From Ramlibacter monticola (lineage in GTDB: Bacteria; Pseudomonadota; Gammaproteobacteria; Burkholderiales; Burkholderiaceae_C): a stretch of DNA of 64,000 bases. The DNA lies in the NCBI RefSeq assembly GCF_016722785.1, contig NZ_JAEQNE010000002.1, forward strand, positions 1,054,001-1,118,000, in the 5' to 3' direction. A program made the translations under genes and the position numbers. Of this stretch, positions 1 through 64,000 are shown in pieces (position 1 is the first letter of the stretch; every line of letters starts with the position of its first letter). The notes below the pieces were generated by a model. It was given only the letters and a program-made list of their open reading frames with translations. It was not told the DNA's origin and made no database searches.

Positions 1-1
1 G

Positions 2-958
2 CTGGCCCTGGCCGCCGCCACCTTCGGAGCGGGCGCCCAGGAATTCCCCGGCAGCAAGCCGATCACGATCATCGTGCCGTTCGCCGCCGGCGGCCCCACG
101 GACAAGGTCGCCCGCGACCTGGCCGAGGCCCTGCGCAAGCCGCTCAGCGGCGCCACGGTGATCGTCGACAACGCCGCCGGCGCCGGTGGCTCGATCGGCG
201 CCAACAAGGTCGCCAAGTCGCCCGCCGACGGCCACACGCTGCTGCTGCACCACATCAGCATGGCCACCATGCCCACGCTGGTGCGCAACATCCCGTTCAG
301 CGTCGAGAACGACTTCGAATACCTCGGCCTGATCAACGACGTGCCGATGACGATCATCGGCAAGCCCTCCCTGCCGGCCAACAACTGGAAGGAGCTGGTG
401 TCCTGGATCCAGGCCAACAAGGGCAAGATCAACCTGGGCAACGCCGGCGTCGGCTCGGCCTCGCACCTGTGCGGCATGCTGTTCCAGCACGCGATGGGCG
501 TGGACATGACCGCCGTGCCGTACAAGGGCACGGGGCCGGCCATGACCGACCTGATGGGCGGGCAGATCGACCTCATGTGCGACCAGACCACCAACACCAC
601 CAGCGCCATCGAAGGCAAGAAGGTGAAGGTGTTCGCCGTCACCACGCCCAAGCGCCTGGGCATCCCGGTGCTGAAGGACACGCCGACCCTGCAGGAAGTG
701 GGCGTGAAGGACTTCAACGTCACGATCTTCCACGGCCTCTACGCGCCCAAGGGCACGCCGGCGCCGGTGCTGAAGAAGCTGAACGACGCCCTGAAGGCCG
801 CCCTGAAGGACCCGGACTTCCTCAAGCGCGAGGAAGCGCTGGGCGCCGTCGTCGTCAACGACAACCGCACCGAACCCGCCGAGCACAAGAAGTTCGTCAA
901 GAGCGAGATCAACAAGTGGAGCCCGCTGATCAAGGCGGCGGGCGTCTACGTCGACTGA
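2..958 (+). CDS. Bug/TctC-family periplasmic substrate-binding protein (5' end outside window)
   Basis: This is a tripartite tricarboxylate transporter (TTT) substrate-binding receptor of the Bug/TctC family, which captures small carboxylates in the periplasm. The reading frame is open to the left edge and begins with the tail of a signal peptide ([12 protein letters not shown] followed by Q), so the true start lies outside the window. The family opening motif [12 protein letters not shown] follows, then the usual [12 protein letters not shown] and [11 protein letters not shown] segments that line the ligand pocket. No TctA/TctB membrane genes are adjacent, so this is an orphan receptor whose ligand cannot be told from sequence. 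A hairpin terminator follows the stop codon. The family assignment is firm. Confidence 0.9.
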
Positions 959-980
959 GCGCCCCTGGCACCTGCGCGAC

Positions 981-1007
981 AAGCCGCCTGCGGGCGGCTT
1001 CTTCTTT
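981..1007 (+). terminator. Rho-independent terminator after the first Bug receptor gene
   Basis: AAGCCGCC, a four-base TGCG loop and GGCGGCTT form a perfect 8-bp stem, followed by CTTCTTT. It lies 22 bases after the stop codon of the upstream receptor gene on the same strand and separates it from the next receptor gene. Confidence 0.8.
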
Positions 1008-1076
1008 GGCATGATGGTCCGTTCAGCGCAGCTCGCCGGGCTGCCACGCACAACGAGAAAACCCAGGAGATCCGCC

Positions 1077-2102
1077 GTGAGCCCTCGCACCGCCCCTTCC
1101 GCTTCCCGCCGCCGCCTGCTCGCCTGCGGCTCCGTGCTGGCCGCGGGCAGCCTGCTGCCTGCCGTGTCCTTCGCCCAGGCCGCCTGGCCGAACAAGCCCG
1201 TGCGCATCGTGGTGCCCTTCAACGCCGGCGGCACCACCGACATCCTGGCCCGCTCGGTGGCGCAGGAACTCACGAAGGCGCTCGGCCAGTCCTTCGTCGT
1301 CGAGAACAAGGCCGGCGCCGGCGGCAACATCGGCGCCGACATCGTCGCCAAGTCGGCCCCGGACGGCTACACGCTGCTCATGGGAACGGTGGGCACGCAC
1401 GCGATCAACAAGTCGCTGTACGCCAGGATGCCCTTCGACCACGTGAAGGACTTCCAGCCCGTCACGCTGGTGGCCGCCGTGCCCAACGTGATGGTGGTCA
1501 ACACCGAGAAGGCAGCGGCCCGCAACATCCGCAACGTGCAGGATTTCATCAAGTACGCCAAGGCCAATCCGGGCAAGCCGAACATGGCCTCGAGCGGCAA
1601 CGGCACCTCCATCCACCTGGCGGGCGAGCTGTTCAAGACGATGACGGGGACGTACATGACGCACTTCCCCTTCACCGGTTCCAACCCCGCGCTCCTGAGC
1701 CTGATGTCGGGCGATATGGACGTGATGTTCGACAACCTGCCTTCGGCCATGACGCACATCAGGTCGGGCAAGCTGAAGGCGCTGGCGGTGACGAGCGCGC
1801 AACGTTCGACGGCGCTGCCCGACGTGCCGACGGTGGAGGAAGCCGGCGGACCCACGCTCAAGGGCTTCGAGGCGACCTCCTGGTTCGGGCTGCTGGCGCC
1901 GGCGGGCACGCCCATGGACATCGTCAACCGCATCCAGCAGGAAACGGCCAAGGCGCTGGCCACCCCGGCGCTGAAGGAACGCCTGCAGGCGCAGGGCGCG
2001 ATCCCGAGCGGCAACACGCCCGCGCAGTTCGCGCAGCTGATCGAGCGGGAGACGAAGAAGTGGGCGGCGGTGGTGAAGGCTTCGGGCGCGAAGGTGGATT
2101 GA
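1077..2102 (+). CDS. Bug/TctC-family substrate-binding protein
   Basis: This is a second TTT-type periplasmic receptor of about 341 residues. I place the start at the GTG at 1077 because AGGAGA sits about 7 bases upstream. A longer frame back to 1011 has no such site and would run through the preceding terminator region. The N-terminus has an arginine-rich export signal ([20 protein letters not shown], cleavage near SFAQA), then [19 protein letters not shown] and [13 protein letters not shown], typical of Bug proteins. It is clearly a different paralogue from the gene before it. No permease genes are nearby and the ligand is unknown. Confidence 0.92.
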
Positions 2103-2114
2103 GCCGGCGGGGGC

Positions 2115-2438
2115 TCACACCCCCCAGACGATCTCTTTTTCTTCCTTGCCGCAGCGATTCAGCATGTCGATGAAGGGCACGGCCCGCTGGCGCAGGGAGA
2201 CCCCTTCGAACTTGGGCGGCACCTCGCCTTTCGCCTTGGCCTCCTCGATCAGGCGCTTGTGTTCGGCCTCCTCGTCGGCGATCGCCTGTTCCAGCTTCGC
2301 GATCGCGCCCGGCATTTCCTCGGGCAGGATGATGCCCTGGGGCCCCGGGTCCTTGCCGATGATCTGCAGCACGCGGCGGCCGTTCGGCTCGAGCATGATC
2401 AGGTCGCCGGCAGCCTTGGATTTGAATTTGTAGAGCAT
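2115..2438 (-). CDS. DUF1840-family cytoplasmic protein
   Basis: This small soluble protein of 107 residues starts MLYKFKSKAAGDLIML and matches my memory of the DUF1840 family, common in beta- and gammaproteobacteria and of unknown function. It has no signal peptide or membrane segment. The middle is a charged helix (residues about 45-75, AIAKLEQAIADEEAEHKRL). Its ATG overlaps the TGA of the upstream cyclopropane-fatty-acid synthase gene by one base (TGATG), which implies translational coupling and a two-gene operon. A longer upstream extension of the frame would lie inside that synthase gene and is rejected. Confidence 0.85.
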   Translation of the reverse strand: MLYKFKSKAAGDLIMLEPNGRRVLQIIGKDPGPQGIILPEEMPGAIAKLEQAIADEEAEHKRLIEEAKAKGEVPPKFEGVSLRQRAVPFIDMLNRCGKEEKEIVWGV

Positions 2439-3700
2439 CAGCGGTAGATGTAGTCGCGATTGAAGGGATAGGGCGATTGTGCGCCCCGGTGCTTGCCAGT
2501 GCTCATCCTGCCATCCGGCCGCGTGGCGAGGAACTGGTGCAGCGCGATCCAGCCACGCTCGAAGGACATGGCGCAACCCGCCAGGTAGAGCCGGTAGGCC
2601 CGCAGCACCCGGCCGGCGGCCTCGGCCCCCTGGCTGCGTTCGAGCACGGCCCGGGCCTCCTCCAGCCGCGCCTCCAGCGCGTCGGACCAGGCCCAGAGCG
2701 TGCGGGCGTAGTGCGGCCGCAGGTTCTCGGTGTCCACCATCTCCAGCCCGCCGATCGCCATCTCGCGCAGCAACAGGCTCGCATGCAGCAGTTCGCCGCC
2801 GGGGAAGATGTACTTGCCGATGAACTCGCCCATGCCGGCCCCGAGCTGCCCCGGCTCCAGCGCGCCGGCCGTGATGCCGTGGTTCATCACCAGCCCGCCG
2901 GGCGAGAGCAGCCGCCAGATCTTGCCGAAATACGCGCTCATGTTGACCAGGCCGACGTGCTCGACCATGCCGACCGACGCGATCTTGTCGAAGGACTCGT
3001 CTTCCTCCAGCTCACGGTAGTCGCGCAGCAGCATGCGCACGCGGCCTTTCAATCCCTTCTTCTCGATCAGCTCGTTCACGTAGGCATGCTGGTTGTGCGA
3101 CAGCGTGATGCCGGTGGCCTGCACCTCGTAGTGCTCGGCGGCCCACAGCAGCAGCCCGCCCCAGCCGGCCCCGATGTCGAGGAAGCGCTCGCCGGGCTGC
3201 AGCATCAGCTTGCGGCAGATGTGGTCCAGCTTCGCCTCCTGCGCCTGCGCCAGCGAGTAGCCCGGCTCGCGGAAGTAGGCGCAGGAATAGACCCGGCGCG
3301 GATCCAGCCACAAGGCGTAGAAGTCGTCCGAGACGTCGTAGTGGAAGCGGATCTGCTCGGCGTCCTTCTGCGGCGTGTGGTTGGCCAGTGACTTCGCGCG
3401 GCGCAGCACCTGCGTCCACCAGCCGGTGTCGCTGGGCACCGGGCTGCCGGGCAGCAGGGCGGCCGCGGCGGCCATCACGTCGCGCATGTGGCCCTCGATG
3501 CGCACGCGCTGTTCGACGAAGTCTTCCGCGACCTTGCCAATGAGGCCGGCCGCGAAGGTGGCCAGCCCCGACCAGTCGTTGAACTCCAGGCGAACGGCGG
3601 GATCCGGCGAGCCGATCCGCTTGCCGCCGGGCAAGGCGACGGAGAGTGGAACCGGCAATCCCGCGAGTTGTGTTTCGAGCTTGTGCAGGAGGACTTCCAT
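2438..3700 (-). CDS. cfa: Cyclopropane-fatty-acyl-phospholipid synthase family methyltransferase
   Basis: The product (420 residues) transfers a methylene group from S-adenosylmethionine to unsaturated acyl chains of membrane phospholipids, or belongs to that enzyme family. A roughly 110-residue N-terminal domain is followed by the SAM-binding motif FLDIGAGWGGLLLWAA (about residues 174-189). The C-terminal part contains YLAGCAMSFERGWIALHQ, which carries the cysteine conserved near the active site of CFA synthases. Length is slightly above E. coli Cfa (382). It is coupled to the downstream DUF1840 gene by a one-base overlap. The divergent neighbour is a MarR gene, about 150 bp away. A related SAM-dependent C-methyltransferase function cannot be excluded. 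Confidence 0.88.
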   Translation of the reverse strand: MEVLLHKLETQLAGLPVPLSVALPGGKRIGSPDPAVRLEFNDWSGLATFAAGLIGKVAEDFVEQRVRIEGHMRDVMAAAAALLPGSPVPSDTGWWTQVLRRAKSLANHTPQKDAEQIRFHYDVSDDFYALWLDPRRVYSCAYFREPGYSLAQAQEAKLDHICRKLMLQPGERFLDIGAGWGGLLLWAAEHYEVQATGITLSHNQHAYVNELIEKKGLKGRVRMLLRDYRELEEDESFDKIASVGMVEHVGLVNMSAYFGKIWRLLSPGGLVMNHGITAGALEPGQLGAGMGEFIGKYIFPGGELLHASLLLREMAIGGLEMVDTENLRPHYARTLWAWSDALEARLEEARAVLERSQGAEAAGRVLRAYRLYLAGCAMSFERGWIALHQFLATRPDGRMSTGKHRGAQSPYPFNRDYIYR

Positions 3701-3809
3701 GACAAATTCTCTGCACGTCCGGCGCGGCCCGTCAACGGAGTGTCTGTAGGACGGCGGCGCGAAAGTTCGACGGCAAACGCGAAGCGGACGTTCGCTTGCG
3801 ATCCGATAT

Positions 3810-3823
3810 GTTTAAGCCTAAAC
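3810..3823. promoter_or_regulatory. Inverted repeat, probable MarR operator
   Basis: GTTTA-AGCC-TAAAC is a perfect 5-bp inverted repeat in an AT-rich patch, with further partial symmetry outside it (ATAT on the left, CTAT on the right). It lies 28 bases before the marR start and between the divergent cfa and marR genes. MarR dimers bind such palindromes of 14-20 bp over promoters. Autoregulation of the marR-ligase operon is inferred. Confidence 0.5.
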
Positions 3824-3851
3824 TATTTGACGGACATCGAAAGGACGCCCC

Positions 3852-4331
3852 ATGGACATCGAAGCGCGCGCCCACAGCGAGCACCCCGAGGCGCTGCGAC
3901 TGTGGCTGCGCCTGCTGACCTGCACGCAGCTGGTGGAAAAGCAGGTGCGCACTCTCCTGCGCGAGCGCTTCGACACCACGCTCCCCCGCTTCGACCTGAT
4001 GGCGCAACTCGAACGCGCCCCGGCCGGCCTGAAGATGAACGAGCTGTCGCGCCGGATGATGGTCACCGGCGGAAATGTCACCGGCATCACCGACCAGCTC
4101 GCAGCCGAGGGCCTGGTGGAACGGATCGACGTCGAGGGCGACCGCCGCGCCTGCCGGGTGCGCCTGACCGCGCGCGGCCGCAAGCAGTTCCAGGAGATGG
4201 CGCGCCAGCACGAGGACTGGATCGTCGAGGCCTTCACGGCCCTCAACGAGAAGGAGATCGCCACCCTGCACAAGCTGCTGGGGAAGGTGAAGGAGCACGC
4301 CGCGCGCGGCCGCGAGGAGGCCGCCGCATGA
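3852..4331 (+). CDS. MarR-family transcriptional regulator
   Basis: This 159-residue winged-helix regulator has the MarR layout: an N-terminal dimerisation helix (LWLRLLTCTQLVEKQVRTLL), a helix-turn-helix (MNELSRRMMVTGGNVTGITD, about residues 61-80), and the wing with the family signature DRRACRVRLTARGR (about 95-108). AAGGA lies 6-10 bases before the ATG. Its stop codon overlaps the start of the acyl-CoA ligase gene (ATGA), so it most likely controls aromatic acid activation in response to the acid or its CoA ester. This is a common arrangement for benzoate-type CoA ligases. An operator-like inverted repeat lies just upstream. Confidence 0.9.
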   Translation: MDIEARAHSEHPEALRLWLRLLTCTQLVEKQVRTLLRERFDTTLPRFDLMAQLERAPAGLKMNELSRRMMVTGGNVTGITDQLAAEGLVERIDVEGDRRACRVRLTARGRKQFQEMARQHEDWIVEAFTALNEKEIATLHKLLGKVKEHAARGREEAAA

Positions 4332-6001
4332 GCGCGCCGGGCCGCCCCAAGCGCGAATACCGGAGTGCGCAGCACGAAGGTACTCCAGTGAGTTCGGCCC
4401 AGTCGGACCGCTTCGTCCACCAGCGCCTGCCGGCCGCGGACCGCTGGCCGAAGCTGCTCTACGAACTGCCGGAGCTGCAACTGCCGCCGCAGTGCAACGT
4501 GGTGGAGCAGCTCCTGGACCGCGCCGCGGACCGCGGCTGGGGCGAGCGCCCACTGATGCGCTCGCCGGCCGGCATCCTCAGCTACGGCGCGGTGCGCGAG
4601 CGCGTCGATCGCATCTGCCGCGTGCTGGTGGAAGACCTGGGCCTGGTGCCCGGCAACCGCGTGCTGCTGCGCGGCGGCAACTCGGTGGGCATGGCGCTCG
4701 CGTGGCTGGCGGTGGTCAAGGCCGGCGGCGTGGCGGTCGCGACCATGCCGCTGCTGCGCGCGCGCGAGCTGGGCGACATCATCGACAAGGCGCAGCCGAC
4801 GCTGGCCCTGTGCGATATCCGCCTGCTGGAGGAACTGGAGCTGGCCCGCAAGGACCGCCCCGTGCTCGCGACCGTGGTGCCGTTCAACGCGGCGAACGAG
4901 CCCGGCTCCCTGGCCGTGCGCGCGGCGCGCAAGGAAGGCGGCTTCGCGGCCTGCCCCACCGCCGCGGACGACATCGCGCTGCTGGCCTTCACCTCCGGCA
5001 CGACGGGCCAGCCCAAGGCCGCCGTGCACACGCACCGCGACGTGCTCGCCGCCTGCGAGACCTGGCCGCGGCACGTGCTGCGCGCCACGCCCGAGGACAT
5101 CGTGGTCGGCACGCCGCCGCTCGCCTTCACCTTCGGCCTCGGCGGGCTGCTGGTCTTCCCGATGTGGGCCGGCGCCTCGGTGTATTTCCCCGACGCGCCC
5201 TACACGCCGGAGAGCCTGGTGCGCACCATAGTGGAGGTCGGCGCCACCATCTGCTACACCGCGCCCACCTTCTACCGGCAGGCGGCGCCCTTCGCGCGCC
5301 AGCTGGGCGTCGGCCGCCTGCGCACCAGCGTCAGCGCCGGCGAGGGCCTGCCCGATGCCACGCGGCAGCTCTGGACGGAGGCGACCGGCCTCGAGATGCT
5401 CGATGGCATCGGCGCCACCGAGATGTTCCACATCTTCATCTCCTCCGCCGGCAGCGAGGTGCGGCGCGGCGCGATCGGCAAGGTGGTCCCGGGTTACCAG
5501 GCGCGCGTGGTGGACGACGACGGCAGGGAGCTGCCGCGCGGCACCGTCGGCAAGCTGGCCGTGATCGGCCCCACCGGCTGCAGGTACCTGGACGACCCGC
5601 GCCAGGCCAACTACGTGAAGGACGGCTGGAACCACCCCGGCGACGCCTTCCTGCAGGACGAGGACGGCTACTTCGTCTACCAGGCCCGCGCCGACGACAT
5701 GATCATCACGGCTGGCTACAACGTGGGCGGCCCGGAGGTCGAGGACGCGCTGCTGAAGCACCCCGCCGTCGCGGAGTGCGGGGTCATCGGCCAGCCGGAC
5801 GAGGAGCGCGGGATGATCGTCAAGGCCTTCTGCGTGCTCAAGCCGGGCCACCAGGGCGACGCCGCGATGGTCAAGGCGCTGCAGGAACACGTGAAGGCCA
5901 CCATTGCGCCGTACAAGTACCCGCGCCAGGTCGTGTTCGTGTCCAGCCTGCCGCGCACCGAGACGGGCAAGCTGCAGCGCTTCAGGCTGCGGCAGATGTG
6001 A
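4328..6001 (+). CDS. Benzoate/2-aminobenzoate-CoA ligase-like acyl-CoA synthetase
   Basis: The enzyme (557 residues) is an ANL-superfamily AMP-forming ligase that would activate an aromatic or related carboxylic acid to its CoA thioester. The P-loop-like motif LAFTSGTTGQPKAAVHTH (about residues 220-237), the A5 region DGIGATEMFHIFIS, the hinge aspartate region GDAFLQDEDGYFVYQAR and the C-terminal catalytic lysine in TETGKLQRFRLR are all present. The opening (DRFVHQRLPAADRWPKLLY) resembles 2-aminobenzoate-CoA ligases. The ATG overlaps the marR stop; an internal GTG at 4388 is a possible alternative. Substrate is inferred only, and no ring-cleaving genes lie in the window. Confidence 0.85.
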   Translation: MSAPGRPKREYRSAQHEGTPVSSAQSDRFVHQRLPAADRWPKLLYELPELQLPPQCNVVEQLLDRAADRGWGERPLMRSPAGILSYGAVRERVDRICRVLVEDLGLVPGNRVLLRGGNSVGMALAWLAVVKAGGVAVATMPLLRARELGDIIDKAQPTLALCDIRLLEELELARKDRPVLATVVPFNAANEPGSLAVRAARKEGGFAACPTAADDIALLAFTSGTTGQPKAAVHTHRDVLAACETWPRHVLRATPEDIVVGTPPLAFTFGLGGLLVFPMWAGASVYFPDAPYTPESLVRTIVEVGATICYTAPTFYRQAAPFARQLGVGRLRTSVSAGEGLPDATRQLWTEATGLEMLDGIGATEMFHIFISSAGSEVRRGAIGKVVPGYQARVVDDDGRELPRGTVGKLAVIGPTGCRYLDDPRQANYVKDGWNHPGDAFLQDEDGYFVYQARADDMIITAGYNVGGPEVEDALLKHPAVAECGVIGQPDEERGMIVKAFCVLKPGHQGDAAMVKALQEHVKATIAPYKYPRQVVFVSSLPRTETGKLQRFRLRQM

Positions 6002-6043
6002 GGAGCCTGGACGGCACGTCGCCGGCCGTCGAGGGTTCCCCGC

Positions 6044-7576
6044 TCAGTGCGGCATGTCGCCGGCGGCCTGCGCGGCCTGGCGGCGCGGCGGCCGCATCAG
6101 CGCGAGCAGCGGGATCGCGAGCGCCGTGACGGCCATCATGATCCAGAAGTCGTTCACGTAGGCGAGCAACGCCGCCTGCCGCGTGACCTCCGCGTTGAGG
6201 AGTTCCATGCCGGCCGGAGAGCCCGGGAGCAGCGCCGCCGGCAGGTCGGCCAGCGCGGGGTTGCCCGGCGCAACGAAGGTCGCGAGGCTTGCATGCCCCT
6301 GGGCCATGCCGCGCGTCAGCAGGGCCTGCACCACCGAGATGCCGACGCTGCCGCCGATGTTGCGCACCAGGCTGTAGATCGGCGTGCCCTCGTTGCGCAG
6401 CCGCGGCGCCAGGGTGGCGAAGGCAGCGGCCGACAGGGGCACGAAGGTGAAGCCGATGCCCAGGCCCTGGATGAAGCCGGAGGTGACGATCAGGCTGCTG
6501 TCCATCTGCAGCGTGATGTGCGTCATCTGCCAGAGGGCGATCGCCGTCAGCGCGAAGCCGGTGGCCATGATCAGCCGCAGGTCCACCTTCTGCACCAGCC
6601 GGCCGACGACGATCATCGCGATCATGGTGCCGATGCCGCGGGGCGCGGTGATCATCCCGGTGTAGACCACCGGGTACTGCATCAGGCCCTGCAGGAACAG
6701 CGGCAGCAGCGCCATCGTCCCGTACAGGACCACGCCGACGATGAAGCCGAACACGCAACCGGTGATGAAGTTGCGGTCCTTCAGCAACTCGCGGTCCAGG
6801 AAGGAGGTGCCTTGCACCGTCCATGTGTGCACCGCGAGGAAGGCGAAGGCGATTAACGCGCCGGCGGCTTCCAGCCGGATCTCCCAGGAATCGAACCAGT
6901 CCAGCAGCTCGCCGCGGTCCAGGAACATCTGCAGCAGGCCGATGCCCAGGCTCAGCGCGACGAAGCCGAACATGTCCAGCGGCGCCGCGCGCGGCCGGTT
7001 CTCCGGCAGGTAGCGCCAGATGCCGTACAGCGCGAACGCGCCTACCGGCAGGTTGATGAAGAACACCCAGCGCCAGTCGAAGTTCTCGGTCAGCCAGCCG
7101 CCCAGCATCGGGCCCAGGATGGGGCCCACCATGATGCCGGCGCCCCAGATCGCCATCGCCTGGCCTACCTTCTGCGGCGGGTTGATGTCCAGCAGCACGG
7201 CCTGCGACAGCGGCACCAGCGCGGCGCCGAAGATGCCCTGCAGCAGGCGCGCGGCGACGATGCCGGCCAGCGAGGTGGCCAGCCCGCACAGGGCCGAGGC
7301 GATCGTGAAGCCGATCACCGAGATGAGGAAAACCTTGCGCCGGCCCCACTGCGTGCACAGCCACCCCGTCAGCGGCAGCGCGATGGCGGAGGCCACGATG
7401 TAGGAGGTGAGCACCCAGGTGATCTGGTCCTGCGAGGCCTGCAGGCTGCCCTGCATGTGGGGCAGCGCCACGTTGGCGATGGTGGTGTCCAGCGCCTGCA
7501 TGATCGTGGCGAGCATGATCGAGAGGGTGATCATGCCGCGGTGCGGCACCGCGGCCGCTGGTGCCGGCGCGCTCAT
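6044..7576 (-). CDS. DHA2-family (EmrB/QacA-type) multidrug MFS exporter
   Basis: This 510-residue inner-membrane protein of the 14-helix DHA2 drug:H+ antiporter group probably exports toxic hydrophobic compounds. The first helix carries the family signature LDTTIANVALPHMQGSL. The motif A region GWLCTQWGRRKVFL follows, and the motif C segment GAGIMVGPILGPMLGGWLTE lies in helix 5. It usually works with an EmrA periplasmic adaptor and an outer-membrane channel, but neither is adjacent. The start codon overlaps the stop of the upstream marR gene (ATGA), so the pump is likely derepressed by that regulator's ligand. Confidence 0.9.
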   Translation of the reverse strand: MSAPAPAAAVPHRGMITLSIMLATIMQALDTTIANVALPHMQGSLQASQDQITWVLTSYIVASAIALPLTGWLCTQWGRRKVFLISVIGFTIASALCGLATSLAGIVAARLLQGIFGAALVPLSQAVLLDINPPQKVGQAMAIWGAGIMVGPILGPMLGGWLTENFDWRWVFFINLPVGAFALYGIWRYLPENRPRAAPLDMFGFVALSLGIGLLQMFLDRGELLDWFDSWEIRLEAAGALIAFAFLAVHTWTVQGTSFLDRELLKDRNFITGCVFGFIVGVVLYGTMALLPLFLQGLMQYPVVYTGMITAPRGIGTMIAMIVVGRLVQKVDLRLIMATGFALTAIALWQMTHITLQMDSSLIVTSGFIQGLGIGFTFVPLSAAAFATLAPRLRNEGTPIYSLVRNIGGSVGISVVQALLTRGMAQGHASLATFVAPGNPALADLPAALLPGSPAGMELLNAEVTRQAALLAYVNDFWIMMAVTALAIPLLALMRPPRRQAAQAAGDMPH

Positions 7577-8037
7577 TCGGGCACTCCCGCGGCGGTGGCC
7601 TCCAGCAGGTTCTCGCGCGCCTTCGCCAGCAGCGCGAGCAGTTGCTTGCGCTCGGCGGCCGCGAGGCCGGCCAGCGCGGTAGCGGTGAGCTCGTCGCCCA
7701 GCCCCAGCGCCTTTTCCAGCGCCTTGCGCGCGCTCGGGTCGATGTGCAGGCGATTGACCCGGCGGTCGCCGGGATGGGCCCGCCGCTCGATCCAGCCGGC
7801 GGCCGCCAGCCGGTCACACATGGTCGCGACGGCCATGGCCGTGAGGCCCAGCTTCTGCGCCAGCTCCGCCTGCGACAGCGCCTCCTCGCCTTCGTGCCGG
7901 GCGAGCGCGGCGAGCAGGCGGCATTGCGCCAGCGAGAGGCCGAGCTGCTCGCGGGCGAGGCGGTCGAACTGCTGGGAGTACAGGCGCGAGACTTCGTTGA
8001 CCAGGAAGCCGAAGCGCCCCGAGAGGGCGAGTTTCAT
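7573..8037 (-). CDS. MarR-family regulator of the adjacent exporter
   Basis: This 154-residue MarR protein has a dimer helix at the N-terminus, a helix-turn-helix around SQAELAQKLGLTAMAVATMC (about residues 54-73) and the wing motif HPGDRRVNRLHIDPSARKAL (about 87-106). It is translationally coupled to the DHA2 exporter gene. There is no Shine-Dalgarno sequence ahead of the ATG, and a -10-like hexamer sits only about 10 bases upstream inside a large inverted repeat, so the mRNA may be leaderless and the gene self-repressed. Members of this arrangement sense phenolic or lipophilic drugs; the ligand here is unknown. Confidence 0.9.
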   Translation of the reverse strand: MKLALSGRFGFLVNEVSRLYSQQFDRLAREQLGLSLAQCRLLAALARHEGEEALSQAELAQKLGLTAMAVATMCDRLAAAGWIERRAHPGDRRVNRLHIDPSARKALEKALGLGDELTATALAGLAAAERKQLLALLAKARENLLEATAAGVPE

Positions 8038-8040
8038 CTA

Positions 8041-8074
8041 CCGGCAGATTATATATGTGCTTATTATCTGCCGG
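8041..8074 (-). promoter_or_regulatory. Operator/promoter palindrome of the marR-exporter operon
   Basis: CCGGCAGAT and ATCTGCCGG form perfect 9-bp arms around a 16-base AT-rich centre. Read on the minus strand, the centre contains TATATAAT, a good -10 element, ending about 10 bases before the ATG of marR. The centre is far more AT-rich than its surroundings. A MarR dimer bound here would cover the promoter. Confidence 0.65.
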
Positions 8075-8083
8075 CCCGAAGGG

Positions 8084-9088
8084 CTATTGCCGCGACGCCG
8101 CCTCGTAATACCGCGGCTCGTAATACGACGCCACCGGCTGCATCTTCTTCGGCGGCTTGCCGTACTTCTCGCGCAGCGCGATGACCGTGCGCGTGCCCTC
8201 CTCGCTGAGCCTCGCCTGGCGGTCGAAGCCGTTCACCGGGTGCAGCAGGATGTCGTAGGCGGTGGCGGCCGCCTGCGGGGTCGCGTTCGGCACGTTGCGC
8301 TGGAACAGCTCGAGCGCGGCCTGCCTGTGGGCCGGGTCGAACAGCCAGTCCAGCGACTGCCGGTAACCCCGGATGTAGCCCACCACCGCGCGCTCGTTCT
8401 GCCGCGCCCAGCCGCGCCGCACGCCGGCGACCAGGCCCTGGTAGCTGCCGAAGGCGGCCGAGGCGTCGGCCAGCACGTTGAGGCCCCTGGCCTTCGCCAG
8501 CACGTCGAAGGGCGACAGCAGCAGCGTCGCCGCGTGCTTGCCTTCCAGCAGCTGTTCGTAGCGCTGCAGCACGCCGCCGGCGGGCACGGTGGTGTAGTCG
8601 CGATCGAGCACGAGGCCATTGCGTTCCAGCAGTTCGATCAGCACGAAGGCATAACCCGTGGTCAACGCATCGACCGACACCTGCTTGCCCTTGAGGTCGG
8701 CGATCGAGCGGTTCTCGGCCGTCGAGGCGAGGCGCAGGAAGCCGTTGTCGGCCCCCATCACCGCCACCAGGTCGCTGCCGTCGACCCCCGGCGCGCCCTG
8801 CCCTTCGCGGTAGGCGATCAGGTTGTCGATGGCGGTCATGGCGATGTCGAAATCGCCCTTGGCCAGGCCGGTGAGCTGGAACGTGGAGTTGGGCGTGTTG
8901 ACGATCTTCACATCCAGGCCCTGCTGCGCGAAGAAGCCCTGCGCCAGCCCGGCCCACAACGGCCAGTTGAAGCCGCCGGGGAACACGATCACTTTCACTT
9001 CCTGGGCGGCGGCCTGGGCGCGCGCGGCGACAGGCGCGAGCAGCGAAGCCGCGGTGGCCAGCGCGAGGAGCATCTTGAGCAGCTTCAC
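8084..9088 (-). CDS. NitT/TauT-type ABC transporter substrate-binding protein
   Basis: This is a periplasmic binding protein (334 residues) of the SsuA/ThiY/TauA-like group. It begins with a clear signal peptide (MLLALATAASLLAPVAARAQA). The family features are the N-terminal VFPGGFNWPLWAGLAQGFF segment, which presents a ligand-binding loop, and LTGLAKGDFDIAMTAIDNLI. The start is GTG at 9088, supported by AGGAGG five bases upstream; that Shine-Dalgarno overlaps the stop of the upstream SnoaL-like gene, so the two are cotranslated. No ABC permease or ATPase lies nearby. The substrate could be a sulfonate, pyrimidine precursor or aromatic acid and is not decidable. Confidence 0.8.
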   Translation of the reverse strand: MKLLKMLLALATAASLLAPVAARAQAAAQEVKVIVFPGGFNWPLWAGLAQGFFAQQGLDVKIVNTPNSTFQLTGLAKGDFDIAMTAIDNLIAYREGQGAPGVDGSDLVAVMGADNGFLRLASTAENRSIADLKGKQVSVDALTTGYAFVLIELLERNGLVLDRDYTTVPAGGVLQRYEQLLEGKHAATLLLSPFDVLAKARGLNVLADASAAFGSYQGLVAGVRRGWARQNERAVVGYIRGYRQSLDWLFDPAHRQAALELFQRNVPNATPQAAATAYDILLHPVNGFDRQARLSEEGTRTVIALREKYGKPPKKMQPVASYYEPRYYEAASRQ

Positions 9089-9097
9089 GGCGCCCTC

Positions 9098-9490
9098 CTA
9101 GAACATTCCGTTGGCGTTCTTCGCTTCCTTCGGCACCACCTGCAGCACGTCCCAGTGCTCGACCACCTTGCCCCCGGCGTCGAGCCGGAAGATGTCGATG
9201 CCGGCCCAGTGCGGGTCGGCATCGCCCGGCCAGTGCTGGTAGCAGTGCAGCACGACCAGGTCGCCCTCGGCGACCGCGCGCCGGAACTCCACCCGCTTGC
9301 CGGGGTAGTCGCGCGCCATCTTCTCGAAGTATTCGATGAAGGCCGCCTTGCCGTCGCCGACGTGCGGGTTGTGCTGGATGTACGTGGCGCCGGCGTAGCG
9401 CTCCATCGCCGCGGCCGGCTGGCACTGGTTGAACGCCAGGTCGTAGAAGGCCTGGGCGTTGCGCTTGTTGCGCTCGAGGATGTCCTGCAT
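9098..9490 (-). CDS. SnoaL-like / NTF2-fold protein
   Basis: This small protein of 130 residues has the SnoaL-like (nuclear transport factor 2) fold, a conical alpha-beta barrel used by polyketide cyclases, isomerases and many enzymes of unknown activity. The typical pattern is visible: [19 protein letters not shown] (about residues 38-56), [20 protein letters not shown] and the C-terminal [13 protein letters not shown]. The ATG at 9490 is chosen because GGGAG lies five bases before it; a GTG at 9502 is the alternative. It sits in a three-gene run with two periplasmic receptors, so it may act on the imported compound. The reaction is unknown. Confidence 0.8.
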
Positions 9491-9527
9491 GGCGTCTCCC
9501 ACGGCGGCCGCGCGGGAGGGCCGCCAA

Positions 9528-10511
9528 TCACTCGGGCTTGATTCTGGCCCGTTCCACCACGAGCTTCCAGCGCTTCTGTTCCTGGGCGATGAACTGCGCG
9601 AACTGCGCCGGCGTGCCGCCCACGGCCTGGGCCGCGTCCTGCGTCAGCCGCTCCAGCGCGGCATTGGACTTCATGGCCTTCTGCGTCTCGGCGGCGAGAC
9701 GGTCGACGTTCGCCTGCGTCATGCTCGCCGGCGCCAGCATGCCGTACCACTGCGTCATCTCGAAGCCGGGGAAGCCCTGCTCGGCCACCGTGGGCACGTC
9801 CGGCAGCTGCGGCAGCCGCTGGGTCGAGCCGGTGGCGATGCAGCGCAGCTTGCCCGCCTTGATGTGCGGCAGGATGGCGGAGGCCCCGACCGAGGCGGCG
9901 TCGAGGCGGCCGGCCAGCAGGTCGGTGAGCTGCGGGCCGGTGCCCTTGTAGGGAATGTGCAGCAGGAAGATGCCGGCGGTCATCTTCAGGTACTCGAAGG
10001 CGAGGTGGCCGGCGCTGCCATTGCCGGCCGAGCCGTAATTCATCCGGCCGGGCTTGCTCTTCGCCAGCGCGATGAACTCCTTCAGGTCCTTCGCCGGCAC
10101 GTCCGGGTGCACCACGTAGAGGCTGGGCACCTTGGCCAGCAGGCTGACCGGCTTGAAGTCCTTGTTCGGGTCGTACGGGATACGGTCGTACATGTACGGG
10201 TTCACCGCCAGCGTGCCGATGTGGCCCAGGATGATGGTGTGCTGGTCGTCCGCGCGCGCCACTTCGGCCATGGCGATGTTGCCGGAGGCGCCGGGCTTGT
10301 TGTCCACGAACACGTTCTGGCCCAGGGCCTTGCTCAGTTCGCCGGCCGCGGAGCGGGCGATGATTTCCGAGCTGCCGCCCGGCGCGAAGGGCACCACGAA
10401 GCGGATCGGCTTGGCGGGCCAGCCGCCCTGCGCGAAGGAAGCGGCCGGCAGCAGGCCGGCCAGCGCGGCGCCGCCGCCGGCGGCCAGGATGGAGCGTCTC
10501 GTGTGGTTCAT
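9528..10511 (-). CDS. Bug/TctC-family substrate-binding protein
   Basis: This is the third TTT-type receptor in the window (327 residues from the ATG at 10511; an upstream in-frame extension lacks support). The signal peptide [20 protein letters not shown] has a twin-arginine look and would be cut near SFAQG. It then shows [34 protein letters not shown] and [20 protein letters not shown] as expected for Bug proteins. It is first in the operon with the SnoaL-like and NitT/TauT-like genes, which points to uptake and conversion of one compound. No membrane transport component is present. Confidence 0.9.
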
Positions 10512-10581
10512 GGGGACTACTGGAAGGAAGCCGCATCGCGGCAAGGCCGCGAGCTTACCCGCCGGCGCTGTCGACGCGCTG

Positions 10582-11130
10582 TCAGTCGCCCACCGGTCCC
10601 GCCTCGGCGAACACCCGCGCGTACAGCACGGTGTCGATCAGGCAGCCGTCCTTGGTCGCCGCGCTGCGCAGCACCGCCTCGCGCGCGAAGCCGGCCTTCT
10701 CCAGCACGCGCATCGAGGCCGGGTTCCAGTCGAACACCTGCGCTTCCAGCCGCGCGAACAGCCGCTCGCGGCCGATGCGCCCGGCCAGCGCCGCGGCCGC
10801 CGCGCTGGCGATGCCGCGGCCCCAGTGCGGTTCGCCCAGCCAGTAGCCGAACTGCGCCGTGGCGGCGAAGATGCCGTCCCCGGCGATCACGCCGATGCCG
10901 CCCACCGCGCGCCCGTCCATGGCGATCGCGAGCTGGATGCTGGCGCCCGGGTTCGCCGCGATCTCCAGCCAGTGATCGGCGTCGCGCTCGGTGTAGGGGT
11001 GCGGAAAGGTGTGCGTCATGTTGCGCCACACCTTGCGGTTGTTGGCTTCCCGGATCAGGTCTTCCTTGTCCGCGGCGCGCCAGGGGCGCAGCACGCACCC
11101 GGGCAGGTCGGTCGGCAGGTGCACGCTCAT
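10582..11130 (-). CDS. GNAT-family N-acetyltransferase (RimJ/RimL-like)
   Basis: This 182-residue acetyltransferase of the GNAT fold uses acetyl-CoA to modify an amine. The N-terminus (LPGCVLRPWRAADKEDLIRE) and the acetyl-CoA binding core GYWLGEPHWGRGIASAAAAA (about residues 95-114) match the RimJ/RimL subgroup; NPASMRVLEKAGFAREA is the conserved C-terminal strand-helix. It is the last gene of a probable operon with a 169-residue membrane protein and a 33-residue ORF upstream. The substrate is unknown; ribosomal protein N-termini, free amino acids or antibiotics are all possible in this subgroup. Confidence 0.85.
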   Translation of the reverse strand: MSVHLPTDLPGCVLRPWRAADKEDLIREANNRKVWRNMTHTFPHPYTERDADHWLEIAANPGASIQLAIAMDGRAVGGIGVIAGDGIFAATAQFGYWLGEPHWGRGIASAAAAALAGRIGRERLFARLEAQVFDWNPASMRVLEKAGFAREAVLRSAATKDGCLIDTVLYARVFAEAGPVGD

Positions 11131-11139
11131 CCGGCAATG

Positions 11140-11649
11140 CTATTTCAGCTTGCGGTCCTCCCGCTTGGCCTCCTCCATCGCCTCGGGTTCCAGTTCCTCG
11201 GCCGAGCGGTTCAGGTGCAGGAACAAGCCCCAGGCGGCGAGCAGCAGGGAGATCGCGCCCAGCAGGGCCGCCGGATAGACCAGCAGCTGGATGTCCTGGT
11301 GCAGCGCCTTGAAGGTGGCGACCAGGCCCTCGATGACCAGCGCCACCACCAGCACGACCAGGAAGCGCGAAAGGAAGCGCCGCACCCGCGTGGGCGCGCT
11401 CACGTGCGCCTCGCGGATCACCTCCTCCTCGGCGATGGTCTGCGCCATCTGCAGCGCGACCACCGCCGCGGCGAGCAGGCCGACGGCTTCGATGATTTCC
11501 TGCGCGGCCTGGGCGTCGAGGCCGGAGGCGGCGGCCTGCCAACCCATGCGGGCGGCAACGGCCGTGAGCAGCAGGGAGGCGGCGCCGAACAGCAGCGCCA
11601 TGACGCCCTGCACGACGCCGAAGGCGGTCAGGACGCGCTTGAGCCGCAT
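11140..11649 (-). CDS. Small integral membrane protein of unknown function
   Basis: I do not recognise a named family. The protein has 169 residues and about four hydrophobic segments: residues 9-32 (FGVVQGVMALLFGAASLLL), 53-72 (IEAVGLLAAAVVALQMA), 90-112 (FLSRFLVVLVVALVIEGLVA) and 121-144 (LLVYPAALLGAISLLLAAWG). The C-terminus is a charged tail (EELEPEAMEEAKREDRKLK), probably cytoplasmic. It lies 9 bases upstream of the GNAT gene on the same strand and 5 bases after a tiny ORF, so the three are probably cotranscribed. Confidence 0.7.
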   Translation of the reverse strand: MRLKRVLTAFGVVQGVMALLFGAASLLLTAVAARMGWQAAASGLDAQAAQEIIEAVGLLAAAVVALQMAQTIAEEEVIREAHVSAPTRVRRFLSRFLVVLVVALVIEGLVATFKALHQDIQLLVYPAALLGAISLLLAAWGLFLHLNRSAEELEPEAMEEAKREDRKLK

Positions 11650-11654
11650 CGCGC

Positions 11655-11756
11655 TCAGCCGCCGAGTTCCTTGACGCGATCGGAAGCCCAGCGCGCCACG
11701 GCCTGTTCGTCTTCGATGGCGATGCGATCGGGCTGCTCGCCCGGCTGGCTGTCCAT
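11655..11756 (-). CDS. Small ORF (33 residues), hypothetical
   Basis: This short frame encodes MDSQPGEQPDRIAIEDEQAV followed by ARWASDRVKELGG. GGGAG lies about 10 bases before the ATG. It ends 5 bases before the start of the membrane protein gene, and its third codon positions are GC-rich like the neighbours. It is hydrophilic and mostly helical. I do not recognise it. It may be a real micro-protein of the three-gene operon or a chance frame; position and ribosome site favour the former. Confidence 0.45.
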   Translation of the reverse strand: MDSQPGEQPDRIAIEDEQAVARWASDRVKELGG

Positions 11757-11843
11757 GGCCTGGTCACTCCCTGGTGTGGTCGACCCGCAAAGCTAACGCA
11801 GCCGCGCCGCGTCCCCTGTAGGCGCGGACCGTATGATCCGGAC

Positions 11844-13067
11844 ATGCCGGCATATGCATTCGAGGCCCTGGACACGGAAGGCGCCACCCAGAAGGGCGTG
11901 ATCGAGGCCGACACGGCCAGGGCTGCGCGCGGATTGCTGCGCGGCCGCTCCCTGGTGCCGCTGGAGGTGCGCCCGGTCGCGGCCGGCGACGCCGGGACGG
12001 CCGGCGCCGCCCGCGGGCTGCTGCGCCGCCGGGTGTTCACGGCCACCGGGCTGTCGATCTGGACCCGGCAGCTCGCCGGCCTGGTCGGCTCCGGCCTCAC
12101 CCTGGAACGCGCGCTCACCGCCCTGGCCGACGAGGCCGAGAACGAGCACCACCACCACCTCGTGGCCGCCCTGCGCGCCGAGGTGAACGCCGGCTCGTCC
12201 TTCGCCAAGGCGCTGGCGCGCTTCCCGCGCGAGTTCTCCGAGATCTACATCGCGGTGGTCGGCGCGGGCGAGCAGAGCGGCCATCTCGGGCTGGTGCTGG
12301 AGCGCCTGGCCGACGACCTGGAGGAGCGCCAGGCGCTCAACGCCAAGCTGCTGGCCGCCACCCTGTACCCGGCCATCGTGACGGTCGCCGCGATCGTGAT
12401 CGTGCTGCTGCTGATGACCTACGTGGTGCCGCAGGTCGCCAACGTGTTCGCCGGCACCAAGAGGGCCCTGCCGATGCTGACCGTGCTGATGCTGGCGCTC
12501 AGCAGCTTCGTGCGCAGCTGGGGCCTGGTCGTGCTCGGGGCGCTGGCCGTCGCGTTCGCGTCGCTGCGGCTGTCGCTGCGCAATCCGGCCTTCCGCGAAC
12601 GCTTCGATGCCGGCTGGCTCAAGCTGCCGCTGGTGGGCCGCCTCGCGCGCGGCTACAACGCGGCGCGTTTCGCCGGCACGCTGGCGATGCTGGCCGGCGC
12701 CGGCGTGCCGATCCTGAAGGCGCTGCAGGCCGCCGCCGAGACCCTCGGCAACCGCGCGATGCGGGCCGATGCGCTGGACGCGCTGGTGCTGGTGCGCGAA
12801 GGCGCGCCGCTGGCCTCCGCGATCGGCCAGAAGAAGCGCTTCCCCGGGCTGCTCGGCATGTTCGCGCGGCTGGGCGAGCAGACCGGCCAGCTGCCGACGA
12901 TGCTGCAGCGGGCCGCGAACCAGCTCTCCGCCGAAGTGCAGCGGCGCGCCCTGCAGATGGCGACCCTGCTGGAGCCGCTGCTGATCGTCGGCATGGGCCT
13001 GGTCGTGATGCTGATCGTGCTGGCGGTCCTGCTGCCGATCATCCAGCTGAACCAGTGGGTACGATAA
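11844..13067 (+). CDS. gspF: Type II secretion / type IV pilus assembly inner-membrane protein GspF-like
   Basis: This 407-residue protein has two repeated T2SSF domains (about residues 68-192 and 270-395), each starting with a Q-L-A/G-x-L-G-type helix (WTRQLAGLVGSGLTLERALT and FAGTLAMLAGAGVPILKALQ), separated and followed by hydrophobic membrane segments (about 170-195, 220-240 and 375-400). It opens with MPAYAFEALDTEGATQKGVI as GspF proteins do. GspF/PilC forms the inner-membrane platform that the GspE ATPase acts on. No gspD, gspE or pseudopilin genes are nearby, so the rest of the system must be encoded elsewhere. A TATGAT -10-like hexamer lies about 10 bases upstream. Confidence 0.88.
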   Translation: MPAYAFEALDTEGATQKGVIEADTARAARGLLRGRSLVPLEVRPVAAGDAGTAGAARGLLRRRVFTATGLSIWTRQLAGLVGSGLTLERALTALADEAENEHHHHLVAALRAEVNAGSSFAKALARFPREFSEIYIAVVGAGEQSGHLGLVLERLADDLEERQALNAKLLAATLYPAIVTVAAIVIVLLLMTYVVPQVANVFAGTKRALPMLTVLMLALSSFVRSWGLVVLGALAVAFASLRLSLRNPAFRERFDAGWLKLPLVGRLARGYNAARFAGTLAMLAGAGVPILKALQAAAETLGNRAMRADALDALVLVREGAPLASAIGQKKRFPGLLGMFARLGEQTGQLPTMLQRAANQLSAEVQRRALQMATLLEPLLIVGMGLVVMLIVLAVLLPIIQLNQWVR

Positions 13068-13071
13068 GGCC

Positions 13072-13977
13072 ATGCCCCCGCCTTCCCTCGAGAACAAGCT
13101 GGTCGTCGCGATCGCCTCGCGCGCCCTGTTCGACTTCGAGGAAGAGAACCGGGTGTTCGAGAGCGGCGACGCCGCCGGCTACATGCGGCTGCAGCTGGAG
13201 CGGCTGGAGCAGCCGGCCCGGCCCGGCATCGCCTTCTCGCTGATCCGCAAGCTGCTCGCCTTCAACGACGCCACGGCGCAGCGGGTGGAGGTGGTCGTGC
13301 TTTCCCGCAACGACCCCGTCTCCGGCATGCGCGTGTTCCGCTCGGCCGACCACGCCGGCATCCACTTGCAGCGCGGCGTGTTCACCCAGGGCCGCTCGCC
13401 CTTCGGCTACCTGCGGCCGCTGAAGGCCACGCTGTTCCTGTCGGCCAACGGCGACGACGTGCGCGGTGCGCTGGCGGCCGGCTTTCCCGCCGCCCACGTG
13501 CTGACCGAATCGGTGCTGGCCAGCGCGAACTACCCGAACGAGGTGCGCATCGCCTTCGACGGCGACGCCGTGCTGTTCTCCGACCAGGCCGAGCGCGTGT
13601 TCCAGGCCGAGGGGCTGGAGGCGTTCCAGCAGCACGAACTGACCCACGCCGCCGAGCCGCTGCCGGGCGGCCCCTTCAAGCCGCTGCTGGCCGCGCTGCA
13701 CCGGCTGCAGCAGGCCGGCGACGCGCAGATGCGCATCCGCACCGCGCTGGTCACGGCGCGCAGCGCCCCCGCGCACGAGCGCGCGATCCGCACGCTGATG
13801 GACTGGAAGATCCACGTCGACGAGGCGATGTTCCTCGGCGGCCTGGACAAGAGCGAGTTCCTGCGCGAGTTCGAGCCGGACTTCTTCTTCGACGACCAGA
13901 CCGGCCACGTGAAGCGCGCGGCGCTGCACGTGCCCGCAGGGCACGTTGCCGCGGGGATTGCGAACGCAGTGCCTTGA
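13072..13977 (+). CDS. 5'-nucleotidase (cytosolic NT5C1 family)
   Basis: This 301-residue protein belongs to the family of cytosolic IA/IB-type 5'-nucleotidases, which hydrolyse nucleoside monophosphates to nucleosides and phosphate. Visible signatures include the opening LVVAIASRALFDFEEENRVF, SRNDPVSGMRVFRSADHAGI (about residues 79-98), the acidic DGDAVLFSDQAERVF and the C-terminal EFEPDFFFDDQTGHV with the paired aspartates. It starts 4 bases after the gspF stop, so both are probably on one mRNA although functionally unrelated. A half copy of the palindromic repeat family begins 10 bases after its stop. Confidence 0.85.
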   Translation: MPPPSLENKLVVAIASRALFDFEEENRVFESGDAAGYMRLQLERLEQPARPGIAFSLIRKLLAFNDATAQRVEVVVLSRNDPVSGMRVFRSADHAGIHLQRGVFTQGRSPFGYLRPLKATLFLSANGDDVRGALAAGFPAAHVLTESVLASANYPNEVRIAFDGDAVLFSDQAERVFQAEGLEAFQQHELTHAAEPLPGGPFKPLLAALHRLQQAGDAQMRIRTALVTARSAPAHERAIRTLMDWKIHVDEAMFLGGLDKSEFLREFEPDFFFDDQTGHVKRAALHVPAGHVAAGIANAVP

Positions 13978-13987
13978 CGGGGACAGG

Positions 13988-14046
13988 AAAACCTTTGACG
14001 GTTTCTTTTGCGTCCTCTGCGTACCCTTCGCGTCCTCTGCGTCCGG
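13988..14046. repeat. Half copy of the ACGCAGAGGACGC palindromic element
   Basis: A small hairpin (AAACC-TTTGAC-GGTTT, 13989-14004) leads into TTTTGCGTCCTCTGCGTAC and a second CGTCCTCTGCGTCCGG unit. This matches only the right arm of the complete palindromes at 25096-25200 and 40233-40341; the left arm is missing. It lies between the convergent 5'-nucleotidase and EamA genes. Confidence 0.8.
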
Positions 14047-14056
14047 ATGTTGGCCT

Positions 14057-15019
14057 TTACCGCGGCCCGCGCGCTTCCCGGCGGGCAATCCACAGCGTCG
14101 ACAGGCAGATCACCAGGCCGCCGGCCAGCGTCGAGCGGCTCGGCCGGTCCGCGAACCAGATCCAGCCGATCAGCGTGGCCCACACCAGTTCCAGGAACTT
14201 GACCGATTGCGTGGCGGAGATGTCCGCCGTCGCATAGGAGCGCGTGAGGCAGTAGTGCGCCGTGCTTCCCAGCAGCCCGCAGGCCAGGAACAGCAGCCAG
14301 TGCACGAGCCCGGGCGCCTGCCAGTGCCACAGCGCCAGCGGCAGGCTCAACGCCGTGACGCTGATGCTCTGCCACGCCACGATCACCTCCGGCCGCTCGT
14401 AGCGCGTGAGCGCCTTGGTGATCAGGAAGGAGGCGGCGAACACCGGCGAGGACGCCAGCATCACCAGGTTGTAGAGGCCGCCGCTGCCGGCCAGCTTGGG
14501 CGCCACCACGACCAGCACGCCCGCCAGCCCGATCCCGGCGGCCAGCCAGCGCTCCCACCGCATCGGCTCCTTGAACACCAGCACCGCGCCCAGCATGATG
14601 AAGATCGGCCCGATGAATCCGATCGCGGTGACGTCGGCGATCGGGATGTGCGGCAGCGCGATGAACCACAGCACCAGGCCGACCGTGTGCACCGCGCCGC
14701 GCGTGAACTGCCCCGCCACGTTCTTCGGCCAGTAGGCGCCCAGCCCGGCGCGCAGCATCAGCGGCAGCATCACGGCGAAGCCCATGAGGTAGCGCAGGAA
14801 CTGCGTCTGGAACGGGTCCAGCGTCAGCGACAGCCCGCGCATCAGCGAGTTCAGGATGACGAACAGGAGGCCGGAGACCGTCGACCAGAGCAGCGCCCGC
14901 ACGTTGGGCGGCAGGCGCTCCATGCGGCGCTGGACGACCGCCGCGTGGCGGGCGAACAGGTGGCGCCGCGCGGCGCGGCGTCCGGCGGCGGGCGGGCTGG
15001 ACTGCATGGAAGCAGCCAC
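14057..15019 (-). CDS. EamA/DMT-superfamily transporter
   Basis: This drug/metabolite-transporter superfamily protein (320 residues) should have ten membrane helices in two five-helix EamA repeats. After a long, basic N-terminus (residues 1-40, with possible shorter starts at M5 and M33) the helices begin at ALLWSTVSGLLFVILNSLMR. Other segments include FIGPIFIMLGAVLVFKEPMR, which ends the first repeat, and FLELVWATLIGWIWFADRPS in the second. Such proteins export amino acids, nucleosides or riboflavin-like metabolites. Nothing nearby fixes the substrate. Confidence 0.88.
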   Translation of the reverse strand: MAASMQSSPPAAGRRAARRHLFARHAAVVQRRMERLPPNVRALLWSTVSGLLFVILNSLMRGLSLTLDPFQTQFLRYLMGFAVMLPLMLRAGLGAYWPKNVAGQFTRGAVHTVGLVLWFIALPHIPIADVTAIGFIGPIFIMLGAVLVFKEPMRWERWLAAGIGLAGVLVVVAPKLAGSGGLYNLVMLASSPVFAASFLITKALTRYERPEVIVAWQSISVTALSLPLALWHWQAPGLVHWLLFLACGLLGSTAHYCLTRSYATADISATQSVKFLELVWATLIGWIWFADRPSRSTLAGGLVICLSTLWIARREARGPR

Positions 15020-15058
15020 TATAGGGCGGAAGCCCGGAAGAGAACGAAGGCAGTACGC

Positions 15059-15385
15059 TCAGGGCTGCACGCGGCAGGTCGCCCCGTGCGTGTGCTGCGC
15101 GTGCACGTCGCCCGGCACCACCTTGTGCACCATCAGTTGCGCGTACATCGCCAGCCGCAGCACGAAGCCATGGCGCAGGTCGCAGCGCACGGCGGCAGGC
15201 TCCTGCCCCACGGCCTGGGCCTGGCTGCCGGTCAGGTCCACCCGCACGGTGGCCGCTTCGCGCCGGGAGCCCTCGATGCTGATGGCCATGATCACCGCCA
15301 GCACGATCCACGGAACGAAATGACCCCAAGCGTGCAGCATTTCGACGGGCCGCGCGTGGGTTCGGTGGGCGCTTGCGATCGGCAT
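15059..15385 (-). CDS. Hypothetical protein with one membrane segment
   Basis: I do not recognise this protein. From the ATG at 15385 it has 108 residues; alternatives are an ATG at 15340 (93 residues) and one at 15448. None has a good ribosome site. The 15448 start is less likely because a 14-bp palindrome that looks like an operator would then lie inside the gene. It has one hydrophobic segment (FVPWIVLAVIMAISIEG) and then a presumably periplasmic part with two cysteines (AAVRCDLRHG and HGATCRVQP at the end). It is followed 39 bp later by the EamA transporter on the same strand. Confidence 0.55.
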   Translation of the reverse strand: MPIASAHRTHARPVEMLHAWGHFVPWIVLAVIMAISIEGSRREAATVRVDLTGSQAQAVGQEPAAVRCDLRHGFVLRLAMYAQLMVHKVVPGDVHAQHTHGATCRVQP

Positions 15386-15419
15386 GCACGCACGGTACGA
15401 CTGCGCCGGGCTCGCTTCG

Positions 15420-15433
15420 TTGACAGCTGTCAA
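15420..15433. promoter_or_regulatory. Perfect 14-bp palindrome TTGACAGCTGTCAA
   Basis: This sequence is identical to its reverse complement and offers a TTGACA -35-like hexamer on each strand. It lies between the divergently placed start region of the hypothetical protein gene and the end of the AcuI-type gene. An operator or -35 role is possible, but no convincing -10 follows at 16-18 bases on the minus strand. Confidence 0.35.
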
Positions 15434-15504
15434 TGTCGCCGATGGCAAGCGCCGGCGTCGGATGGCCGGTAGGCGCTGCTACGCGCCCGGCTTAATGCGA
15501 GGAA

Positions 15505-16488
15505 TCAACCGGCGGCGGTGTTCACCACGATACGCCCTCGTACCTGGCCGGCCATGAGCCGCTGCGCGGCGGCCACGGCCTGCGCCAGCGGGACCTCGCT
15601 GGTCATGGTCTCCAGCAGCGCCGGGTCGAGGTCGCGGGCCAGCCGGTGCCAGGCCTGCTCGCGCAGGTGCATCGGAGCCATCACGCTGTCCACCCCGAGC
15701 AGAGCGACGCCCCGCAGGATGAAGGGCATCACCGTGGCGGGCAGGTCGAGGCCTTGCGCCAGGCCGCAGGCAGCGACCGCGCCGCCATAGCGCACCTGGG
15801 CGCATGCGTTGGCGAGGGTATGGCTGCCCACCGCATCGACCACGCCGGCCCAGCGCTCCTTCTGCAGGGGCTTGCCCGGTGCCGCCAGTTCCGCGCGGTC
15901 GATCACCTCGGCGGCGCCCAGCTTGCGCAGGTACTCGCCCTCGCTCGCCTTGCCGGTCGCGGCCACCACCTTGTGGCCCATCTGCGCCAGCACCGCGGTG
16001 GCCACCGAACCGACCCCGCCGGTGGCGCCGGTCACCAGCACTTCGCCGTCGCCCGGACGCAGGCCGTGGCGCTCCAGCGCCAGCACGCACAGCATGGCCG
16101 TGTACCCGGCCGTCCCGATCGCCATCGCCTGGCGGGCGCCCAGCGCCGCGGGCCGGCGCACCAGCCACTGGCCCTTCAGCCGCGCCTTGCCGGCCAGGCA
16201 GCCCTTGTGGGTCTCGCCCACGCCGAAACCGTTGAGCACCACCGCGTCGCCCTGCTTCCAGCGCGGGTCGGCGCTGTCGACCACCGTGCCGGAGCCGTCG
16301 ATGCCGGCCACCATGGGCCAGCTGCGCACCACCGGCGAGCGGTTGGTGATCGCGAGCCCGTCCTTGAAATTGAGGGTGGAATATTCGATGGCGACCGTGA
16401 CGTCGCCTTCCGGCAGGAAGCTGTCGTCCACCTCGCGGACCGTCGCGCTGAACTCCGGGTTCTTGTCGAGGACCAGGGCCTGGAACAT
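15505..16488 (-). CDS. acuI: Acrylyl-CoA reductase AcuI/YhdH-family quinone oxidoreductase
   Basis: This medium-chain dehydrogenase/reductase of 327 residues belongs to the AcuI/YhdH group, which reduces acrylyl-CoA with NADPH and detoxifies this reactive intermediate. It opens with MFQALVLDK, contains STLNFKDGLAITNRSPVV (about residues 37-54) and the NADPH motif VLVTGATGGVGSVATAVLAQ (about 149-168). The ATG at 16488 has AAGGAGG eight bases upstream, so longer frames are rejected. It is downstream of the cNMP-binding gene on the same strand. The specific substrate is inferred from family membership. Confidence 0.85.
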   Translation of the reverse strand: MFQALVLDKNPEFSATVREVDDSFLPEGDVTVAIEYSTLNFKDGLAITNRSPVVRSWPMVAGIDGSGTVVDSADPRWKQGDAVVLNGFGVGETHKGCLAGKARLKGQWLVRRPAALGARQAMAIGTAGYTAMLCVLALERHGLRPGDGEVLVTGATGGVGSVATAVLAQMGHKVVAATGKASEGEYLRKLGAAEVIDRAELAAPGKPLQKERWAGVVDAVGSHTLANACAQVRYGGAVAACGLAQGLDLPATVMPFILRGVALLGVDSVMAPMHLREQAWHRLARDLDPALLETMTSEVPLAQAVAAAQRLMAGQVRGRIVVNTAAG

Positions 16489-16522
16489 GGTGCACGCCTC
16501 CTTTGCGGTACGAATCTTCGGC

Positions 16523-17077
16523 TCACCCGACACGCTGGCGCAAGACCTTGACCAGCTGGCTGCTGATGTTGCGCAGCCTTTGCGCCAGCAGCTGCGTCAG
16601 CTTGACCAGCAGCTTGGCGCCGATGTCCGGCCGCGCGCGGATCAGACGCTCGACCCCGGCGCGGTCCAGCACCGCCGCCTCCACCTCGCCCAGCGCCCAG
16701 CAGCTCGCGTAGCGGGGTTCGCCGTCGAACATCGACATCTCGCCCAGCACCGTGCCGGGCCGCAGGACGGCGAGCCGGGTATTGTCGCCCCGCAGGTCGC
16801 GGTCGGCGTCCGGCCCGATGCGCTTGCCGACGTCCACCGAGCCGCGCAGCAGCAGCATCATCCAGTCGTCGGCGTCGCCCTCCGCGATCAGCATCTGCCC
16901 CGGCTGCGCGCGCACGTGGACCATCAGCGAGCCGAGCACGTCCACTTCCACCGGCGTGAAGTCCTGCAGCAGCACGCTGTGCTCCATCAGTTCCGGCAGG
17001 CCCGAGAGGCGCTCGCAGCATCCCAGCACCTCCAGTCCGGCGGCGCGCATCTGGTCCTCCAGCGTGGGGGTGGCCAT
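16523..17077 (-). CDS. Cyclic-nucleotide-binding-domain protein without DNA-binding domain
   Basis: The product (184 residues) is essentially a single CRP-like cNMP domain. The beta-barrel opens at VRAQPGQMLIAEGDADDWMM (about residues 54-73) and the phosphate-binding cassette reads GEMSMFDGEPRYAS, keeping the Gly-Glu and Arg that hold the cyclic phosphate. The C-terminal helix LLVKLTQLLAQRLRNISSQL matches the dimer helix of CRP, but no helix-turn-helix follows. It is the last gene of the MlaE-F-D-lipoprotein operon, 5 bases after the lipoprotein gene, so it may tune that lipid transporter by binding a nucleotide or a partner. Ligand and partner are unknown. Confidence 0.8.
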   Translation of the reverse strand: MATPTLEDQMRAAGLEVLGCCERLSGLPELMEHSVLLQDFTPVEVDVLGSLMVHVRAQPGQMLIAEGDADDWMMLLLRGSVDVGKRIGPDADRDLRGDNTRLAVLRPGTVLGEMSMFDGEPRYASCWALGEVEAAVLDRAGVERLIRARPDIGAKLLVKLTQLLAQRLRNISSQLVKVLRQRVG

Positions 17078-17082
17078 GGCGT

Positions 17083-17703
17083 TCAGCGTTGCTGCAGCCA
17101 GGCGGCAATGTCCTCGGCCGCGGCGTCGGTGGCCGCCGCCAGCGCGCGCACGCCGCCGGGCGCATCGGCGCTGGTCGCGGGGCGCTGCACGCTGAACCTG
17201 CGCTGCGCCACCAGGCGCTCGCCGCCGCCGGTGTTTTCCAGCAGGGTGCAGCGCAGGCGCAGCACGCCCTGGCTCGCGGTGGGCGACTCGAACAGCTGGC
17301 TGAACTCCTCCAGTTCCACGCGCAGCACCGGGGGCGGGCTGCCGCCGCGGCGCGCCAGGGCCGCGGCGGCGGAGGCGTCGAGCACGGGCCGGTCGCGCCC
17401 CAGCACATCGCGCAGGCGCTGCCGCAGCAGCTGCCCGGGCGGGGCGCTCCAGCGCGCATAGGCGTAGGGACGCAGCTCGTTGGGATCGTCGTAGCCGAGG
17501 CGGTACAGCAGCGCGGGCGTCTCCAGGATGCCGCTCGTTTCCACCTCCGGCAGCACCAGCGCCGGGCGGGCCGGCGCGGTGGCCGAGGCCGCCGAGGGCT
17601 CCGGGCCGAAGTCGTACAGGGCCGGGCGCGCCGGCTTGCTGGGGAGCGCGCTGCAGCCCGCGAGCAGCAGCGCGATCGAGGGGAGCAGCGTGCGCCGCCT
17701 CAT
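17083..17703 (-). CDS. ABC-type transport auxiliary lipoprotein (PqiC-like)
   Basis: This outer-membrane-type lipoprotein of 206 residues has a lipobox at LLLAGC (Cys17) and the ABC-transport auxiliary lipoprotein domain often found beside MCE systems. The pattern PARPALVLPEVETSGILETP, then YRLGYDDPNELRPYAYARW and LLRQRLRDVLGRDRPVLDAS is typical. Such proteins are thought to sit at the outer membrane and receive or deliver lipid through the MCE tunnel. Its start overlaps the mlaD-like stop (ATGA) and its stop is 5 bases before the cNMP-domain gene, so expression is tightly linked. Confidence 0.85.
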   Translation of the reverse strand: MRRRTLLPSIALLLAGCSALPSKPARPALYDFGPEPSAASATAPARPALVLPEVETSGILETPALLYRLGYDDPNELRPYAYARWSAPPGQLLRQRLRDVLGRDRPVLDASAAAALARRGGSPPPVLRVELEEFSQLFESPTASQGVLRLRCTLLENTGGGERLVAQRRFSVQRPATSADAPGGVRALAAATDAAAEDIAAWLQQR

Positions 17704-18677
17704 CGACGCGCCCCCGGCGCCTGCCAGCCCGGCTCGCCCGGACCGGGATGGGGTGGGCCTTCACCGTAGATCAACATCTGGGGATTTTCCGTGAGCTCGT
17801 TGATGGCCCGGCGCAGCGTGCGCAGGGTGTCGTTGCCTTCCTCGGCGAGATTGTTGACCCGCGGCAGCGTGGTCGTGCTGAAGGTCTCCACCACGTGCGC
17901 CAGCGAGTCGGTGCCCTCCCCGATGCGCTGCAGCGGCCCCCCCGGCGCGTTGATGCTCTGCGCGAGCTGCCCGAACTGCGCCGCGGCCGCGCTCACCTGG
18001 TCGGCGGTCGTGCGGAAATGGGTCGACGTCGCCTGCACGTCGCGCAGCGTGACGGAGGCCTGCGCGATGGCGGGATCCAGCTTCTGCTTCACGGTGGCGT
18101 CGAGTCGCTGCGCCAGCTGGTTGGTCGCCCCGGCGGCCTGGCTGACGTTCTCCAGCGCATCGGCGATGCGCTTCTGGTTCGGGTCGCTCAGCAGCGCGTT
18201 GACGCGCTCCGTCACCTCCTGCACGCGCTCCAGGATCACCTCGCCCTTCTCCTCCAGCCGCCCCAGCAGCCCCGGCTCCAGCGGGATGCGCGGCGGGTTG
18301 TCGTCGTCGGGGACCAGCCGCGGCGCCTGCTTGCCGTGGTCGGACAGCTGGATGAAGGCGAGGCCGGTGACGCCCTGGTAGCTGAGGGTGGCGAAGGTGT
18401 CGCGCGTGAGCGGCGTGTCGCGATCGACCTCCAGCCGCACCAGCACGTTGCCGACGGCCTTGGGATCGAAGCCGATGCGCCGGACCTTGCCGACGTCGAC
18501 GCCGCGGAAGCGCACCGGCGCCTGTTCCTGCAGGCCGGTGACCGTCTCGCGGGTGGAGATCTCGTAGGTGTCGCGCACGCCGGTCTCGCGCGTCAGCCAG
18601 GAGGCGAGCCCCAGCACGAGCGCCGTCATCAGCGCCACGAAGATGCCGGCGGCCATGGCGTGGGCCTTGTTTTCCAT
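17700..18677 (-). CDS. mlaD: MCE (MlaD)-family lipid-binding protein
   Basis: This is the periplasmic substrate-binding component of a lipid ABC transporter. It is anchored by one N-terminal helix (MAAGIFVALMTALVLGLASW), with the MCE domain at about residues 35-115 (VTGLQEQAPVRFRGVDVGKV is the conserved core). At 325 residues it is longer than E. coli MlaD (183). The extra C-terminal part is helical and rich in Gln/Ala/Thr (residues about 150-300), consistent with a tunnel-forming helical bundle as in longer MCE proteins. It lies between the ATPase gene and the auxiliary lipoprotein gene. It may be a second MCE system beside the canonical Mla pathway. Confidence 0.88.
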   Translation of the reverse strand: MENKAHAMAAGIFVALMTALVLGLASWLTRETGVRDTYEISTRETVTGLQEQAPVRFRGVDVGKVRRIGFDPKAVGNVLVRLEVDRDTPLTRDTFATLSYQGVTGLAFIQLSDHGKQAPRLVPDDDNPPRIPLEPGLLGRLEEKGEVILERVQEVTERVNALLSDPNQKRIADALENVSQAAGATNQLAQRLDATVKQKLDPAIAQASVTLRDVQATSTHFRTTADQVSAAAAQFGQLAQSINAPGGPLQRIGEGTDSLAHVVETFSTTTLPRVNNLAEEGNDTLRTLRRAINELTENPQMLIYGEGPPHPGPGEPGWQAPGARR

Positions 18678-18695
18678 GATGCGTTTCTACCTTGA

Positions 18696-19514
18696 TCAGA
18701 TCGCGAACGGGTACTCGCGCAGCAGCTCCATCGCGCGCTGGCCGCGCTCGCCCAGGAAGAAATCCTCCACGAAGGGGTGCCGGAAGGCGATCACCTCCCG
18801 CGGCTTGTCGTTGACGATCACGTGCTGGTCCGCCAGCACGGCGATGCGGGTGGACAGCTCGAACAGCGTGTCCAGGTCGTGCGTCACCATCACCACGGTC
18901 AGCGCCAGGTCGCGGTGCAGCGAGCGCAGCAGGCTGACGAAGCCGTCGGAGCTGTCGGGGTCCAGGCCCGCCGTGGGCTCGTCCAGCAGCAGCAGCGGCG
19001 GGTCCATGATGAGGGCGCGCGCCAGCGCGGCGCGCTTGATCATGCCGCCGGACAGTTCCGAGGGCATCTTCTCGGCGTCGGCGGGCTTCAGGCCCACCAT
19101 CTGCAGCTTCACCATGGACGCCTCGACGATCAGGCGCCGCGGCAGGGTCTTCAGCTCGCGCAGCGGGAAGGCCACGTTCTCCAGCACCGTGAAGGCGGAA
19201 AACAGCGCGCCGTGCTGGAACAGCATGCCGATGCGGCTGGAGGCGCCCGGCCCGGCGAACTGGTCGACCGGCCGCCCCATGATGTGCACCTGGCCCCGAT
19301 GGGGGCGCTCCAGTCCCAGGATCTGGCGCAGCAGCACCGTCTTGCCCGAGCCGGAGCCGCCGACGATGGAGACCACCTCGCCACGGTTGACCGTCAGGTC
19401 CAGGTCCTTGTGGACCACGAGACGGCGGTCCGGCGTGTCGAAGACCGACCACAGCTTGCGGATCTCCACCACGGGCCGGGTGCCGTCGGGAAGCGGGGAC
19501 AGGGTGTCGGCCAT
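18696..19514 (-). CDS. mlaF: MlaF-like ABC transporter ATP-binding protein
   Basis: This ATPase subunit (272 residues) of the MCE-type lipid transporter shows the Walker A motif GGSGSGKTVLL (about residues 51-61), the signature LSGGMIKRAALARAL (about 154-168) and Walker B LLLLDEPTAGLDPDS. The H-loop VMVTHDLDTL follows. These are the features of the MlaF/Ttg2A group. Its ATG overlaps the stop of the permease gene by one base (TGATG), and 18 bases separate it from the MlaD gene. It powers lipid movement between inner and outer membranes; direction cannot be told. Confidence 0.92.
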   Translation of the reverse strand: MADTLSPLPDGTRPVVEIRKLWSVFDTPDRRLVVHKDLDLTVNRGEVVSIVGGSGSGKTVLLRQILGLERPHRGQVHIMGRPVDQFAGPGASSRIGMLFQHGALFSAFTVLENVAFPLRELKTLPRRLIVEASMVKLQMVGLKPADAEKMPSELSGGMIKRAALARALIMDPPLLLLDEPTAGLDPDSSDGFVSLLRSLHRDLALTVVMVTHDLDTLFELSTRIAVLADQHVIVNDKPREVIAFRHPFVEDFFLGERGQRAMELLREYPFAI

Positions 19515-20638
19515 CAGATCCCCACGTTGCTGAACAGGATGGCGAACAGCGCATCCACCAGGATCACCACGGTGATCGCGGTGACCACCGAGGCCGTGGT
19601 GCCCTGCCCCAGGCTATTCGTGTTGGGCTGCACGCGCAGGCCGAAGTGGCAGCCGATCAGCGCGATCAGGATGCCGAACACCACCGACTTGGACAGGCCC
19701 AGCACCAGGTTCGACACCCGCACCGCGTCGGGCAGCGCCTTGAGGAAGAACAGCGGGCTGATGCCCAGCGACAGGTCGGCGGCGACCATGCCGCCGATCA
19801 GGCCGGCGATCGTCGTCCAGCAGGCGATCAGGGGCATGGCGATGGACAGGGCCATGGCCCGCGGCATCACCAGCCGGTAGGTGTGCGAGATTCCCATGAC
19901 GCGCATCGCATCGAGTTCGTCGGTCACCCGCATCACCCCGATCTGCGCCGTGATGGCGGAACCGGAGCGCCCGGCGATCAGGATCGCGCCCAGCATGGGC
20001 CCCAGCTCGCGCACCAGCGCGATGCCGAGGATGTCGACGATGTAGGCGTCGGCGCCGAACTGCTTCAACTGCTGCGCCGTGAGGTAGGCCAGCACGACGC
20101 CGATCAGGCCGCCCACCAGCGCCGTGATCGGCAGGGCCGTCGCGCCGATGCGGTAAAGGTGGCCGGAGAAGTCGCGCCAGGGGGCCCGGTGCGGCGCCCG
20201 CACCAGTTCACGCAGGTCGATGGTGAGTTGCCCGATGAGCTGGACGAAGCCCTTGACGTGGTCGAAGGCGCGCAGCAGCAGCCCCCCGAAGGCCAGATAG
20301 AGCATCCAGAGGCTGGTGCGCTTGCGCCGCGACCGGCGGGTCGTGAACTGGGCCACCCGTTCGAGGATGGCGCGCTGCGCGGGCAGCAGCTCCAGCTGCT
20401 CCGGCCAGTGGTGGCCCCAGTGGTCCCACAGCAGCTGGGCGCCGACGTGGTCCAGCGCCGCCTCGCGCAGGTCCCACTGCTGCTGGCGGCCTCCGCGCGG
20501 CAGCCCGCGCTCCAGGTCGCGGAACAGGTTCGGCCGCGCGAACTGGGCGGAGGTCCATTCTCCGAGCAGCCGCACGGCATGGCCCTGCGCGGCTGGCGCT
20601 TGCTCGAGGCGGGGCGTGGCATCGACGGTCGTCACCAT
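19514..20638 (-). CDS. mlaE: MlaE-family permease with N-terminal STAS-like domain
   Basis: This inner-membrane permease of 374 residues is of the MCE-type lipid ABC transporter. The MlaE core (about residues 155-370) has LVGGLIGVVLAYLTAQQLKQ, the EF-type loop VRELGPMLGAILIAGRSGSA and VTDELDAMRVMGI. Residues 15-110 form a STAS-like region (WDLREAALDHVGAQLLWDHW), so a domain carried separately as MlaB in E. coli appears fused here. The ATG at 20638 is preferred; an upstream extension to 20791 would overlap the start of the divergent atuA gene. It is the first gene of the operon, so the promoter should lie in the 86 bp before atuA. Confidence 0.88.
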   Translation of the reverse strand: MVTTVDATPRLEQAPAAQGHAVRLLGEWTSAQFARPNLFRDLERGLPRGGRQQQWDLREAALDHVGAQLLWDHWGHHWPEQLELLPAQRAILERVAQFTTRRSRRKRTSLWMLYLAFGGLLLRAFDHVKGFVQLIGQLTIDLRELVRAPHRAPWRDFSGHLYRIGATALPITALVGGLIGVVLAYLTAQQLKQFGADAYIVDILGIALVRELGPMLGAILIAGRSGSAITAQIGVMRVTDELDAMRVMGISHTYRLVMPRAMALSIAMPLIACWTTIAGLIGGMVAADLSLGISPLFFLKALPDAVRVSNLVLGLSKSVVFGILIALIGCHFGLRVQPNTNSLGQGTTASVVTAITVVILVDALFAILFSNVGI

Positions 20639-20724
20639 GGGGGCTGTCCATCGTAACGGCAGAGCCTTCGCCTGTGGGGGCTGCCGGACCCCGGGCGGTA
20701 TAACGTTGGCGGAAGGAGACTGCC

Positions 20725-22536
20725 ATGGCCAAGGACGTCGTGCGCATCGGGGGTGCTTCCGGCTTCTGGGGGGACAGCAGCGTCGGCGCACCGCAGCTGG
20801 TGGCGCGCGGCGGGATCGACTTCCTGGTGTTCGACTACCTGGCCGAGCTGACCATGTCCATCCTGGCGGCGGCGCGGGGCAAGGATCCCGGGCTGGGCTA
20901 TGCCACCGACTTCGTGCAGGTGACCCTCAAGGACCTCCTGGGTGACGTGCTGCGTCGCGGCATCCGCGTGATCAGCAATGCCGGCGGCGTGAACCCGCAG
21001 GCCTGCGCGGAGGCGCTGCGGGCCCTCGCCATCGAACAGGGCCTGGACGTCCGGGTCGCGGTGGTGACTGGAGACGACGTGCTCCCGCTGCTGCCGGCCC
21101 TGCGCGACGAAGGTGTGCGCGAACTTCAGACCGGTGCGCCGCTGCCGGCGAAGCTGCTCACCGCCAATGCGTACCTCGGCGCACTGCCGATCCGCGCCGC
21201 GCTGGATGCCGGCGCGCAGGTGGTGATCACCGGCCGCTGCGTGGACAGCGCCGTGACCCTGGGCGCGCTGATGCATGCCTTCGACTGGGCGGCCGACGAC
21301 TGGCCGAGGCTGGCCCAGGGCAGCCTGGCCGGCCACGTGATCGAGTGCGGCTGCCAGGCCACCGGCGGCCTGCACACGGACTGGGACGCCGTGCCGGACT
21401 GGGCGCACATCGGCTACCCCGTCGTCGAGTGCCACGCCGACGGCGGATTCGTCGTGACCAAGCCGCCGGGGACGGGCGGGCTGGTGAATCCCGCGGTGGT
21501 GGCCGAACAGGTCCTGTACGAGATCGGCGATCCGCGACGCTACCTGCTGCCGGACGTGAGCTGCGACTTCTCGCAGGTGCGGCTGGAGGCGGCGGGCGAG
21601 CATCGCGTGCGGGTGAGCGGCGCGCGGGGCTGCGCGCCCGGACCGCAGTACAAGGTGTCCGCCACCTACCCGGACGGCTGGCGCTGCACCGGGCAGCTGA
21701 CGATCGTCGGCACCGACGCCGCGCGCAAGGCGCAGCGCACCGGGGAGGCCATCCTGGAGCGCACCGGCGAGCTGCTCGCCGCGCGCGGCTGGGGCGGCTG
21801 GACGCGCACCCGCATCGAGGTGCTGGGCTCGGAGCGCGCGAACTTCGGCCCCCATGCGCGGGCGGCCGACGTGCGCGAGGCGGTGCTGCAGGTGTCCGCG
21901 ATGCACCCGCGCAAGGAGGCGCTGGAGCTGTTCGCGCGCGAGATCGCGCCCGCCGGAACGAGCTGGTCGCCGGGCACGACCGGGGCGGGCGGGCGGCCGG
22001 GCCCCGCGCCCTGCATCCGGCAGTACGCGTTCCTCGTCGACAAGGCGCGGCTCGCGCCGTGCGTGCACCTCGAGGGCCGGCAGCTGGCGGTCGACATCCC
22101 GACCGGCCAGCCTCCGGTGCCCGCGCCCGAGGACACGCCTGCCGTCGCGGCGGCCCTGCCGCCCGGGCCCTGGATCGAGGTTCCGCTGCTGCGCCTCGCC
22201 TGGGCGCGCAGCGGCGACAAGGGCGACCAGTCCAACATCGGCGTGATCGCCCGGCGGCCCGAGTGGCTGCCCTGGCTGCGGGCGCAACTGACCGCGGACC
22301 GGGTGAAAGCGTGGCTGTCGCACCTGGTCGCCGGCGAGGTGCGCCGCTTCGACCTCCCGGGCCTGCACGCGATGAACTTCGTCTGCACGCAGGCGCTCGA
22401 CGGCGGCGGGATGGCGTCGCTGCGCAACGACCCGCTGGGCAAGGGCATGGCGCAGGTGCTGCTCACCCTGCCCGTGCAAGTCCCCGCAGGCTACGACTCC
22501 GCCACGAATCCGCGCGCGAACGACGCGCGCAAGTGA
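20725..22536 (+). CDS. AtuA-family protein (DUF1446) with fused C-terminal AtuA-like domain
   Basis: This 603-residue protein matches the acyclic terpene utilisation AtuA family. The N-terminal DUF1446 part (about residues 5-450) starts VVRIGGASGFWGDSSVGAPQ and includes DYLAELTMSILAAAR and ITGRCVDSAVTLGALMHAF. The C-terminal ferredoxin-like AtuA domain (about residues 488-590) starts near LLRLAWARSGDKGDQSNIGV. GGAGA lies about 7 bases before the ATG. AtuA is needed for citronellol/geraniol catabolism in Pseudomonas, but many homologues lie in other acyl-CoA pathways and the reaction is unknown. Its last 46 bases overlap the 3' end of the convergent LysR gene. Confidence 0.85.
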   Translation: MAKDVVRIGGASGFWGDSSVGAPQLVARGGIDFLVFDYLAELTMSILAAARGKDPGLGYATDFVQVTLKDLLGDVLRRGIRVISNAGGVNPQACAEALRALAIEQGLDVRVAVVTGDDVLPLLPALRDEGVRELQTGAPLPAKLLTANAYLGALPIRAALDAGAQVVITGRCVDSAVTLGALMHAFDWAADDWPRLAQGSLAGHVIECGCQATGGLHTDWDAVPDWAHIGYPVVECHADGGFVVTKPPGTGGLVNPAVVAEQVLYEIGDPRRYLLPDVSCDFSQVRLEAAGEHRVRVSGARGCAPGPQYKVSATYPDGWRCTGQLTIVGTDAARKAQRTGEAILERTGELLAARGWGGWTRTRIEVLGSERANFGPHARAADVREAVLQVSAMHPRKEALELFAREIAPAGTSWSPGTTGAGGRPGPAPCIRQYAFLVDKARLAPCVHLEGRQLAVDIPTGQPPVPAPEDTPAVAAALPPGPWIEVPLLRLAWARSGDKGDQSNIGVIARRPEWLPWLRAQLTADRVKAWLSHLVAGEVRRFDLPGLHAMNFVCTQALDGGGMASLRNDPLGKGMAQVLLTLPVQVPAGYDSATNPRANDARK

Positions 22537-23441
22537 TCCACGAAGCACTGCACCGCCCGCGGCACCCGCGCCGACCACGGCCGGATCGCGTACACCGCAT
22601 CGCCGAAGAAGCCCAGCGGCCGCCACTCGGGCAGCAGCTGCACCAGCTCGCGAGGCCCCAGGTGCGCCGCCGCGCTGAAATCCGGCAGCAGCCCGATCCC
22701 GATGCCCCCCAGCACCGCTTCGCGCAGCACCTCGCTGTTGTTGGCGCGCAAGGGCCCCTCCACCGCCACCACGACGCGCTCCGCCTTGCGGCCGGCGCCG
22801 CGTTCGAATGACCAGCTCTGGCTGCCGCCCTGGCGCAGGTAGGCCAGGCAGGCGTGCTGCGCCAGCTCGGAAGGATGGCGCGGCGTGCCATGCTCACGCA
22901 AGTAATCGGCGCTGGCGACCAGCAACGAACGCGAGGCGCAGAGCTGCCAGGCCACGTGCGTGTCCGGCGGCGCCTGCGCGTGGCGGATCGCCAGGTCGAA
23001 GCCCTCCTGCGCCAGGTTCACGAAGCGGTCGCTGAGGTCCAGGTCGAGGCGGATCTCCGGATACTGCCGCAGGAAGCCCGCCAGGGTGGGCGCCACGTAC
23101 TGGCGACCGAGCGCGACCGGGGCGCTCACGCGCAGCAGCCCGCGCGGGGAGCCGGCCAGGTCGCGGATGCCTTCGAAGCTGTGGGTGATGCGCTCGAAGG
23201 CGCCGCGGGTCTCGTCGGCGAGTTGCTGCCCCGCCTGCGTGAGGCCGACCGAGCGCGTGGTCCGGCGCACCAGCGGCACGCCCGCGACGCGTTCCAGCTC
23301 CGCGATGCGGGCGCTGACGGAGGCCTTGGAGATGCCGAGCCGGCGCGCCGCCTGGGTGTAGCTGCGCGTCTCGGCCAGCACCGTCAGCAGGTGCAGGTCG
23401 GCGAAGGAGGGATGCGGGCTGCTTGCGCTCACATTGTTCAT
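22491..23441 (-). CDS. LysR-family transcriptional regulator
   Basis: This 316-residue LysR regulator has an N-terminal helix-turn-helix ([20 protein letters not shown], about residues 27-46) and the type 2 periplasmic-binding-like effector domain (about 95-300), starting [20 protein letters not shown]. The subgroup resembles the AaeR/DmlR type. The ATG at 23441 is chosen because it sits in a divergent promoter region with a LysR box; longer frames would read into mmsA. It is divergent from the methylmalonate-semialdehyde dehydrogenase gene and most likely controls it. Its 3' end overlaps atuA tail to tail. Confidence 0.88.
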
Positions 23442-23454
23442 TTTCCCAAACAAT
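23433..23454. promoter_or_regulatory. LysR-type binding site overlapping the lysR start
   Basis: ATTGTT and AACAAT are perfect 6-bp arms separated by 10 bases, fitting the T-N11-A pattern of LysR sites. It covers the lysR start codon and lies about 76 bp before mmsA. Autorepression with activation of the divergent gene is the usual outcome. Confidence 0.55.
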
Positions 23455-23529
23455 CTGATCGGCGTCCGCGCCTTTGCAAACGCTCCCCGCGGGCCTAGAC
23501 TGGCCCTCCACCGCATTGGGAACCCCGCC

Positions 23530-25071
<1,542 letters not shown>

Positions 25072-25095
25072 AGGGCAGGCGAGGAAAACCCAAGA

Positions 25096-25200
25096 CCGAA
25101 CGCAGAGGACGCAAAGGTACGCAAAGGGCGCAGAAAGGACAGGAATCCTTTAAAGGTATTCTCTGCGTCTTCTGCGTACCTTTGCGCCCTCTGCGTTCGG
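25096..25200. repeat. Complete ACGCAGAGGACGC palindromic element, copy 2
   Basis: This imperfect palindrome of 105 bp starts with CCGAACGCAGAGGACGC and ends with the complement of CCGAACGCAGAGGGCGC. The outer 28 bp of the two arms match with one difference, extending through AAAGGTACGCA. The inner part reads AATCCTTTAAAGG. It fills the gap between mmsA and the GMC oxidoreductase gene, and both flanks carry partly inverted AAAACC/GGTTTT runs. It has no coding capacity. Confidence 0.85.
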
Positions 25201-25239
25201 CTGTCTGGTTTTGCGGCTGCCGGGGCCGGGGAGGAGACC

Positions 25240-26871
25240 TTGAGCGACACCAGCTTCGACTACATCATCATCGGCGCGGGGACCGCGGGCTGCCTGCTCG
25301 CCAACCGGCTCAGCGCCGATCCGGCGAAGCGCGTGCTGCTGATCGAGGCGGGGCCGCGCGACGACTACCACTGGATCCACATCCCGGTCGGCTACCTCTA
25401 TTGCATCGGCAACGCGCGCACCGACTGGCTGTACTACACCGAGCCCGATGCCGGCCTCAACGGCCGCAAGCTGCGCTATCCGCGCGGCAAGACGCTGGGC
25501 GGCTGCTCCAGCATCAACGGCATGATCTACATGCGCGGCCAGGCGCGCGACTACGATGGCTGGGCCCAGCGCCTCGGCGACCAGAACTGGTCCTGGGAGC
25601 ACTGCCTGCCCCACTTCAAGCAGCACGAGGACTACTACAAGGGTCCCGACGCCATGCACGGCAGCGGCGGCGAGTGGCGGGTGGAGAAGCAGCGCCTGCG
25701 CTGGGATGTGCTGGACGCCTTCGCCAAGGCGGCGCAGCAGGCCGGCATCCCGCACAGCGAGGACTTCAACCGCGGCAACAACGAAGGTGTCGGCTACTTC
25801 CAGGTGAACCAGAAGAACGGCTGGCGCTGGAACACCGCCAAGGCCTTCCTGCGCCCCGCCTGCTACGGCCGCCCGAACTTCGAGCTGTGGACCAAGGCGC
25901 AGGTCAAGCGCCTGCTCTTCGAGACCCTCCCGGACGGGACGAAACGCTGCACCGGCGCCGAGGTCTGGACCGGCGAGGGCATGGAGTCGGCGCAAGCCGC
26001 GCAGGAAGTGCTGCTGTGCGCGGGCAGCATCGGTTCGCCGCAGATCCTGCAGCTCTCCGGCATCGGGCCGGCGGCGCTGCTGCGCGAGCACGGCATTCCC
26101 GTGGTGCAGGACCTGCCCGGCGTGGGCGAGAACCTGCAGGACCACCTGCAGATCCGCGCGGTCTACAAGGTGGACGGCGTCGCCACGCTCAACACGCTGG
26201 CGAACAGCTGGTGGGGCAAGCTGAAGATCGGCATGGAGTACGCGCTCAAGCGCAGCGGGCCCATGAGCATGGCGCCCTCGCAGCTGGGCGCCTTCACGCG
26301 CAGCTCGCCCGAACAGCCGTACCCGAACATCGAATACCACGTGCAGCCCCTGAGCCTCGATGCCTTCGGCGAGCCCTTGCACGGCTTCAATGCCTTCACG
26401 GCGAGTGTCTGCAACCTCAACCCGACGAGCCGCGGCTTCGTGCGCATCCGCAGCCCTCGCTTCGAGGACGCGCCGGCGATCGCGCCGAACTACCTGAGCA
26501 CGGAACACGACCGCAAGGTCGCGGCCGATTCGCTGCGCGTCACGCGCCGCATCGCCTCGCAGCCGGCGCTGGCCGCATTCAAGCCGCAGGAGTGGAAGCC
26601 CGGCGAGCAGTACCAGAGCGACGAGGACCTGGCGCGGCTGGCCGGCGACATCGCCACCACGATCTTCCATCCGGTGGGCACGACCGCCATGGGCCCCGAC
26701 GACGACCCGATGGCGGTGCTCGATGGGCGCATGCGCGTGCGCGGCATCGCCGGCCTGCGCGTGGTGGACGGCGGCGCGATGCCGACCATCACCAGCGGCA
26801 ACACCAACTCACCGATCCTGATGATGGCGGAGAAGGCCGCGGAGTGGGTGCGGCAGGACGCGCGGCACTAG
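25240..26871 (+). CDS. GMC-family FAD oxidoreductase (choline dehydrogenase-like)
   Basis: This glucose-methanol-choline oxidoreductase has 543 residues. The FAD-binding Rossmann motif is YIIIGAGTAGCLLANRL (about residues 8-24), followed by the GMC signature 1 region PRGKTLGGCSSINGMIYMRG (about 80-99) and signature 2 GSIGSPQILQLSGIGP (about 264-279). The C-terminal active-site pair lies in HPVGTTAMGP and SGNTNSPILMM. The start is TTG at 25240, with GAGGAG nine bases before it. It oxidises an alcohol; with mmsA upstream the substrate may be an aliphatic alcohol, but this is inference. Confidence 0.9.
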   Translation: MSDTSFDYIIIGAGTAGCLLANRLSADPAKRVLLIEAGPRDDYHWIHIPVGYLYCIGNARTDWLYYTEPDAGLNGRKLRYPRGKTLGGCSSINGMIYMRGQARDYDGWAQRLGDQNWSWEHCLPHFKQHEDYYKGPDAMHGSGGEWRVEKQRLRWDVLDAFAKAAQQAGIPHSEDFNRGNNEGVGYFQVNQKNGWRWNTAKAFLRPACYGRPNFELWTKAQVKRLLFETLPDGTKRCTGAEVWTGEGMESAQAAQEVLLCAGSIGSPQILQLSGIGPAALLREHGIPVVQDLPGVGENLQDHLQIRAVYKVDGVATLNTLANSWWGKLKIGMEYALKRSGPMSMAPSQLGAFTRSSPEQPYPNIEYHVQPLSLDAFGEPLHGFNAFTASVCNLNPTSRGFVRIRSPRFEDAPAIAPNYLSTEHDRKVAADSLRVTRRIASQPALAAFKPQEWKPGEQYQSDEDLARLAGDIATTIFHPVGTTAMGPDDDPMAVLDGRMRVRGIAGLRVVDGGAMPTITSGNTNSPILMMAEKAAEWVRQDARH

Positions 26872-26881
26872 ACATCATGGT

Positions 26882-26905
26882 CGCCCCTCTCATCAGAGAG
26901 AGGCG
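26882..26905. terminator. Hairpin between convergent genes
   Basis: CGCC-C-CTCTC and GAGAG-A-GGCG form a 9-bp stem with one mismatch around an ATCA loop, directly after the GMC gene and just before the end of the convergent outer-membrane gene. There is no clear T-run on either side, so termination is only possible. Confidence 0.35.
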
Positions 26906-26911
26906 GCCAGC

Positions 26912-27715
26912 CTAGAAGCTCAACCCCGCGCGCAGCATGACATCGTCGATTTCGATGCGCGGCTGCCGCACGGTGCCGGCCGGGGCACCGGCGCGCAGCA
27001 GCGGCTGCACCGGGCTTGCGGACTGGCGCGCGCGCGTCCAGGCGAAGCCGAAGTGCCAGGGCGATCCGGCCGGCGAAGCGTCGAGCCCCAGCAGCAGTTC
27101 GCGCCGGCCCCCGCCCTTCAGGTCCGCCGTGTCGAAGACACCGTGGAAGTCCACCTCCAGCCGGTGCCGCACGCTGCCCCTGAATTCGGCTGAGGGTTGC
27201 CACCGCCAGCCAGCCCCGTCGAAGACATGGCTCCACCGCACCCCGGCCAGCAGCAGGCTGGAGGTTTCGCGCAAGCCCTGCGCCGACGGCGTGGAGGCGA
27301 TCTGGCGCCGCTGCTGCAGGCCGTGCAGACCGAGCCAGCCTTCGCCCCATGGGGCAGGCGCGAGCGGCCGCCAGGCGAAACCGAATTCCAGGTCGCGGTG
27401 GCCGGAGTCCGTGTCCAGCGGCACGCCGGCCTGGGTCTGGCCGCGATAGTCGAGCCCTCCCGCGGCGATGCCCGCGCTGGCACGCAGCGCGCCGCCGCGC
27501 GCCAGCTCCAGCTCGCCTTGCGCCTGCAGCCGCAGCAACTCGCCGCTCTCGGTGACGAGGCGGCGGCCGTCGTCGGCGCGTTCCACCAGCCGGCGGTGGA
27601 CCACGCCGGCGGCAACCTCACCCGTCGCCCCGGCGGCGTGTTGCGCCCCCGCGCCGGCCGCGCAACACGCCAGCCCCAGGACCAGGCCTGGCCGGCCCCA
27701 GCCTCCCCTCCTCAC
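26912..27715 (-). CDS. Secreted protein, probable outer-membrane beta-barrel
   Basis: I do not recognise a named family. The 267-residue protein has an N-terminal signal peptide (GLVLGLACCAAGAGA, cut near QHA) and then alternating amphipathic strands such as GELELARGGALRASAGIAAG, DLEFGFAWRPLAP and WHFGFAWTRARQ. It ends with the strand VMLRAGLSF, where the terminal Phe is the usual recognition residue for barrel insertion. The start is a GTG one base after the stop of the upstream lipoprotein gene, with weak ribosome-site support, suggesting coupling. The two may form an outer-membrane barrel plus surface or periplasmic lipoprotein pair. Confidence 0.65.
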   Translation of the reverse strand: MRRGGWGRPGLVLGLACCAAGAGAQHAAGATGEVAAGVVHRRLVERADDGRRLVTESGELLRLQAQGELELARGGALRASAGIAAGGLDYRGQTQAGVPLDTDSGHRDLEFGFAWRPLAPAPWGEGWLGLHGLQQRRQIASTPSAQGLRETSSLLLAGVRWSHVFDGAGWRWQPSAEFRGSVRHRLEVDFHGVFDTADLKGGGRRELLLGLDASPAGSPWHFGFAWTRARQSASPVQPLLRAGAPAGTVRQPRIEIDDVMLRAGLSF

Positions 27716-27716
27716 T

Positions 27717-28769
27717 TCAGAGCTGGAGGCGCGACAGGCTGCGGGACGTGTCGTAGGTCCCGTCTCCGTTCGTGTCCACCTGGAGCTGCAGGGTGTCGTT
27801 GCCCGTCACGGTCATCAGCAGGGCGGAGCCCTTTCCGGTCACCTTCATGCTGCCGCTCAGGAGCATGCCGTTCGCGAACGGGTTGACCACCACCGCTTCC
27901 GGCGTGCCGATGTCATAGGTCGTCAGCGCCGTGCCGAGGCTCGGGTTGTCGCTTTCCACCGTGGCGGAGATCTGGATCCTGGCCCCGTCGAACGAGAAGG
28001 TCTCCACGCGGTGCGAATAGTTCTTCAGGGTCAGCGTCCTGGGCGTCGAAACGGCCGTGACCTTCCAGGAGAACGAGGGGGAGGTCATGGTCACCGCCGC
28101 CCTGACGCTGTCGCTCTGCACCAGATGCAGGTCGAGCGCGCCATCCAGGAGCACGTTGGCGAGCGACAGGCTGCTGGCCTGCATCCGCAGGGTGACGTCC
28201 TTCGGGTAAGTGGAGGAGACGGAATCGAAGCTGCCTGCCGTGATGGTCAGCGTCAGGTGGCCATTCAGGCGGGCGTTGCCGCCGCCGAAGTCCTCCACGC
28301 AGCCGCTGGCGCTCAGGCTCAGGGCATCGCCCGGCACCGCGTTGGCGCTGCCGGAACCGCTGGCGGTCACCGTGACCGTGCCGCCGCCGGAGCAGGCGAC
28401 GGTTTCCGTCTGGGTGACACCCGTCGCCAGGGCGGGCGTGCGCGGGGCCATCGCCAGCATCTTGCGCGCTACGCCTGCGATGGCCACGGGCCCGGGCAGG
28501 GCGGCGCCGCCGCTGACTTGCGCGCCCGTGACCAGGGACCCCCCGAGGTCGGCGACGGACGTGCCCTCGCCCGCGATCTGGACGGCTTCGGCCGCGACCG
28601 CTTGCTGGTTGGACGGCGTGACCACGAGCTGCACCGCGACCGGGCCCACGGGCCCGGGAGTGGGATCCGCGGCACCGCCGCCACCCCCGCCGCAGGCGGT
28701 GAGCAGGGAGAGCAGGGCCACCAGCGCGGCCTGCGGGGCGGCGCTGCGCACAATCTTCGATCGGGACAA
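27717..28769 (-). CDS. Lipoprotein of unknown function with polyglycine linker
   Basis: This 350-residue lipoprotein has its lipobox at LLTAC (Cys26), immediately followed by a run of seven glycines and a Pro/Gly linker. The rest is a beta-rich, Ser/Thr/Gly-rich region with two further cysteines (about residues 125 and 156: TETVACSGGG, ASGCVEDFGG) that could form a disulfide. Near the C-terminus VDTNGDGTYDTSRSL looks like a calcium-binding DxNxDG loop. I do not recognise a named domain. It is the first gene of a two-gene operon with the barrel-like protein. Surface or periplasmic location is inferred. Confidence 0.75.
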   Translation of the reverse strand: MSRSKIVRSAAPQAALVALLSLLTACGGGGGGAADPTPGPVGPVAVQLVVTPSNQQAVAAEAVQIAGEGTSVADLGGSLVTGAQVSGGAALPGPVAIAGVARKMLAMAPRTPALATGVTQTETVACSGGGTVTVTASGSGSANAVPGDALSLSASGCVEDFGGGNARLNGHLTLTITAGSFDSVSSTYPKDVTLRMQASSLSLANVLLDGALDLHLVQSDSVRAAVTMTSPSFSWKVTAVSTPRTLTLKNYSHRVETFSFDGARIQISATVESDNPSLGTALTTYDIGTPEAVVVNPFANGMLLSGSMKVTGKGSALLMTVTGNDTLQLQVDTNGDGTYDTSRSLSRLQL

Positions 28770-28939
28770 GGGAAACTCCTCTGGCTTCTTGGTTTGGAAC
28801 TGATGAGCTTAGCTTTCCCCGGGCCTGGCTTTCCTCGTCCGAAGGACGGAAAGCAGTTCGGTGTGTGTCATTTGCCCCACACATCCATGGTCCAGCCGGG
28901 AAATCCCGGATGCACTGCGGTTGTGCAACACGTTACAGT

Positions 28940-29080
28940 CCCGGCACTCGCGCTGCACCCCCAGAGGGCGCAGCAGGACGAGGGACCGAGGAGACAACCC
29001 CCCAGAACACCAATACATTGCCGGGGCCCCACGAAGGGCCGCCGACTCGCAGGCGCCGCTGATGCGGCGCCTTCTTTTTT
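28940..29080 (+). ncRNA. Candidate structured RNA (sRNA or 5' leader) ending in a terminator
   Basis: The 364-bp gap between the divergent lipoprotein and TSUP genes has no supported ORF. Three stem-loops follow one another on the plus strand: GCTGC...GCAGC with an inner CCC/GGG (28952-28974), GGCCC-CACGAA-GGGCC (29025-29040), and the terminator at 29052-29080. There is no plus-strand gene upstream for that terminator to serve, so an independent small RNA or an attenuated leader of the TSUP gene is implied. I could not identify a convincing promoter and recognise no known RNA family. Confidence 0.35.
29052..29080 (+). terminator. Strong Rho-independent terminator upstream of the TSUP gene
   Basis: GGCGCCGC-TGAT-GCGGCGCC is a perfect 8-bp stem followed by TTCTTTTTT. 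It ends 54 bases before the TSUP start codon on the same strand and has no coding gene in front of it. Confidence 0.85.
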
Positions 29081-29133
29081 GGGCTCAGCCATTCGCAAGG
29101 GCCGCAGCCGCCCGGCTGCCACAATCGCGCGCC

Positions 29134-29892
29134 ATGGAATTGCTGCTCGTGTCGCTGGCCTCGGTGCTGGCCGGGTTCATCGACGCGGTGGTGGGCGGCG
29201 GCGGACTCATCCTGGTGCCGGCCCTGTTCGCCGTCTTTCCCGGCGTGCACCCCGCCACCCTGTTCGGCACCAACAAGAGCGCCTCCATCTGGGGAACAGG
29301 CATCGCGGCGGTGCAGTACAGCCGCCGCGTCCAGGCCGACGTGCACTCCCTCCTGCCCGCCGCCGGCGCGGGCTTCTGCGGCGGTTTCGCGGGCGCGTGG
29401 GCGGTCACCGTGGTGCCGCCGGATTTCCTGCGCAAGCTGCTGCCCCTGATCCTGCTCGGGGTGCTGCTGTACACGCTGGTGCGCAAGGACCTCGGGCGCG
29501 AGCACCTGCCGCGGCTCACCGGCCGCGCGCAGACGCTGGCCGCCTGCGCCATCGGCCTTGCCCTCGGCTTCTACGACGGTTTCTTCGGCCCCGGCACCGG
29601 CAGCTTCTTCGTCTTCCTGTTCGTGCGGGTGCTCGGCTACGACTTCCTGAACGCTTCGGCCGCGGCCAAGCTGCTGAACACGGCCACCAACCTCGCCGCG
29701 CTGATCCTGTTCGCGCTGAAGGGCCACGTGTGGTGGAACTACGCCCTGGCGCTGGCCGCGGCCAACATCATTGGCAGCCTGCTGGGCACGCACCTCGCGC
29801 TCAAGCACGGGGCCTCCTTCGTGCGGATCATGTTCATCCTGGTCGTCAGCGCGCTGATCCTGAAGACCGGTTACGACGCCTTCCTGCGCTAG
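29134..29892 (+). CDS. TSUP (TauE/SafE) family permease
   Basis: This 252-residue inner-membrane protein of the TauE/SafE family moves sulfite, sulfoacetate or other small anions. Eight hydrophobic segments are expected. The duplicated motif is visible near the N-terminus, ASVLAGFIDAVVGGGGLILV (about residues 9-28), and in the middle, IGLALGFYDGFFGPGTGSFF (about 140-159). The ATG at 29134 is chosen because the longer frame would run through the upstream terminator. No taurine or sulfur genes are nearby, so the anion is unknown. The gene that follows starts 22 bases after the stop. Confidence 0.88.
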   Translation: MELLLVSLASVLAGFIDAVVGGGGLILVPALFAVFPGVHPATLFGTNKSASIWGTGIAAVQYSRRVQADVHSLLPAAGAGFCGGFAGAWAVTVVPPDFLRKLLPLILLGVLLYTLVRKDLGREHLPRLTGRAQTLAACAIGLALGFYDGFFGPGTGSFFVFLFVRVLGYDFLNASAAAKLLNTATNLAALILFALKGHVWWNYALALAAANIIGSLLGTHLALKHGASFVRIMFILVVSALILKTGYDAFLR

Positions 29893-29914
29893 CCCCGGCG
29901 CCAGATAATGGCCC

Positions 29915-30448
29915 ATGGACGACATCGTGCGCCAGGCCATGGCCAAGTGGCCCAACGTGCCGCATTGCTACGGCTGGCTCGGCCTGGACGACCGCGGCAA
30001 CTGGTACATGCGCGACGACAGCGTGCAGGCCGCGGGCGCCTTCCCGCAGGCCAAGGGCTCGCTGCTGCGGCACGAGAAGCTGATCGAGTTCATCCACCGC
30101 AACTACGACCGTGACGCGCAGGGCCAGTGGTTCTTCCAGAACGGCCCGCAGCGCGTGTACGTCGAACTGCAGGCCACGCCCTGGATCTGGCGCGTGGCGG
30201 ACGCCGATGCGGTGAGCACCCATACGGGCCTGCCGGCGCAGGTGAAGTCCAGCCTCGTCGACGAGGAGGGCCGCCTGTACCTGGAATGCGACCGCGGCTT
30301 CGGCCTCGTGCACACGCAGGACATCGTGCGCGCCTCCGAGGCAGTGGAGGCCGGCCGATGGGTTCCGCTGGAAGTGCGCGCCGCCGACCTGCCCGGGCGC
30401 TTCGGCTACGTCCCCAGCCCGGCGCAGAGGGCGCGCGCGACGCCCTGA
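29915..30448 (+). CDS. Conserved proteobacterial protein of unknown function
   Basis: This 177-residue soluble protein has a distinctive opening, DIVRQAMAKWPNVPHCYGWL, and the segment RDAQGQWFFQNGPQRVYVEL (about residues 66-85). I recall this pattern from a DUF-type family widespread in beta- and gammaproteobacteria, but I am not certain of its number. It has no signal peptide or membrane segment, and a tryptophan-rich, beta-rich middle. It lies 22 bases after the TSUP gene and is probably cotranscribed. A hairpin follows before the convergent cytochrome gene. Confidence 0.75.
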   Translation: MDDIVRQAMAKWPNVPHCYGWLGLDDRGNWYMRDDSVQAAGAFPQAKGSLLRHEKLIEFIHRNYDRDAQGQWFFQNGPQRVYVELQATPWIWRVADADAVSTHTGLPAQVKSSLVDEEGRLYLECDRGFGLVHTQDIVRASEAVEAGRWVPLEVRAADLPGRFGYVPSPAQRARATP

Positions 30449-30454
30449 AACGAC

Positions 30455-30477
30455 GAAGCCGGCGCGAGGCCGGCTTC
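30455..30477. terminator. Terminator hairpin between convergent genes
   Basis: GAAGCCGGC and GCCGGCTTC form a perfect 9-bp stem with a five-base loop. It lies between the stop codons of the DUF-type gene and the cytochrome gene, with a short T-rich tail (CGTCGTTTC) on the minus strand. It probably serves both directions. Confidence 0.6.
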
Positions 30478-30498
30478 CGTGCGGGGAATGCGCGCCGC

Positions 30499-31452
30499 TT
30501 ACTTCGCGGCGTTCGCCATGTATTCCACGGCGGCCTTGATGTCGGCGTCGGGCGCCGGGCTGCCGCCCTTCGGGGGCATCGCACCCTTGCCCTTGAGGGC
30601 GCTGTTCACCAGCGCGGGCACGCCCTGCGCGAGGCGCGGAGCCCAGGCGGCCTTGTCGCCGAACTTCGGCGCGCCGGCGACGCCGGCGCCGTGGCAGGCG
30701 ACGCAGGTGGAATCGTAGACCGTCTTGCCGTTGCCGCCGGCAGCGGCAGCCGGGGCGGCAGCGGCAGCCGGAGCGGCAGCGGCGGCCGGCGCAGCGGCCG
30801 TGGCCGTGGCGGCAGCCGCGGGGGCTGCGGCCGGAGCCGCGGCTGCGGCGGGCGCAGCCGGGGCAGCGGGCGCAGCGGCGGCAGGTGCGGGCGCGGCGCC
30901 GGCCGCAGGTGCGGCAGGCGCGGCCGGCTCGGCGAACTTGGCACCGCCGGCGTTGGCCATGTAGGCGACCGCGCGGGAGACTTCCACCTCGTTGTACTCG
31001 CCGCCGGCCTGGGGCGGCATGGCGCCCTTGCCCTTCACCGCGGAGGCGACCAGCGCCTCGAAGCCGTTCTTGATGCGGTTGGCCCAGGCGGCGGCGTCAC
31101 CGAACTTCGGCGCGCCGGCGGCGCCGGTGCTGTGGCAAGCCGTGCACTGGCCCTTGAACACGTCCTCGCCGCTGCGCAGCGGCCGGTTGGCGTCGCGGAT
31201 CTCCACCGTGCCGACCTTGCGGATGCGCTCGGCCACGCCGCGCTCGATGTCCTGCGCGGTCACGCCGCCGAGGGCGTACTTCTCGATGTCCTTGCTGCCG
31301 GCCGGCTTGTTGTCGGCCACGACGTAGGCCACCAGCGCGATGATGATGAACACCGGGACGATGAACGCGAACAGCACCGTGACCAGCAGTTGCTTCGGCG
31401 TCTTGATCGGGCCGGTATGACCGGTATGGGCTTCCATCGGGCTGTCGCTCAT
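30499..31452 (-). CDS. Membrane-anchored di-heme cytochrome c (c5-like)
   Basis: This 317-residue cytochrome has one N-terminal membrane anchor (LLVTVLFAFIVPVFIIIALV, about residues 22-41) and two c5-type heme domains: CTACH with its distal region KGKGAMPPQAGG, and CVACH with KGKGAMPPKGGS. The domains are joined by roughly 75 residues made almost only of Ala and Pro, a flexible or extended spacer. Such proteins carry electrons between the quinol side and terminal oxidases. A TATAAT -10 sequence lies about 40 bases upstream of the ATG. No oxidase genes are adjacent. Confidence 0.9.
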   Translation of the reverse strand: MSDSPMEAHTGHTGPIKTPKQLLVTVLFAFIVPVFIIIALVAYVVADNKPAGSKDIEKYALGGVTAQDIERGVAERIRKVGTVEIRDANRPLRSGEDVFKGQCTACHSTGAAGAPKFGDAAAWANRIKNGFEALVASAVKGKGAMPPQAGGEYNEVEVSRAVAYMANAGGAKFAEPAAPAAPAAGAAPAPAAAAPAAPAAPAAAAAPAAAPAAAATATAAAPAAAAAPAAAAAPAAAAGGNGKTVYDSTCVACHGAGVAGAPKFGDKAAWAPRLAQGVPALVNSALKGKGAMPPKGGSPAPDADIKAAVEYMANAAK

Positions 31453-31490
31453 GTGTCTCTCGTTTGGCGGCGTTCTTTGATGAACCCGCG

Positions 31491-31496
31491 ATTATA
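31491..31496 (-). promoter_or_regulatory. -10 element (TATAAT) ahead of the cytochrome gene
   Basis: A consensus TATAAT on the minus strand lies about 38 bases before the cytochrome c start codon in an otherwise GC-rich gap. The matching -35 region is poor, so an activator may be needed. Confidence 0.4.
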
Positions 31497-31638
31497 TCGG
31501 CGGGGCTGGAGGCGCCTTCCCCTGTGGCATGCTTCACGACGCGCAGCCGCGTGCGATGTTCGTCACGGCGCCTAGTTGACTTGCATCATCGCACCCCGGC
31601 CCGATCTCCCCGAAGCTTCGAAGTGGAGGTCTGATTGC

Positions 31639-32223
31639 ATGTCCGGTTCATCCGCCCTGAGCATCATCCGCGAGGAACACGCCGCAGTGTCGGCGCTGCT
31701 TCGCTCCCTGCGCCTGCTGGTGGACAAGGGTCCAGGCGAGCAGCGCGTCCGCTTCTTCGAGTCGGTGCGCGCCATGTTGTTCTACATGGACGAATTCCCC
31801 GAGCGCCGGCACCACCCGAACGAATCCAGGCTCCTGTTCCCGATGCTGTGGCGCGCGGCGCCCGAGGTGCAGCCGATCCTCGAGCGGCTGGAGGAGGACC
31901 ACGCGGTCGGCGAGCGCCGGGTGCGCGAGCTCCAGCAGATGCTGGCGGCCTGGGAGTTCCTGGGCGAATCGCGCCGGACGGCCTTCGTCGCCGGGTTGCA
32001 GGACTACGTTCACAAGTACCTGCAGCACATGCACACGGAGGAAATGCACCTGCTGCCCCTCGCCGCCACGCGCTTGAGCCCGCAGGACCACGCGGAGCTC
32101 AACGCCGCCTTCGAGGCCGCGCGCGATCCGCTCGCGGGGGGCAGGCAGGACGCCATGTACGCGGAGCTGTTCGACCATATCGTGCAGCACGCCCCCGCGC
32201 CGATCGGGCTCGGACAGGGCTGA
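31639..32223 (+). CDS. Hemerythrin-domain (HHE) protein
   Basis: The product (194 residues) has a four-helix hemerythrin HHE domain that would bind a di-iron centre. Likely ligands are H and E residues in SIIREEHAAV, PERRHHPNESRLLFP, LEEDHAVGERRV and YLQHMHTEEMHLLPLA. The ATG at 31639 has GTGGAGGT about 9 bases upstream; a longer frame from 31576 is rejected. Related proteins respond to oxygen or nitric oxide, or protect iron-sulfur clusters. It lies between the divergent cytochrome gene and a tRNA gene, so its role is inferred from domain only. Confidence 0.85.
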   Translation: MSGSSALSIIREEHAAVSALLRSLRLLVDKGPGEQRVRFFESVRAMLFYMDEFPERRHHPNESRLLFPMLWRAAPEVQPILERLEEDHAVGERRVRELQQMLAAWEFLGESRRTAFVAGLQDYVHKYLQHMHTEEMHLLPLAATRLSPQDHAELNAAFEAARDPLAGGRQDAMYAELFDHIVQHAPAPIGLGQG

Positions 32224-32290
32224 CGCAAGCCCCGCATTCGCCCCTTCGCGCCGGCATGCCCGGCACTGCCCGTACAATGGGCGTCCTCGC

Positions 32291-32366
32291 GCGGCTGTAG
32301 CTCAGTGGATAGAGTATTGGCCTCCGAAGCCAAGGGTCGTGGGTTCGATCCCCGCCAGCCGCGCCA
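32291..32366 (+). tRNA. tRNA-Arg (anticodon CCG)
   Basis: A complete 76-base cloverleaf can be folded. The acceptor stem is GCGGCTG/CAGCCGC, the D arm GCTC/GAGT, the anticodon arm TTGGC-CTCCGAA-GCCAA with anticodon CCG (32324-32326), and the T arm GTGGG-TTCGATC-CCCGC. The discriminator is G and the CCA end is encoded. It reads the arginine codon CGG. A TACAAT -10 element lies at 32273-32278, about 12 bases before the mature 5' end. Confidence 0.97.
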
Positions 32367-32418
32367 TCTTCCGCCAGGCCGTTGATCCGCAACGGCCTTC
32401 CAGGCCAGCCTCCCGCTC

Positions 32419-33600
32419 TCAGCTCGCCCCCGGATCGGGCCGCTTCGCGCGCCCCAGTACGGTGTCGCTCAACTTGCCGCCAAAGAAGCCGGGCCGGTCC
32501 AGCAGGCGCCGCGCCAGCCGCTCCAGCGCGGCGCGCTCGCCGGCCTGGCCCGCCAGCAGGGCGCGCGCATAGCGGCCGGTGACATTCGCCGGATCGAGGC
32601 GGTCGGCCGTGTCCAGGTGATGCAGGGCCTCCGCCGCTTCGCCCATGAGCCCCAGGACGAGCCCCAGCGCGCCGTGCGTCTCGGCGAAGTTGCGGTCGAT
32701 CGCCAGCGCCTGCCGGAAAGCCTGCAGCGCTTCGACCCGCTTGCCCTGCAGCAGCCGCGCCCACCCCAGGGCATGCCAGGTGCCGACGTGATCCGGCATG
32801 CTGCGCGTCGCGCGTTCCAGCCGGGACTCGGCCAGCGGGAAGTCTTGTGCCTGCAGGCTGGCCAGGCCCAGGCCGGACCAGATGCGGCCGTCCTCCGGGT
32901 TGCGCTCCAGCGCGCCCTGCAGCAGTTGCGAGGCGAGCGCCGGGTCCCCTTCGGCAAGGGCGACCGAGCCACGGGCTACTTGCGCCTCGAGCTGCCCGGG
33001 TTCGGCCGCCAGGGCCGCATCGGCCAGCCGGCGGGCAGCGGCGAAGTCTTCCAGGTCCACCGCGATCAGGCTCGCGGCGCCGCGCGCGGCGGGCTGCAAG
33101 GTCCCCGCCGCCTCCTGCGCCATCGCCCACGCCATGGCCTCGTCCAGCGACTGCAGCCGGTGCATCGCGCGCAGCCAGAGCAGCTGCAGGGCCTGCACTT
33201 GCTCCGCCGGCGCCTGCGCGCCCGGCGCGGCATCCAGCCAGGGCTGCACCAGCGCGCGGCAGGCTTCGAACTCGCCCTGCAGCAGGCGGACATGGGCGAG
33301 ATCATGAGCCGGCACGGGATGCTCCCCGGCGAGCGCGCGCACGCGCTCCAGCAGTTCGGCCGCCTGCCGCAACTCCCGTCGCGCGATCGCGATGCGCGCG
33401 CGGCGGAACAGCCACGGCGCGGCATCGAGGTCCAGCCGCTCGGCGCGGGCGATGTAGCCCTCGGCCCGCGCGTGCTCGCCGCAGCCGATCGCGGCTTCGC
33501 AGGCCTCGGCCAGCAGGGCCGGATTGGACGGGTCCTGCGCCAGGTACCCGGCCAGGCGCTCCAGGCGGATGGCGGCGGAAGAGGAGGGTGTGGCGGTCAT
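32419..33600 (-). CDS. Tetratricopeptide-repeat protein
   Basis: This 393-residue, all-helical protein has several TPR-like repeats. The clearest are DGRIWSGLGLASLQAQDFPL, HVGTWHALGWARLLQGKRVE and NFAETHGALGLVLGLMGEAA (about residues 240-340), each with the W/L-G-Y/A-F-A-P spacing of TPRs. There is no signal peptide. The ATG at 33600 is preferred; a longer frame would run through the divergent glycosyltransferase gene. TPR proteins bind partner proteins. It is divergent from a glycosyltransferase with a 93-bp shared promoter region, so the two may work together. Confidence 0.8.
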   Translation of the reverse strand: MTATPSSSAAIRLERLAGYLAQDPSNPALLAEACEAAIGCGEHARAEGYIARAERLDLDAAPWLFRRARIAIARRELRQAAELLERVRALAGEHPVPAHDLAHVRLLQGEFEACRALVQPWLDAAPGAQAPAEQVQALQLLWLRAMHRLQSLDEAMAWAMAQEAAGTLQPAARGAASLIAVDLEDFAAARRLADAALAAEPGQLEAQVARGSVALAEGDPALASQLLQGALERNPEDGRIWSGLGLASLQAQDFPLAESRLERATRSMPDHVGTWHALGWARLLQGKRVEALQAFRQALAIDRNFAETHGALGLVLGLMGEAAEALHHLDTADRLDPANVTGRYARALLAGQAGERAALERLARRLLDRPGFFGGKLSDTVLGRAKRPDPGAS

Positions 33601-33693
33601 GGTCTGCGTTATATCCACGGAAGTCGCCTGCCGTTTAGGCCCGCCCACGCCCCGGCCCCCGGAGCGCTCCCCGCTCTGCGGCACACTCGCTCC

Positions 33694-34971
33694 ATGACCT
33701 CCGCCACGCCAGGGCAGCCGCATCCCCTCGCGCGCCAGCGCATCCTCTTCATCCACCAGAACTTCCCCGGCCAGTTCGTGCACCTCGCCCAGGAACTGGT
33801 GCGCCTCGGCTGCGAGGTGAAGGCGCTCGCGATCGAGCAGCGGGCCGTGCCCGGGGGCGTGGACGTGCGGCGCTACGAAGTCCGGCCCGAGACGCTGCTG
33901 CCGCGCGAAGACATCGGCGCCGACATGGAGGTGAAGACGCGTCGCGCGCTGGCCTGCGCCGCCGCCATGCGCAAACTGGCGGCGGAGGGTTTCCAGCCCT
34001 CGCTGATCGTCGCCCACCCGGGCTGGGGCGAGAGCCTGTTCTGCAAGGACGTGTGGCCCGACGCCGTGCTCGTGGCCTACGGCGAGTTCTACTACCAAGC
34101 CGACGGCGCCGACTTCGGCTTCGACCCGGAGTTCTCGCGGGCCACCGTGGACAGCCGCATGCGCCTGCGCATGCGCAACACCGCCCTGCTCCATGCGTAC
34201 CAGGCGGCCGACGCGATCCTGTGCCCCACGCACTGGCAACGCTCCTGCCTGCCGCGTGAATTCCAGGCCAAGACGACCGTGATCTTCGACGGCGTCGACA
34301 CGCGCGTGGTGCGCCCCGAGCCGAGCGCCTTCGTCCGCCTGGGACGCTCCGGCCTGCAGGTGGGGCGCAACGACAGCGTGCTGACTTTCGTGAACCGCAA
34401 CCTCGAGCCCTATCGCGGTTTCCACGTCTTCATGCGCGCGCTGCCCGAGATCCTGGCGCGCAACCCGCGCACGCGCTGCGTGATCGTGGGCGACGACTCC
34501 GTGTCCTACGGCACGCCGCCGCGCTCGCACCGCAACTGGCGCGAGGCCATGCTGCAGGAAGTGGGCTCGCGGCTTCCCGCGGACCGCATCCATTTCGTCG
34601 GCTGCGTCGCCTACGCGGATTACCTGCGGCTGCTGCAGGTCTCCACCTGCCACGCCTACCTGACCTACCCTTTCGTGCTGTCCTGGAGCTGCATCGAGGC
34701 GCTCGCCTGCGGCTGCCGCGTGGTCGGCTCGGCCACGCCGCCGGTGCGCGAGGTGATCACGCCCGGCCACAACGGGCTGCTGTTCGACTTCTTCGACGTC
34801 GCGGGGCTGGCACGCACGGTCAGTGACGTGCTGCAGGATCCGGGAGCGTACGACCCGCTGGCGGCAACGGCGGTGCGCGAGGCGCGGGCGAAGTACGACC
34901 TCGAGACGGTGTGCAAGCCGCAGCAGGTGCAGTGGCTGGCGTCGCTGCTGCGCGACGCGCCGCGCCCCTGA
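33694..34971 (+). CDS. Glycosyltransferase family 4-type (GT-B fold)
   Basis: This 425-residue glycosyltransferase has a GT4-like N-terminal domain beginning ILFIHQNFPGQFVHLAQELV (about residues 17-36), and a C-terminal domain with TFVNRNLEPYRGFHVFMRAL (about 229-248) and the donor-binding FVLSWSCIEALACGCRVVGS (about 327-346). This form is typical of the subgroup with the FIHQNFPGQF opening. It would transfer a sugar from a nucleotide donor to an unknown acceptor. The ATG at 33694 is the first in the divergent region; the long upstream extension overlaps the TPR gene antisense. Its stop codon merges with the T-run of a minus-strand terminator. Confidence 0.88.
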   Translation: MTSATPGQPHPLARQRILFIHQNFPGQFVHLAQELVRLGCEVKALAIEQRAVPGGVDVRRYEVRPETLLPREDIGADMEVKTRRALACAAAMRKLAAEGFQPSLIVAHPGWGESLFCKDVWPDAVLVAYGEFYYQADGADFGFDPEFSRATVDSRMRLRMRNTALLHAYQAADAILCPTHWQRSCLPREFQAKTTVIFDGVDTRVVRPEPSAFVRLGRSGLQVGRNDSVLTFVNRNLEPYRGFHVFMRALPEILARNPRTRCVIVGDDSVSYGTPPRSHRNWREAMLQEVGSRLPADRIHFVGCVAYADYLRLLQVSTCHAYLTYPFVLSWSCIEALACGCRVVGSATPPVREVITPGHNGLLFDFFDVAGLARTVSDVLQDPGAYDPLAATAVREARAKYDLETVCKPQQVQWLASLLRDAPRP

Positions 34972-35003
34972 AAAAAAGAAGCGGCGCCCATGGGCGCCGC
35001 TTC
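34971..35003 (-). terminator. Strong minus-strand Rho-independent terminator
   Basis: Positions 34978-35003 are a perfect 26-bp palindrome (arms GAAGCGGCGCCCA), followed on the minus strand by seven T residues. It ends transcripts coming from the GST side. Its T-run overlaps the stop codon of the glycosyltransferase gene on the other strand. Confidence 0.88.
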
Positions 35004-35178
35004 CCCCTCCTGCCTCCGTGACTTATTGCTTGCTCAGTGCGACCAGGTCGGCCCTCGTTCCGCTGTCGGTCGTCCTGCAGAGTCAGCGGGGGAGAGACAA
35101 CCGCCTCCTGCAACGAGCCCTTGATCCCGTCGCAGCCTCCATTTTGGGGAAAGCGTGTTTAGTTGGGACGCTGATCCC
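35004..35178 (-). other. 175-base non-coding region between the GST gene and its terminator
   Basis: This stretch is transcribed on the minus strand if the GST mRNA runs to the terminator at 34971-35003. It contains no supported ORF. One short minus frame ends GTRADLVALSKQ, which could be chance or a remnant of an old C-terminus. It could be a long 3' UTR or carry a small RNA released from it. Confidence 0.3.
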
Positions 35179-35886
35179 TCAGCCTTCGCTCTTCGGGATC
35201 TCGAGCCCGCGGGCGACCGCCGGCCGTGCCACGAACGCGGCCAGCACCCGGCTCACCTCGGAATAATGCGCGAATTGCACGAGCTCCGCCGCCCCGTAGA
35301 AACCGACCAGGTTGCGCACCCAAGGGAAGATCGCGATGTCCGCAATGCTGAAGTCTTCGCCCAACATCCAGGCCCGGCCCTGGAGTTGCCGATCCAGGAC
35401 GGCCAGCAGCCGCTTCGATTCGGCCACGTAGCGGTCCCGCGGGCGCTTGTCTTCATAGTCCTTGCCCGCGAATTTGTGGAAGAACCCCAGCTGGCCGAAC
35501 ATGGGCCCGACCCCGCCCATCTGGAACATGAGCCACTGGATTGCCTCCCAGCGCTTCGCCGGATCGCGGGGGATCAGCTGGCCGCTCTTTTCGGCGAGAT
35601 AGAGCAGGATGGCGCCGGACTCGAACAGCGGCAACGGCTTTCCCCCGGGCCCCTGCGGATCGATGATCGCGGGTATCTTGTTGTTCGGGTTGAGCGAGAG
35701 GAACTCGCCCGAGAGCTGCTCGTTGCGTTCGAACGCGACCCGGTGCGGCTCGTAGGGCAGCCCCGTCTCCTCCAGCATGATCGAAGCCTTGACGCCGTTG
35801 GGGGTCGGAAGCGAATAGAGCTGAATGCGGTCCGGGTGCTTCGCGGGCCATTTGCGGGTGATGGGGAAGGCGCCGAGATCGGCCAT
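35179..35886 (-). CDS. Glutathione S-transferase family protein (YfcG/YghU-like disulfide-bond oxidoreductase)
   Basis: This 235-residue GST-fold protein has a thioredoxin-like N-terminal domain (IQLYSLPTPNGVKASIMLEE, about residues 20-39, and NPNNKIPAIIDPQGPGGKPL) and the helical C-terminal domain with FGQLGFFHKFAGKDYEDKRP and FSIADIAIFPWV. The TPNG segment replaces the usual Tyr/Ser/Cys catalytic position, as in the nu-class YfcG and YghU enzymes, which reduce disulfides with glutathione. The ATG at 35886 has AAGGAG about 9 bases upstream. It stands alone, with a long non-coding 3' region and a strong terminator. Confidence 0.88.
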   Translation of the reverse strand: MADLGAFPITRKWPAKHPDRIQLYSLPTPNGVKASIMLEETGLPYEPHRVAFERNEQLSGEFLSLNPNNKIPAIIDPQGPGGKPLPLFESGAILLYLAEKSGQLIPRDPAKRWEAIQWLMFQMGGVGPMFGQLGFFHKFAGKDYEDKRPRDRYVAESKRLLAVLDRQLQGRAWMLGEDFSIADIAIFPWVRNLVGFYGAAELVQFAHYSEVSRVLAAFVARPAVARGLEIPKSEG

Positions 35887-35929
35887 CGGGGGGGTCTCCT
35901 TGGGACGGGAGCCCCGAGCGTACGGCGGT

Positions 35930-37087
35930 TCAGGCCTCGGCGCTGGAGCGCGCTTCGAACACCACCATCTGCACGAACTGCAGCTTGGCAACGGCGGGCC
36001 GGGAGATCACGAACGGGTAGAAGTCCGGCTGCCCCATGCTGCGGGCCATCTCGTTCATCACCATGGCGATCTCCATCCAGCCATTGAGCAGTTCCAGGAA
36101 GCGCGCTGCATTGGGGTCGTCCGGGGCGTACAGGGCGTCCCTTTCGAACGGGATGACGTAGCCCTGGATGTCGTCGGCGTCGAGCCCGAAGCCCATCGCG
36201 GTGGTCAGGCTGTCCACCACGTGGAGGTAGTGCGCCCAGGTCTCGGCCCAGTCTTCCCACGGGTGCACGGTGGCGTAGGCACTGATGAAGGTGGCCGCCC
36301 AGTTGGCCGGCGGCCCCTGCTCGTAGTTGCGCTTCAGGGCTTGCGCATAGTCGGCGCGCTCGTCGCCGAACAGGTCGCGGAACGGTTGCAGCCACCGGCC
36401 GTCCCGGACCAGCCGGTCCCAGTAGTAGTGGCCCACCTCGTGCCGGAAGTGGCCCAGGAGCGTGCGATACGGTTCGCGCATCGCGTGGCGGATGGCCTCG
36501 CGCCTGGCGTCGTCCGCTTCTTCCACGTTGAGGGTGATGAGACCGTCGGCGTGGCCGGTCATCACCTGCGGCCCCTCCCTGGGCGAGCGCAGGAAGTCGA
36601 ACATCAGCCCGCCCTCGGGGTCGTCGTGGATCTTCGAGCGCACCGGCAGCCCGAGCTGCAGCAACTGCGAGACCAGCCGACGCTTGGCAGCCTCGATCCG
36701 GATCCAGTAGCGGCCGTTGTCCTCGTCGTCCAGGTCGGGGATCGTGCGGTTCAGTCGACAGGCGATGCAGAACGGGTGCGGGTTGTCCGCGTACAGCATC
36801 CAGTTGCACGCGGCGGGCGAGTCCCGGTTGGCGCAGAACTTCAGCAGGTCGACGCGACCCGGCGTCTTGCAGGTGCCTTCGCGCGGCCCGGGCTCCATGA
36901 CCGCCACGCGGCCCTCATCGGGGAGATAGCCGAGCGTCGAGTCGCACTTCAGGCACAGCGTGTTGTCGAAGAAGACCTGGTTGCCGCAGCGGCACCGGTA
37001 GGACCGCGAAAGGCGACGCGCCCGTTCCCGGGCGGCCGCGCGCTGGGCTTCGAGGTTCTCGCCCAGGGTCTGAATCAGGTCTTTCAT
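35930..37087 (-). CDS. Putative zinc-binding metallopeptidase with zinc ribbons
   Basis: This 385-residue protein has an N-terminal zinc ribbon (CRCGNQVFFDNTLCLKC, about residues 32-48), a second Cys cluster (CNWMLYADNPHPFCIAC, about 94-110) and a metallopeptidase centre HEVGHYYW (about 217-224) with the HExxH-like pattern HEVGH. A downstream acidic segment HPWEDWAETWAHYLHVVDSL probably gives the third zinc ligand. This is the pattern of the putative zinc-binding metallopeptidase family whose function is unknown. It has no signal peptide, so it should be cytoplasmic. It ends 43 bp before the GST gene on the same strand. Confidence 0.85.
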   Translation of the reverse strand: MKDLIQTLGENLEAQRAAARERARRLSRSYRCRCGNQVFFDNTLCLKCDSTLGYLPDEGRVAVMEPGPREGTCKTPGRVDLLKFCANRDSPAACNWMLYADNPHPFCIACRLNRTIPDLDDEDNGRYWIRIEAAKRRLVSQLLQLGLPVRSKIHDDPEGGLMFDFLRSPREGPQVMTGHADGLITLNVEEADDARREAIRHAMREPYRTLLGHFRHEVGHYYWDRLVRDGRWLQPFRDLFGDERADYAQALKRNYEQGPPANWAATFISAYATVHPWEDWAETWAHYLHVVDSLTTAMGFGLDADDIQGYVIPFERDALYAPDDPNAARFLELLNGWMEIAMVMNEMARSMGQPDFYPFVISRPAVAKLQFVQMVVFEARSSAEA

Positions 37088-37168
37088 GGAGGCGCCTCTG
37101 TCGGAACGGGCTCCTCGACTTATAGACCGAGGCGCGGACCGGCCGGAATTGCTCCAAGGGGCAACTCC

Positions 37169-38467
37169 TCAGCGGGGACTGGCGTCCGCGCCCATCTGCC
37201 GCGGCGAACCGACGGGCCGGGAATTCGAAAGCCAGCGCCCCACGAAGTGCCTGATCGTCGTGGCCTGCACCAGCAGGCTGAACGCGACCACCACGTAGGT
37301 GACGGTCTGGACCAGGTCGCGACCGGCGAAGCCCGGAAGCGCCAGCGCCAGGGCGATCGACACGCCGCCGCGCAGGCCGGACCACGTGAGGATCTTGGCG
37401 CAGACCCACCTGGACGGGCTTGGCGTCCGCTGGCGCACGGCGCCCAGCGGCAGGCCCACGCTCACGAAGCGCGCGAACAGGACGATGACCACCGTCGCCA
37501 CCCCGATGGCGAGGTAGGCCGCATTGAACTCCAGCGACAGGACCAGCAGGCCGATGAGGCCGAACAGCAGCAGATTCAGCAGCTCGTCGAGCAGGCTCCA
37601 GAACTCGAACAGCCGCCGCCGGCCCCTGGTGGACGCGTCCGGCTGGAAGCCGTCGGAGCCGACGATGAGGCCCATGATCACCACCGCCAGCGGGCTGGAG
37701 GCGCCCAGTGCATCGGCCGTCGCGTAGCCGGCCGTGGCCAGCGCCAGCGTGATGAGGATCTCCACGGCGTGGCTGTCCACGCGGGACAGCAGCCACGCGG
37801 CGCCCAGCCCCAGCGCACCACCGACCGCGACGGCCCCGACGACCTCGCGCACCAGAAGGCTGGCAATGCGGGAGAAGGAAGGATCCTCGATCGTGCCGCT
37901 GGCCAGGCCCACGAGGGTGATGAAGAGGACGACCGCCACGCCGTCGTTGAAGAGAGCTTCCCCGGTGATCTTGTCCTCCATCGACTTCGGCAGGGGCGAG
38001 CCGCGCAGCATCGACAGGACCGCCACCGGGTCGGTGGGCGAGATCAGCGCGCCGAAGGCGAGGCACCACCACAGGCTCAGCTCGATGCCCGCCAGCACGA
38101 CCAGGCCGTACAGGAGGGTGCCGGCGATCGCGGTGGACAGCAGCACGCCGACGCTGGCCAGCATGCCGACGGTCCAGCGGTGCCTGCGAATCGTGCGCAC
38201 GTTCACGTGAAGGGCGCCGGCGAACAGCAGCAGGCCGAGGAAGCCATTGAAGACAAGGTCGGAGAAGTCGAACTCGGCCACGAACGACTGCGCCTTGCCG
38301 AGCAGGGGCGTGACCCGCAGCTCGCCGACGATCATGAGCGCGATGCTCAGGACCATGCCGATGGCGGTGATGCCGATCGTGTCGGGCAGCTTCACCACGC
38401 GCTGGTTGATGTATGCGAGGCCGGCCAGGATGGTCAACAGCAGGCCGACGAGTTGGAAATCACTCAT
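37169..38467 (-). CDS. CPA1-family Na+/H+ antiporter (NhaP-like)
   Basis: This 432-residue inner-membrane protein with about 12 helices exchanges Na+ or K+ for H+. Family signatures are ALISPTDPVAVLSML (about residues 141-155) and GEALFNDGVAVVLFITLVGL (about 168-187), with the Asn-Asp pair that binds the cation, and the conserved arginine in GLRGGVSIALALALPG. The ATG at 38467 follows an AAGGGGAG region; the longer frame is less likely. It stands alone between the metallopeptidase gene and tRNA-fMet. It would help with pH and sodium homeostasis. Confidence 0.9.
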   Translation of the reverse strand: MSDFQLVGLLLTILAGLAYINQRVVKLPDTIGITAIGMVLSIALMIVGELRVTPLLGKAQSFVAEFDFSDLVFNGFLGLLLFAGALHVNVRTIRRHRWTVGMLASVGVLLSTAIAGTLLYGLVVLAGIELSLWWCLAFGALISPTDPVAVLSMLRGSPLPKSMEDKITGEALFNDGVAVVLFITLVGLASGTIEDPSFSRIASLLVREVVGAVAVGGALGLGAAWLLSRVDSHAVEILITLALATAGYATADALGASSPLAVVIMGLIVGSDGFQPDASTRGRRRLFEFWSLLDELLNLLLFGLIGLLVLSLEFNAAYLAIGVATVVIVLFARFVSVGLPLGAVRQRTPSPSRWVCAKILTWSGLRGGVSIALALALPGFAGRDLVQTVTYVVVAFSLLVQATTIRHFVGRWLSNSRPVGSPRQMGADASPR

Positions 38468-38601
38468 TGGGGGGCTCGCTCCCCTTGGGTCGGGGAGAAG
38501 TTCAAGGGTAGCCCTGCATGGATGAGACACCGGATCAGCTGGTGTAACTCTTCAGCAGAATGTGTCCACGAGGGCTGGCCGAGAGGAAGCTCCGGAGACC
38601 C

Positions 38602-38640
38602 AAAAAGCAAAAGGGCCGGCGGAAGTACCGTCGGCCCTTT
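38602..38640 (-). terminator. Rho-independent terminator of the tRNA-fMet gene
   Basis: AAAGGGCCGACGG and CCGCCGGCCCTTT (minus-strand reading) form a 13-bp stem with one wobble around a five-base loop, followed by TTGCTTTTT. It lies 10 bases after the encoded CCA end of the tRNA. Confidence 0.85.
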
Positions 38641-38650
38641 GCTGGCAATG

Positions 38651-38727
<77 letters not shown>

Positions 38728-38783
38728 TCAGAGAGGGAGAGTATAGCGCACTTTTGGTGCCTTTCCCCGGAGAAGGTCCTGGG

Positions 38784-39581
38784 TCAATCGCAAAGGGCAT
38801 CGGGCCGCGGAAGGGCCTCGGCCTCCGCGCCCGGCCGCCCCGGCGCGGGCGCCTGGGTGGCGAGCAGCGCCAGCGCGCGCTCGCGCACCACTTCGCACAG
38901 GCGACGTCCGCGCCGCTGCACGATCCCGTCCTGTTCGAGCTGGGCCATCGCGCGCGCGATGCTCTCGCGGCTCGTGCCCAGCAGCGCCGCGAGCGACTTC
39001 TGGTCCGGCAGTTCGACCGAGAGGCTGTGCTGGCCGCGGGACAGCAGCAGCATCGCGTACGCGAGCTGCCGGGCCACACCCGGCAGGCGCAGCGCTTCCG
39101 ACCAGGCCGCGATGTTGCCGAAGGCGCGGGCCATCGTCGATTGCATGCGGGCGGCGAGCGCGGGGTTGCGGCGCGCCTCCTCCATGAGGCCGGCGATGTC
39201 GATGGCGCAGGACCGGCCGGCCGTCGCGCCGACGCCCGACAACTGGCTCGGTTCGCCGTAGTAGGAGGCCAACCCGAAGGTGGTGCCGCGGCCCCACAGG
39301 CCGACGGGGCGGATCTCGCCGTCGAGTCCGCGGCGGACGCCGAAGACGAGGCCGACCTTCACCACATGGACCGTGTCCGCGCGGGAATGCTCCTCCACCA
39401 GCACCTCGCCCTTGCGGAAGCTGCGTTGGCGGATCGCCGGCTGCAACTGCCGCAACTGGGGCACTTCCAGGGGGGCCAGCAAGCACACGGAGCGCGTTGC
39501 GCAGTGCTCGCACTCTCCCTGGCCTGCCGCGCGCGGCAGATCCCGCGGCACCCGCTCCCCCGTCGAACTCGTCACCTGCAA
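38784..39581 (-). CDS. Crp/Fnr-family regulator with FNR-type cysteine cluster
   Basis: This 265-residue regulator has the CRP/FNR fold: beta-barrel sensor (about residues 48-135), long dimer helix (about 137-180) and helix-turn-helix (about 191-221). Cysteines at 24, 27 and 33 are spaced CX2CX5C and a fourth is at 125, as in the oxygen-sensing [4Fe-4S] cluster of FNR. The recognition helix reads TSRESIARAMAQL, giving R-E-xxx-R as in CRP rather than the VExxSR of FNR. The start is TTG at 39581, with a possible GTG two codons later; AAGGA lies just upstream. It probably switches genes for low-oxygen growth. Confidence 0.88.
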   Translation of the reverse strand: MQVTSSTGERVPRDLPRAAGQGECEHCATRSVCLLAPLEVPQLRQLQPAIRQRSFRKGEVLVEEHSRADTVHVVKVGLVFGVRRGLDGEIRPVGLWGRGTTFGLASYYGEPSQLSGVGATAGRSCAIDIAGLMEEARRNPALAARMQSTMARAFGNIAAWSEALRLPGVARQLAYAMLLLSRGQHSLSVELPDQKSLAALLGTSRESIARAMAQLEQDGIVQRRGRRLCEVVRERALALLATQAPAPGRPGAEAEALPRPDALCD

Positions 39582-39713
39582 TCTGTCCTTCGCCCTTCGG
39601 CCGGGGCCGAATCACTCATCCGTTGTACGAAATTGGACTTTAACCGATGGCATGCCGCACTACGAACGGAGTGACAGGAAGCCCTCATATGTGGACGGAC
39701 GGCCCGGAAAGCA

Positions 39714-39737
39714 AAACGCCCACCGAAGTGGGCGTTT
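39714..39737 (-). terminator. Terminator at the end of the ribosomal alpha operon
   Basis: AAACGCCCAC-TTCG-GTGGGCGTTT is a perfect 10-bp stem with a stable tetraloop in the minus-strand reading, followed by TTGCTTT. It lies 20 bases after the rplQ stop and closes the long ribosomal cluster. Confidence 0.85.
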
Positions 39738-39757
39738 CGAAAAAGCAGCGGGGCAGC

Positions 39758-40159
39758 TTACTGCGCGGCGCCCTGCTCGCCGGCCGGCGCTTCGGTCGGC
39801 TCGGGGCGGTCCACCAGTTCGACCAGCGCCATCGGCGCGTTGTCGCCGACGCGGAAGCCCATCTTCAGGATGCGGGTGTAGCCGCCCGGACGGGTCTTGT
39901 AGCGCGGGCCCAGCTCGTTGAACAGCTTGGCGACGTTGTCGCGGTTGCGCAGGCGGTCGAAGGCCAGGCGCTTGTTGGCGAGGGTGGGTTCCTTGCCCAG
40001 CGTGAGCATCGGTTCGACGACGCGGCGCAGTTCCTTCGCCTTCGGCACGGTGGTCTTGATCACCTCGTGCTCGATCAGCGAGTTCATCATGTTGCGCAGC
40101 ATCGCGAGGCGGTGCTCGCTGGTGCGATTCAGTTTGCGGAGGCCGTGGCCGTGACGCAT
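39758..40159 (-). CDS. rplQ: 50S ribosomal protein L17
   Basis: L17 is a component of the large subunit near the peptide exit tunnel. The 133-residue sequence opens [20 protein letters not shown], the diagnostic N-terminus, and contains [12 protein letters not shown] and [19 protein letters not shown] segments. The C-terminal tail ([15 protein letters not shown]) is slightly long and flexible. It is the last gene of the alpha operon but is separated from rpoA by nearly 200 bp that hold a palindromic repeat, unlike the short gaps elsewhere in the cluster. Confidence 0.98.
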
Positions 40160-40232
40160 GGTGTGTTTCCTTTCCTTATGAGTGCCCCAGCCGGATCAGG
40201 TACTGGGGGGACACCAACTTCAAAACAAACTT

Positions 40233-40341
40233 CCGGACGCAGAGGACGCGAAAGATACGCAGAGGACGCAAAAGAAACGAAGAAACCTTCAGAAGGTTTT
40301 TTTCGCGTCCTCTGCGTACCCTTTGCGTCCTCTGCGTCCGG
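40233..40341. repeat. Complete ACGCAGAGGACGC palindromic element in the rpoA-rplQ gap
   Basis: This 109-bp palindrome has perfect 17-bp ends CCGGACGCAGAGGACGC. Each arm holds two ACGCAGAGGACGC-like units, and the centre is AAACCTTC/GAAGGTTT. It belongs to the same family as 25096-25200 and the half copy at 13988-14046. It would be transcribed within the alpha operon as one very long hairpin. Its inner stem is followed on the minus strand by a T-rich stretch (CTTCGTTTCTTTT) that could pause or terminate polymerase. Confidence 0.88.
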
Positions 40342-40356
40342 CTGTCCGGCTTTTCC

Positions 40357-41346
40357 TCAGCGCTTGTCGAGGCCGGCGGGCGGCCAGGACTCGAGCTTCA
40401 TGCCCAGGGTGAGACCGCGGGAAGCCAGGACTTCCTTGATCTCGTTGAGCGACTTGCGACCCAGGTTGGGGGTCTTCAGCAGCTCGTTCTCGGTGCGCTG
40501 GATCAGGTCGCCGATGTAGTAGATGTTCTCGGCCTTCAGGCAGTTCGCGGAACGAACCGTGAGTTCGAGTTCATCGACAGGACGCAGCAGGATCGGGTCG
40601 AACTGCTGCGAGCTGCGCTGCACCGGCTGGTCGAAGGCGGCCAGTTCGCTGCCTTCCAGCTGGGCGAAGACGGCCAGCTGTTCCACCAGGATCTTCGCGG
40701 AAGCGCGCACGGCGTCCTCCGCGGTGATCGCGCCGTTGGTCTCGATCTCCATCACCAGCTTGTCGAGGTCGGTGCGCTGCTCCACGCGGGCGCTTTCGAC
40801 CGTGTAGCTCACGCGCTTGACGGGCGAGAACGACGCGTCCAGCACGATGCGGCCGATCGACTTGGTGGGCTCGTCGCCGTAGCGGCGCACGTTGCCGGGG
40901 ACGTAGCCGCGGCCCTTCTCCACCTTGATCTGCATGTCGATCTTGCCGCCCTGGGACAGCGTGGCGATCACGTGGTCGGGATTGATGATCTCGACGTCAT
41001 GCGGGGTCTGGATGTCGGCCGCGGTGACGACGCCTTCGCCGTCCTTGCGCAGGGACAGGGTGACCTCGTCGCGGTTGTGGAGCTTGAACACCACGCCCTT
41101 GAGGTTCAGCAGGATGCCCACCACGTCTTCTTGCACGCCGTCGATCGACGAGTACTCGTGCAGGACGCCGGCGATGGTCACCTCGGTCGCCGCATACCCC
41201 ACCATCGACGAGAGCAGGACCCGGCGCAGCGCGTTGCCCAGCGTGTGGCCGTAGCCACGCTCGAACGGCTCCAGGGTCACCTTGGCGCGGTTGATGCCAA
41301 GCTGTTCCACGTTGATGGACTTGGGTTTCAGCAGGTTGGTTTGCAT
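40357..41346 (-). CDS. rpoA: DNA-directed RNA polymerase alpha subunit
   Basis: This 329-residue alpha subunit has the N-terminal assembly domain (about residues 1-230, with [20 protein letters not shown]) and the C-terminal DNA/activator-binding domain (about 245-315, with [19 protein letters not shown] and [16 protein letters not shown]). The ATG at 41346 gives the usual start [17 protein letters not shown]. It follows rpsD in the alpha operon after 126 bp that include a hairpin. The palindromic repeat begins 15 bases after its stop codon. Confidence 0.98.
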
Positions 41347-41425
41347 GCAGGACTTTCCTCTCAATACCCCCGGCTCGTTACACCGGTAAGGCTGGGGCCC
41401 CATCGCCGTGCCCGGCCAGGGCTAC

Positions 41426-41464
41426 AAAAACTTCTTGGCACGGGGCTGCGCCTGCAGCCCCGTG
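41426..41464 (-). promoter_or_regulatory. Hairpin between rpsD and rpoA
   Basis: CACGGGGCTG-CAGGCG-CAGCCCCGTG is a perfect 10-bp stem in the minus-strand reading, followed after 8 bases by five T residues. It sits just after rpsD. It may be an attenuator, an RNase processing site or a transcript-stability element setting rpoA relative to the ribosomal proteins. Confidence 0.45.
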
Positions 41465-41472
41465 GTGTCCGC

Positions 41473-42096
41473 TTAGCGGGAGTAGAGTTCGACGATCAGC
41501 GACTCGTTGATGTCGGCGCCGAATTCGTCGCGGTCCGGGACCTTCTTGAAGGTGCCCTCGGCCTTGTCCACGTTCACTTCGATCCAGGCCGGGATGCCGA
41601 CCTGCGTGGCCAGCTGCAGGGCCTCGACGACGCGGTTCTGCTTCTTCGACTTCTCGCGCACCGCCACCACGTCACCGGGCTTGACCTGGTAGGACGGGAT
41701 GTTGATCGCCTGGCCGTTCACCGTGATCGCCTTGTGGCTCACCAGCTGGCGGGCTTCCGCGCGCGTGGAGCCGAAGCCCATGCGGTACACCACGTTGTCC
41801 AGGCGGGACTCCAGCAGGAACAGCAGGTTGGCGCCGGTGTTGCCCTTGCGGCGGTCGGCTTCCTCGAAGTAACGGCGGAACTGGCGCTCCAGCACGCCGT
41901 ACATGCGCTTGACCTTCTGCTTCTCGCGCAGCTGCAGGCCGAAGTCGCTGGTGCGCTGGCCGGAGGTGCGGCCGTGCTGGCCGGGCTTGGAGTCGAACTT
42001 CGCCTTGTCGCTGATGGCGCGGCGGGCGCTCTTCAGGAACAGGTCGGTGCCTTCACGGCGGGAGAGCTTGGCCTTGGGGCCGAGATAACGTGCCAC
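41473..42096 (-). CDS. rpsD: 30S ribosomal protein S4
   Basis: S4 is a primary 16S rRNA binder that nucleates assembly of the small subunit and often regulates its own operon. The 207-residue protein opens [20 protein letters not shown] and has the S4 RNA-binding domain at about residues 97-160 ([35 protein letters not shown]). The start codon is GTG, with AAGGAAA about 6 bases before it. Two strong hairpins lie in the gap between rpsK and this gene. Confidence 0.98.
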
Positions 42097-42119
42097 TTTT
42101 ACTTTCCTTCAAATGACTA

Positions 42120-42164
42120 CCGCGCCCTGATGGCGCGGGAGCTGGCGGCCGGTATGCCGCCAGC
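42120..42164 (-). promoter_or_regulatory. Tandem hairpins between rpsK and rpsD
   Basis: Two perfect stem-loops follow each other: CCGCGCC-CTGAT-GGCGCGG (42120-42138) and GCTGGCGGC-CGGTAT-GCCGCCAGC (42141-42164). They lie 20-70 bases upstream of the rpsD GTG start in the operon mRNA. S4 autoregulates through structured mRNA in other bacteria, so this is a candidate target, or simply an mRNA processing site. Confidence 0.4.
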
Positions 42165-42185
42165 GGTGGGCTTCGACGAAAAAAC

Positions 42186-42590
42186 TTAGATCCGGCGACG
42201 CTTCTGCGGGCGGCAGCCGTTGTGCGGGACCGGCGTCACGTCGCTGATCGACGTGATGCGGATGCCCAGCGCGGCGAGCGCACGCACGGAGGACTCGCGG
42301 CCCGGGCCGGGGCCGCGGATCTCGACGTCCAGGTTCTTGATCCCCTGCTCCATCGCGGCGCGGCCGGCGACTTCCGAGGCGACCTGGGCGGCGAACGGGG
42401 TCGACTTGCGCGAACCCTTGAAGCCCTGGCCACCGGAAGAAGCCCAGGACAGCGCGTTGCCCTGGCGATCGGTGATCGTGATGATCGTGTTGTTGAAGGA
42501 CGCGTGCACGTGGCAGACGCCGTCGCTCACGTTCTTGCGGACCTTCTTGCGCACACGCTGCGCGGCGTTGCTGGAGGGAGCCTTGGCCAT
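42186..42590 (-). CDS. rpsK: 30S ribosomal protein S11
   Basis: S11 is a platform protein of the small subunit near the mRNA exit. The 134-residue sequence has the typical [20 protein letters not shown] segment (about residues 26-45) and ends with the conserved [20 protein letters not shown]. It lies 20 bp after rpsM in the standard alpha-operon order. Confidence 0.98.
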
Positions 42591-42610
42591 GTTCTATCTC
42601 TTTCCCGGAT

Positions 42611-42976
42611 TTATTTCTTCAGCGCCTGGGCAGCCTTGCGCGGACCCTTGCGGGTACGGGCGTTGGTGCGGGTGCGCTGGCCGCGCATGGGCAGGCCGCG
42701 GCGGTGACGGAAGCCACGGTAGCAGCCGATGTCCATCAGCCGCTTGATGTTCATCGTGGTCTCGCGGCGCAGGTCACCCTCGATGGTGAACTGGGCGATC
42801 TGGTCGCGGATCTTCTCCATGTCGGTGTCGGTCAGGTCCTTCACCTTCTTGGAGTAGGCGATGCCGCAGGCTTCGCAGATCTTGCGCGCGCGGGTGCGCC
42901 CGATGCCGAAGATGGCCGTCAGGCCGATCTCGGTGTGCTGATGCGGCGGAATGTTGATGCCAGCAATACGTGCCAT
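42611..42976 (-). CDS. rpsM: 30S ribosomal protein S13
   Basis: S13 is a head protein of the small subunit contacting the P-site tRNA and subunit bridges. The 121-residue sequence opens [20 protein letters not shown] and carries the signature [19 protein letters not shown], with the basic tail [20 protein letters not shown]. It follows rpmJ by 20 bp, and no separate alpha-operon promoter is obvious. Confidence 0.98.
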
Positions 42977-42996
42977 GTCGTTCCTCTAAATCTCTA

Positions 42997-43110
42997 TCAG
43001 CCCTGGCGCTGCTTGTGGCGCGGATCGGTGCAGATCACGCGGACCACGCCCTTGCGGCGGATGATCTTGCAGTTGCGGCAGATCTTCTTGACGGAAGCCG
43101 AAACTCTCAT
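42997..43110 (-). CDS. rpmJ: 50S ribosomal protein L36
   Basis: This 37-residue protein lies between infA and rpsM. It reads [20 protein letters not shown] and then [17 protein letters not shown], the standard L36 sequence. It keeps the zinc-binding set C11, C14, C27 and H32 and is thus the zinc-containing form. AGGAGAG lies a few bases before the ATG. Position and sequence leave no doubt. Confidence 0.97.
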
Positions 43111-43137
43111 GTTCTATCTCTCCTAATTCCTGTCCGC

Positions 43138-43356
43138 CTACTTGCTGCGGAACACAATGCGTGCCCGCGACAAGTCGTAGGGCGTCAATTCCACGGTGAC
43201 CCTGTCACCCGGCAGGATGCGGATGTAGTGCATCCGCATCTTTCCCGAAATGTGTCCGAGCACGACGTGCCCGTTTTCCAGCTTGACCCGGAAGGTTGCA
43301 TTGGGAAGGTTTTCCATCACCTCGCCCTGCATCTGGATCACATCGTCCTTGGACAC
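43138..43356 (-). CDS. infA: Translation initiation factor IF-1
   Basis: IF-1 is a 72-residue OB-fold factor that binds the ribosomal A site during initiation. The core reads [20 protein letters not shown] and [20 protein letters not shown]. The start is a GTG only 2 bases after the secY stop codon, before SKDDVIQ. The ribosome site is weak (GGTGG within the end of secY), so translation is probably coupled to secY. The longer frame extending upstream inside secY is rejected. Confidence 0.96.
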
Positions 43357-43358
43357 GT

Positions 43359-44678
43359 TCAGCCACCGAGCGACGTCTTGAAGTTCGCCTTCTTCAGCAG
43401 CGATTCGTACTGCTGACTCATGAGGTAGTTCTGAACCTGCGCCATGAAGTCCATCGTCACGACCACGATGATCAGCAGCGAAGTCCCGCCGAAGTAGAAC
43501 GGCACGTTGTACTTCAGGATCAGGAACTCCGGCAGCAGGCACACGAACGTGATGTAGACCGCGCCGGCCAGCGTCAGGCGCGCCAGGATCTTGTCGATGT
43601 ACTTGGCCGTCTGCTCGCCCGGACGGATGCCCGGGACGAAGGCGCCGCTCTTCTTCAGGTTGTCCGCCGTCTCACGGCTGTTGAACACCAGCGCCGTGTA
43701 GAAGAAGCAGAAGAAGACGATCGCCGCGGCATAGAGCATGACATAGATCGGCTGCCCGGGGCTGAGCGTGCTCGCGATGTCCTTCAGCCACCGCATGCCA
43801 TCGCCGGTCGAGAACCAGCTGACGATGGTGGCCGGCAGCAGGATGATCGACGAGGCGAAGATCGGGGGGATCACGCCGGACATGTTGAGCTTCAGCGGCA
43901 GGTGCGACGACTGGCCGCCATACACCTTGTTGCCGACCTGGCGGCGCGCGTAGTTCACGAGGATCTTGCGCTGGCCGCGTTCGACGAACACGACGAACCA
44001 GGTCACCAGGATCACGATCGCCACGATGAAGATCGCCACGAGGGGACCCATCGCGCCGGTGCGCACCAGCTCCAGCAGTCCGCCGATCGCGTTGGGCAGG
44101 CCCGCGGCGATGCCGGCGAAGATCAGGATCGAGATGCCGTTGCCGAGGCCGCGCTCGGTGATCTGCTCGCCGAGCCACATCAGGAACATCGTGCCGGAGG
44201 TCAGGCTCACCACCGCGGTGACGCGGAAGCCGAAGCCAGGGTTCAGCACCAGGCCCGCCGAGCCTTCCAGCGCCATGGCGATGCCCAGCGACTGGAAGAT
44301 GGCCAGGCCCAGCGTCCCGTAGCGGGTGTACTGGGTGATCTTGCGTCGGCCGGCCTCGCCCTCCTTCTTCAGCTGCTCGAACTGCGGCAGGACGTACGTC
44401 AGCAGCTGCATGATGATCGAGGCCGAGATGTAGGGCATGATGCCCAGCGCGAACACCGTGAACCGGCTCAGAGCGCCACCCGAGAACATGTTGAACAGGC
44501 TCAGGATGCCGCCCTGCTGGCCCTTGAACAGCTGCGAGAGCTGGTCCGGGTTGATGCCAGGCACGGGGATGTGCGCGCCGACGCGGTAGACCACCAGGGC
44601 GAGCAGCAGGAAGACCAGCCGGCGACGCAGGTCGCCGAACTTGCCGGTCTTCGCGATCTGGGCTGCGTTGGTTGCCAC
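43359..44678 (-). CDS. secY: Protein translocase subunit SecY
   Basis: SecY is the central channel of the Sec translocon in the inner membrane. The 439-residue protein has ten hydrophobic helices, with the conserved [16 protein letters not shown] near the first helix, the plug region, and [20 protein letters not shown] in the second cytosolic loop. It lies between rplO and infA as in other betaproteobacterial spc operons, at the usual length. Confidence 0.98.
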
Positions 44679-44704
44679 GGAAGCCTTTCTCAGTCAGCCA
44701 GTGC

Positions 44705-45136
44705 TCAGGCCAGGGAGCCGCCGGCCGCCTCGATGGCAGCCTTGGCACCCGCGGTCGCACCGATGCCCGTCAGCTTGACGGCCCTGGTCAGGTTGCCCGA
44801 CTTGATGACCTTGACGGTCTTCGCGTGCTGGGTCACCAGGCCGGCGGCCTTCAGGGACAGCAGATCGACTTCGGCCGCGCCCAGCGTCTCCAGCTGCGCC
44901 AGCGACACTTCGTCGTTGAACTTCAGGTTCAGCGACTTGAAGCCACGCTTCGGCAGGCGGCGCTGCAGCGGCATCTGGCCGCCTTCGAAACCGACCTTGT
45001 GGTAGCCGCCCGCGCGGGACTTCTGGCCCTTGTGGCCGCGACCGGCGGTCTTGCCCAGGCCGGAGCCGATGCCGCGGCCGACGCGACGACGCGCCTTCTT
45101 CGAGCCCTCAGCGGGCTTGATCGTGTTGAGTTCCAT
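44705..45136 (-). CDS. rplO: 50S ribosomal protein L15
   Basis: L15 is a late-assembly protein of the large subunit. The 143-residue sequence shows the glycine/arginine-rich N-terminal extension [20 protein letters not shown] followed by [13 protein letters not shown], which threads into 23S rRNA, and a globular C-terminal part. It starts one base after the rpmD stop. Confidence 0.98.
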
Positions 45137-45137
45137 C

Positions 45138-45326
45138 TCAGAGCACCTTCACGAGGTAGTCGATCTTGTTGATCATCCCGCGCACGGCGGGCGTGTCCTC
45201 GAGTTCGCTGACGGAGTTCAGCTTGCGCAGGCCCAGGCCGCGCACGGTGGCACGGTGGTCCACCTTGGTGCCGATGGGGCTGCGCACCAGCTGCACCTTG
45301 ACCGTCTTCTTCTGTTCGTTCGCCAT
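45138..45326 (-). CDS. rpmD: 50S ribosomal protein L30
   Basis: L30 is a small (62-residue) large-subunit protein with the typical [20 protein letters not shown] and [20 protein letters not shown] segments. It lies between rpsE and rplO, the conserved position. L30 is absent from some bacteria but present here. Confidence 0.97.
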
Positions 45327-45338
45327 TTAATCGACTCC

Positions 45339-45860
45339 TCAGGCGGCGAAGATGTCTTCGACCGACTTGCCGCGCTTGGCCGCCACTTCCGCGGGGGTCG
45401 TGGCGTTCTTCAGCGCGTCGAAGGTGGCGCGGACCATGTTGTAGGGGTTCGTCGAACCGTGGCTCTTGGCCACGATGTCGGTGATGCCCATCACTTCGAA
45501 CACGGCGCGCATCGGGCCGCCGGCGATGATGCCGGTACCCTTGGGGGCCGGAGCCATCATCACGCGGGCGGCACCGTGGTGGCCGAACACGTTGTGATGG
45601 ATCGTGCCGTTCTTCAGCGTCACCTTGGTCATGTTGCGGCGGGCTTCTTCCATCGCCTTCTGCACGGCCGCGGGCACTTCCTTGGACTTGCCCTTGCCCA
45701 TGCCGACGCGGCCGTCGCCGTCGCCGACCACGGTGAGCGCGGCGAAGCCGAGGATCCGGCCGCCCTTCACCACCTTGGTCACGCGGTTCACCGCGATCAT
45801 CTTTTCCCGCAGGCCGTCTTCCGGACCGTCACCCTGGGTCTTCGCTTGAATCTTTGCCAT
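45339..45860 (-). CDS. rpsE: 30S ribosomal protein S5
   Basis: S5 is a small-subunit protein important for decoding fidelity and mRNA helicase activity at the entry tunnel. The 173-residue protein has the double-stranded-RNA-binding-like N-terminal domain with [20 protein letters not shown] (about residues 25-44) and [20 protein letters not shown], and a C-terminal S5 fold ([19 protein letters not shown]). Confidence 0.98.
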
Positions 45861-45877
45861 GTTGGTATCCGTGTCCG

Positions 45878-46243
45878 TTAGAACTGCAGGCCCGCTTCGC
45901 GGGCAGCTTCGGCCAGGGCCTTCACGCGGCCGTGGAACGCGAAGCCGGCGCGGTCGAAGGCGACGCGCTCGACACCGGCGGCCTTGGCCTTCTCGGCGAT
46001 GCGCTTGCCAACCTGCGCGGCGGCCGCCACCGTGGCGCCCTTGCCGGCGCCGCCGAGCGCGGAACGCACTTCGGCTTCGTTGGTGGAGGCCGTGGCCAGC
46101 ACCTTGGCGCCGTCGTCGGAGATCAGCTGCGCGTAGATGTGCAGGTTCGTGCGGTTGACCGTCAGGCGGGCCACGCCCTGCGTCGCAATCCGGATGCGGG
46201 TCTGGCGCGCGCGGCGCAGACGCTGCTCTTTCTTGTTCAACAT
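45878..46243 (-). CDS. rplR: 50S ribosomal protein L18
   Basis: L18 is a 5S rRNA-binding protein of the central protuberance. The 121-residue sequence has the basic N-terminus [20 protein letters not shown] and ends with the conserved [20 protein letters not shown] followed by GLQF. It lies between rplF and rpsE. Confidence 0.98.
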
Positions 46244-46255
46244 TTCAGTGGCTCC

Positions 46256-46789
46256 TTACTTCTTCTTCGTTTCCTTGATCACGACCTTTTCGTCCGCGTA
46301 GCGGATGCCCTTGCCCTTGTAGGGCTCGGGCGGACGAACGGCACGGATCTCGGCGGCGAGCTGGCCCACGCGCTGGCGGTCGGCACCCTTGATGACGATT
46401 TCCGTCGGGGTGGCGGTGGCCACGGTGATGCCGGCGGGCATCTCGATGTTCACGGGGTGCGAGTAGCCGACCTGCAGGTTCAGCTTGTTGCCCTGCGCGG
46501 CGGCGCGGTAGCCCACGCCCACCAGCGTCAGCTTCTTCTCGAAGCCCTTGGTGACGCCCAGGACCATGTTGTTCACCAGCTGGCGCATGGTGCCGCTCAT
46601 GGCGTTGGCTTCACGCGATTCGTCGACGGGGGCGAACGTCAGCTTGCCGCCCTCGTTGTTCACCTTGACCAGGTTGTTGGTGGCGAGCTGCAGCGTGCCG
46701 CCCGTACCCTTGACGCTGATCTGGTCTTCCTTGATGGCCACGTCGACGCCCTGGGGGACGGCGACCGGCATTTTTCCGACTCGGGACAT
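46256..46789 (-). CDS. rplF: 50S ribosomal protein L6
   Basis: L6 is a large-subunit protein near the factor-binding site, made of two similar domains. The 177-residue sequence opens [20 protein letters not shown] and contains the C-terminal signature [20 protein letters not shown] followed by a lysine-rich end. It is in the normal spc position. Confidence 0.98.
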
Positions 46790-46804
46790 GTTCCTATCCT
46801 TCGC

Positions 46805-47200
46805 TTAGGCGACGTAGCACAGCACTTCGCCACCGACACCGGTAGCGCGCGCCTTGCGGTCGGTCATCACGCCCTTGGGCGTGGTCACGATGGCGACGCC
46901 CAGGCCGTTCATGACCTGCGGGATCGCGTCGCGGCCCTTGTACACGCGCAGGCCGGGACGGCTCACGCGCTCGATGCGCTCGATCACGGGACGGCCGGCG
47001 TAGTACTTGAGGGCGATCTCGAGCTCGCTCTTGTTGCCCTCGGTCTTCACCTGGAAGCCGTCGATGTAACCCTCGTCCTTCAGCACCTGGGCGATGGCCA
47101 CCTTCACCTTGGAAGAGGGCACCGACACCGTGGCCTTGGAGACCATCTGCGCGTTGCGGATGCGCGTCAGCAGGTCGGAGATGGGATCACTCATGCTCAT
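46805..47200 (-). CDS. rpsH: 30S ribosomal protein S8
   Basis: S8 binds the central domain of 16S rRNA and in E. coli represses the spc operon by binding the rplE region. The 131-residue sequence has [20 protein letters not shown] at the start and [20 protein letters not shown] at the end. The ATG at 47200 is favoured over the one two codons later because GGAGAG is at better spacing. Confidence 0.98.
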
Positions 47201-47219
47201 ATCTGTCTCTCCTGCCTGC

Positions 47220-47525
47220 TTACCAGCTGGCCTTGATCACGCCCGGGATGTCGCCGGTGAAGGCCATCTCGCGGATCTTGTGGCGCGTGATGCCGAACTG
47301 GCGGAACGTGCCGCGGGCGCGGCCGGTCAGTTCGCAGCGATTGCGCTGGCGGGTGGGGTTCGCGTTGCGCGGCAGCTTCTGCAGCGCCAGGCGGGCGGTC
47401 ATGCGCTCGTCGTCGCTCTTCTTCGCGTCGTTGGCGATGGACTTCAGTTCTTCGTACTTCTTCGCGTACTGGGCGACCAGCTTGTCACGCTTCAGTTCAC
47501 GCTGGATCAAAGCAGTTTTTGCCAC
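47220..47525 (-). CDS. rpsN: 30S ribosomal protein S14 (zinc-free form)
   Basis: S14 is a head protein of the small subunit. The 101-residue length and the presence of a single cysteine ([19 protein letters not shown]) show the longer, zinc-independent form usual in proteobacteria, rather than the short CXXC...CXXC form. It lies between rplE and rpsH. Confidence 0.98.
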
Positions 47526-47535
47526 AGTGCACCTA

Positions 47536-48078
47536 TCAGGACTTGAACGGGAAACGGAAACCGGCCAGCAGCGCCTTGCACTCTTCGTCGGTCTTCGCCG
47601 TGGTGGTGATCGAGATGTTCAGGCCGCGGATGGCGTCGACCTTGTCGTACTCGATTTCCGGGAAAATGATCTGTTCCTTGACGCCGATGTTGTAGTTGCC
47701 GCGGCCGTCGAAGGCACGCGACGACACGCCACGGAAGTCGCGCACGCGCGGCAGGGCCACGGTGACGAAGCGGTCGAGGAATTCGTACATGCGCTGGCCG
47801 CGCAGCGTCACCATCGTGCCGATGGCCTGGCCTTCGCGGATCTTGAAGCCGGCGATGGCCTTCTTGGCCTTCGTCACCACGGGCTTCTGGCCGGCGATCT
47901 TGGTCAGGTCGCCGACGGCGTGTTCCATGACCTTCTTGTCGGCGACGGCCTCGCTCACGCCCATGTTCAGCGTGATCTTGGTGATGCGCGGCACCTGCAT
48001 CGGCGACTTGTAGCCGAACTTCTCGGTCAGCTCCTTGGCGACCTTGGTGCGATAGTGATCTTGCAGACGTGCGGTCAT
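47536..48078 (-). CDS. rplE: 50S ribosomal protein L5
   Basis: L5 is a 5S rRNA-binding protein of the central protuberance that contacts the P-site tRNA. The 180-residue sequence includes [20 protein letters not shown] (about residues 29-48) and [20 protein letters not shown] (about 123-142). It follows rplX with a 2-base gap, so translation is probably coupled. Confidence 0.98.
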
Positions 48079-48080
48079 GT

Positions 48081-48398
48081 TCAGGCCACCTTGATTTCTT
48101 CGCCGGACGACTTGAAGACGCGCTTGCGCGTGTCGCCGTCGACCTTGATGCCGACGCGGTCGGCCTTGCCGGTCGAGGGGTTGTAGATCGCCACGTTGGA
48201 CTGGTGGATCGGCATGGCCTTCTCCACGATGCCGCCGGTGGTGCCCTTCAGCGGGTTCGGCTTGGTGTGCTTCTTCACCAGGTTGATGCCTTCGACGACC
48301 ACGTGATCGTCGTCCTTGCGCAGCACCACGGTGCCGCGCTTGCCCTTGTCGCGGCCAGCCAGCACGATGACCTGGTCACCCTTGCGGATCTTGTTCAT
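48081..48398 (-). CDS. rplX: 50S ribosomal protein L24
   Basis: L24 is an assembly initiator of the large subunit with a KOW motif. The 105-residue protein opens [20 protein letters not shown] and continues with the KOW glycine and [20 protein letters not shown]. It lies 9 bp after rplN and 2 bp before rplE. Confidence 0.98.
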
Positions 48399-48407
48399 GG
48401 CGGTTCC

Positions 48408-48776
48408 TTAGAGGACTTCGGGGGCCAGGGACACGATCTTCATGAACTTCTCGGTACGCAGTTCGCGCGTGACCGGGCCGAAGATGCGGGTGCCGATGGG
48501 CTCCAGCTTGTTGTTGAGCAGCACGGCGGCATTGCCGTCGAACTTGATGAGGGAGCCATCGCCACGGCGGATGCCCTTGGCGGTGCGGACCACCACGGCG
48601 CTGTAGACCTCGCCCTTCTTGACGCGGCCGCGCGGCGCGGCTTCCTTGATGCTCACCTTGATGATGTCGCCGACGCTCGCGTAGCGACGCTTGGAGCCGC
48701 CCAGCACCTTGATGCAAAGAACGGACTTCGCGCCGGTGTTGTCGGCGACTTCGAGCCGAGATTCAGTCTGGATCAT
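48408..48776 (-). CDS. rplN: 50S ribosomal protein L14
   Basis: L14 is a large-subunit interface protein and first gene of the spc cluster here. The ATG at 48776 gives the conserved start [20 protein letters not shown] and a 122-residue protein; a 16-residue upstream extension of the frame is not supported. It is preceded by a leader of about 175 bases and a strong promoter rather than by rpsQ, so the S10 operon is not joined to it. Confidence 0.98.
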
Positions 48777-48957
48777 TTCGTTTGTTCCCAACTTGACCCG
48801 AACACTCCCTGCGGGACGATCCAACAGGGCATCGGGACAGTCTTGGGCCCGCCGTCACCTCAGGACCCGCAGGCCCGTCAGTTCCGAGTGGGCGACGCCG
48901 CCCCAAGGAGCGACATGGAAAAAGCCAACTCACCCCCCAAAAGGAGGCGAGCCCGCG

Positions 48958-48985
48958 ATTATGACCGATGACCAGGATTTGTCAA
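48958..48985 (-). promoter_or_regulatory. Sigma70-like promoter of the spc-alpha ribosomal cluster
   Basis: On the minus strand TTGACA (48985-48980) is followed after 16 bases by CATAAT (48963-48958). The predicted start near 48951 leaves an untranslated leader of about 175 bases before rplN (48777-48950). Early in that leader a GC-rich imperfect hairpin (CTCGCCTCC/GGGGGGTGAG) is followed by TTGGCTTTTT, which could attenuate transcription. The promoter begins just past the glpD stop codon. Confidence 0.75.
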
Positions 48986-48992
48986 CAGGGTC

Positions 48993-50593
48993 CTACACGC
49001 CGGCGCACTGCATATAAGAAGCAGCGAGCTCCCGGAAGGCGGCGACCTGGGGGTCCAGGCCGGTTTCCTCCCGCAGCAGCGCGCCCACCTCGGGCGCCAA
49101 GTCCCCCGCCATGCGGGCATCAAGGAACAGCAACCGGAACCGCCGGGCCAGCACGTCCTCCACCGTCCGCGCATATTCATGGCGGGCGGCGAAGCGGACC
49201 ATGGCCGCCGTCAGGCCGCCACCCAGGTCGCGCCGGTCCCCGGGCAGGGATGCGACCTGGTCGGCTTCGGTGCCATACAGATGGGGACCCGGCGGCGCAC
49301 TCAAGGGTGTGGCGGCCTCGCGACGGTGCGGCGCTCCGACGAGCGGCAAGCTGGCGGTCACGCCCGAGGCGCCGCGCGGCAGCAGGTGCGCCTCGTAACA
49401 GCGTTCCAGCACGTCCTCCGCCATGGCCCGGTAGGTCGTCCATTTCCCGCCGGTGACGGTCACGAGTCCGGACCGGCTGACCAGCACCGTGTGCTCGCGA
49501 CTCAGCGACTTGGTCGGCTCATCGCCGTTGCGGACCGGCCTGACCAGCGGTCGCAGCCCCACCCAGGCGCTGCGGATGTCCCCTTGGCCCGGGGCCCGGA
49601 CCAGATAGCGCGCCGATTCGCCCAGGATGAATTCCAGCTCCTGCCGGAACGGCCGGGGTTCACGCGGCAGGTCGTCGCGCGGGGTGTCGGTCGTGCCCAG
49701 GATGAGCTTGCCCAGCCAGGGCACCGCGAACAGCACCCGGCCGTCGGCGGTCTTCGGCACCATCAGGGCGTGCTGGCCGGGCAGGAACGCGCGGTCGACC
49801 ACCACGTGCACGCCCTGGCTGGGGGCCACCATGCCCTGGACGGTGCGGCCGATGGCCTTGCCGTCCTGCTGGCGCAGCGTGTCGACCCACACCCCGGTGG
49901 CGTTGACGACGCATCGGGCGCGCACCGTGAACTCCCGCCCGCTCTCCGCATCCCGCGCGCTCAATCCGGCCACGCGCCCCCCTTCGTGCAGCAGCTGCGT
50001 AACCTCGCAGTAGTTGACGACCAGGGCCCCCTGGGCCGCCGCGGTGCGGGCGAGCGCCAGGGCCAGCCGCGCGTCGTCGAACTGGCCGTCCCAGTAGCGG
50101 ATCCCGCCCTTGAGGCCCTCGGGCCGGGCGGTGGGGAGCGCCGCCAGCGTCTTGCCGCGCCCCAGGAACTCGGTGCGCCCGAGGCCGGCGATGCCCGCCA
50201 GCGCGTCGTACATGACCAGCCCCGCGCCGTAGTACGGCAGCTCCCACAGCTTGTAGGCGGGCAGCACGAAGGGCAGCGGCTGCGCCAGGTGCGGCGCGTT
50301 GCGCAGCAGCGTGGTGCGTTCGTGCAGGGCCTCGCGCACCAGGCCGATGTCGCCTTGCGCGAGGTAGCGCACGCCGCCGTGTACCAGCTTGGTCGCGCGC
50401 GAGGAGGTGCCCTTGGCGAAGTCGTGCGACTCCAGCAGCACCACGTCGAGCCCGCGCGAGGCGGCGTCCAGTGCCACGCCCAGGCCGGTGGCGCCGCCGC
50501 CCACCACCGCAAGGTCCCAGGTCCCGCCCCGGGCCAGGCGCTCCAGCAGGTCTTCGCGTCGGGTCGGGGCCGCGGGCGCCGCCACGCCTTCCG

Positions 50594-50597
<4 letters not shown>
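48993..50597 (-). CDS. glpD: Aerobic glycerol-3-phosphate dehydrogenase
   Basis: This membrane-associated FAD enzyme oxidises sn-glycerol 3-phosphate to dihydroxyacetone phosphate and passes electrons to ubiquinone. The 534-residue protein has the FAD motif [20 protein letters not shown] (about residues 28-47), the family signature [20 protein letters not shown] (about 66-85) and [20 protein letters not shown] near the C-terminal part. The start is a GTG whose last two bases overlap the glpK stop (GTGA), so the two enzymes are coupled and feed glycerol into glycolysis. Confidence 0.95.
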
Positions 50598-52093
<1,496 letters not shown>

Positions 52094-52126
52094 GGGCCGG
52101 CAGCGTAACCCAAGGCCGTGGGACCG

Positions 52127-52397
52127 GGGGTCTGCGCGGCAGAGAAACGGGCCTGCGTTGGGTCTGCAAGGGGCGGGATGCTAGGCGCCGGAGCGGGTCA
52201 AGCCTGGCTGGCTTGACCCGCTCCGGCAACGACGCAGACGGCCCCTTGCAGGCCCAACCCTCCGGGCCGGGGTCTGGGGGCCCGCCATGCGTCGTTGCAT
52301 ACTCCTTGCGTACATAAAGTACGCGGCGATCGTATGCGCCTAGCCTGCCGGGCCCCCAGACCCCGGCGCAGGCCCGTTTCTCTGCCGCACAGACCCC
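52127..52397. repeat. Nested and competing inverted repeats, about 270 bp
   Basis: The 318-bp gap between the divergent glpK and esterase-like genes is almost wholly palindromic. Outer arms 52127-52157 and 52367-52397 are 31 bp with one mismatch. Inside are 17-bp arms (52158-52174/52241-52257, one mismatch), a perfect 18-bp stem with a five-base loop (52187-52204/52210-52227, GCCGGAGCGGGTCAAGCC), 21-bp arms (52266-52286/52347-52367, one mismatch), GCATAC/GTATGC (52297-52302/52332-52337) and GCGTAC-ATAAA-GTACGC (52308-52324). A further pair, GCAACGACGCA (52226-52236) with its complement at 52288-52298, would compete with these. No coding sequence is seen. Confidence 0.92.
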
Positions 52398-52411
52398 TGG
52401 ACTCGCCCGCC

Positions 52412-53563
52412 ATGCCGTTGCCTTCCGTTCCCACCCTGTCGCGCCGCACGCTGCTGCGCGGCGCCGCCGCGGCCTGCGCGCTCGCCGCCACCGGCTGCGC
52501 CACGCGTGCGCCCTCCCCGCCGCCGCAGGGCCTGTCGCAATTGCGACTGCTCGGAGAGAAGATCCTGCCGCACGGACTGCAGGTGGCGGGCACCACCGTC
52601 GGCGGCCTCTCGGGCATCGACCACGACCCGGCGACCGGCCTGTGGGTCGCCATGTGCGACGACCGTTCCGAGTTGCAGCCCGCGCGCTTCTACACCCTGC
52701 GCGTCGACCTGCGCCCGGCCGGCCTCGACGTGGAAGTGCTGGACGCGATCACGCTGCGCCAGGCCACCGGCACGCCCTTCCCCAAGCGCCAGCTCGGAGG
52801 CGAGGTGGTCGACCCCGAATCGATCCGCCTGCTGCCCGGGCGCCGCGGCATCCTGTGGACCAGCGAGGGCGACTATCCCGCCAACCAGTCGCCGACCCTG
52901 CGCGAGTCGCGTCTCGACGGCAGCCTGGTGCGCAACTTCGAAGTGCCCGCCATGCTGCAGTTCGGGCGCCCCGGCAGCGGCCCGCGCGCCAACCTCACCT
53001 TCGAAGGTCTCGCGCTGTCGCCCGACGCGCGCACGGCCTGGGTCGGCATGGAGGCGGCGCTGCACCAGGACGGCCCCGAGCCCGCGGTCGGCCGCCCGGG
53101 CGGGCCCTGCCGCTTCACCGCCTTCGACGTGGCGAGCGGCCGCGCCGTGCGCCAGGTCGCCTACATCCCCGACCCGATCCCGCAGGCGCCCGCGCTGCCA
53201 GGCGGGGGGGACAACGGCGTGAGCGAGATCCTGATGATCGACGCCGACCGCATGCTGGTGCTGGAGCGCGCCTACATGGCGGGCGTCGGCATGTCGCTGC
53301 GCATCTACGAGATCGACACGCGGGAGGGCAGCGACACGCTGGCGATGCCGCGGCTGCAGGAAGGCGCCTACCGCGCCTGCGGCAAGCGCTTCGTCGCCGA
53401 CCTGTCCCAGCTCGGCCTCTCCCGCCTCGACAACACCGAAGGCATGTGCTGGGGCCCGCGCCTGCCCGGCGGGCGGCGCTCGCTGGTGGTGGTGAGCGAC
53501 GACAATTTCAGCTCCAAGCAGGTCACGCAATTCGCGGCCTTCGAATACCTGGGACAGGAATGA
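52412..53563 (+). CDS. Tat-exported lipoprotein with esterase-like phytase domain
   Basis: This 383-residue secreted protein starts with a twin-arginine lipoprotein signal (SRRTLLRGAAAACALAATGC, the last residue being the lipidated Cys). The remainder is the esterase-like phytase domain, a beta-propeller-type fold of uncertain activity: VGGLSGIDHDPATGLWVAMC, GGEVVDPESIRLLPGRRGIL, FEGLALSPDARTAWVGMEAA and GVSEILMIDADRMLVLERAY mark the repeated blades. The start at 52412 is chosen because the signal begins there. It overlaps the start of proC by a few bases, so the two are likely cotranscribed. Substrate is unknown; phosphoesters are a guess from the family. Confidence 0.85.
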   Translation: MPLPSVPTLSRRTLLRGAAAACALAATGCATRAPSPPPQGLSQLRLLGEKILPHGLQVAGTTVGGLSGIDHDPATGLWVAMCDDRSELQPARFYTLRVDLRPAGLDVEVLDAITLRQATGTPFPKRQLGGEVVDPESIRLLPGRRGILWTSEGDYPANQSPTLRESRLDGSLVRNFEVPAMLQFGRPGSGPRANLTFEGLALSPDARTAWVGMEAALHQDGPEPAVGRPGGPCRFTAFDVASGRAVRQVAYIPDPIPQAPALPGGGDNGVSEILMIDADRMLVLERAYMAGVGMSLRIYEIDTREGSDTLAMPRLQEGAYRACGKRFVADLSQLGLSRLDNTEGMCWGPRLPGGRRSLVVVSDDNFSSKQVTQFAAFEYLGQE

Positions 53564-54378
53564 TGGACACCTCGCGCATCGCATTCGTCGGCGGCGGCAA
53601 CATGGCCAGCGCCATCATCGGCGGGTTGATCCGCCAGGGCCTGCCGCCGGCCCAGGTCGCCGTCGTCGAACCGTTCGCGGACGCGCGCGAGCGGCTGCGC
53701 CAGCAGTTCGGCGTCGAGGCCGAAGAACAGGCCGGCGCCGCGCTCGCGTCCTGCGGACTGGTCGTCTGGGCCGTGAAGCCGCAGACCTTCCGGGACGCCG
53801 CGGCCCAGGCCCGCGCGCACGTGCAGCAGGCCCTGCACCTGAGCGTGGCGGCCGGCATCCGCTCCGACAGCATCGCCGCCTGGCTGGGCACGGACCGCAT
53901 CGTGCGCTCCATGCCCAACACGCCGGCGCTGGTCGGCAAGGGCATGACGGCGCTGTTCGCGCGCGCCGGCGTGACGGCGCAGGAGAAGGCGCGGGTCGAG
54001 CAGGTGATCACGACCACCGGCGAATTCCTGTGGGTGGATGCCGAGAAGCAGCTCGATGCGGTCACCGCGCTGTCGGGGTCCGGCCCGGCCTACGTCTTCT
54101 ATTTCCTCGAGGCGATGACGCAGGCCGGGGCGGAGATGGGCCTGGATGCGGACCAGGCGCGGCGGCTGGCGGTGGGCACCTTCGCGGGCGCCTCGGAGCT
54201 GGCGCGCGCGTCGGAGGAGCCGCTGCAGGTGCTGCGCGAGCGGGTCACGTCCAAGGGCGGCACCACGCATGCGGCGCTCACCTCGATGGAGCAGGACGGG
54301 GTGAAGGCCGAATTCGTCCAGGCGCTGCACGCCGCCTGCAGGCGGGCCGCGGAACTGGGCGACGAATTCGGGAAGTGA
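53563..54378 (+). CDS. proC: Pyrroline-5-carboxylate reductase
   Basis: This enzyme catalyses the last step of proline synthesis, the NAD(P)H-dependent reduction of pyrroline-5-carboxylate. The 271-residue protein has the Rossmann motif IAFVGGGNMASAIIGGLI (about residues 6-23) and the ProC signature VTALSGSGPAYVFYFLEAMT (about 164-183). Two ATG codons in tandem (53560 and 53563) are possible starts; GGGA is better spaced for the second. It overlaps the upstream esterase-like gene and ends 3 bases from the convergent ubiA gene. Confidence 0.95.
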   Translation: MDTSRIAFVGGGNMASAIIGGLIRQGLPPAQVAVVEPFADARERLRQQFGVEAEEQAGAALASCGLVVWAVKPQTFRDAAAQARAHVQQALHLSVAAGIRSDSIAAWLGTDRIVRSMPNTPALVGKGMTALFARAGVTAQEKARVEQVITTTGEFLWVDAEKQLDAVTALSGSGPAYVFYFLEAMTQAGAEMGLDADQARRLAVGTFAGASELARASEEPLQVLRERVTSKGGTTHAALTSMEQDGVKAEFVQALHAACRRAAELGDEFGK

Positions 54379-54381
54379 AAC

Positions 54382-55242
54382 TCAGGCCAGCGCGTAGCCC
54401 ACGATCGTCCCCGCGAACAAGGTGAACCCGAACCAGTGGTTCACCCGGAAAGCCCGGAAGCACCCCTCGCGCGAGCGCTCCCGGATCAGCGTGTAGTGCC
54501 ACGCGGCCTGCGCGCCGGCGGCCGCCGCGGTCAGCGCGAGGGTCCAGGCGGGGATCCGACCCGCCAGCACCACCGCCCAGATCGCGATCGCGGCGACGTA
54601 GCAGGCCATCACCACCGCGACGTCCGCGCGGCCCAGCGTGATCGCCGAGGTCTTGATCCCGATGCGCAGGTCGTCGTCGCGGTCGACCATCGCGTATTCC
54701 GTGTCGTAGGCCAGCACCCAGAACAGGTTGCCCAGCAGCAGCACCCAGGCCAGCAAGGGCACCTCGCCCCGCACCGCCGCGAAAGCCATCGGGATGCCGA
54801 AGCTGAAGGCGACGCCCAGCACCGCCTGCGGCATCGACACGAACCTCTTCGCGTAGGGGTAGGCGATCGAGATCGCGAGCGCGGCGAAGGACCAGGCGAT
54901 GGCCGCCGCATTGGTCGTCAGCACCAGCGCGAACGCGAGCAGCGCCAGCACCGCACCCAGCACCAGCGCCTCCCGCACCGACACCGCGCCGGTGGTGACC
55001 GGCCGCTTCGCCGTGCGCTTCACGTGCTTGTCGAACTCGCGATCCGCGACGTCGTTGACGCAGCAGCCCGCGCTGCGCATCAGGATGGTGCCGAGGGTGA
55101 ACACCGCGATGAGGTGCCAGCCGGGGAAGCCGCCCGCGGCGATCCACAGCGCGTAGAGCGAGGGCCACAGCAGCAGCAGCCAACCCGCCGGACGGTTCCA
55201 GCGGATCAGGTCGAGGTAGAGGGGGAACTTCTCGCGCAGCAT
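54382..55242 (-). CDS. ubiA: 4-Hydroxybenzoate octaprenyltransferase
   Basis: This 286-residue inner-membrane prenyltransferase attaches the polyprenyl tail to 4-hydroxybenzoate in ubiquinone synthesis. The two aspartate-rich motifs that bind Mg-diphosphate are NDVADREFD (residues 63-71) and [12 protein letters not shown] (about 180-191). The N-terminus [20 protein letters not shown] is typical. Its ATG lies directly after the stop of the DyP peroxidase gene with no gap, so it is probably cotranscribed with oxyR and the peroxidase. Confidence 0.95.
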
Positions 55243-56178
55243 TCAGAGCCCGAGCCGGCGCAGGTCCAGCCGGCCGTCCTTCATCGGGGGGCACCAGAAG
55301 TACGCGCCGGTGAGCGGTCGGGAGATCGAGAACATCGCGTCGACGATGCCGTCGTCGTGCCCCGCCATCCGCCGCATCTGCTGCTCGAAGGCCTGGTGCG
55401 ACTTGCCGAAGGCGATGAACATCAGGCCCGCCTGCATGCTCAGCATCCAGGGCATGGAGCGGCGCAGCAGGAAGGCCTCGGGCTCGAAGCTTTCCTGGGC
55501 CGTGCGCTTCACGTGCGCGGTCTGCGGCGCGTCCTCGATCTCCTCGTTGTCGGCCAGGCGGCGGCCGAAGTGGGCGTCGCGCTCGGCGTCGCCCAGGCGC
55601 TCGAAGGCGTCGAGGTCGTGGATCCACTGCTGCACGGCCACGAAGCTGGAGCCGTCCAGGCCCTCGCCCGCGCCGTGCACGAAGGCGGCCTGTTCCGCCT
55701 CCTCGCCGGTGGGGTTCTCGGTGCCGTCCTCGAAGCCGGTGAGGTCGTGGCCGTGGCCGCTCTCGCCCAGCTTGTGAAGGAAGGCATCGAGCACGTGCTC
55801 CACGGCGAAGGCGGGCTCCAGCGCCTTCTGCACCTTGCGCGTGACGTGCAGCAGGTCGCCGAGGTCGCTGCCGCGCAGCCAGCACCACAGCGTGCCCGGC
55901 GTCACGGGCACCTTCACGTCGGCGCGCGAGAAGTCGGGGTATTCGTGCAGGCCCGGGACCTGCGCGCCCAGCTTGCGCACCAGGGACGGGCCGATGCCGA
56001 CCACGACGTCGCTGCCGTCCACCAGGGGCGACAGGCGGCCCAGCGCCTCCCGGATCGCGCCAGCGTCCACGCCCGCGTTCACCGGGTGGAACAGCACGTA
56101 GCGCGCGACGGGGGGCGGCGCATCGAGGATGCCCGGCTGCCAGGGCTTGTCGGCGTTGGGGGAAGTGGAATCTCTCAT
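55243..56178 (-). CDS. DyP-type heme peroxidase
   Basis: This dye-decolourising peroxidase of 311 residues is of the YfeX-like cytoplasmic group. The hallmark motif GFEDGTENP carries the distal aspartate D151; R240 and the proximal histidine H222 (QTAHVKRT) complete the heme site. It uses hydrogen peroxide to oxidise an unknown substrate, or acts on porphyrins. No Tat signal or encapsulin-targeting tail is evident. The ATG overlaps the stop of the upstream oxyR gene (ATGA), so induction by peroxide through OxyR is very likely. Confidence 0.9.
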   Translation of the reverse strand: MRDSTSPNADKPWQPGILDAPPPVARYVLFHPVNAGVDAGAIREALGRLSPLVDGSDVVVGIGPSLVRKLGAQVPGLHEYPDFSRADVKVPVTPGTLWCWLRGSDLGDLLHVTRKVQKALEPAFAVEHVLDAFLHKLGESGHGHDLTGFEDGTENPTGEEAEQAAFVHGAGEGLDGSSFVAVQQWIHDLDAFERLGDAERDAHFGRRLADNEEIEDAPQTAHVKRTAQESFEPEAFLLRRSMPWMLSMQAGLMFIAFGKSHQAFEQQMRRMAGHDDGIVDAMFSISRPLTGAYFWCPPMKDGRLDLRRLGL

Positions 56179-57128
56179 GACAGTCTCTTCACGCCCGGCA
56201 GTTCGCAGGCGTAGATGGAGTTGCGCAGGGCGGCGATCGCCTCGTAGCGGGTGAAGCTGCGCCGCCAGGCCAGCACCACCCGCCGGCTCGGCGGTTCGCC
56301 CTCGAAGGGGATGTACTTGACGAAGGCCTGGTCCTCGCTGCGCCGCTTCGGCCGTGTCGAGAACGCCTCCTTGGGCACCGACAGGCGCGGCACCAGGGTC
56401 ACGCCCATGCCGGCGGCGACCATGTGCTTGATCGTCTCCAGCGAAGAGCCTTCGAAGCTCTTGCGGATGCCTTCCGCATCGCTGGAGAAGCGCGCGAACT
56501 CCGGGCAGACCTCCAGCACGTGGTCGCGGAAGCAGTGGCCGGTGCCGAGCAGCAGCATGGTCTCCTGCTTCAACTCCTCCGCCCGAACCGCCTTGGTCGC
56601 GGCGAGCGGATGGTTGCTGGGCACGGCGGCGAGGAAGGGCTCGTCGTACAGCGGTGCGATGGCGAGGCCGGTGTCCGGGAAGGGCTCGGCCATGATCGCG
56701 CAGTCGATCTCGCCGGTGCGCAGCATCTCCAGCAGGCGCACGGTGAAGTTCTCCTGCAGCATCAGCGGCATCTGCGGCGTGCGGGCGATCGCCTGCCGCA
56801 CCAGGTCCGGCAGCAGGTAGGGGCCGATCGTGTAGATCACGCCCAGCCGCAGCGGGCCGGCGAGCGGGTCCTTGCCGCGCTTGGCGATCTCCTTGATCGC
56901 GGCGGCCTGCTCCAGCACGCTCTGGGCCTGGCGGACGATCTCCTCGCCCAGCGGCGTCACCGCCACCTCGTTGGCGCTGCGCTCGAACAGCTTGACTTCC
57001 AGTTCCTCCTCGAGCTTCTTGATGGCGACGGAGAGGGTGGGCTGCGAGACGAAGCAGGCTTCCGCCGCGCGGCCGAAGTGCTTTTCCCGCGCGACCGCGA
57101 CGATGTACTTGAGCTCGGTGAGCGTCAT
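56175..57128 (-). CDS. oxyR: LysR-family hydrogen peroxide sensor OxyR
   Basis: This 317-residue LysR regulator has an N-terminal helix-turn-helix (HFGRAAEACFVSQPTLSVAI, about residues 17-36). The effector domain carries the redox pair C199 and C208 in GTGHCFRDHVLEVC, at exactly the E. coli OxyR positions. Oxidation to a disulfide activates peroxide-defence genes. It is the first gene of an operon with a DyP peroxidase and ubiA. A 46-bp gap separates it from the end of recG. Confidence 0.92.
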   Translation of the reverse strand: MTLTELKYIVAVAREKHFGRAAEACFVSQPTLSVAIKKLEEELEVKLFERSANEVAVTPLGEEIVRQAQSVLEQAAAIKEIAKRGKDPLAGPLRLGVIYTIGPYLLPDLVRQAIARTPQMPLMLQENFTVRLLEMLRTGEIDCAIMAEPFPDTGLAIAPLYDEPFLAAVPSNHPLAATKAVRAEELKQETMLLLGTGHCFRDHVLEVCPEFARFSSDAEGIRKSFEGSSLETIKHMVAAGMGVTLVPRLSVPKEAFSTRPKRRSEDQAFVKYIPFEGEPPSRRVVLAWRRSFTRYEAIAALRNSIYACELPGVKRLS

Positions 57129-57174
57129 TCTTGGTTTGGTTTCCGTCGGGCAAGCCGCAGGCTATCGACTCCGG

Positions 57175-62623
<5,449 letters not shown>

Positions 62624-62647
62624 GATCCCTCCTCTTCTTTTCCGCCA

Positions 62648-63460
62648 TCATGGCAGGCGCACCGGCGCGCCGCCAAGCCCGGATCGCTGCATCCAGGCGA
62701 ACACCGAATCGACCGTCACGGTTTCGATCCGGTCGCTGAAGCGCTTCGCGTCCGGATGGTCGTCGAAGGCGACGTTGGCCGCGGCCAGGCGGCCGCCCAG
62801 GCGCGTGAGCGGACCGAGCCGCAGCACGCTCGGTTCGTAGCCCTGCAACTGCAGCCAGGCCTGCGCGCGCAGGCGCGAGGTCGCGGCGGGCTCCTGCGCC
62901 AGCGCCATGGTTTCCAGCACCCACTGGTTGGACTGCTGGTAGCGCTGGCCCCAGGCGTAGGCCACGATGCTGTAAGGCCTCTGGTGCAGGCGCTGCGCGC
63001 GCGCATCGTCCGCCAGCAGGGCGAGCAGCCGGCGCTGCAGTTCCGGCGTGGGCACGATCCAGGCGGCCTCGAAGCGCCACAGGTCGTCGAGGAAGAACTC
63101 GGCCAGGCCCTGCCGGTACAGGTCGGCGCTGTCGCTGCCGCAGGAATTGAGCTTGTGGAACACGCGCCATGCGGGGCGGCCGGACGCGTCCCGGGTGCGG
63201 AAGGCCACGCCCAGGTGGGACCAGCGCAGGCCGTACTTCGTCAGGTCGCGGCCGGCGCGGGCGAGCAGCACCAGCTGCACGCCATCGCGCGCGTAGGCGG
63301 CCTCCAGCGCCTCGTGCGTGCGCTGGGCCAGCCGCAATCCCTGTTCCACCGTCGCCACGGTGGGCTTGCGCGGCTCGCAGGAGCGGCCCGCCCGGGCGGC
63401 CGGCGCGAGGGTGAACGCGGCGAGGAGCACCAGGCCCGCCAGCAGTCGCTTGCCGTCCAT
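62648..63460 (-). CDS. DUF2145-family secreted protein
   Basis: This 270-residue exported protein has a signal peptide (LLAGLVLLAAFTLAPAARAG) and the DUF2145 pattern: RLAQRTHEALEAAYARDGVQ, TKYGLRWSHLGVAFRTRD (about residues 74-91), VFHKLNSCGSDSADLYRQGL and RPYSIVAYAWGQRYQQSNQW (about 161-180), with a late VDSVFAWMQRSG. The catalytic-looking His/Cys/Asn set hints at an NlpC/P60-like fold but this is a guess. It lies 8 bp after the upstream small secreted protein gene. Function unknown. Confidence 0.82.
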   Translation of the reverse strand: MDGKRLLAGLVLLAAFTLAPAARAGRSCEPRKPTVATVEQGLRLAQRTHEALEAAYARDGVQLVLLARAGRDLTKYGLRWSHLGVAFRTRDASGRPAWRVFHKLNSCGSDSADLYRQGLAEFFLDDLWRFEAAWIVPTPELQRRLLALLADDARAQRLHQRPYSIVAYAWGQRYQQSNQWVLETMALAQEPAATSRLRAQAWLQLQGYEPSVLRLGPLTRLGGRLAAANVAFDDHPDAKRFSDRIETVTVDSVFAWMQRSGLGGAPVRLP

Positions 63461-63467
63461 GGCGGCC

Positions 63468-63905
63468 TCAGTGCGTCACGCGCTCGTTGTACAGCAAGGC
63501 CTCGCCCAGCGCGTTGGGGACGAAGGCCAGCACCTCGCCGGCGGCCGACAGCAGCACGCCGGCGCCGACCACGCTCACGGTGACGGCCGAGCCGACGGCC
63601 AGCGCCCCGGCCTCGATGCCGCGGCCACTCACTTCGATGCTGGCGCGGGCGCCGTCGGAGGCGCGCTCCAGCACGTAGACGGTGCCGCGCGCGCTCACTT
63701 CCACCGTCTTCACGACCAGCACGGCGCCGGCGGTGGACAGGGCCACGGGAAGCACCACCACGGCGCCCGCCGCCACGCTGGCGCCGCCGACCACCGACGC
63801 CACGGGCAGGGCCGAGAGCGCGCTCAGCGCGGAGAGCTGGTCGTGCGCCTGGGCCGATGCGGCCACGGCCGCCGCGAGGGCCAGGGTCAGGATGCTGCGC
63901 TTCAT
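63468..63905 (-). CDS. Small secreted hydrophobic protein, hypothetical
   Basis: I do not recognise a family. The 145-residue protein has a signal peptide (MKRSILTLALAAAVAASAQA) and is then rich in Val, Ala, Ser and Gly, with several hydrophobic beta-prone stretches (GGASVAAGAVVVLPVALSTA, VGSAVTVSVVGAGVLLSAAG). GGAGGAAT lies just before the ATG, overlapping the stop of the upstream YiaA-type gene, and the DUF2145 gene follows by 8 bp. The three appear to form one operon of envelope proteins. Confidence 0.65.
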   Translation of the reverse strand: MKRSILTLALAAAVAASAQAHDQLSALSALSALPVASVVGGASVAAGAVVVLPVALSTAGAVLVVKTVEVSARGTVYVLERASDGARASIEVSGRGIEAGALAVGSAVTVSVVGAGVLLSAAGEVLAFVPNALGEALLYNERVTH

Positions 63906-63906
63906 G

Positions 63907-64000
63907 TCATTCCTCCCGGGCGGCTTCGGCGCTGTCGGCGTTGTGCCGGTCGCGCAGGGTCTTGGCGAGCGTGAAGGTGCACGTGATCAGGTAGAGCCAG
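63907..64000 (-). CDS. YiaA/YiaB-type inner-membrane protein (5' end outside window)
   Basis: Only the last 30 residues are present. They read WLYLITCTFTLAKTLRDRHN then ADSAEAAREE before the stop. The end of a membrane helix followed by FTLAKTLRD and a charged tail fits the YiaA/YiaB two-helix family. It is upstream of, and only 1 base from, the small secreted protein gene. The call rests on a short fragment. Confidence 0.65.
   Translation of the reverse strand, partial: WLYLITCTFTLAKTLRDRHNADSAEAAREE

Follow-up and report, generated by a model that had tools for sequence, protein, structure and literature searches.

A two-armed palindrome beside glpK in Ramlibacter monticola is probably one copy of a dispersed non-autonomous mobile element

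Introduction

In Ramlibacter monticola, most of the 318 bp between the start codons of a glpK-like gene and a divergent phytase-like gene is filled by inverted repeats stacked inside one another. The question raised by this locus is what such an arrangement represents and how it came to lie there. A first-pass annotation had proposed a non-autonomous mobile element, a composite REP-like element, or a regulatory structure. We analyzed the feature within the window (the whole stretch of DNA under study, 64,000 nucleotides) and compared it with sequences of its genome, genus, and family. With a probability of roughly 85% for the explanation as a whole, we consider it a diverged copy of a mobile element that is non-autonomous (a MITE, broadly defined), probably a MITE-like passenger moved in trans. 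The parts and neighbors are listed below by window coordinates and strand (a dot where none applies).

52128..52396, +: whole element, 269 bp, end type F1 (IS1182-type ends)
52124..52127,. : left junction, here CCGG and in many sister copies CTAG
52397..52400,. : right junction, here CTGG and again CTAG in many sister copies
52128..52156, +: 29-bp left arm of the outer stem, opening with the 16 nt GGGTCTGCGCGGCAGA
52368..52396, +: 29-bp right arm of the outer stem
52157..52258, +: arm 1 of the Y, a 102-nt hairpin
52180..52188, +: conserved arm motif GCTAGGCGC, 5' side of arm 1, mean column identity 0.97 in 36 copies
52226..52236, +: conserved arm motif GCAACGACGCA, 3' side of arm 1, half of the crossing pair
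52259..52265, +: 7-nt linker CCTCCGG separating the arms
52266..52367, +: arm 2 of the Y, a 102-nt hairpin with the conserved motifs inverted relative to arm 1
52288..52298, +: arm motif in inverted orientation, TGCGTCGTTGC, second half of the crossing pair
52336..52344, +: further inverted arm motif, GCGCCTAGC, 3' side of arm 2
50594..52093, -: neighboring glpK-like FGGY kinase
52412..53563, +: neighboring phytase-like/esterase-like protein (PF13449)

Results

The palindromes fold as a Y

The element lies 34 bp from the start of glpK (52093) and 15 bp from that of the phytase/esterase-like gene (52412). Frames entirely within it reach 44 aa at most. The nested inverted repeats are real: the pairs were recovered computationally, and the minimum free energy of -253.9 kcal/mol compares with -156.2 +/- 6.1 in 100 shuffles, none of which was as good (z about -16). 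The outer arms (52124-52162/52362-52400) match over 39 nt at 90%, and inside them lie pairs of 25 nt at 84% (52157-52181/52234-52258), 18 nt at 100% (52187-52204/52210-52227), and 25 nt at 92% (52266-52290/52343-52367). The earlier statement that the long arms differ by at most one base is correct for the 31-bp core (52127-52157/52367-52397), in which one mismatched base was read by eye; it does not extend to the full-length arms at 84%, 90%, and 92%. The fold is a Y composed of the outer stem and the two 102-nt arms separated by the linker. Copies from many assemblies, including the single-contig genomes G057 and G059, repeat this layout, which makes an assembly artefact very unlikely.

The seventh, crossing pair (52226-52236/52288-52298; 11 nt, 100%) had led to the proposal that single strands could switch between two folds. 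This pair consists of an arm motif and its inverted copy, and imposing it on the fold raises the energy by 18 kcal/mol (-210.3 vs. -228.4). Across 36 copies, 349 of 396 cells are paired in this helix, as expected of two conserved motifs, and more than one Watson-Crick type is found in only 2 of its 11 pairs. Fold switching is not supported, given this energy cost and the scant covariation.

Copies are dispersed in the genome, the genus, and the family

A search of the 6.14-Mb host genome with a 301-bp query located seven full-length places at 87-100% identity, plus fragments; the matches total 39 when partial copies and arm self-matches are counted. With the host's own genome counted, matches were found in 28 of 60 genomes of the genus (E <= 0.001), and in 31 of 399 genomes and 20 of 141 genera of the family (E <= 1e-6, only two candidates per genome scored), where full-length matches span 258-268 bp. 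The genome-wide check suggested at first pass thus did return dispersed copies. We delimited 63 copies in 21 genomes. The 53 that are full length were aligned and measure 265-270 bp between terminal bases, with a common layout of an outer stem of ~30 bp, two arms of ~100 nt, and a short linker. One-armed and stem-only forms are also present, as are a few truncated loci lacking the outer stem. At one locus (L260, G174:C366), a one-armed and a full Y element flank a frame that looks, as judged by eye, like a glycosyltransferase.

Two copies of a sister family, F2, lie at separate loci in the host genome and share all of their 267 bp (100% identity), which indicates recent movement. No match was found in plasmids when one F1 and one F2 copy served as queries. 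At 269 bp, with no coding capacity, 29-bp terminal inverted repeats (the outer stem), and multiple dispersed copies, the feature has several of the properties by which MITEs are recognized.

One core lies beneath ends of both IS1182 and IS630 type

The F1 ends, to which the window copy belongs, typically read CTAG-GAGCCTG.GCGGCAGA, and the F2 ends, also present in the host genome, read CTAG-TGTCCTGTCCC. Further end types with the same layout exist, for example CTAGGGCCTGTTCACAC and GGAGCCTGTCGGGC; elements L252, L258, and L259 are same-layout Y elements whose further end type starts with (C)TAGGGCCTG. When one copy of each family was compared, F1 arm 1 aligned with the reverse complement of F2 arm 2 over 74 nt, 66 of them identical (hand count). 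As judged from this alignment, the F1 and F2 cores are homologous.

The left 16 nt of the window copy, GGGTCTGCGCGGCAGA, correspond to GAGTCTGCGCGGCAGA in the IS1182-type ends of L327 and L329. F1 ends (n = 88) match the best IS1182-type end at a mean of 15.4 of 17 nt, against 8.7 for IS630-type ends, although this similarity is partly built in because the F1 partner set was picked by end pattern; the enclosed transposase is free of that bias. F2 ends (n = 38) show the reverse, with means of 14.7 of 17 nt to IS630-type and 7.7 to IS1182-type ends. Four F1-ended elements of 1525, 1547, 1553, and 1557 bp occur in other genera of the family, each bounded by CTAG on both sides; it should be noted that the pattern that found these 1.5-kb elements already demanded TAG. 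The NCBIfam IS1182 scan covered three of their transposases, and against the cut-off of 270 bits L327 (370.6) and L328 (387.7) pass while L326 (205.8) fails; the frame of L329 looks split and was left out. No F1 ends paired at 1.5 kb were seen in the 60 genomes of the genus (list inspected by eye). For F2, the transposases of two elements of ~1.16 kb (L219, L220) pass the IS630 cut-off. Together with 30 loci from a family-wide search, these make up 32 IS630-type loci; CTAG borders 24 of them on both sides and 2 on one side, and 6 have no such ends. DDE_3 (the IS630 type) was not found in the host genome or in 13 of the 14 others searched; a protein search recovered a short IS630 fragment in G006, which is among those 13.

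At the level of sequence, then, the folding core is found under at least two unrelated transposase types, IS1182 and IS630. The dispersed copies, the orthologous site of a sister copy at which the element is absent (see below), and the ends in common with autonomous IS1182- and IS630-type elements all support the proposal of a non-autonomous mobile element. The companion statement, that the feature resembles no known insertion sequence, fails at the ends, which match IS1182-family elements. A resemblance to Tn3-type ends was considered at first and dropped given the family ends and the CTAG junctions.

Other miniatures were encountered in these searches. The F1-ended search returned L330-L336 (167 bp each), a different group in which a single long hairpin is the usual form and several members carry a CCATAGC..GCTATGG tip, as well as a 69-bp stem-only element (L337) and one of 155 bp (L340). 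An F2-ended element of 480 bp (L221, G056:C18) contains a longest noticed frame of 145 codons.

Most copies are at CTAG, often at gene ends

Copies lie mostly at CTAG. TA is present on both sides in 19 of 44 F1 junction rows, on one side in 14, and on neither in 11, the window copy with its CCGG/CTGG junctions being among the last; of 22 F2 rows, three longer elements among them, 16 have TA at both ends, 6 at one, and none at neither. The F2 copy L217, a young copy, has a left flank ending in GCATGCTAG and a right junction reading CCAC. The element is absent from all eight orthologous loci that were compared. The edge site reads CTAG in L271 and L275, GATAG in five, and neither in L280; in G038 (L275) both L217 flanks are in place. 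Among the loci kept, the closest relative of the window's glpK is L067, in a MAG labelled Ramlibacter (86% protein identity), where ~57 bp separate the two start codons (hand count) and no element is present. A CTAG there stands opposite the window's CCAG at the element edge, in a short, poor alignment that is only suggestive.

CTAG is scarce in the window, with 8 occurrences where base composition predicts 178.6 and trinucleotides predict 46.3. Two of the eight are inside the element, and four of the remaining six end a coding frame. Among the 63 delimited copies, a coding frame stops at the left junction only in 13, at the right only in 13, at both in 9, and at neither in 28, so that 35 abut at least one such frame; the gene context is convergent for 24, tandem for 17, divergent for 5, perhaps within a gene for 4, and unclassed for 13. 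Gene calls followed a crude GC3 rule, and these stop and context counts are therefore approximate. The junction stops show no enrichment over the window's few CTAG sites, and they are frequent because the target CTAG is often a stop codon. The first base of the element is G and its last is C, so TAG can be left on both sides after insertion at TA. A target that is scarce and often a stop, with TAG left on both sides, would go some way to explaining how genes tolerate insertions at their ends. We also considered whether a copy, L216, had restored the native stop of its left gene, a leucyl aminopeptidase (PF00883), and found no support for this, as five of five relatives extend 1-8 residues beyond the end of that gene (hand count). 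The CTAACC end of the right neighbor of L216 is also present in a relative without the element.

Pairing is maintained in the stems, and two motifs are conserved

Across 36 F1 copies, 63 of 104 stem pairs show changes on both sides that preserve pairing, and 98.3% of cells pair; in 17 F2 copies, both-side changes are seen in 41 of 108 pairs. None of 500 shuffles reached the F1 covariation values. Such shuffles take no account of relatedness; slid structures do, and in these the pairing falls to 33-42%. In 14 independent close pairs of copies (8 F1, 6 F2), we counted 15 double Watson-Crick changes, 44 single changes, and 2 other double changes, where about 0.4 double changes are expected under independent change (hand arithmetic). 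Double changes, double transversions among them, separate copies that are 3-5% apart, while in the six closest pairs (>97.5% identity) the stem changes are single, bar one uncompensated double. The linker reads CCTTCGG in 22 of the 36 aligned F1 copies and is inverted, CCGAAGG, in 2. Template switching is described as able to invert spacers (PMC8604942, PMC8794818), as is seen for this linker. The double changes and the inverted linker point to template switching between the arms, from which we infer that the element folds in the cell; compensation under selection is a possible alternative source of the double changes.

It could be argued that homogenization of the palindrome by template switching accounts for the covariation by itself, the core being unselected. 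The double changes between copies only 3-5% apart and the inverted linkers agree with this reading, which we regard as possible though doubtful. The most conserved segments of the element are the arm motifs GCTAGGCGC and GYAACGACGCA (0.94-0.97), followed by the linker (0.93), the outer stem (0.92), the upper stems (0.82-0.88), and the lower stems (0.77-0.80). Template switching alone does not explain strongly conserved motifs that are weakly paired, nor does it explain a near-fixed length and a common core under different ends, and some single changes remain uncorrected.

A second reading takes the Y core as a functional structured nucleic acid, a 3'-end RNA or a single-stranded DNA ligand, selected for itself and merely carried by the transposon ends, perhaps as a BIME-like barrier or stabilizer at gene ends. 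The conserved motifs speak for it, as do the homologous core under IS1182-type and IS630-type ends, core matches under two further end types, the 24 of 63 copies between convergent genes, and the 35 with a coding frame stopping at a junction. On the other side, 28 copies have no such frame, the window copy lies between divergent genes, and no terminator with a T run is present there. Rfam gave no match above the gathering threshold at 12 loci holding family members, and only hairpin-like scores below threshold in the window region. The mismatch counts are likewise divided. In arm 1, G.T far exceeds A.C (73 to 4 in F1, 64 to 1 in F2), as would suit an RNA, but the bias is not uniform in arm 2 (11 to 32 in F1, 19 to 8 in F2) or in the outer stem (7 to 8 and 4 to 18). 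This unevenness singles out no one strand and decides neither for an RNA-only reading nor for DNA. The opposite strand of a UNCG loop reads C-GNA-G, which forms a stable DNA mini-hairpin. The UNCG loop of the linker is therefore indecisive as a sign of RNA, and two copies carry the inverted GAA. Taken as a whole, we find this second reading unlikely.

The hairpins and the frequent intergenic location could also suggest a REP/BIME/REPIN-type element moved by a Y1 (RAYT) transposase reading a hairpin on single-stranded DNA, and PF01797 is indeed present in 58 of 60 genomes of the genus. The gene is present irrespective of the element, however, and was not found in G017, which carries a copy. No copy lies near any of the 13 Y1 loci examined, where just three matches (25-31 nt, E about 1e-3) were seen, and the ends match those of DDE elements. 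A RAYT/REP origin was rejected on these absences and on the independence of Y1 presence from the element, and we hold the composite REP-like reading to be very improbable. The Y1 gene itself (for example G000:C14:382163-382492) is usually single, and 11 of the 13 loci have no hairpin above the threshold used.

A regulatory structure conserved at glpK, in favor of which the element fills most of the start-codon gap, is almost certainly not the answer, since many copies lie at other loci, the closest relative's glpK locus has no element, and a scan of 52000-52500 for promoters and terminators found nothing, including no sigma-70-like site.

Discussion

We return to the diverged copy of a mobile element as the preferred explanation. 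An IS1182-type transposase supplied in trans would have acted on the ends and thereby inserted the element into a CTAG between the divergent glpK and phytase-like genes. Inside the cell, the arms would fold on the single-stranded DNA of replication, as RNA, or both. Template switching, in which one arm serves as the template for the other, would preserve their symmetry at least in part, while the conserved motifs may be kept by selection on a putative partner. As a tentative extension, to which we give less than even odds, the two-armed core might be a portable folding module that is selected as a structure, is recognized by a protein of the host or the element, and has spread through the bacterial family under unrelated CTAG-targeting transposon ends (IS1182, IS630, and perhaps others), often at gene stops and leaving genes unbroken.

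The element ties a class of short bacterial repeats to two unrelated transposases via one common covarying core. This makes testable both whether DNA folding aids the movement or survival of a passenger and by what means such large nested palindromes persist. A way in which elements that seek CTAG might spare genes is suggested as well, through a rare target that is often a stop codon and that the element end can resupply. In one open-access library, covered by titles and abstract openings, we found no description of such an element.

Among known systems, REP, BIME, and REPIN sequences are similar in being extragenic hairpins often near gene ends, whereas the present element is longer and has transposon-type ends, and a RAYT link was not found. 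ISY100, of the IS630/Tc1-mariner group, duplicates its TA target; its in vitro products are reported as normal in 34 of 39 cases, with three showing a one-sided TA, and the same paper cites work on the preference of IS630 for TA in CTAG (PMC2170065). ISY100-type elements are autonomous, and ends of this kind are present here in the F2 sister family only. Pseudomonas syringae has MITEPsy1, a 100-bp MITE listed with 'IS5?' that inserts at CTAG or YTAA, has ends in common with an IS, and has a demonstrated transposition (PMC3189936); the consulted part of its description mentions no two-armed core. RUP of Streptococcus pneumoniae is likewise a short interspersed repeat with extensive secondary structure, its ends are like those of the IS630-family IS630-Spn1, and its movement in trans has been hypothesized (PMC3049150). 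RUP is described there as a simple 107-bp unit with IS630-type ends, whereas the element studied here has a two-armed covarying core of ~270 bp that is combined with the ends of either of two transposase families, those of the window copy being of the IS1182 type.
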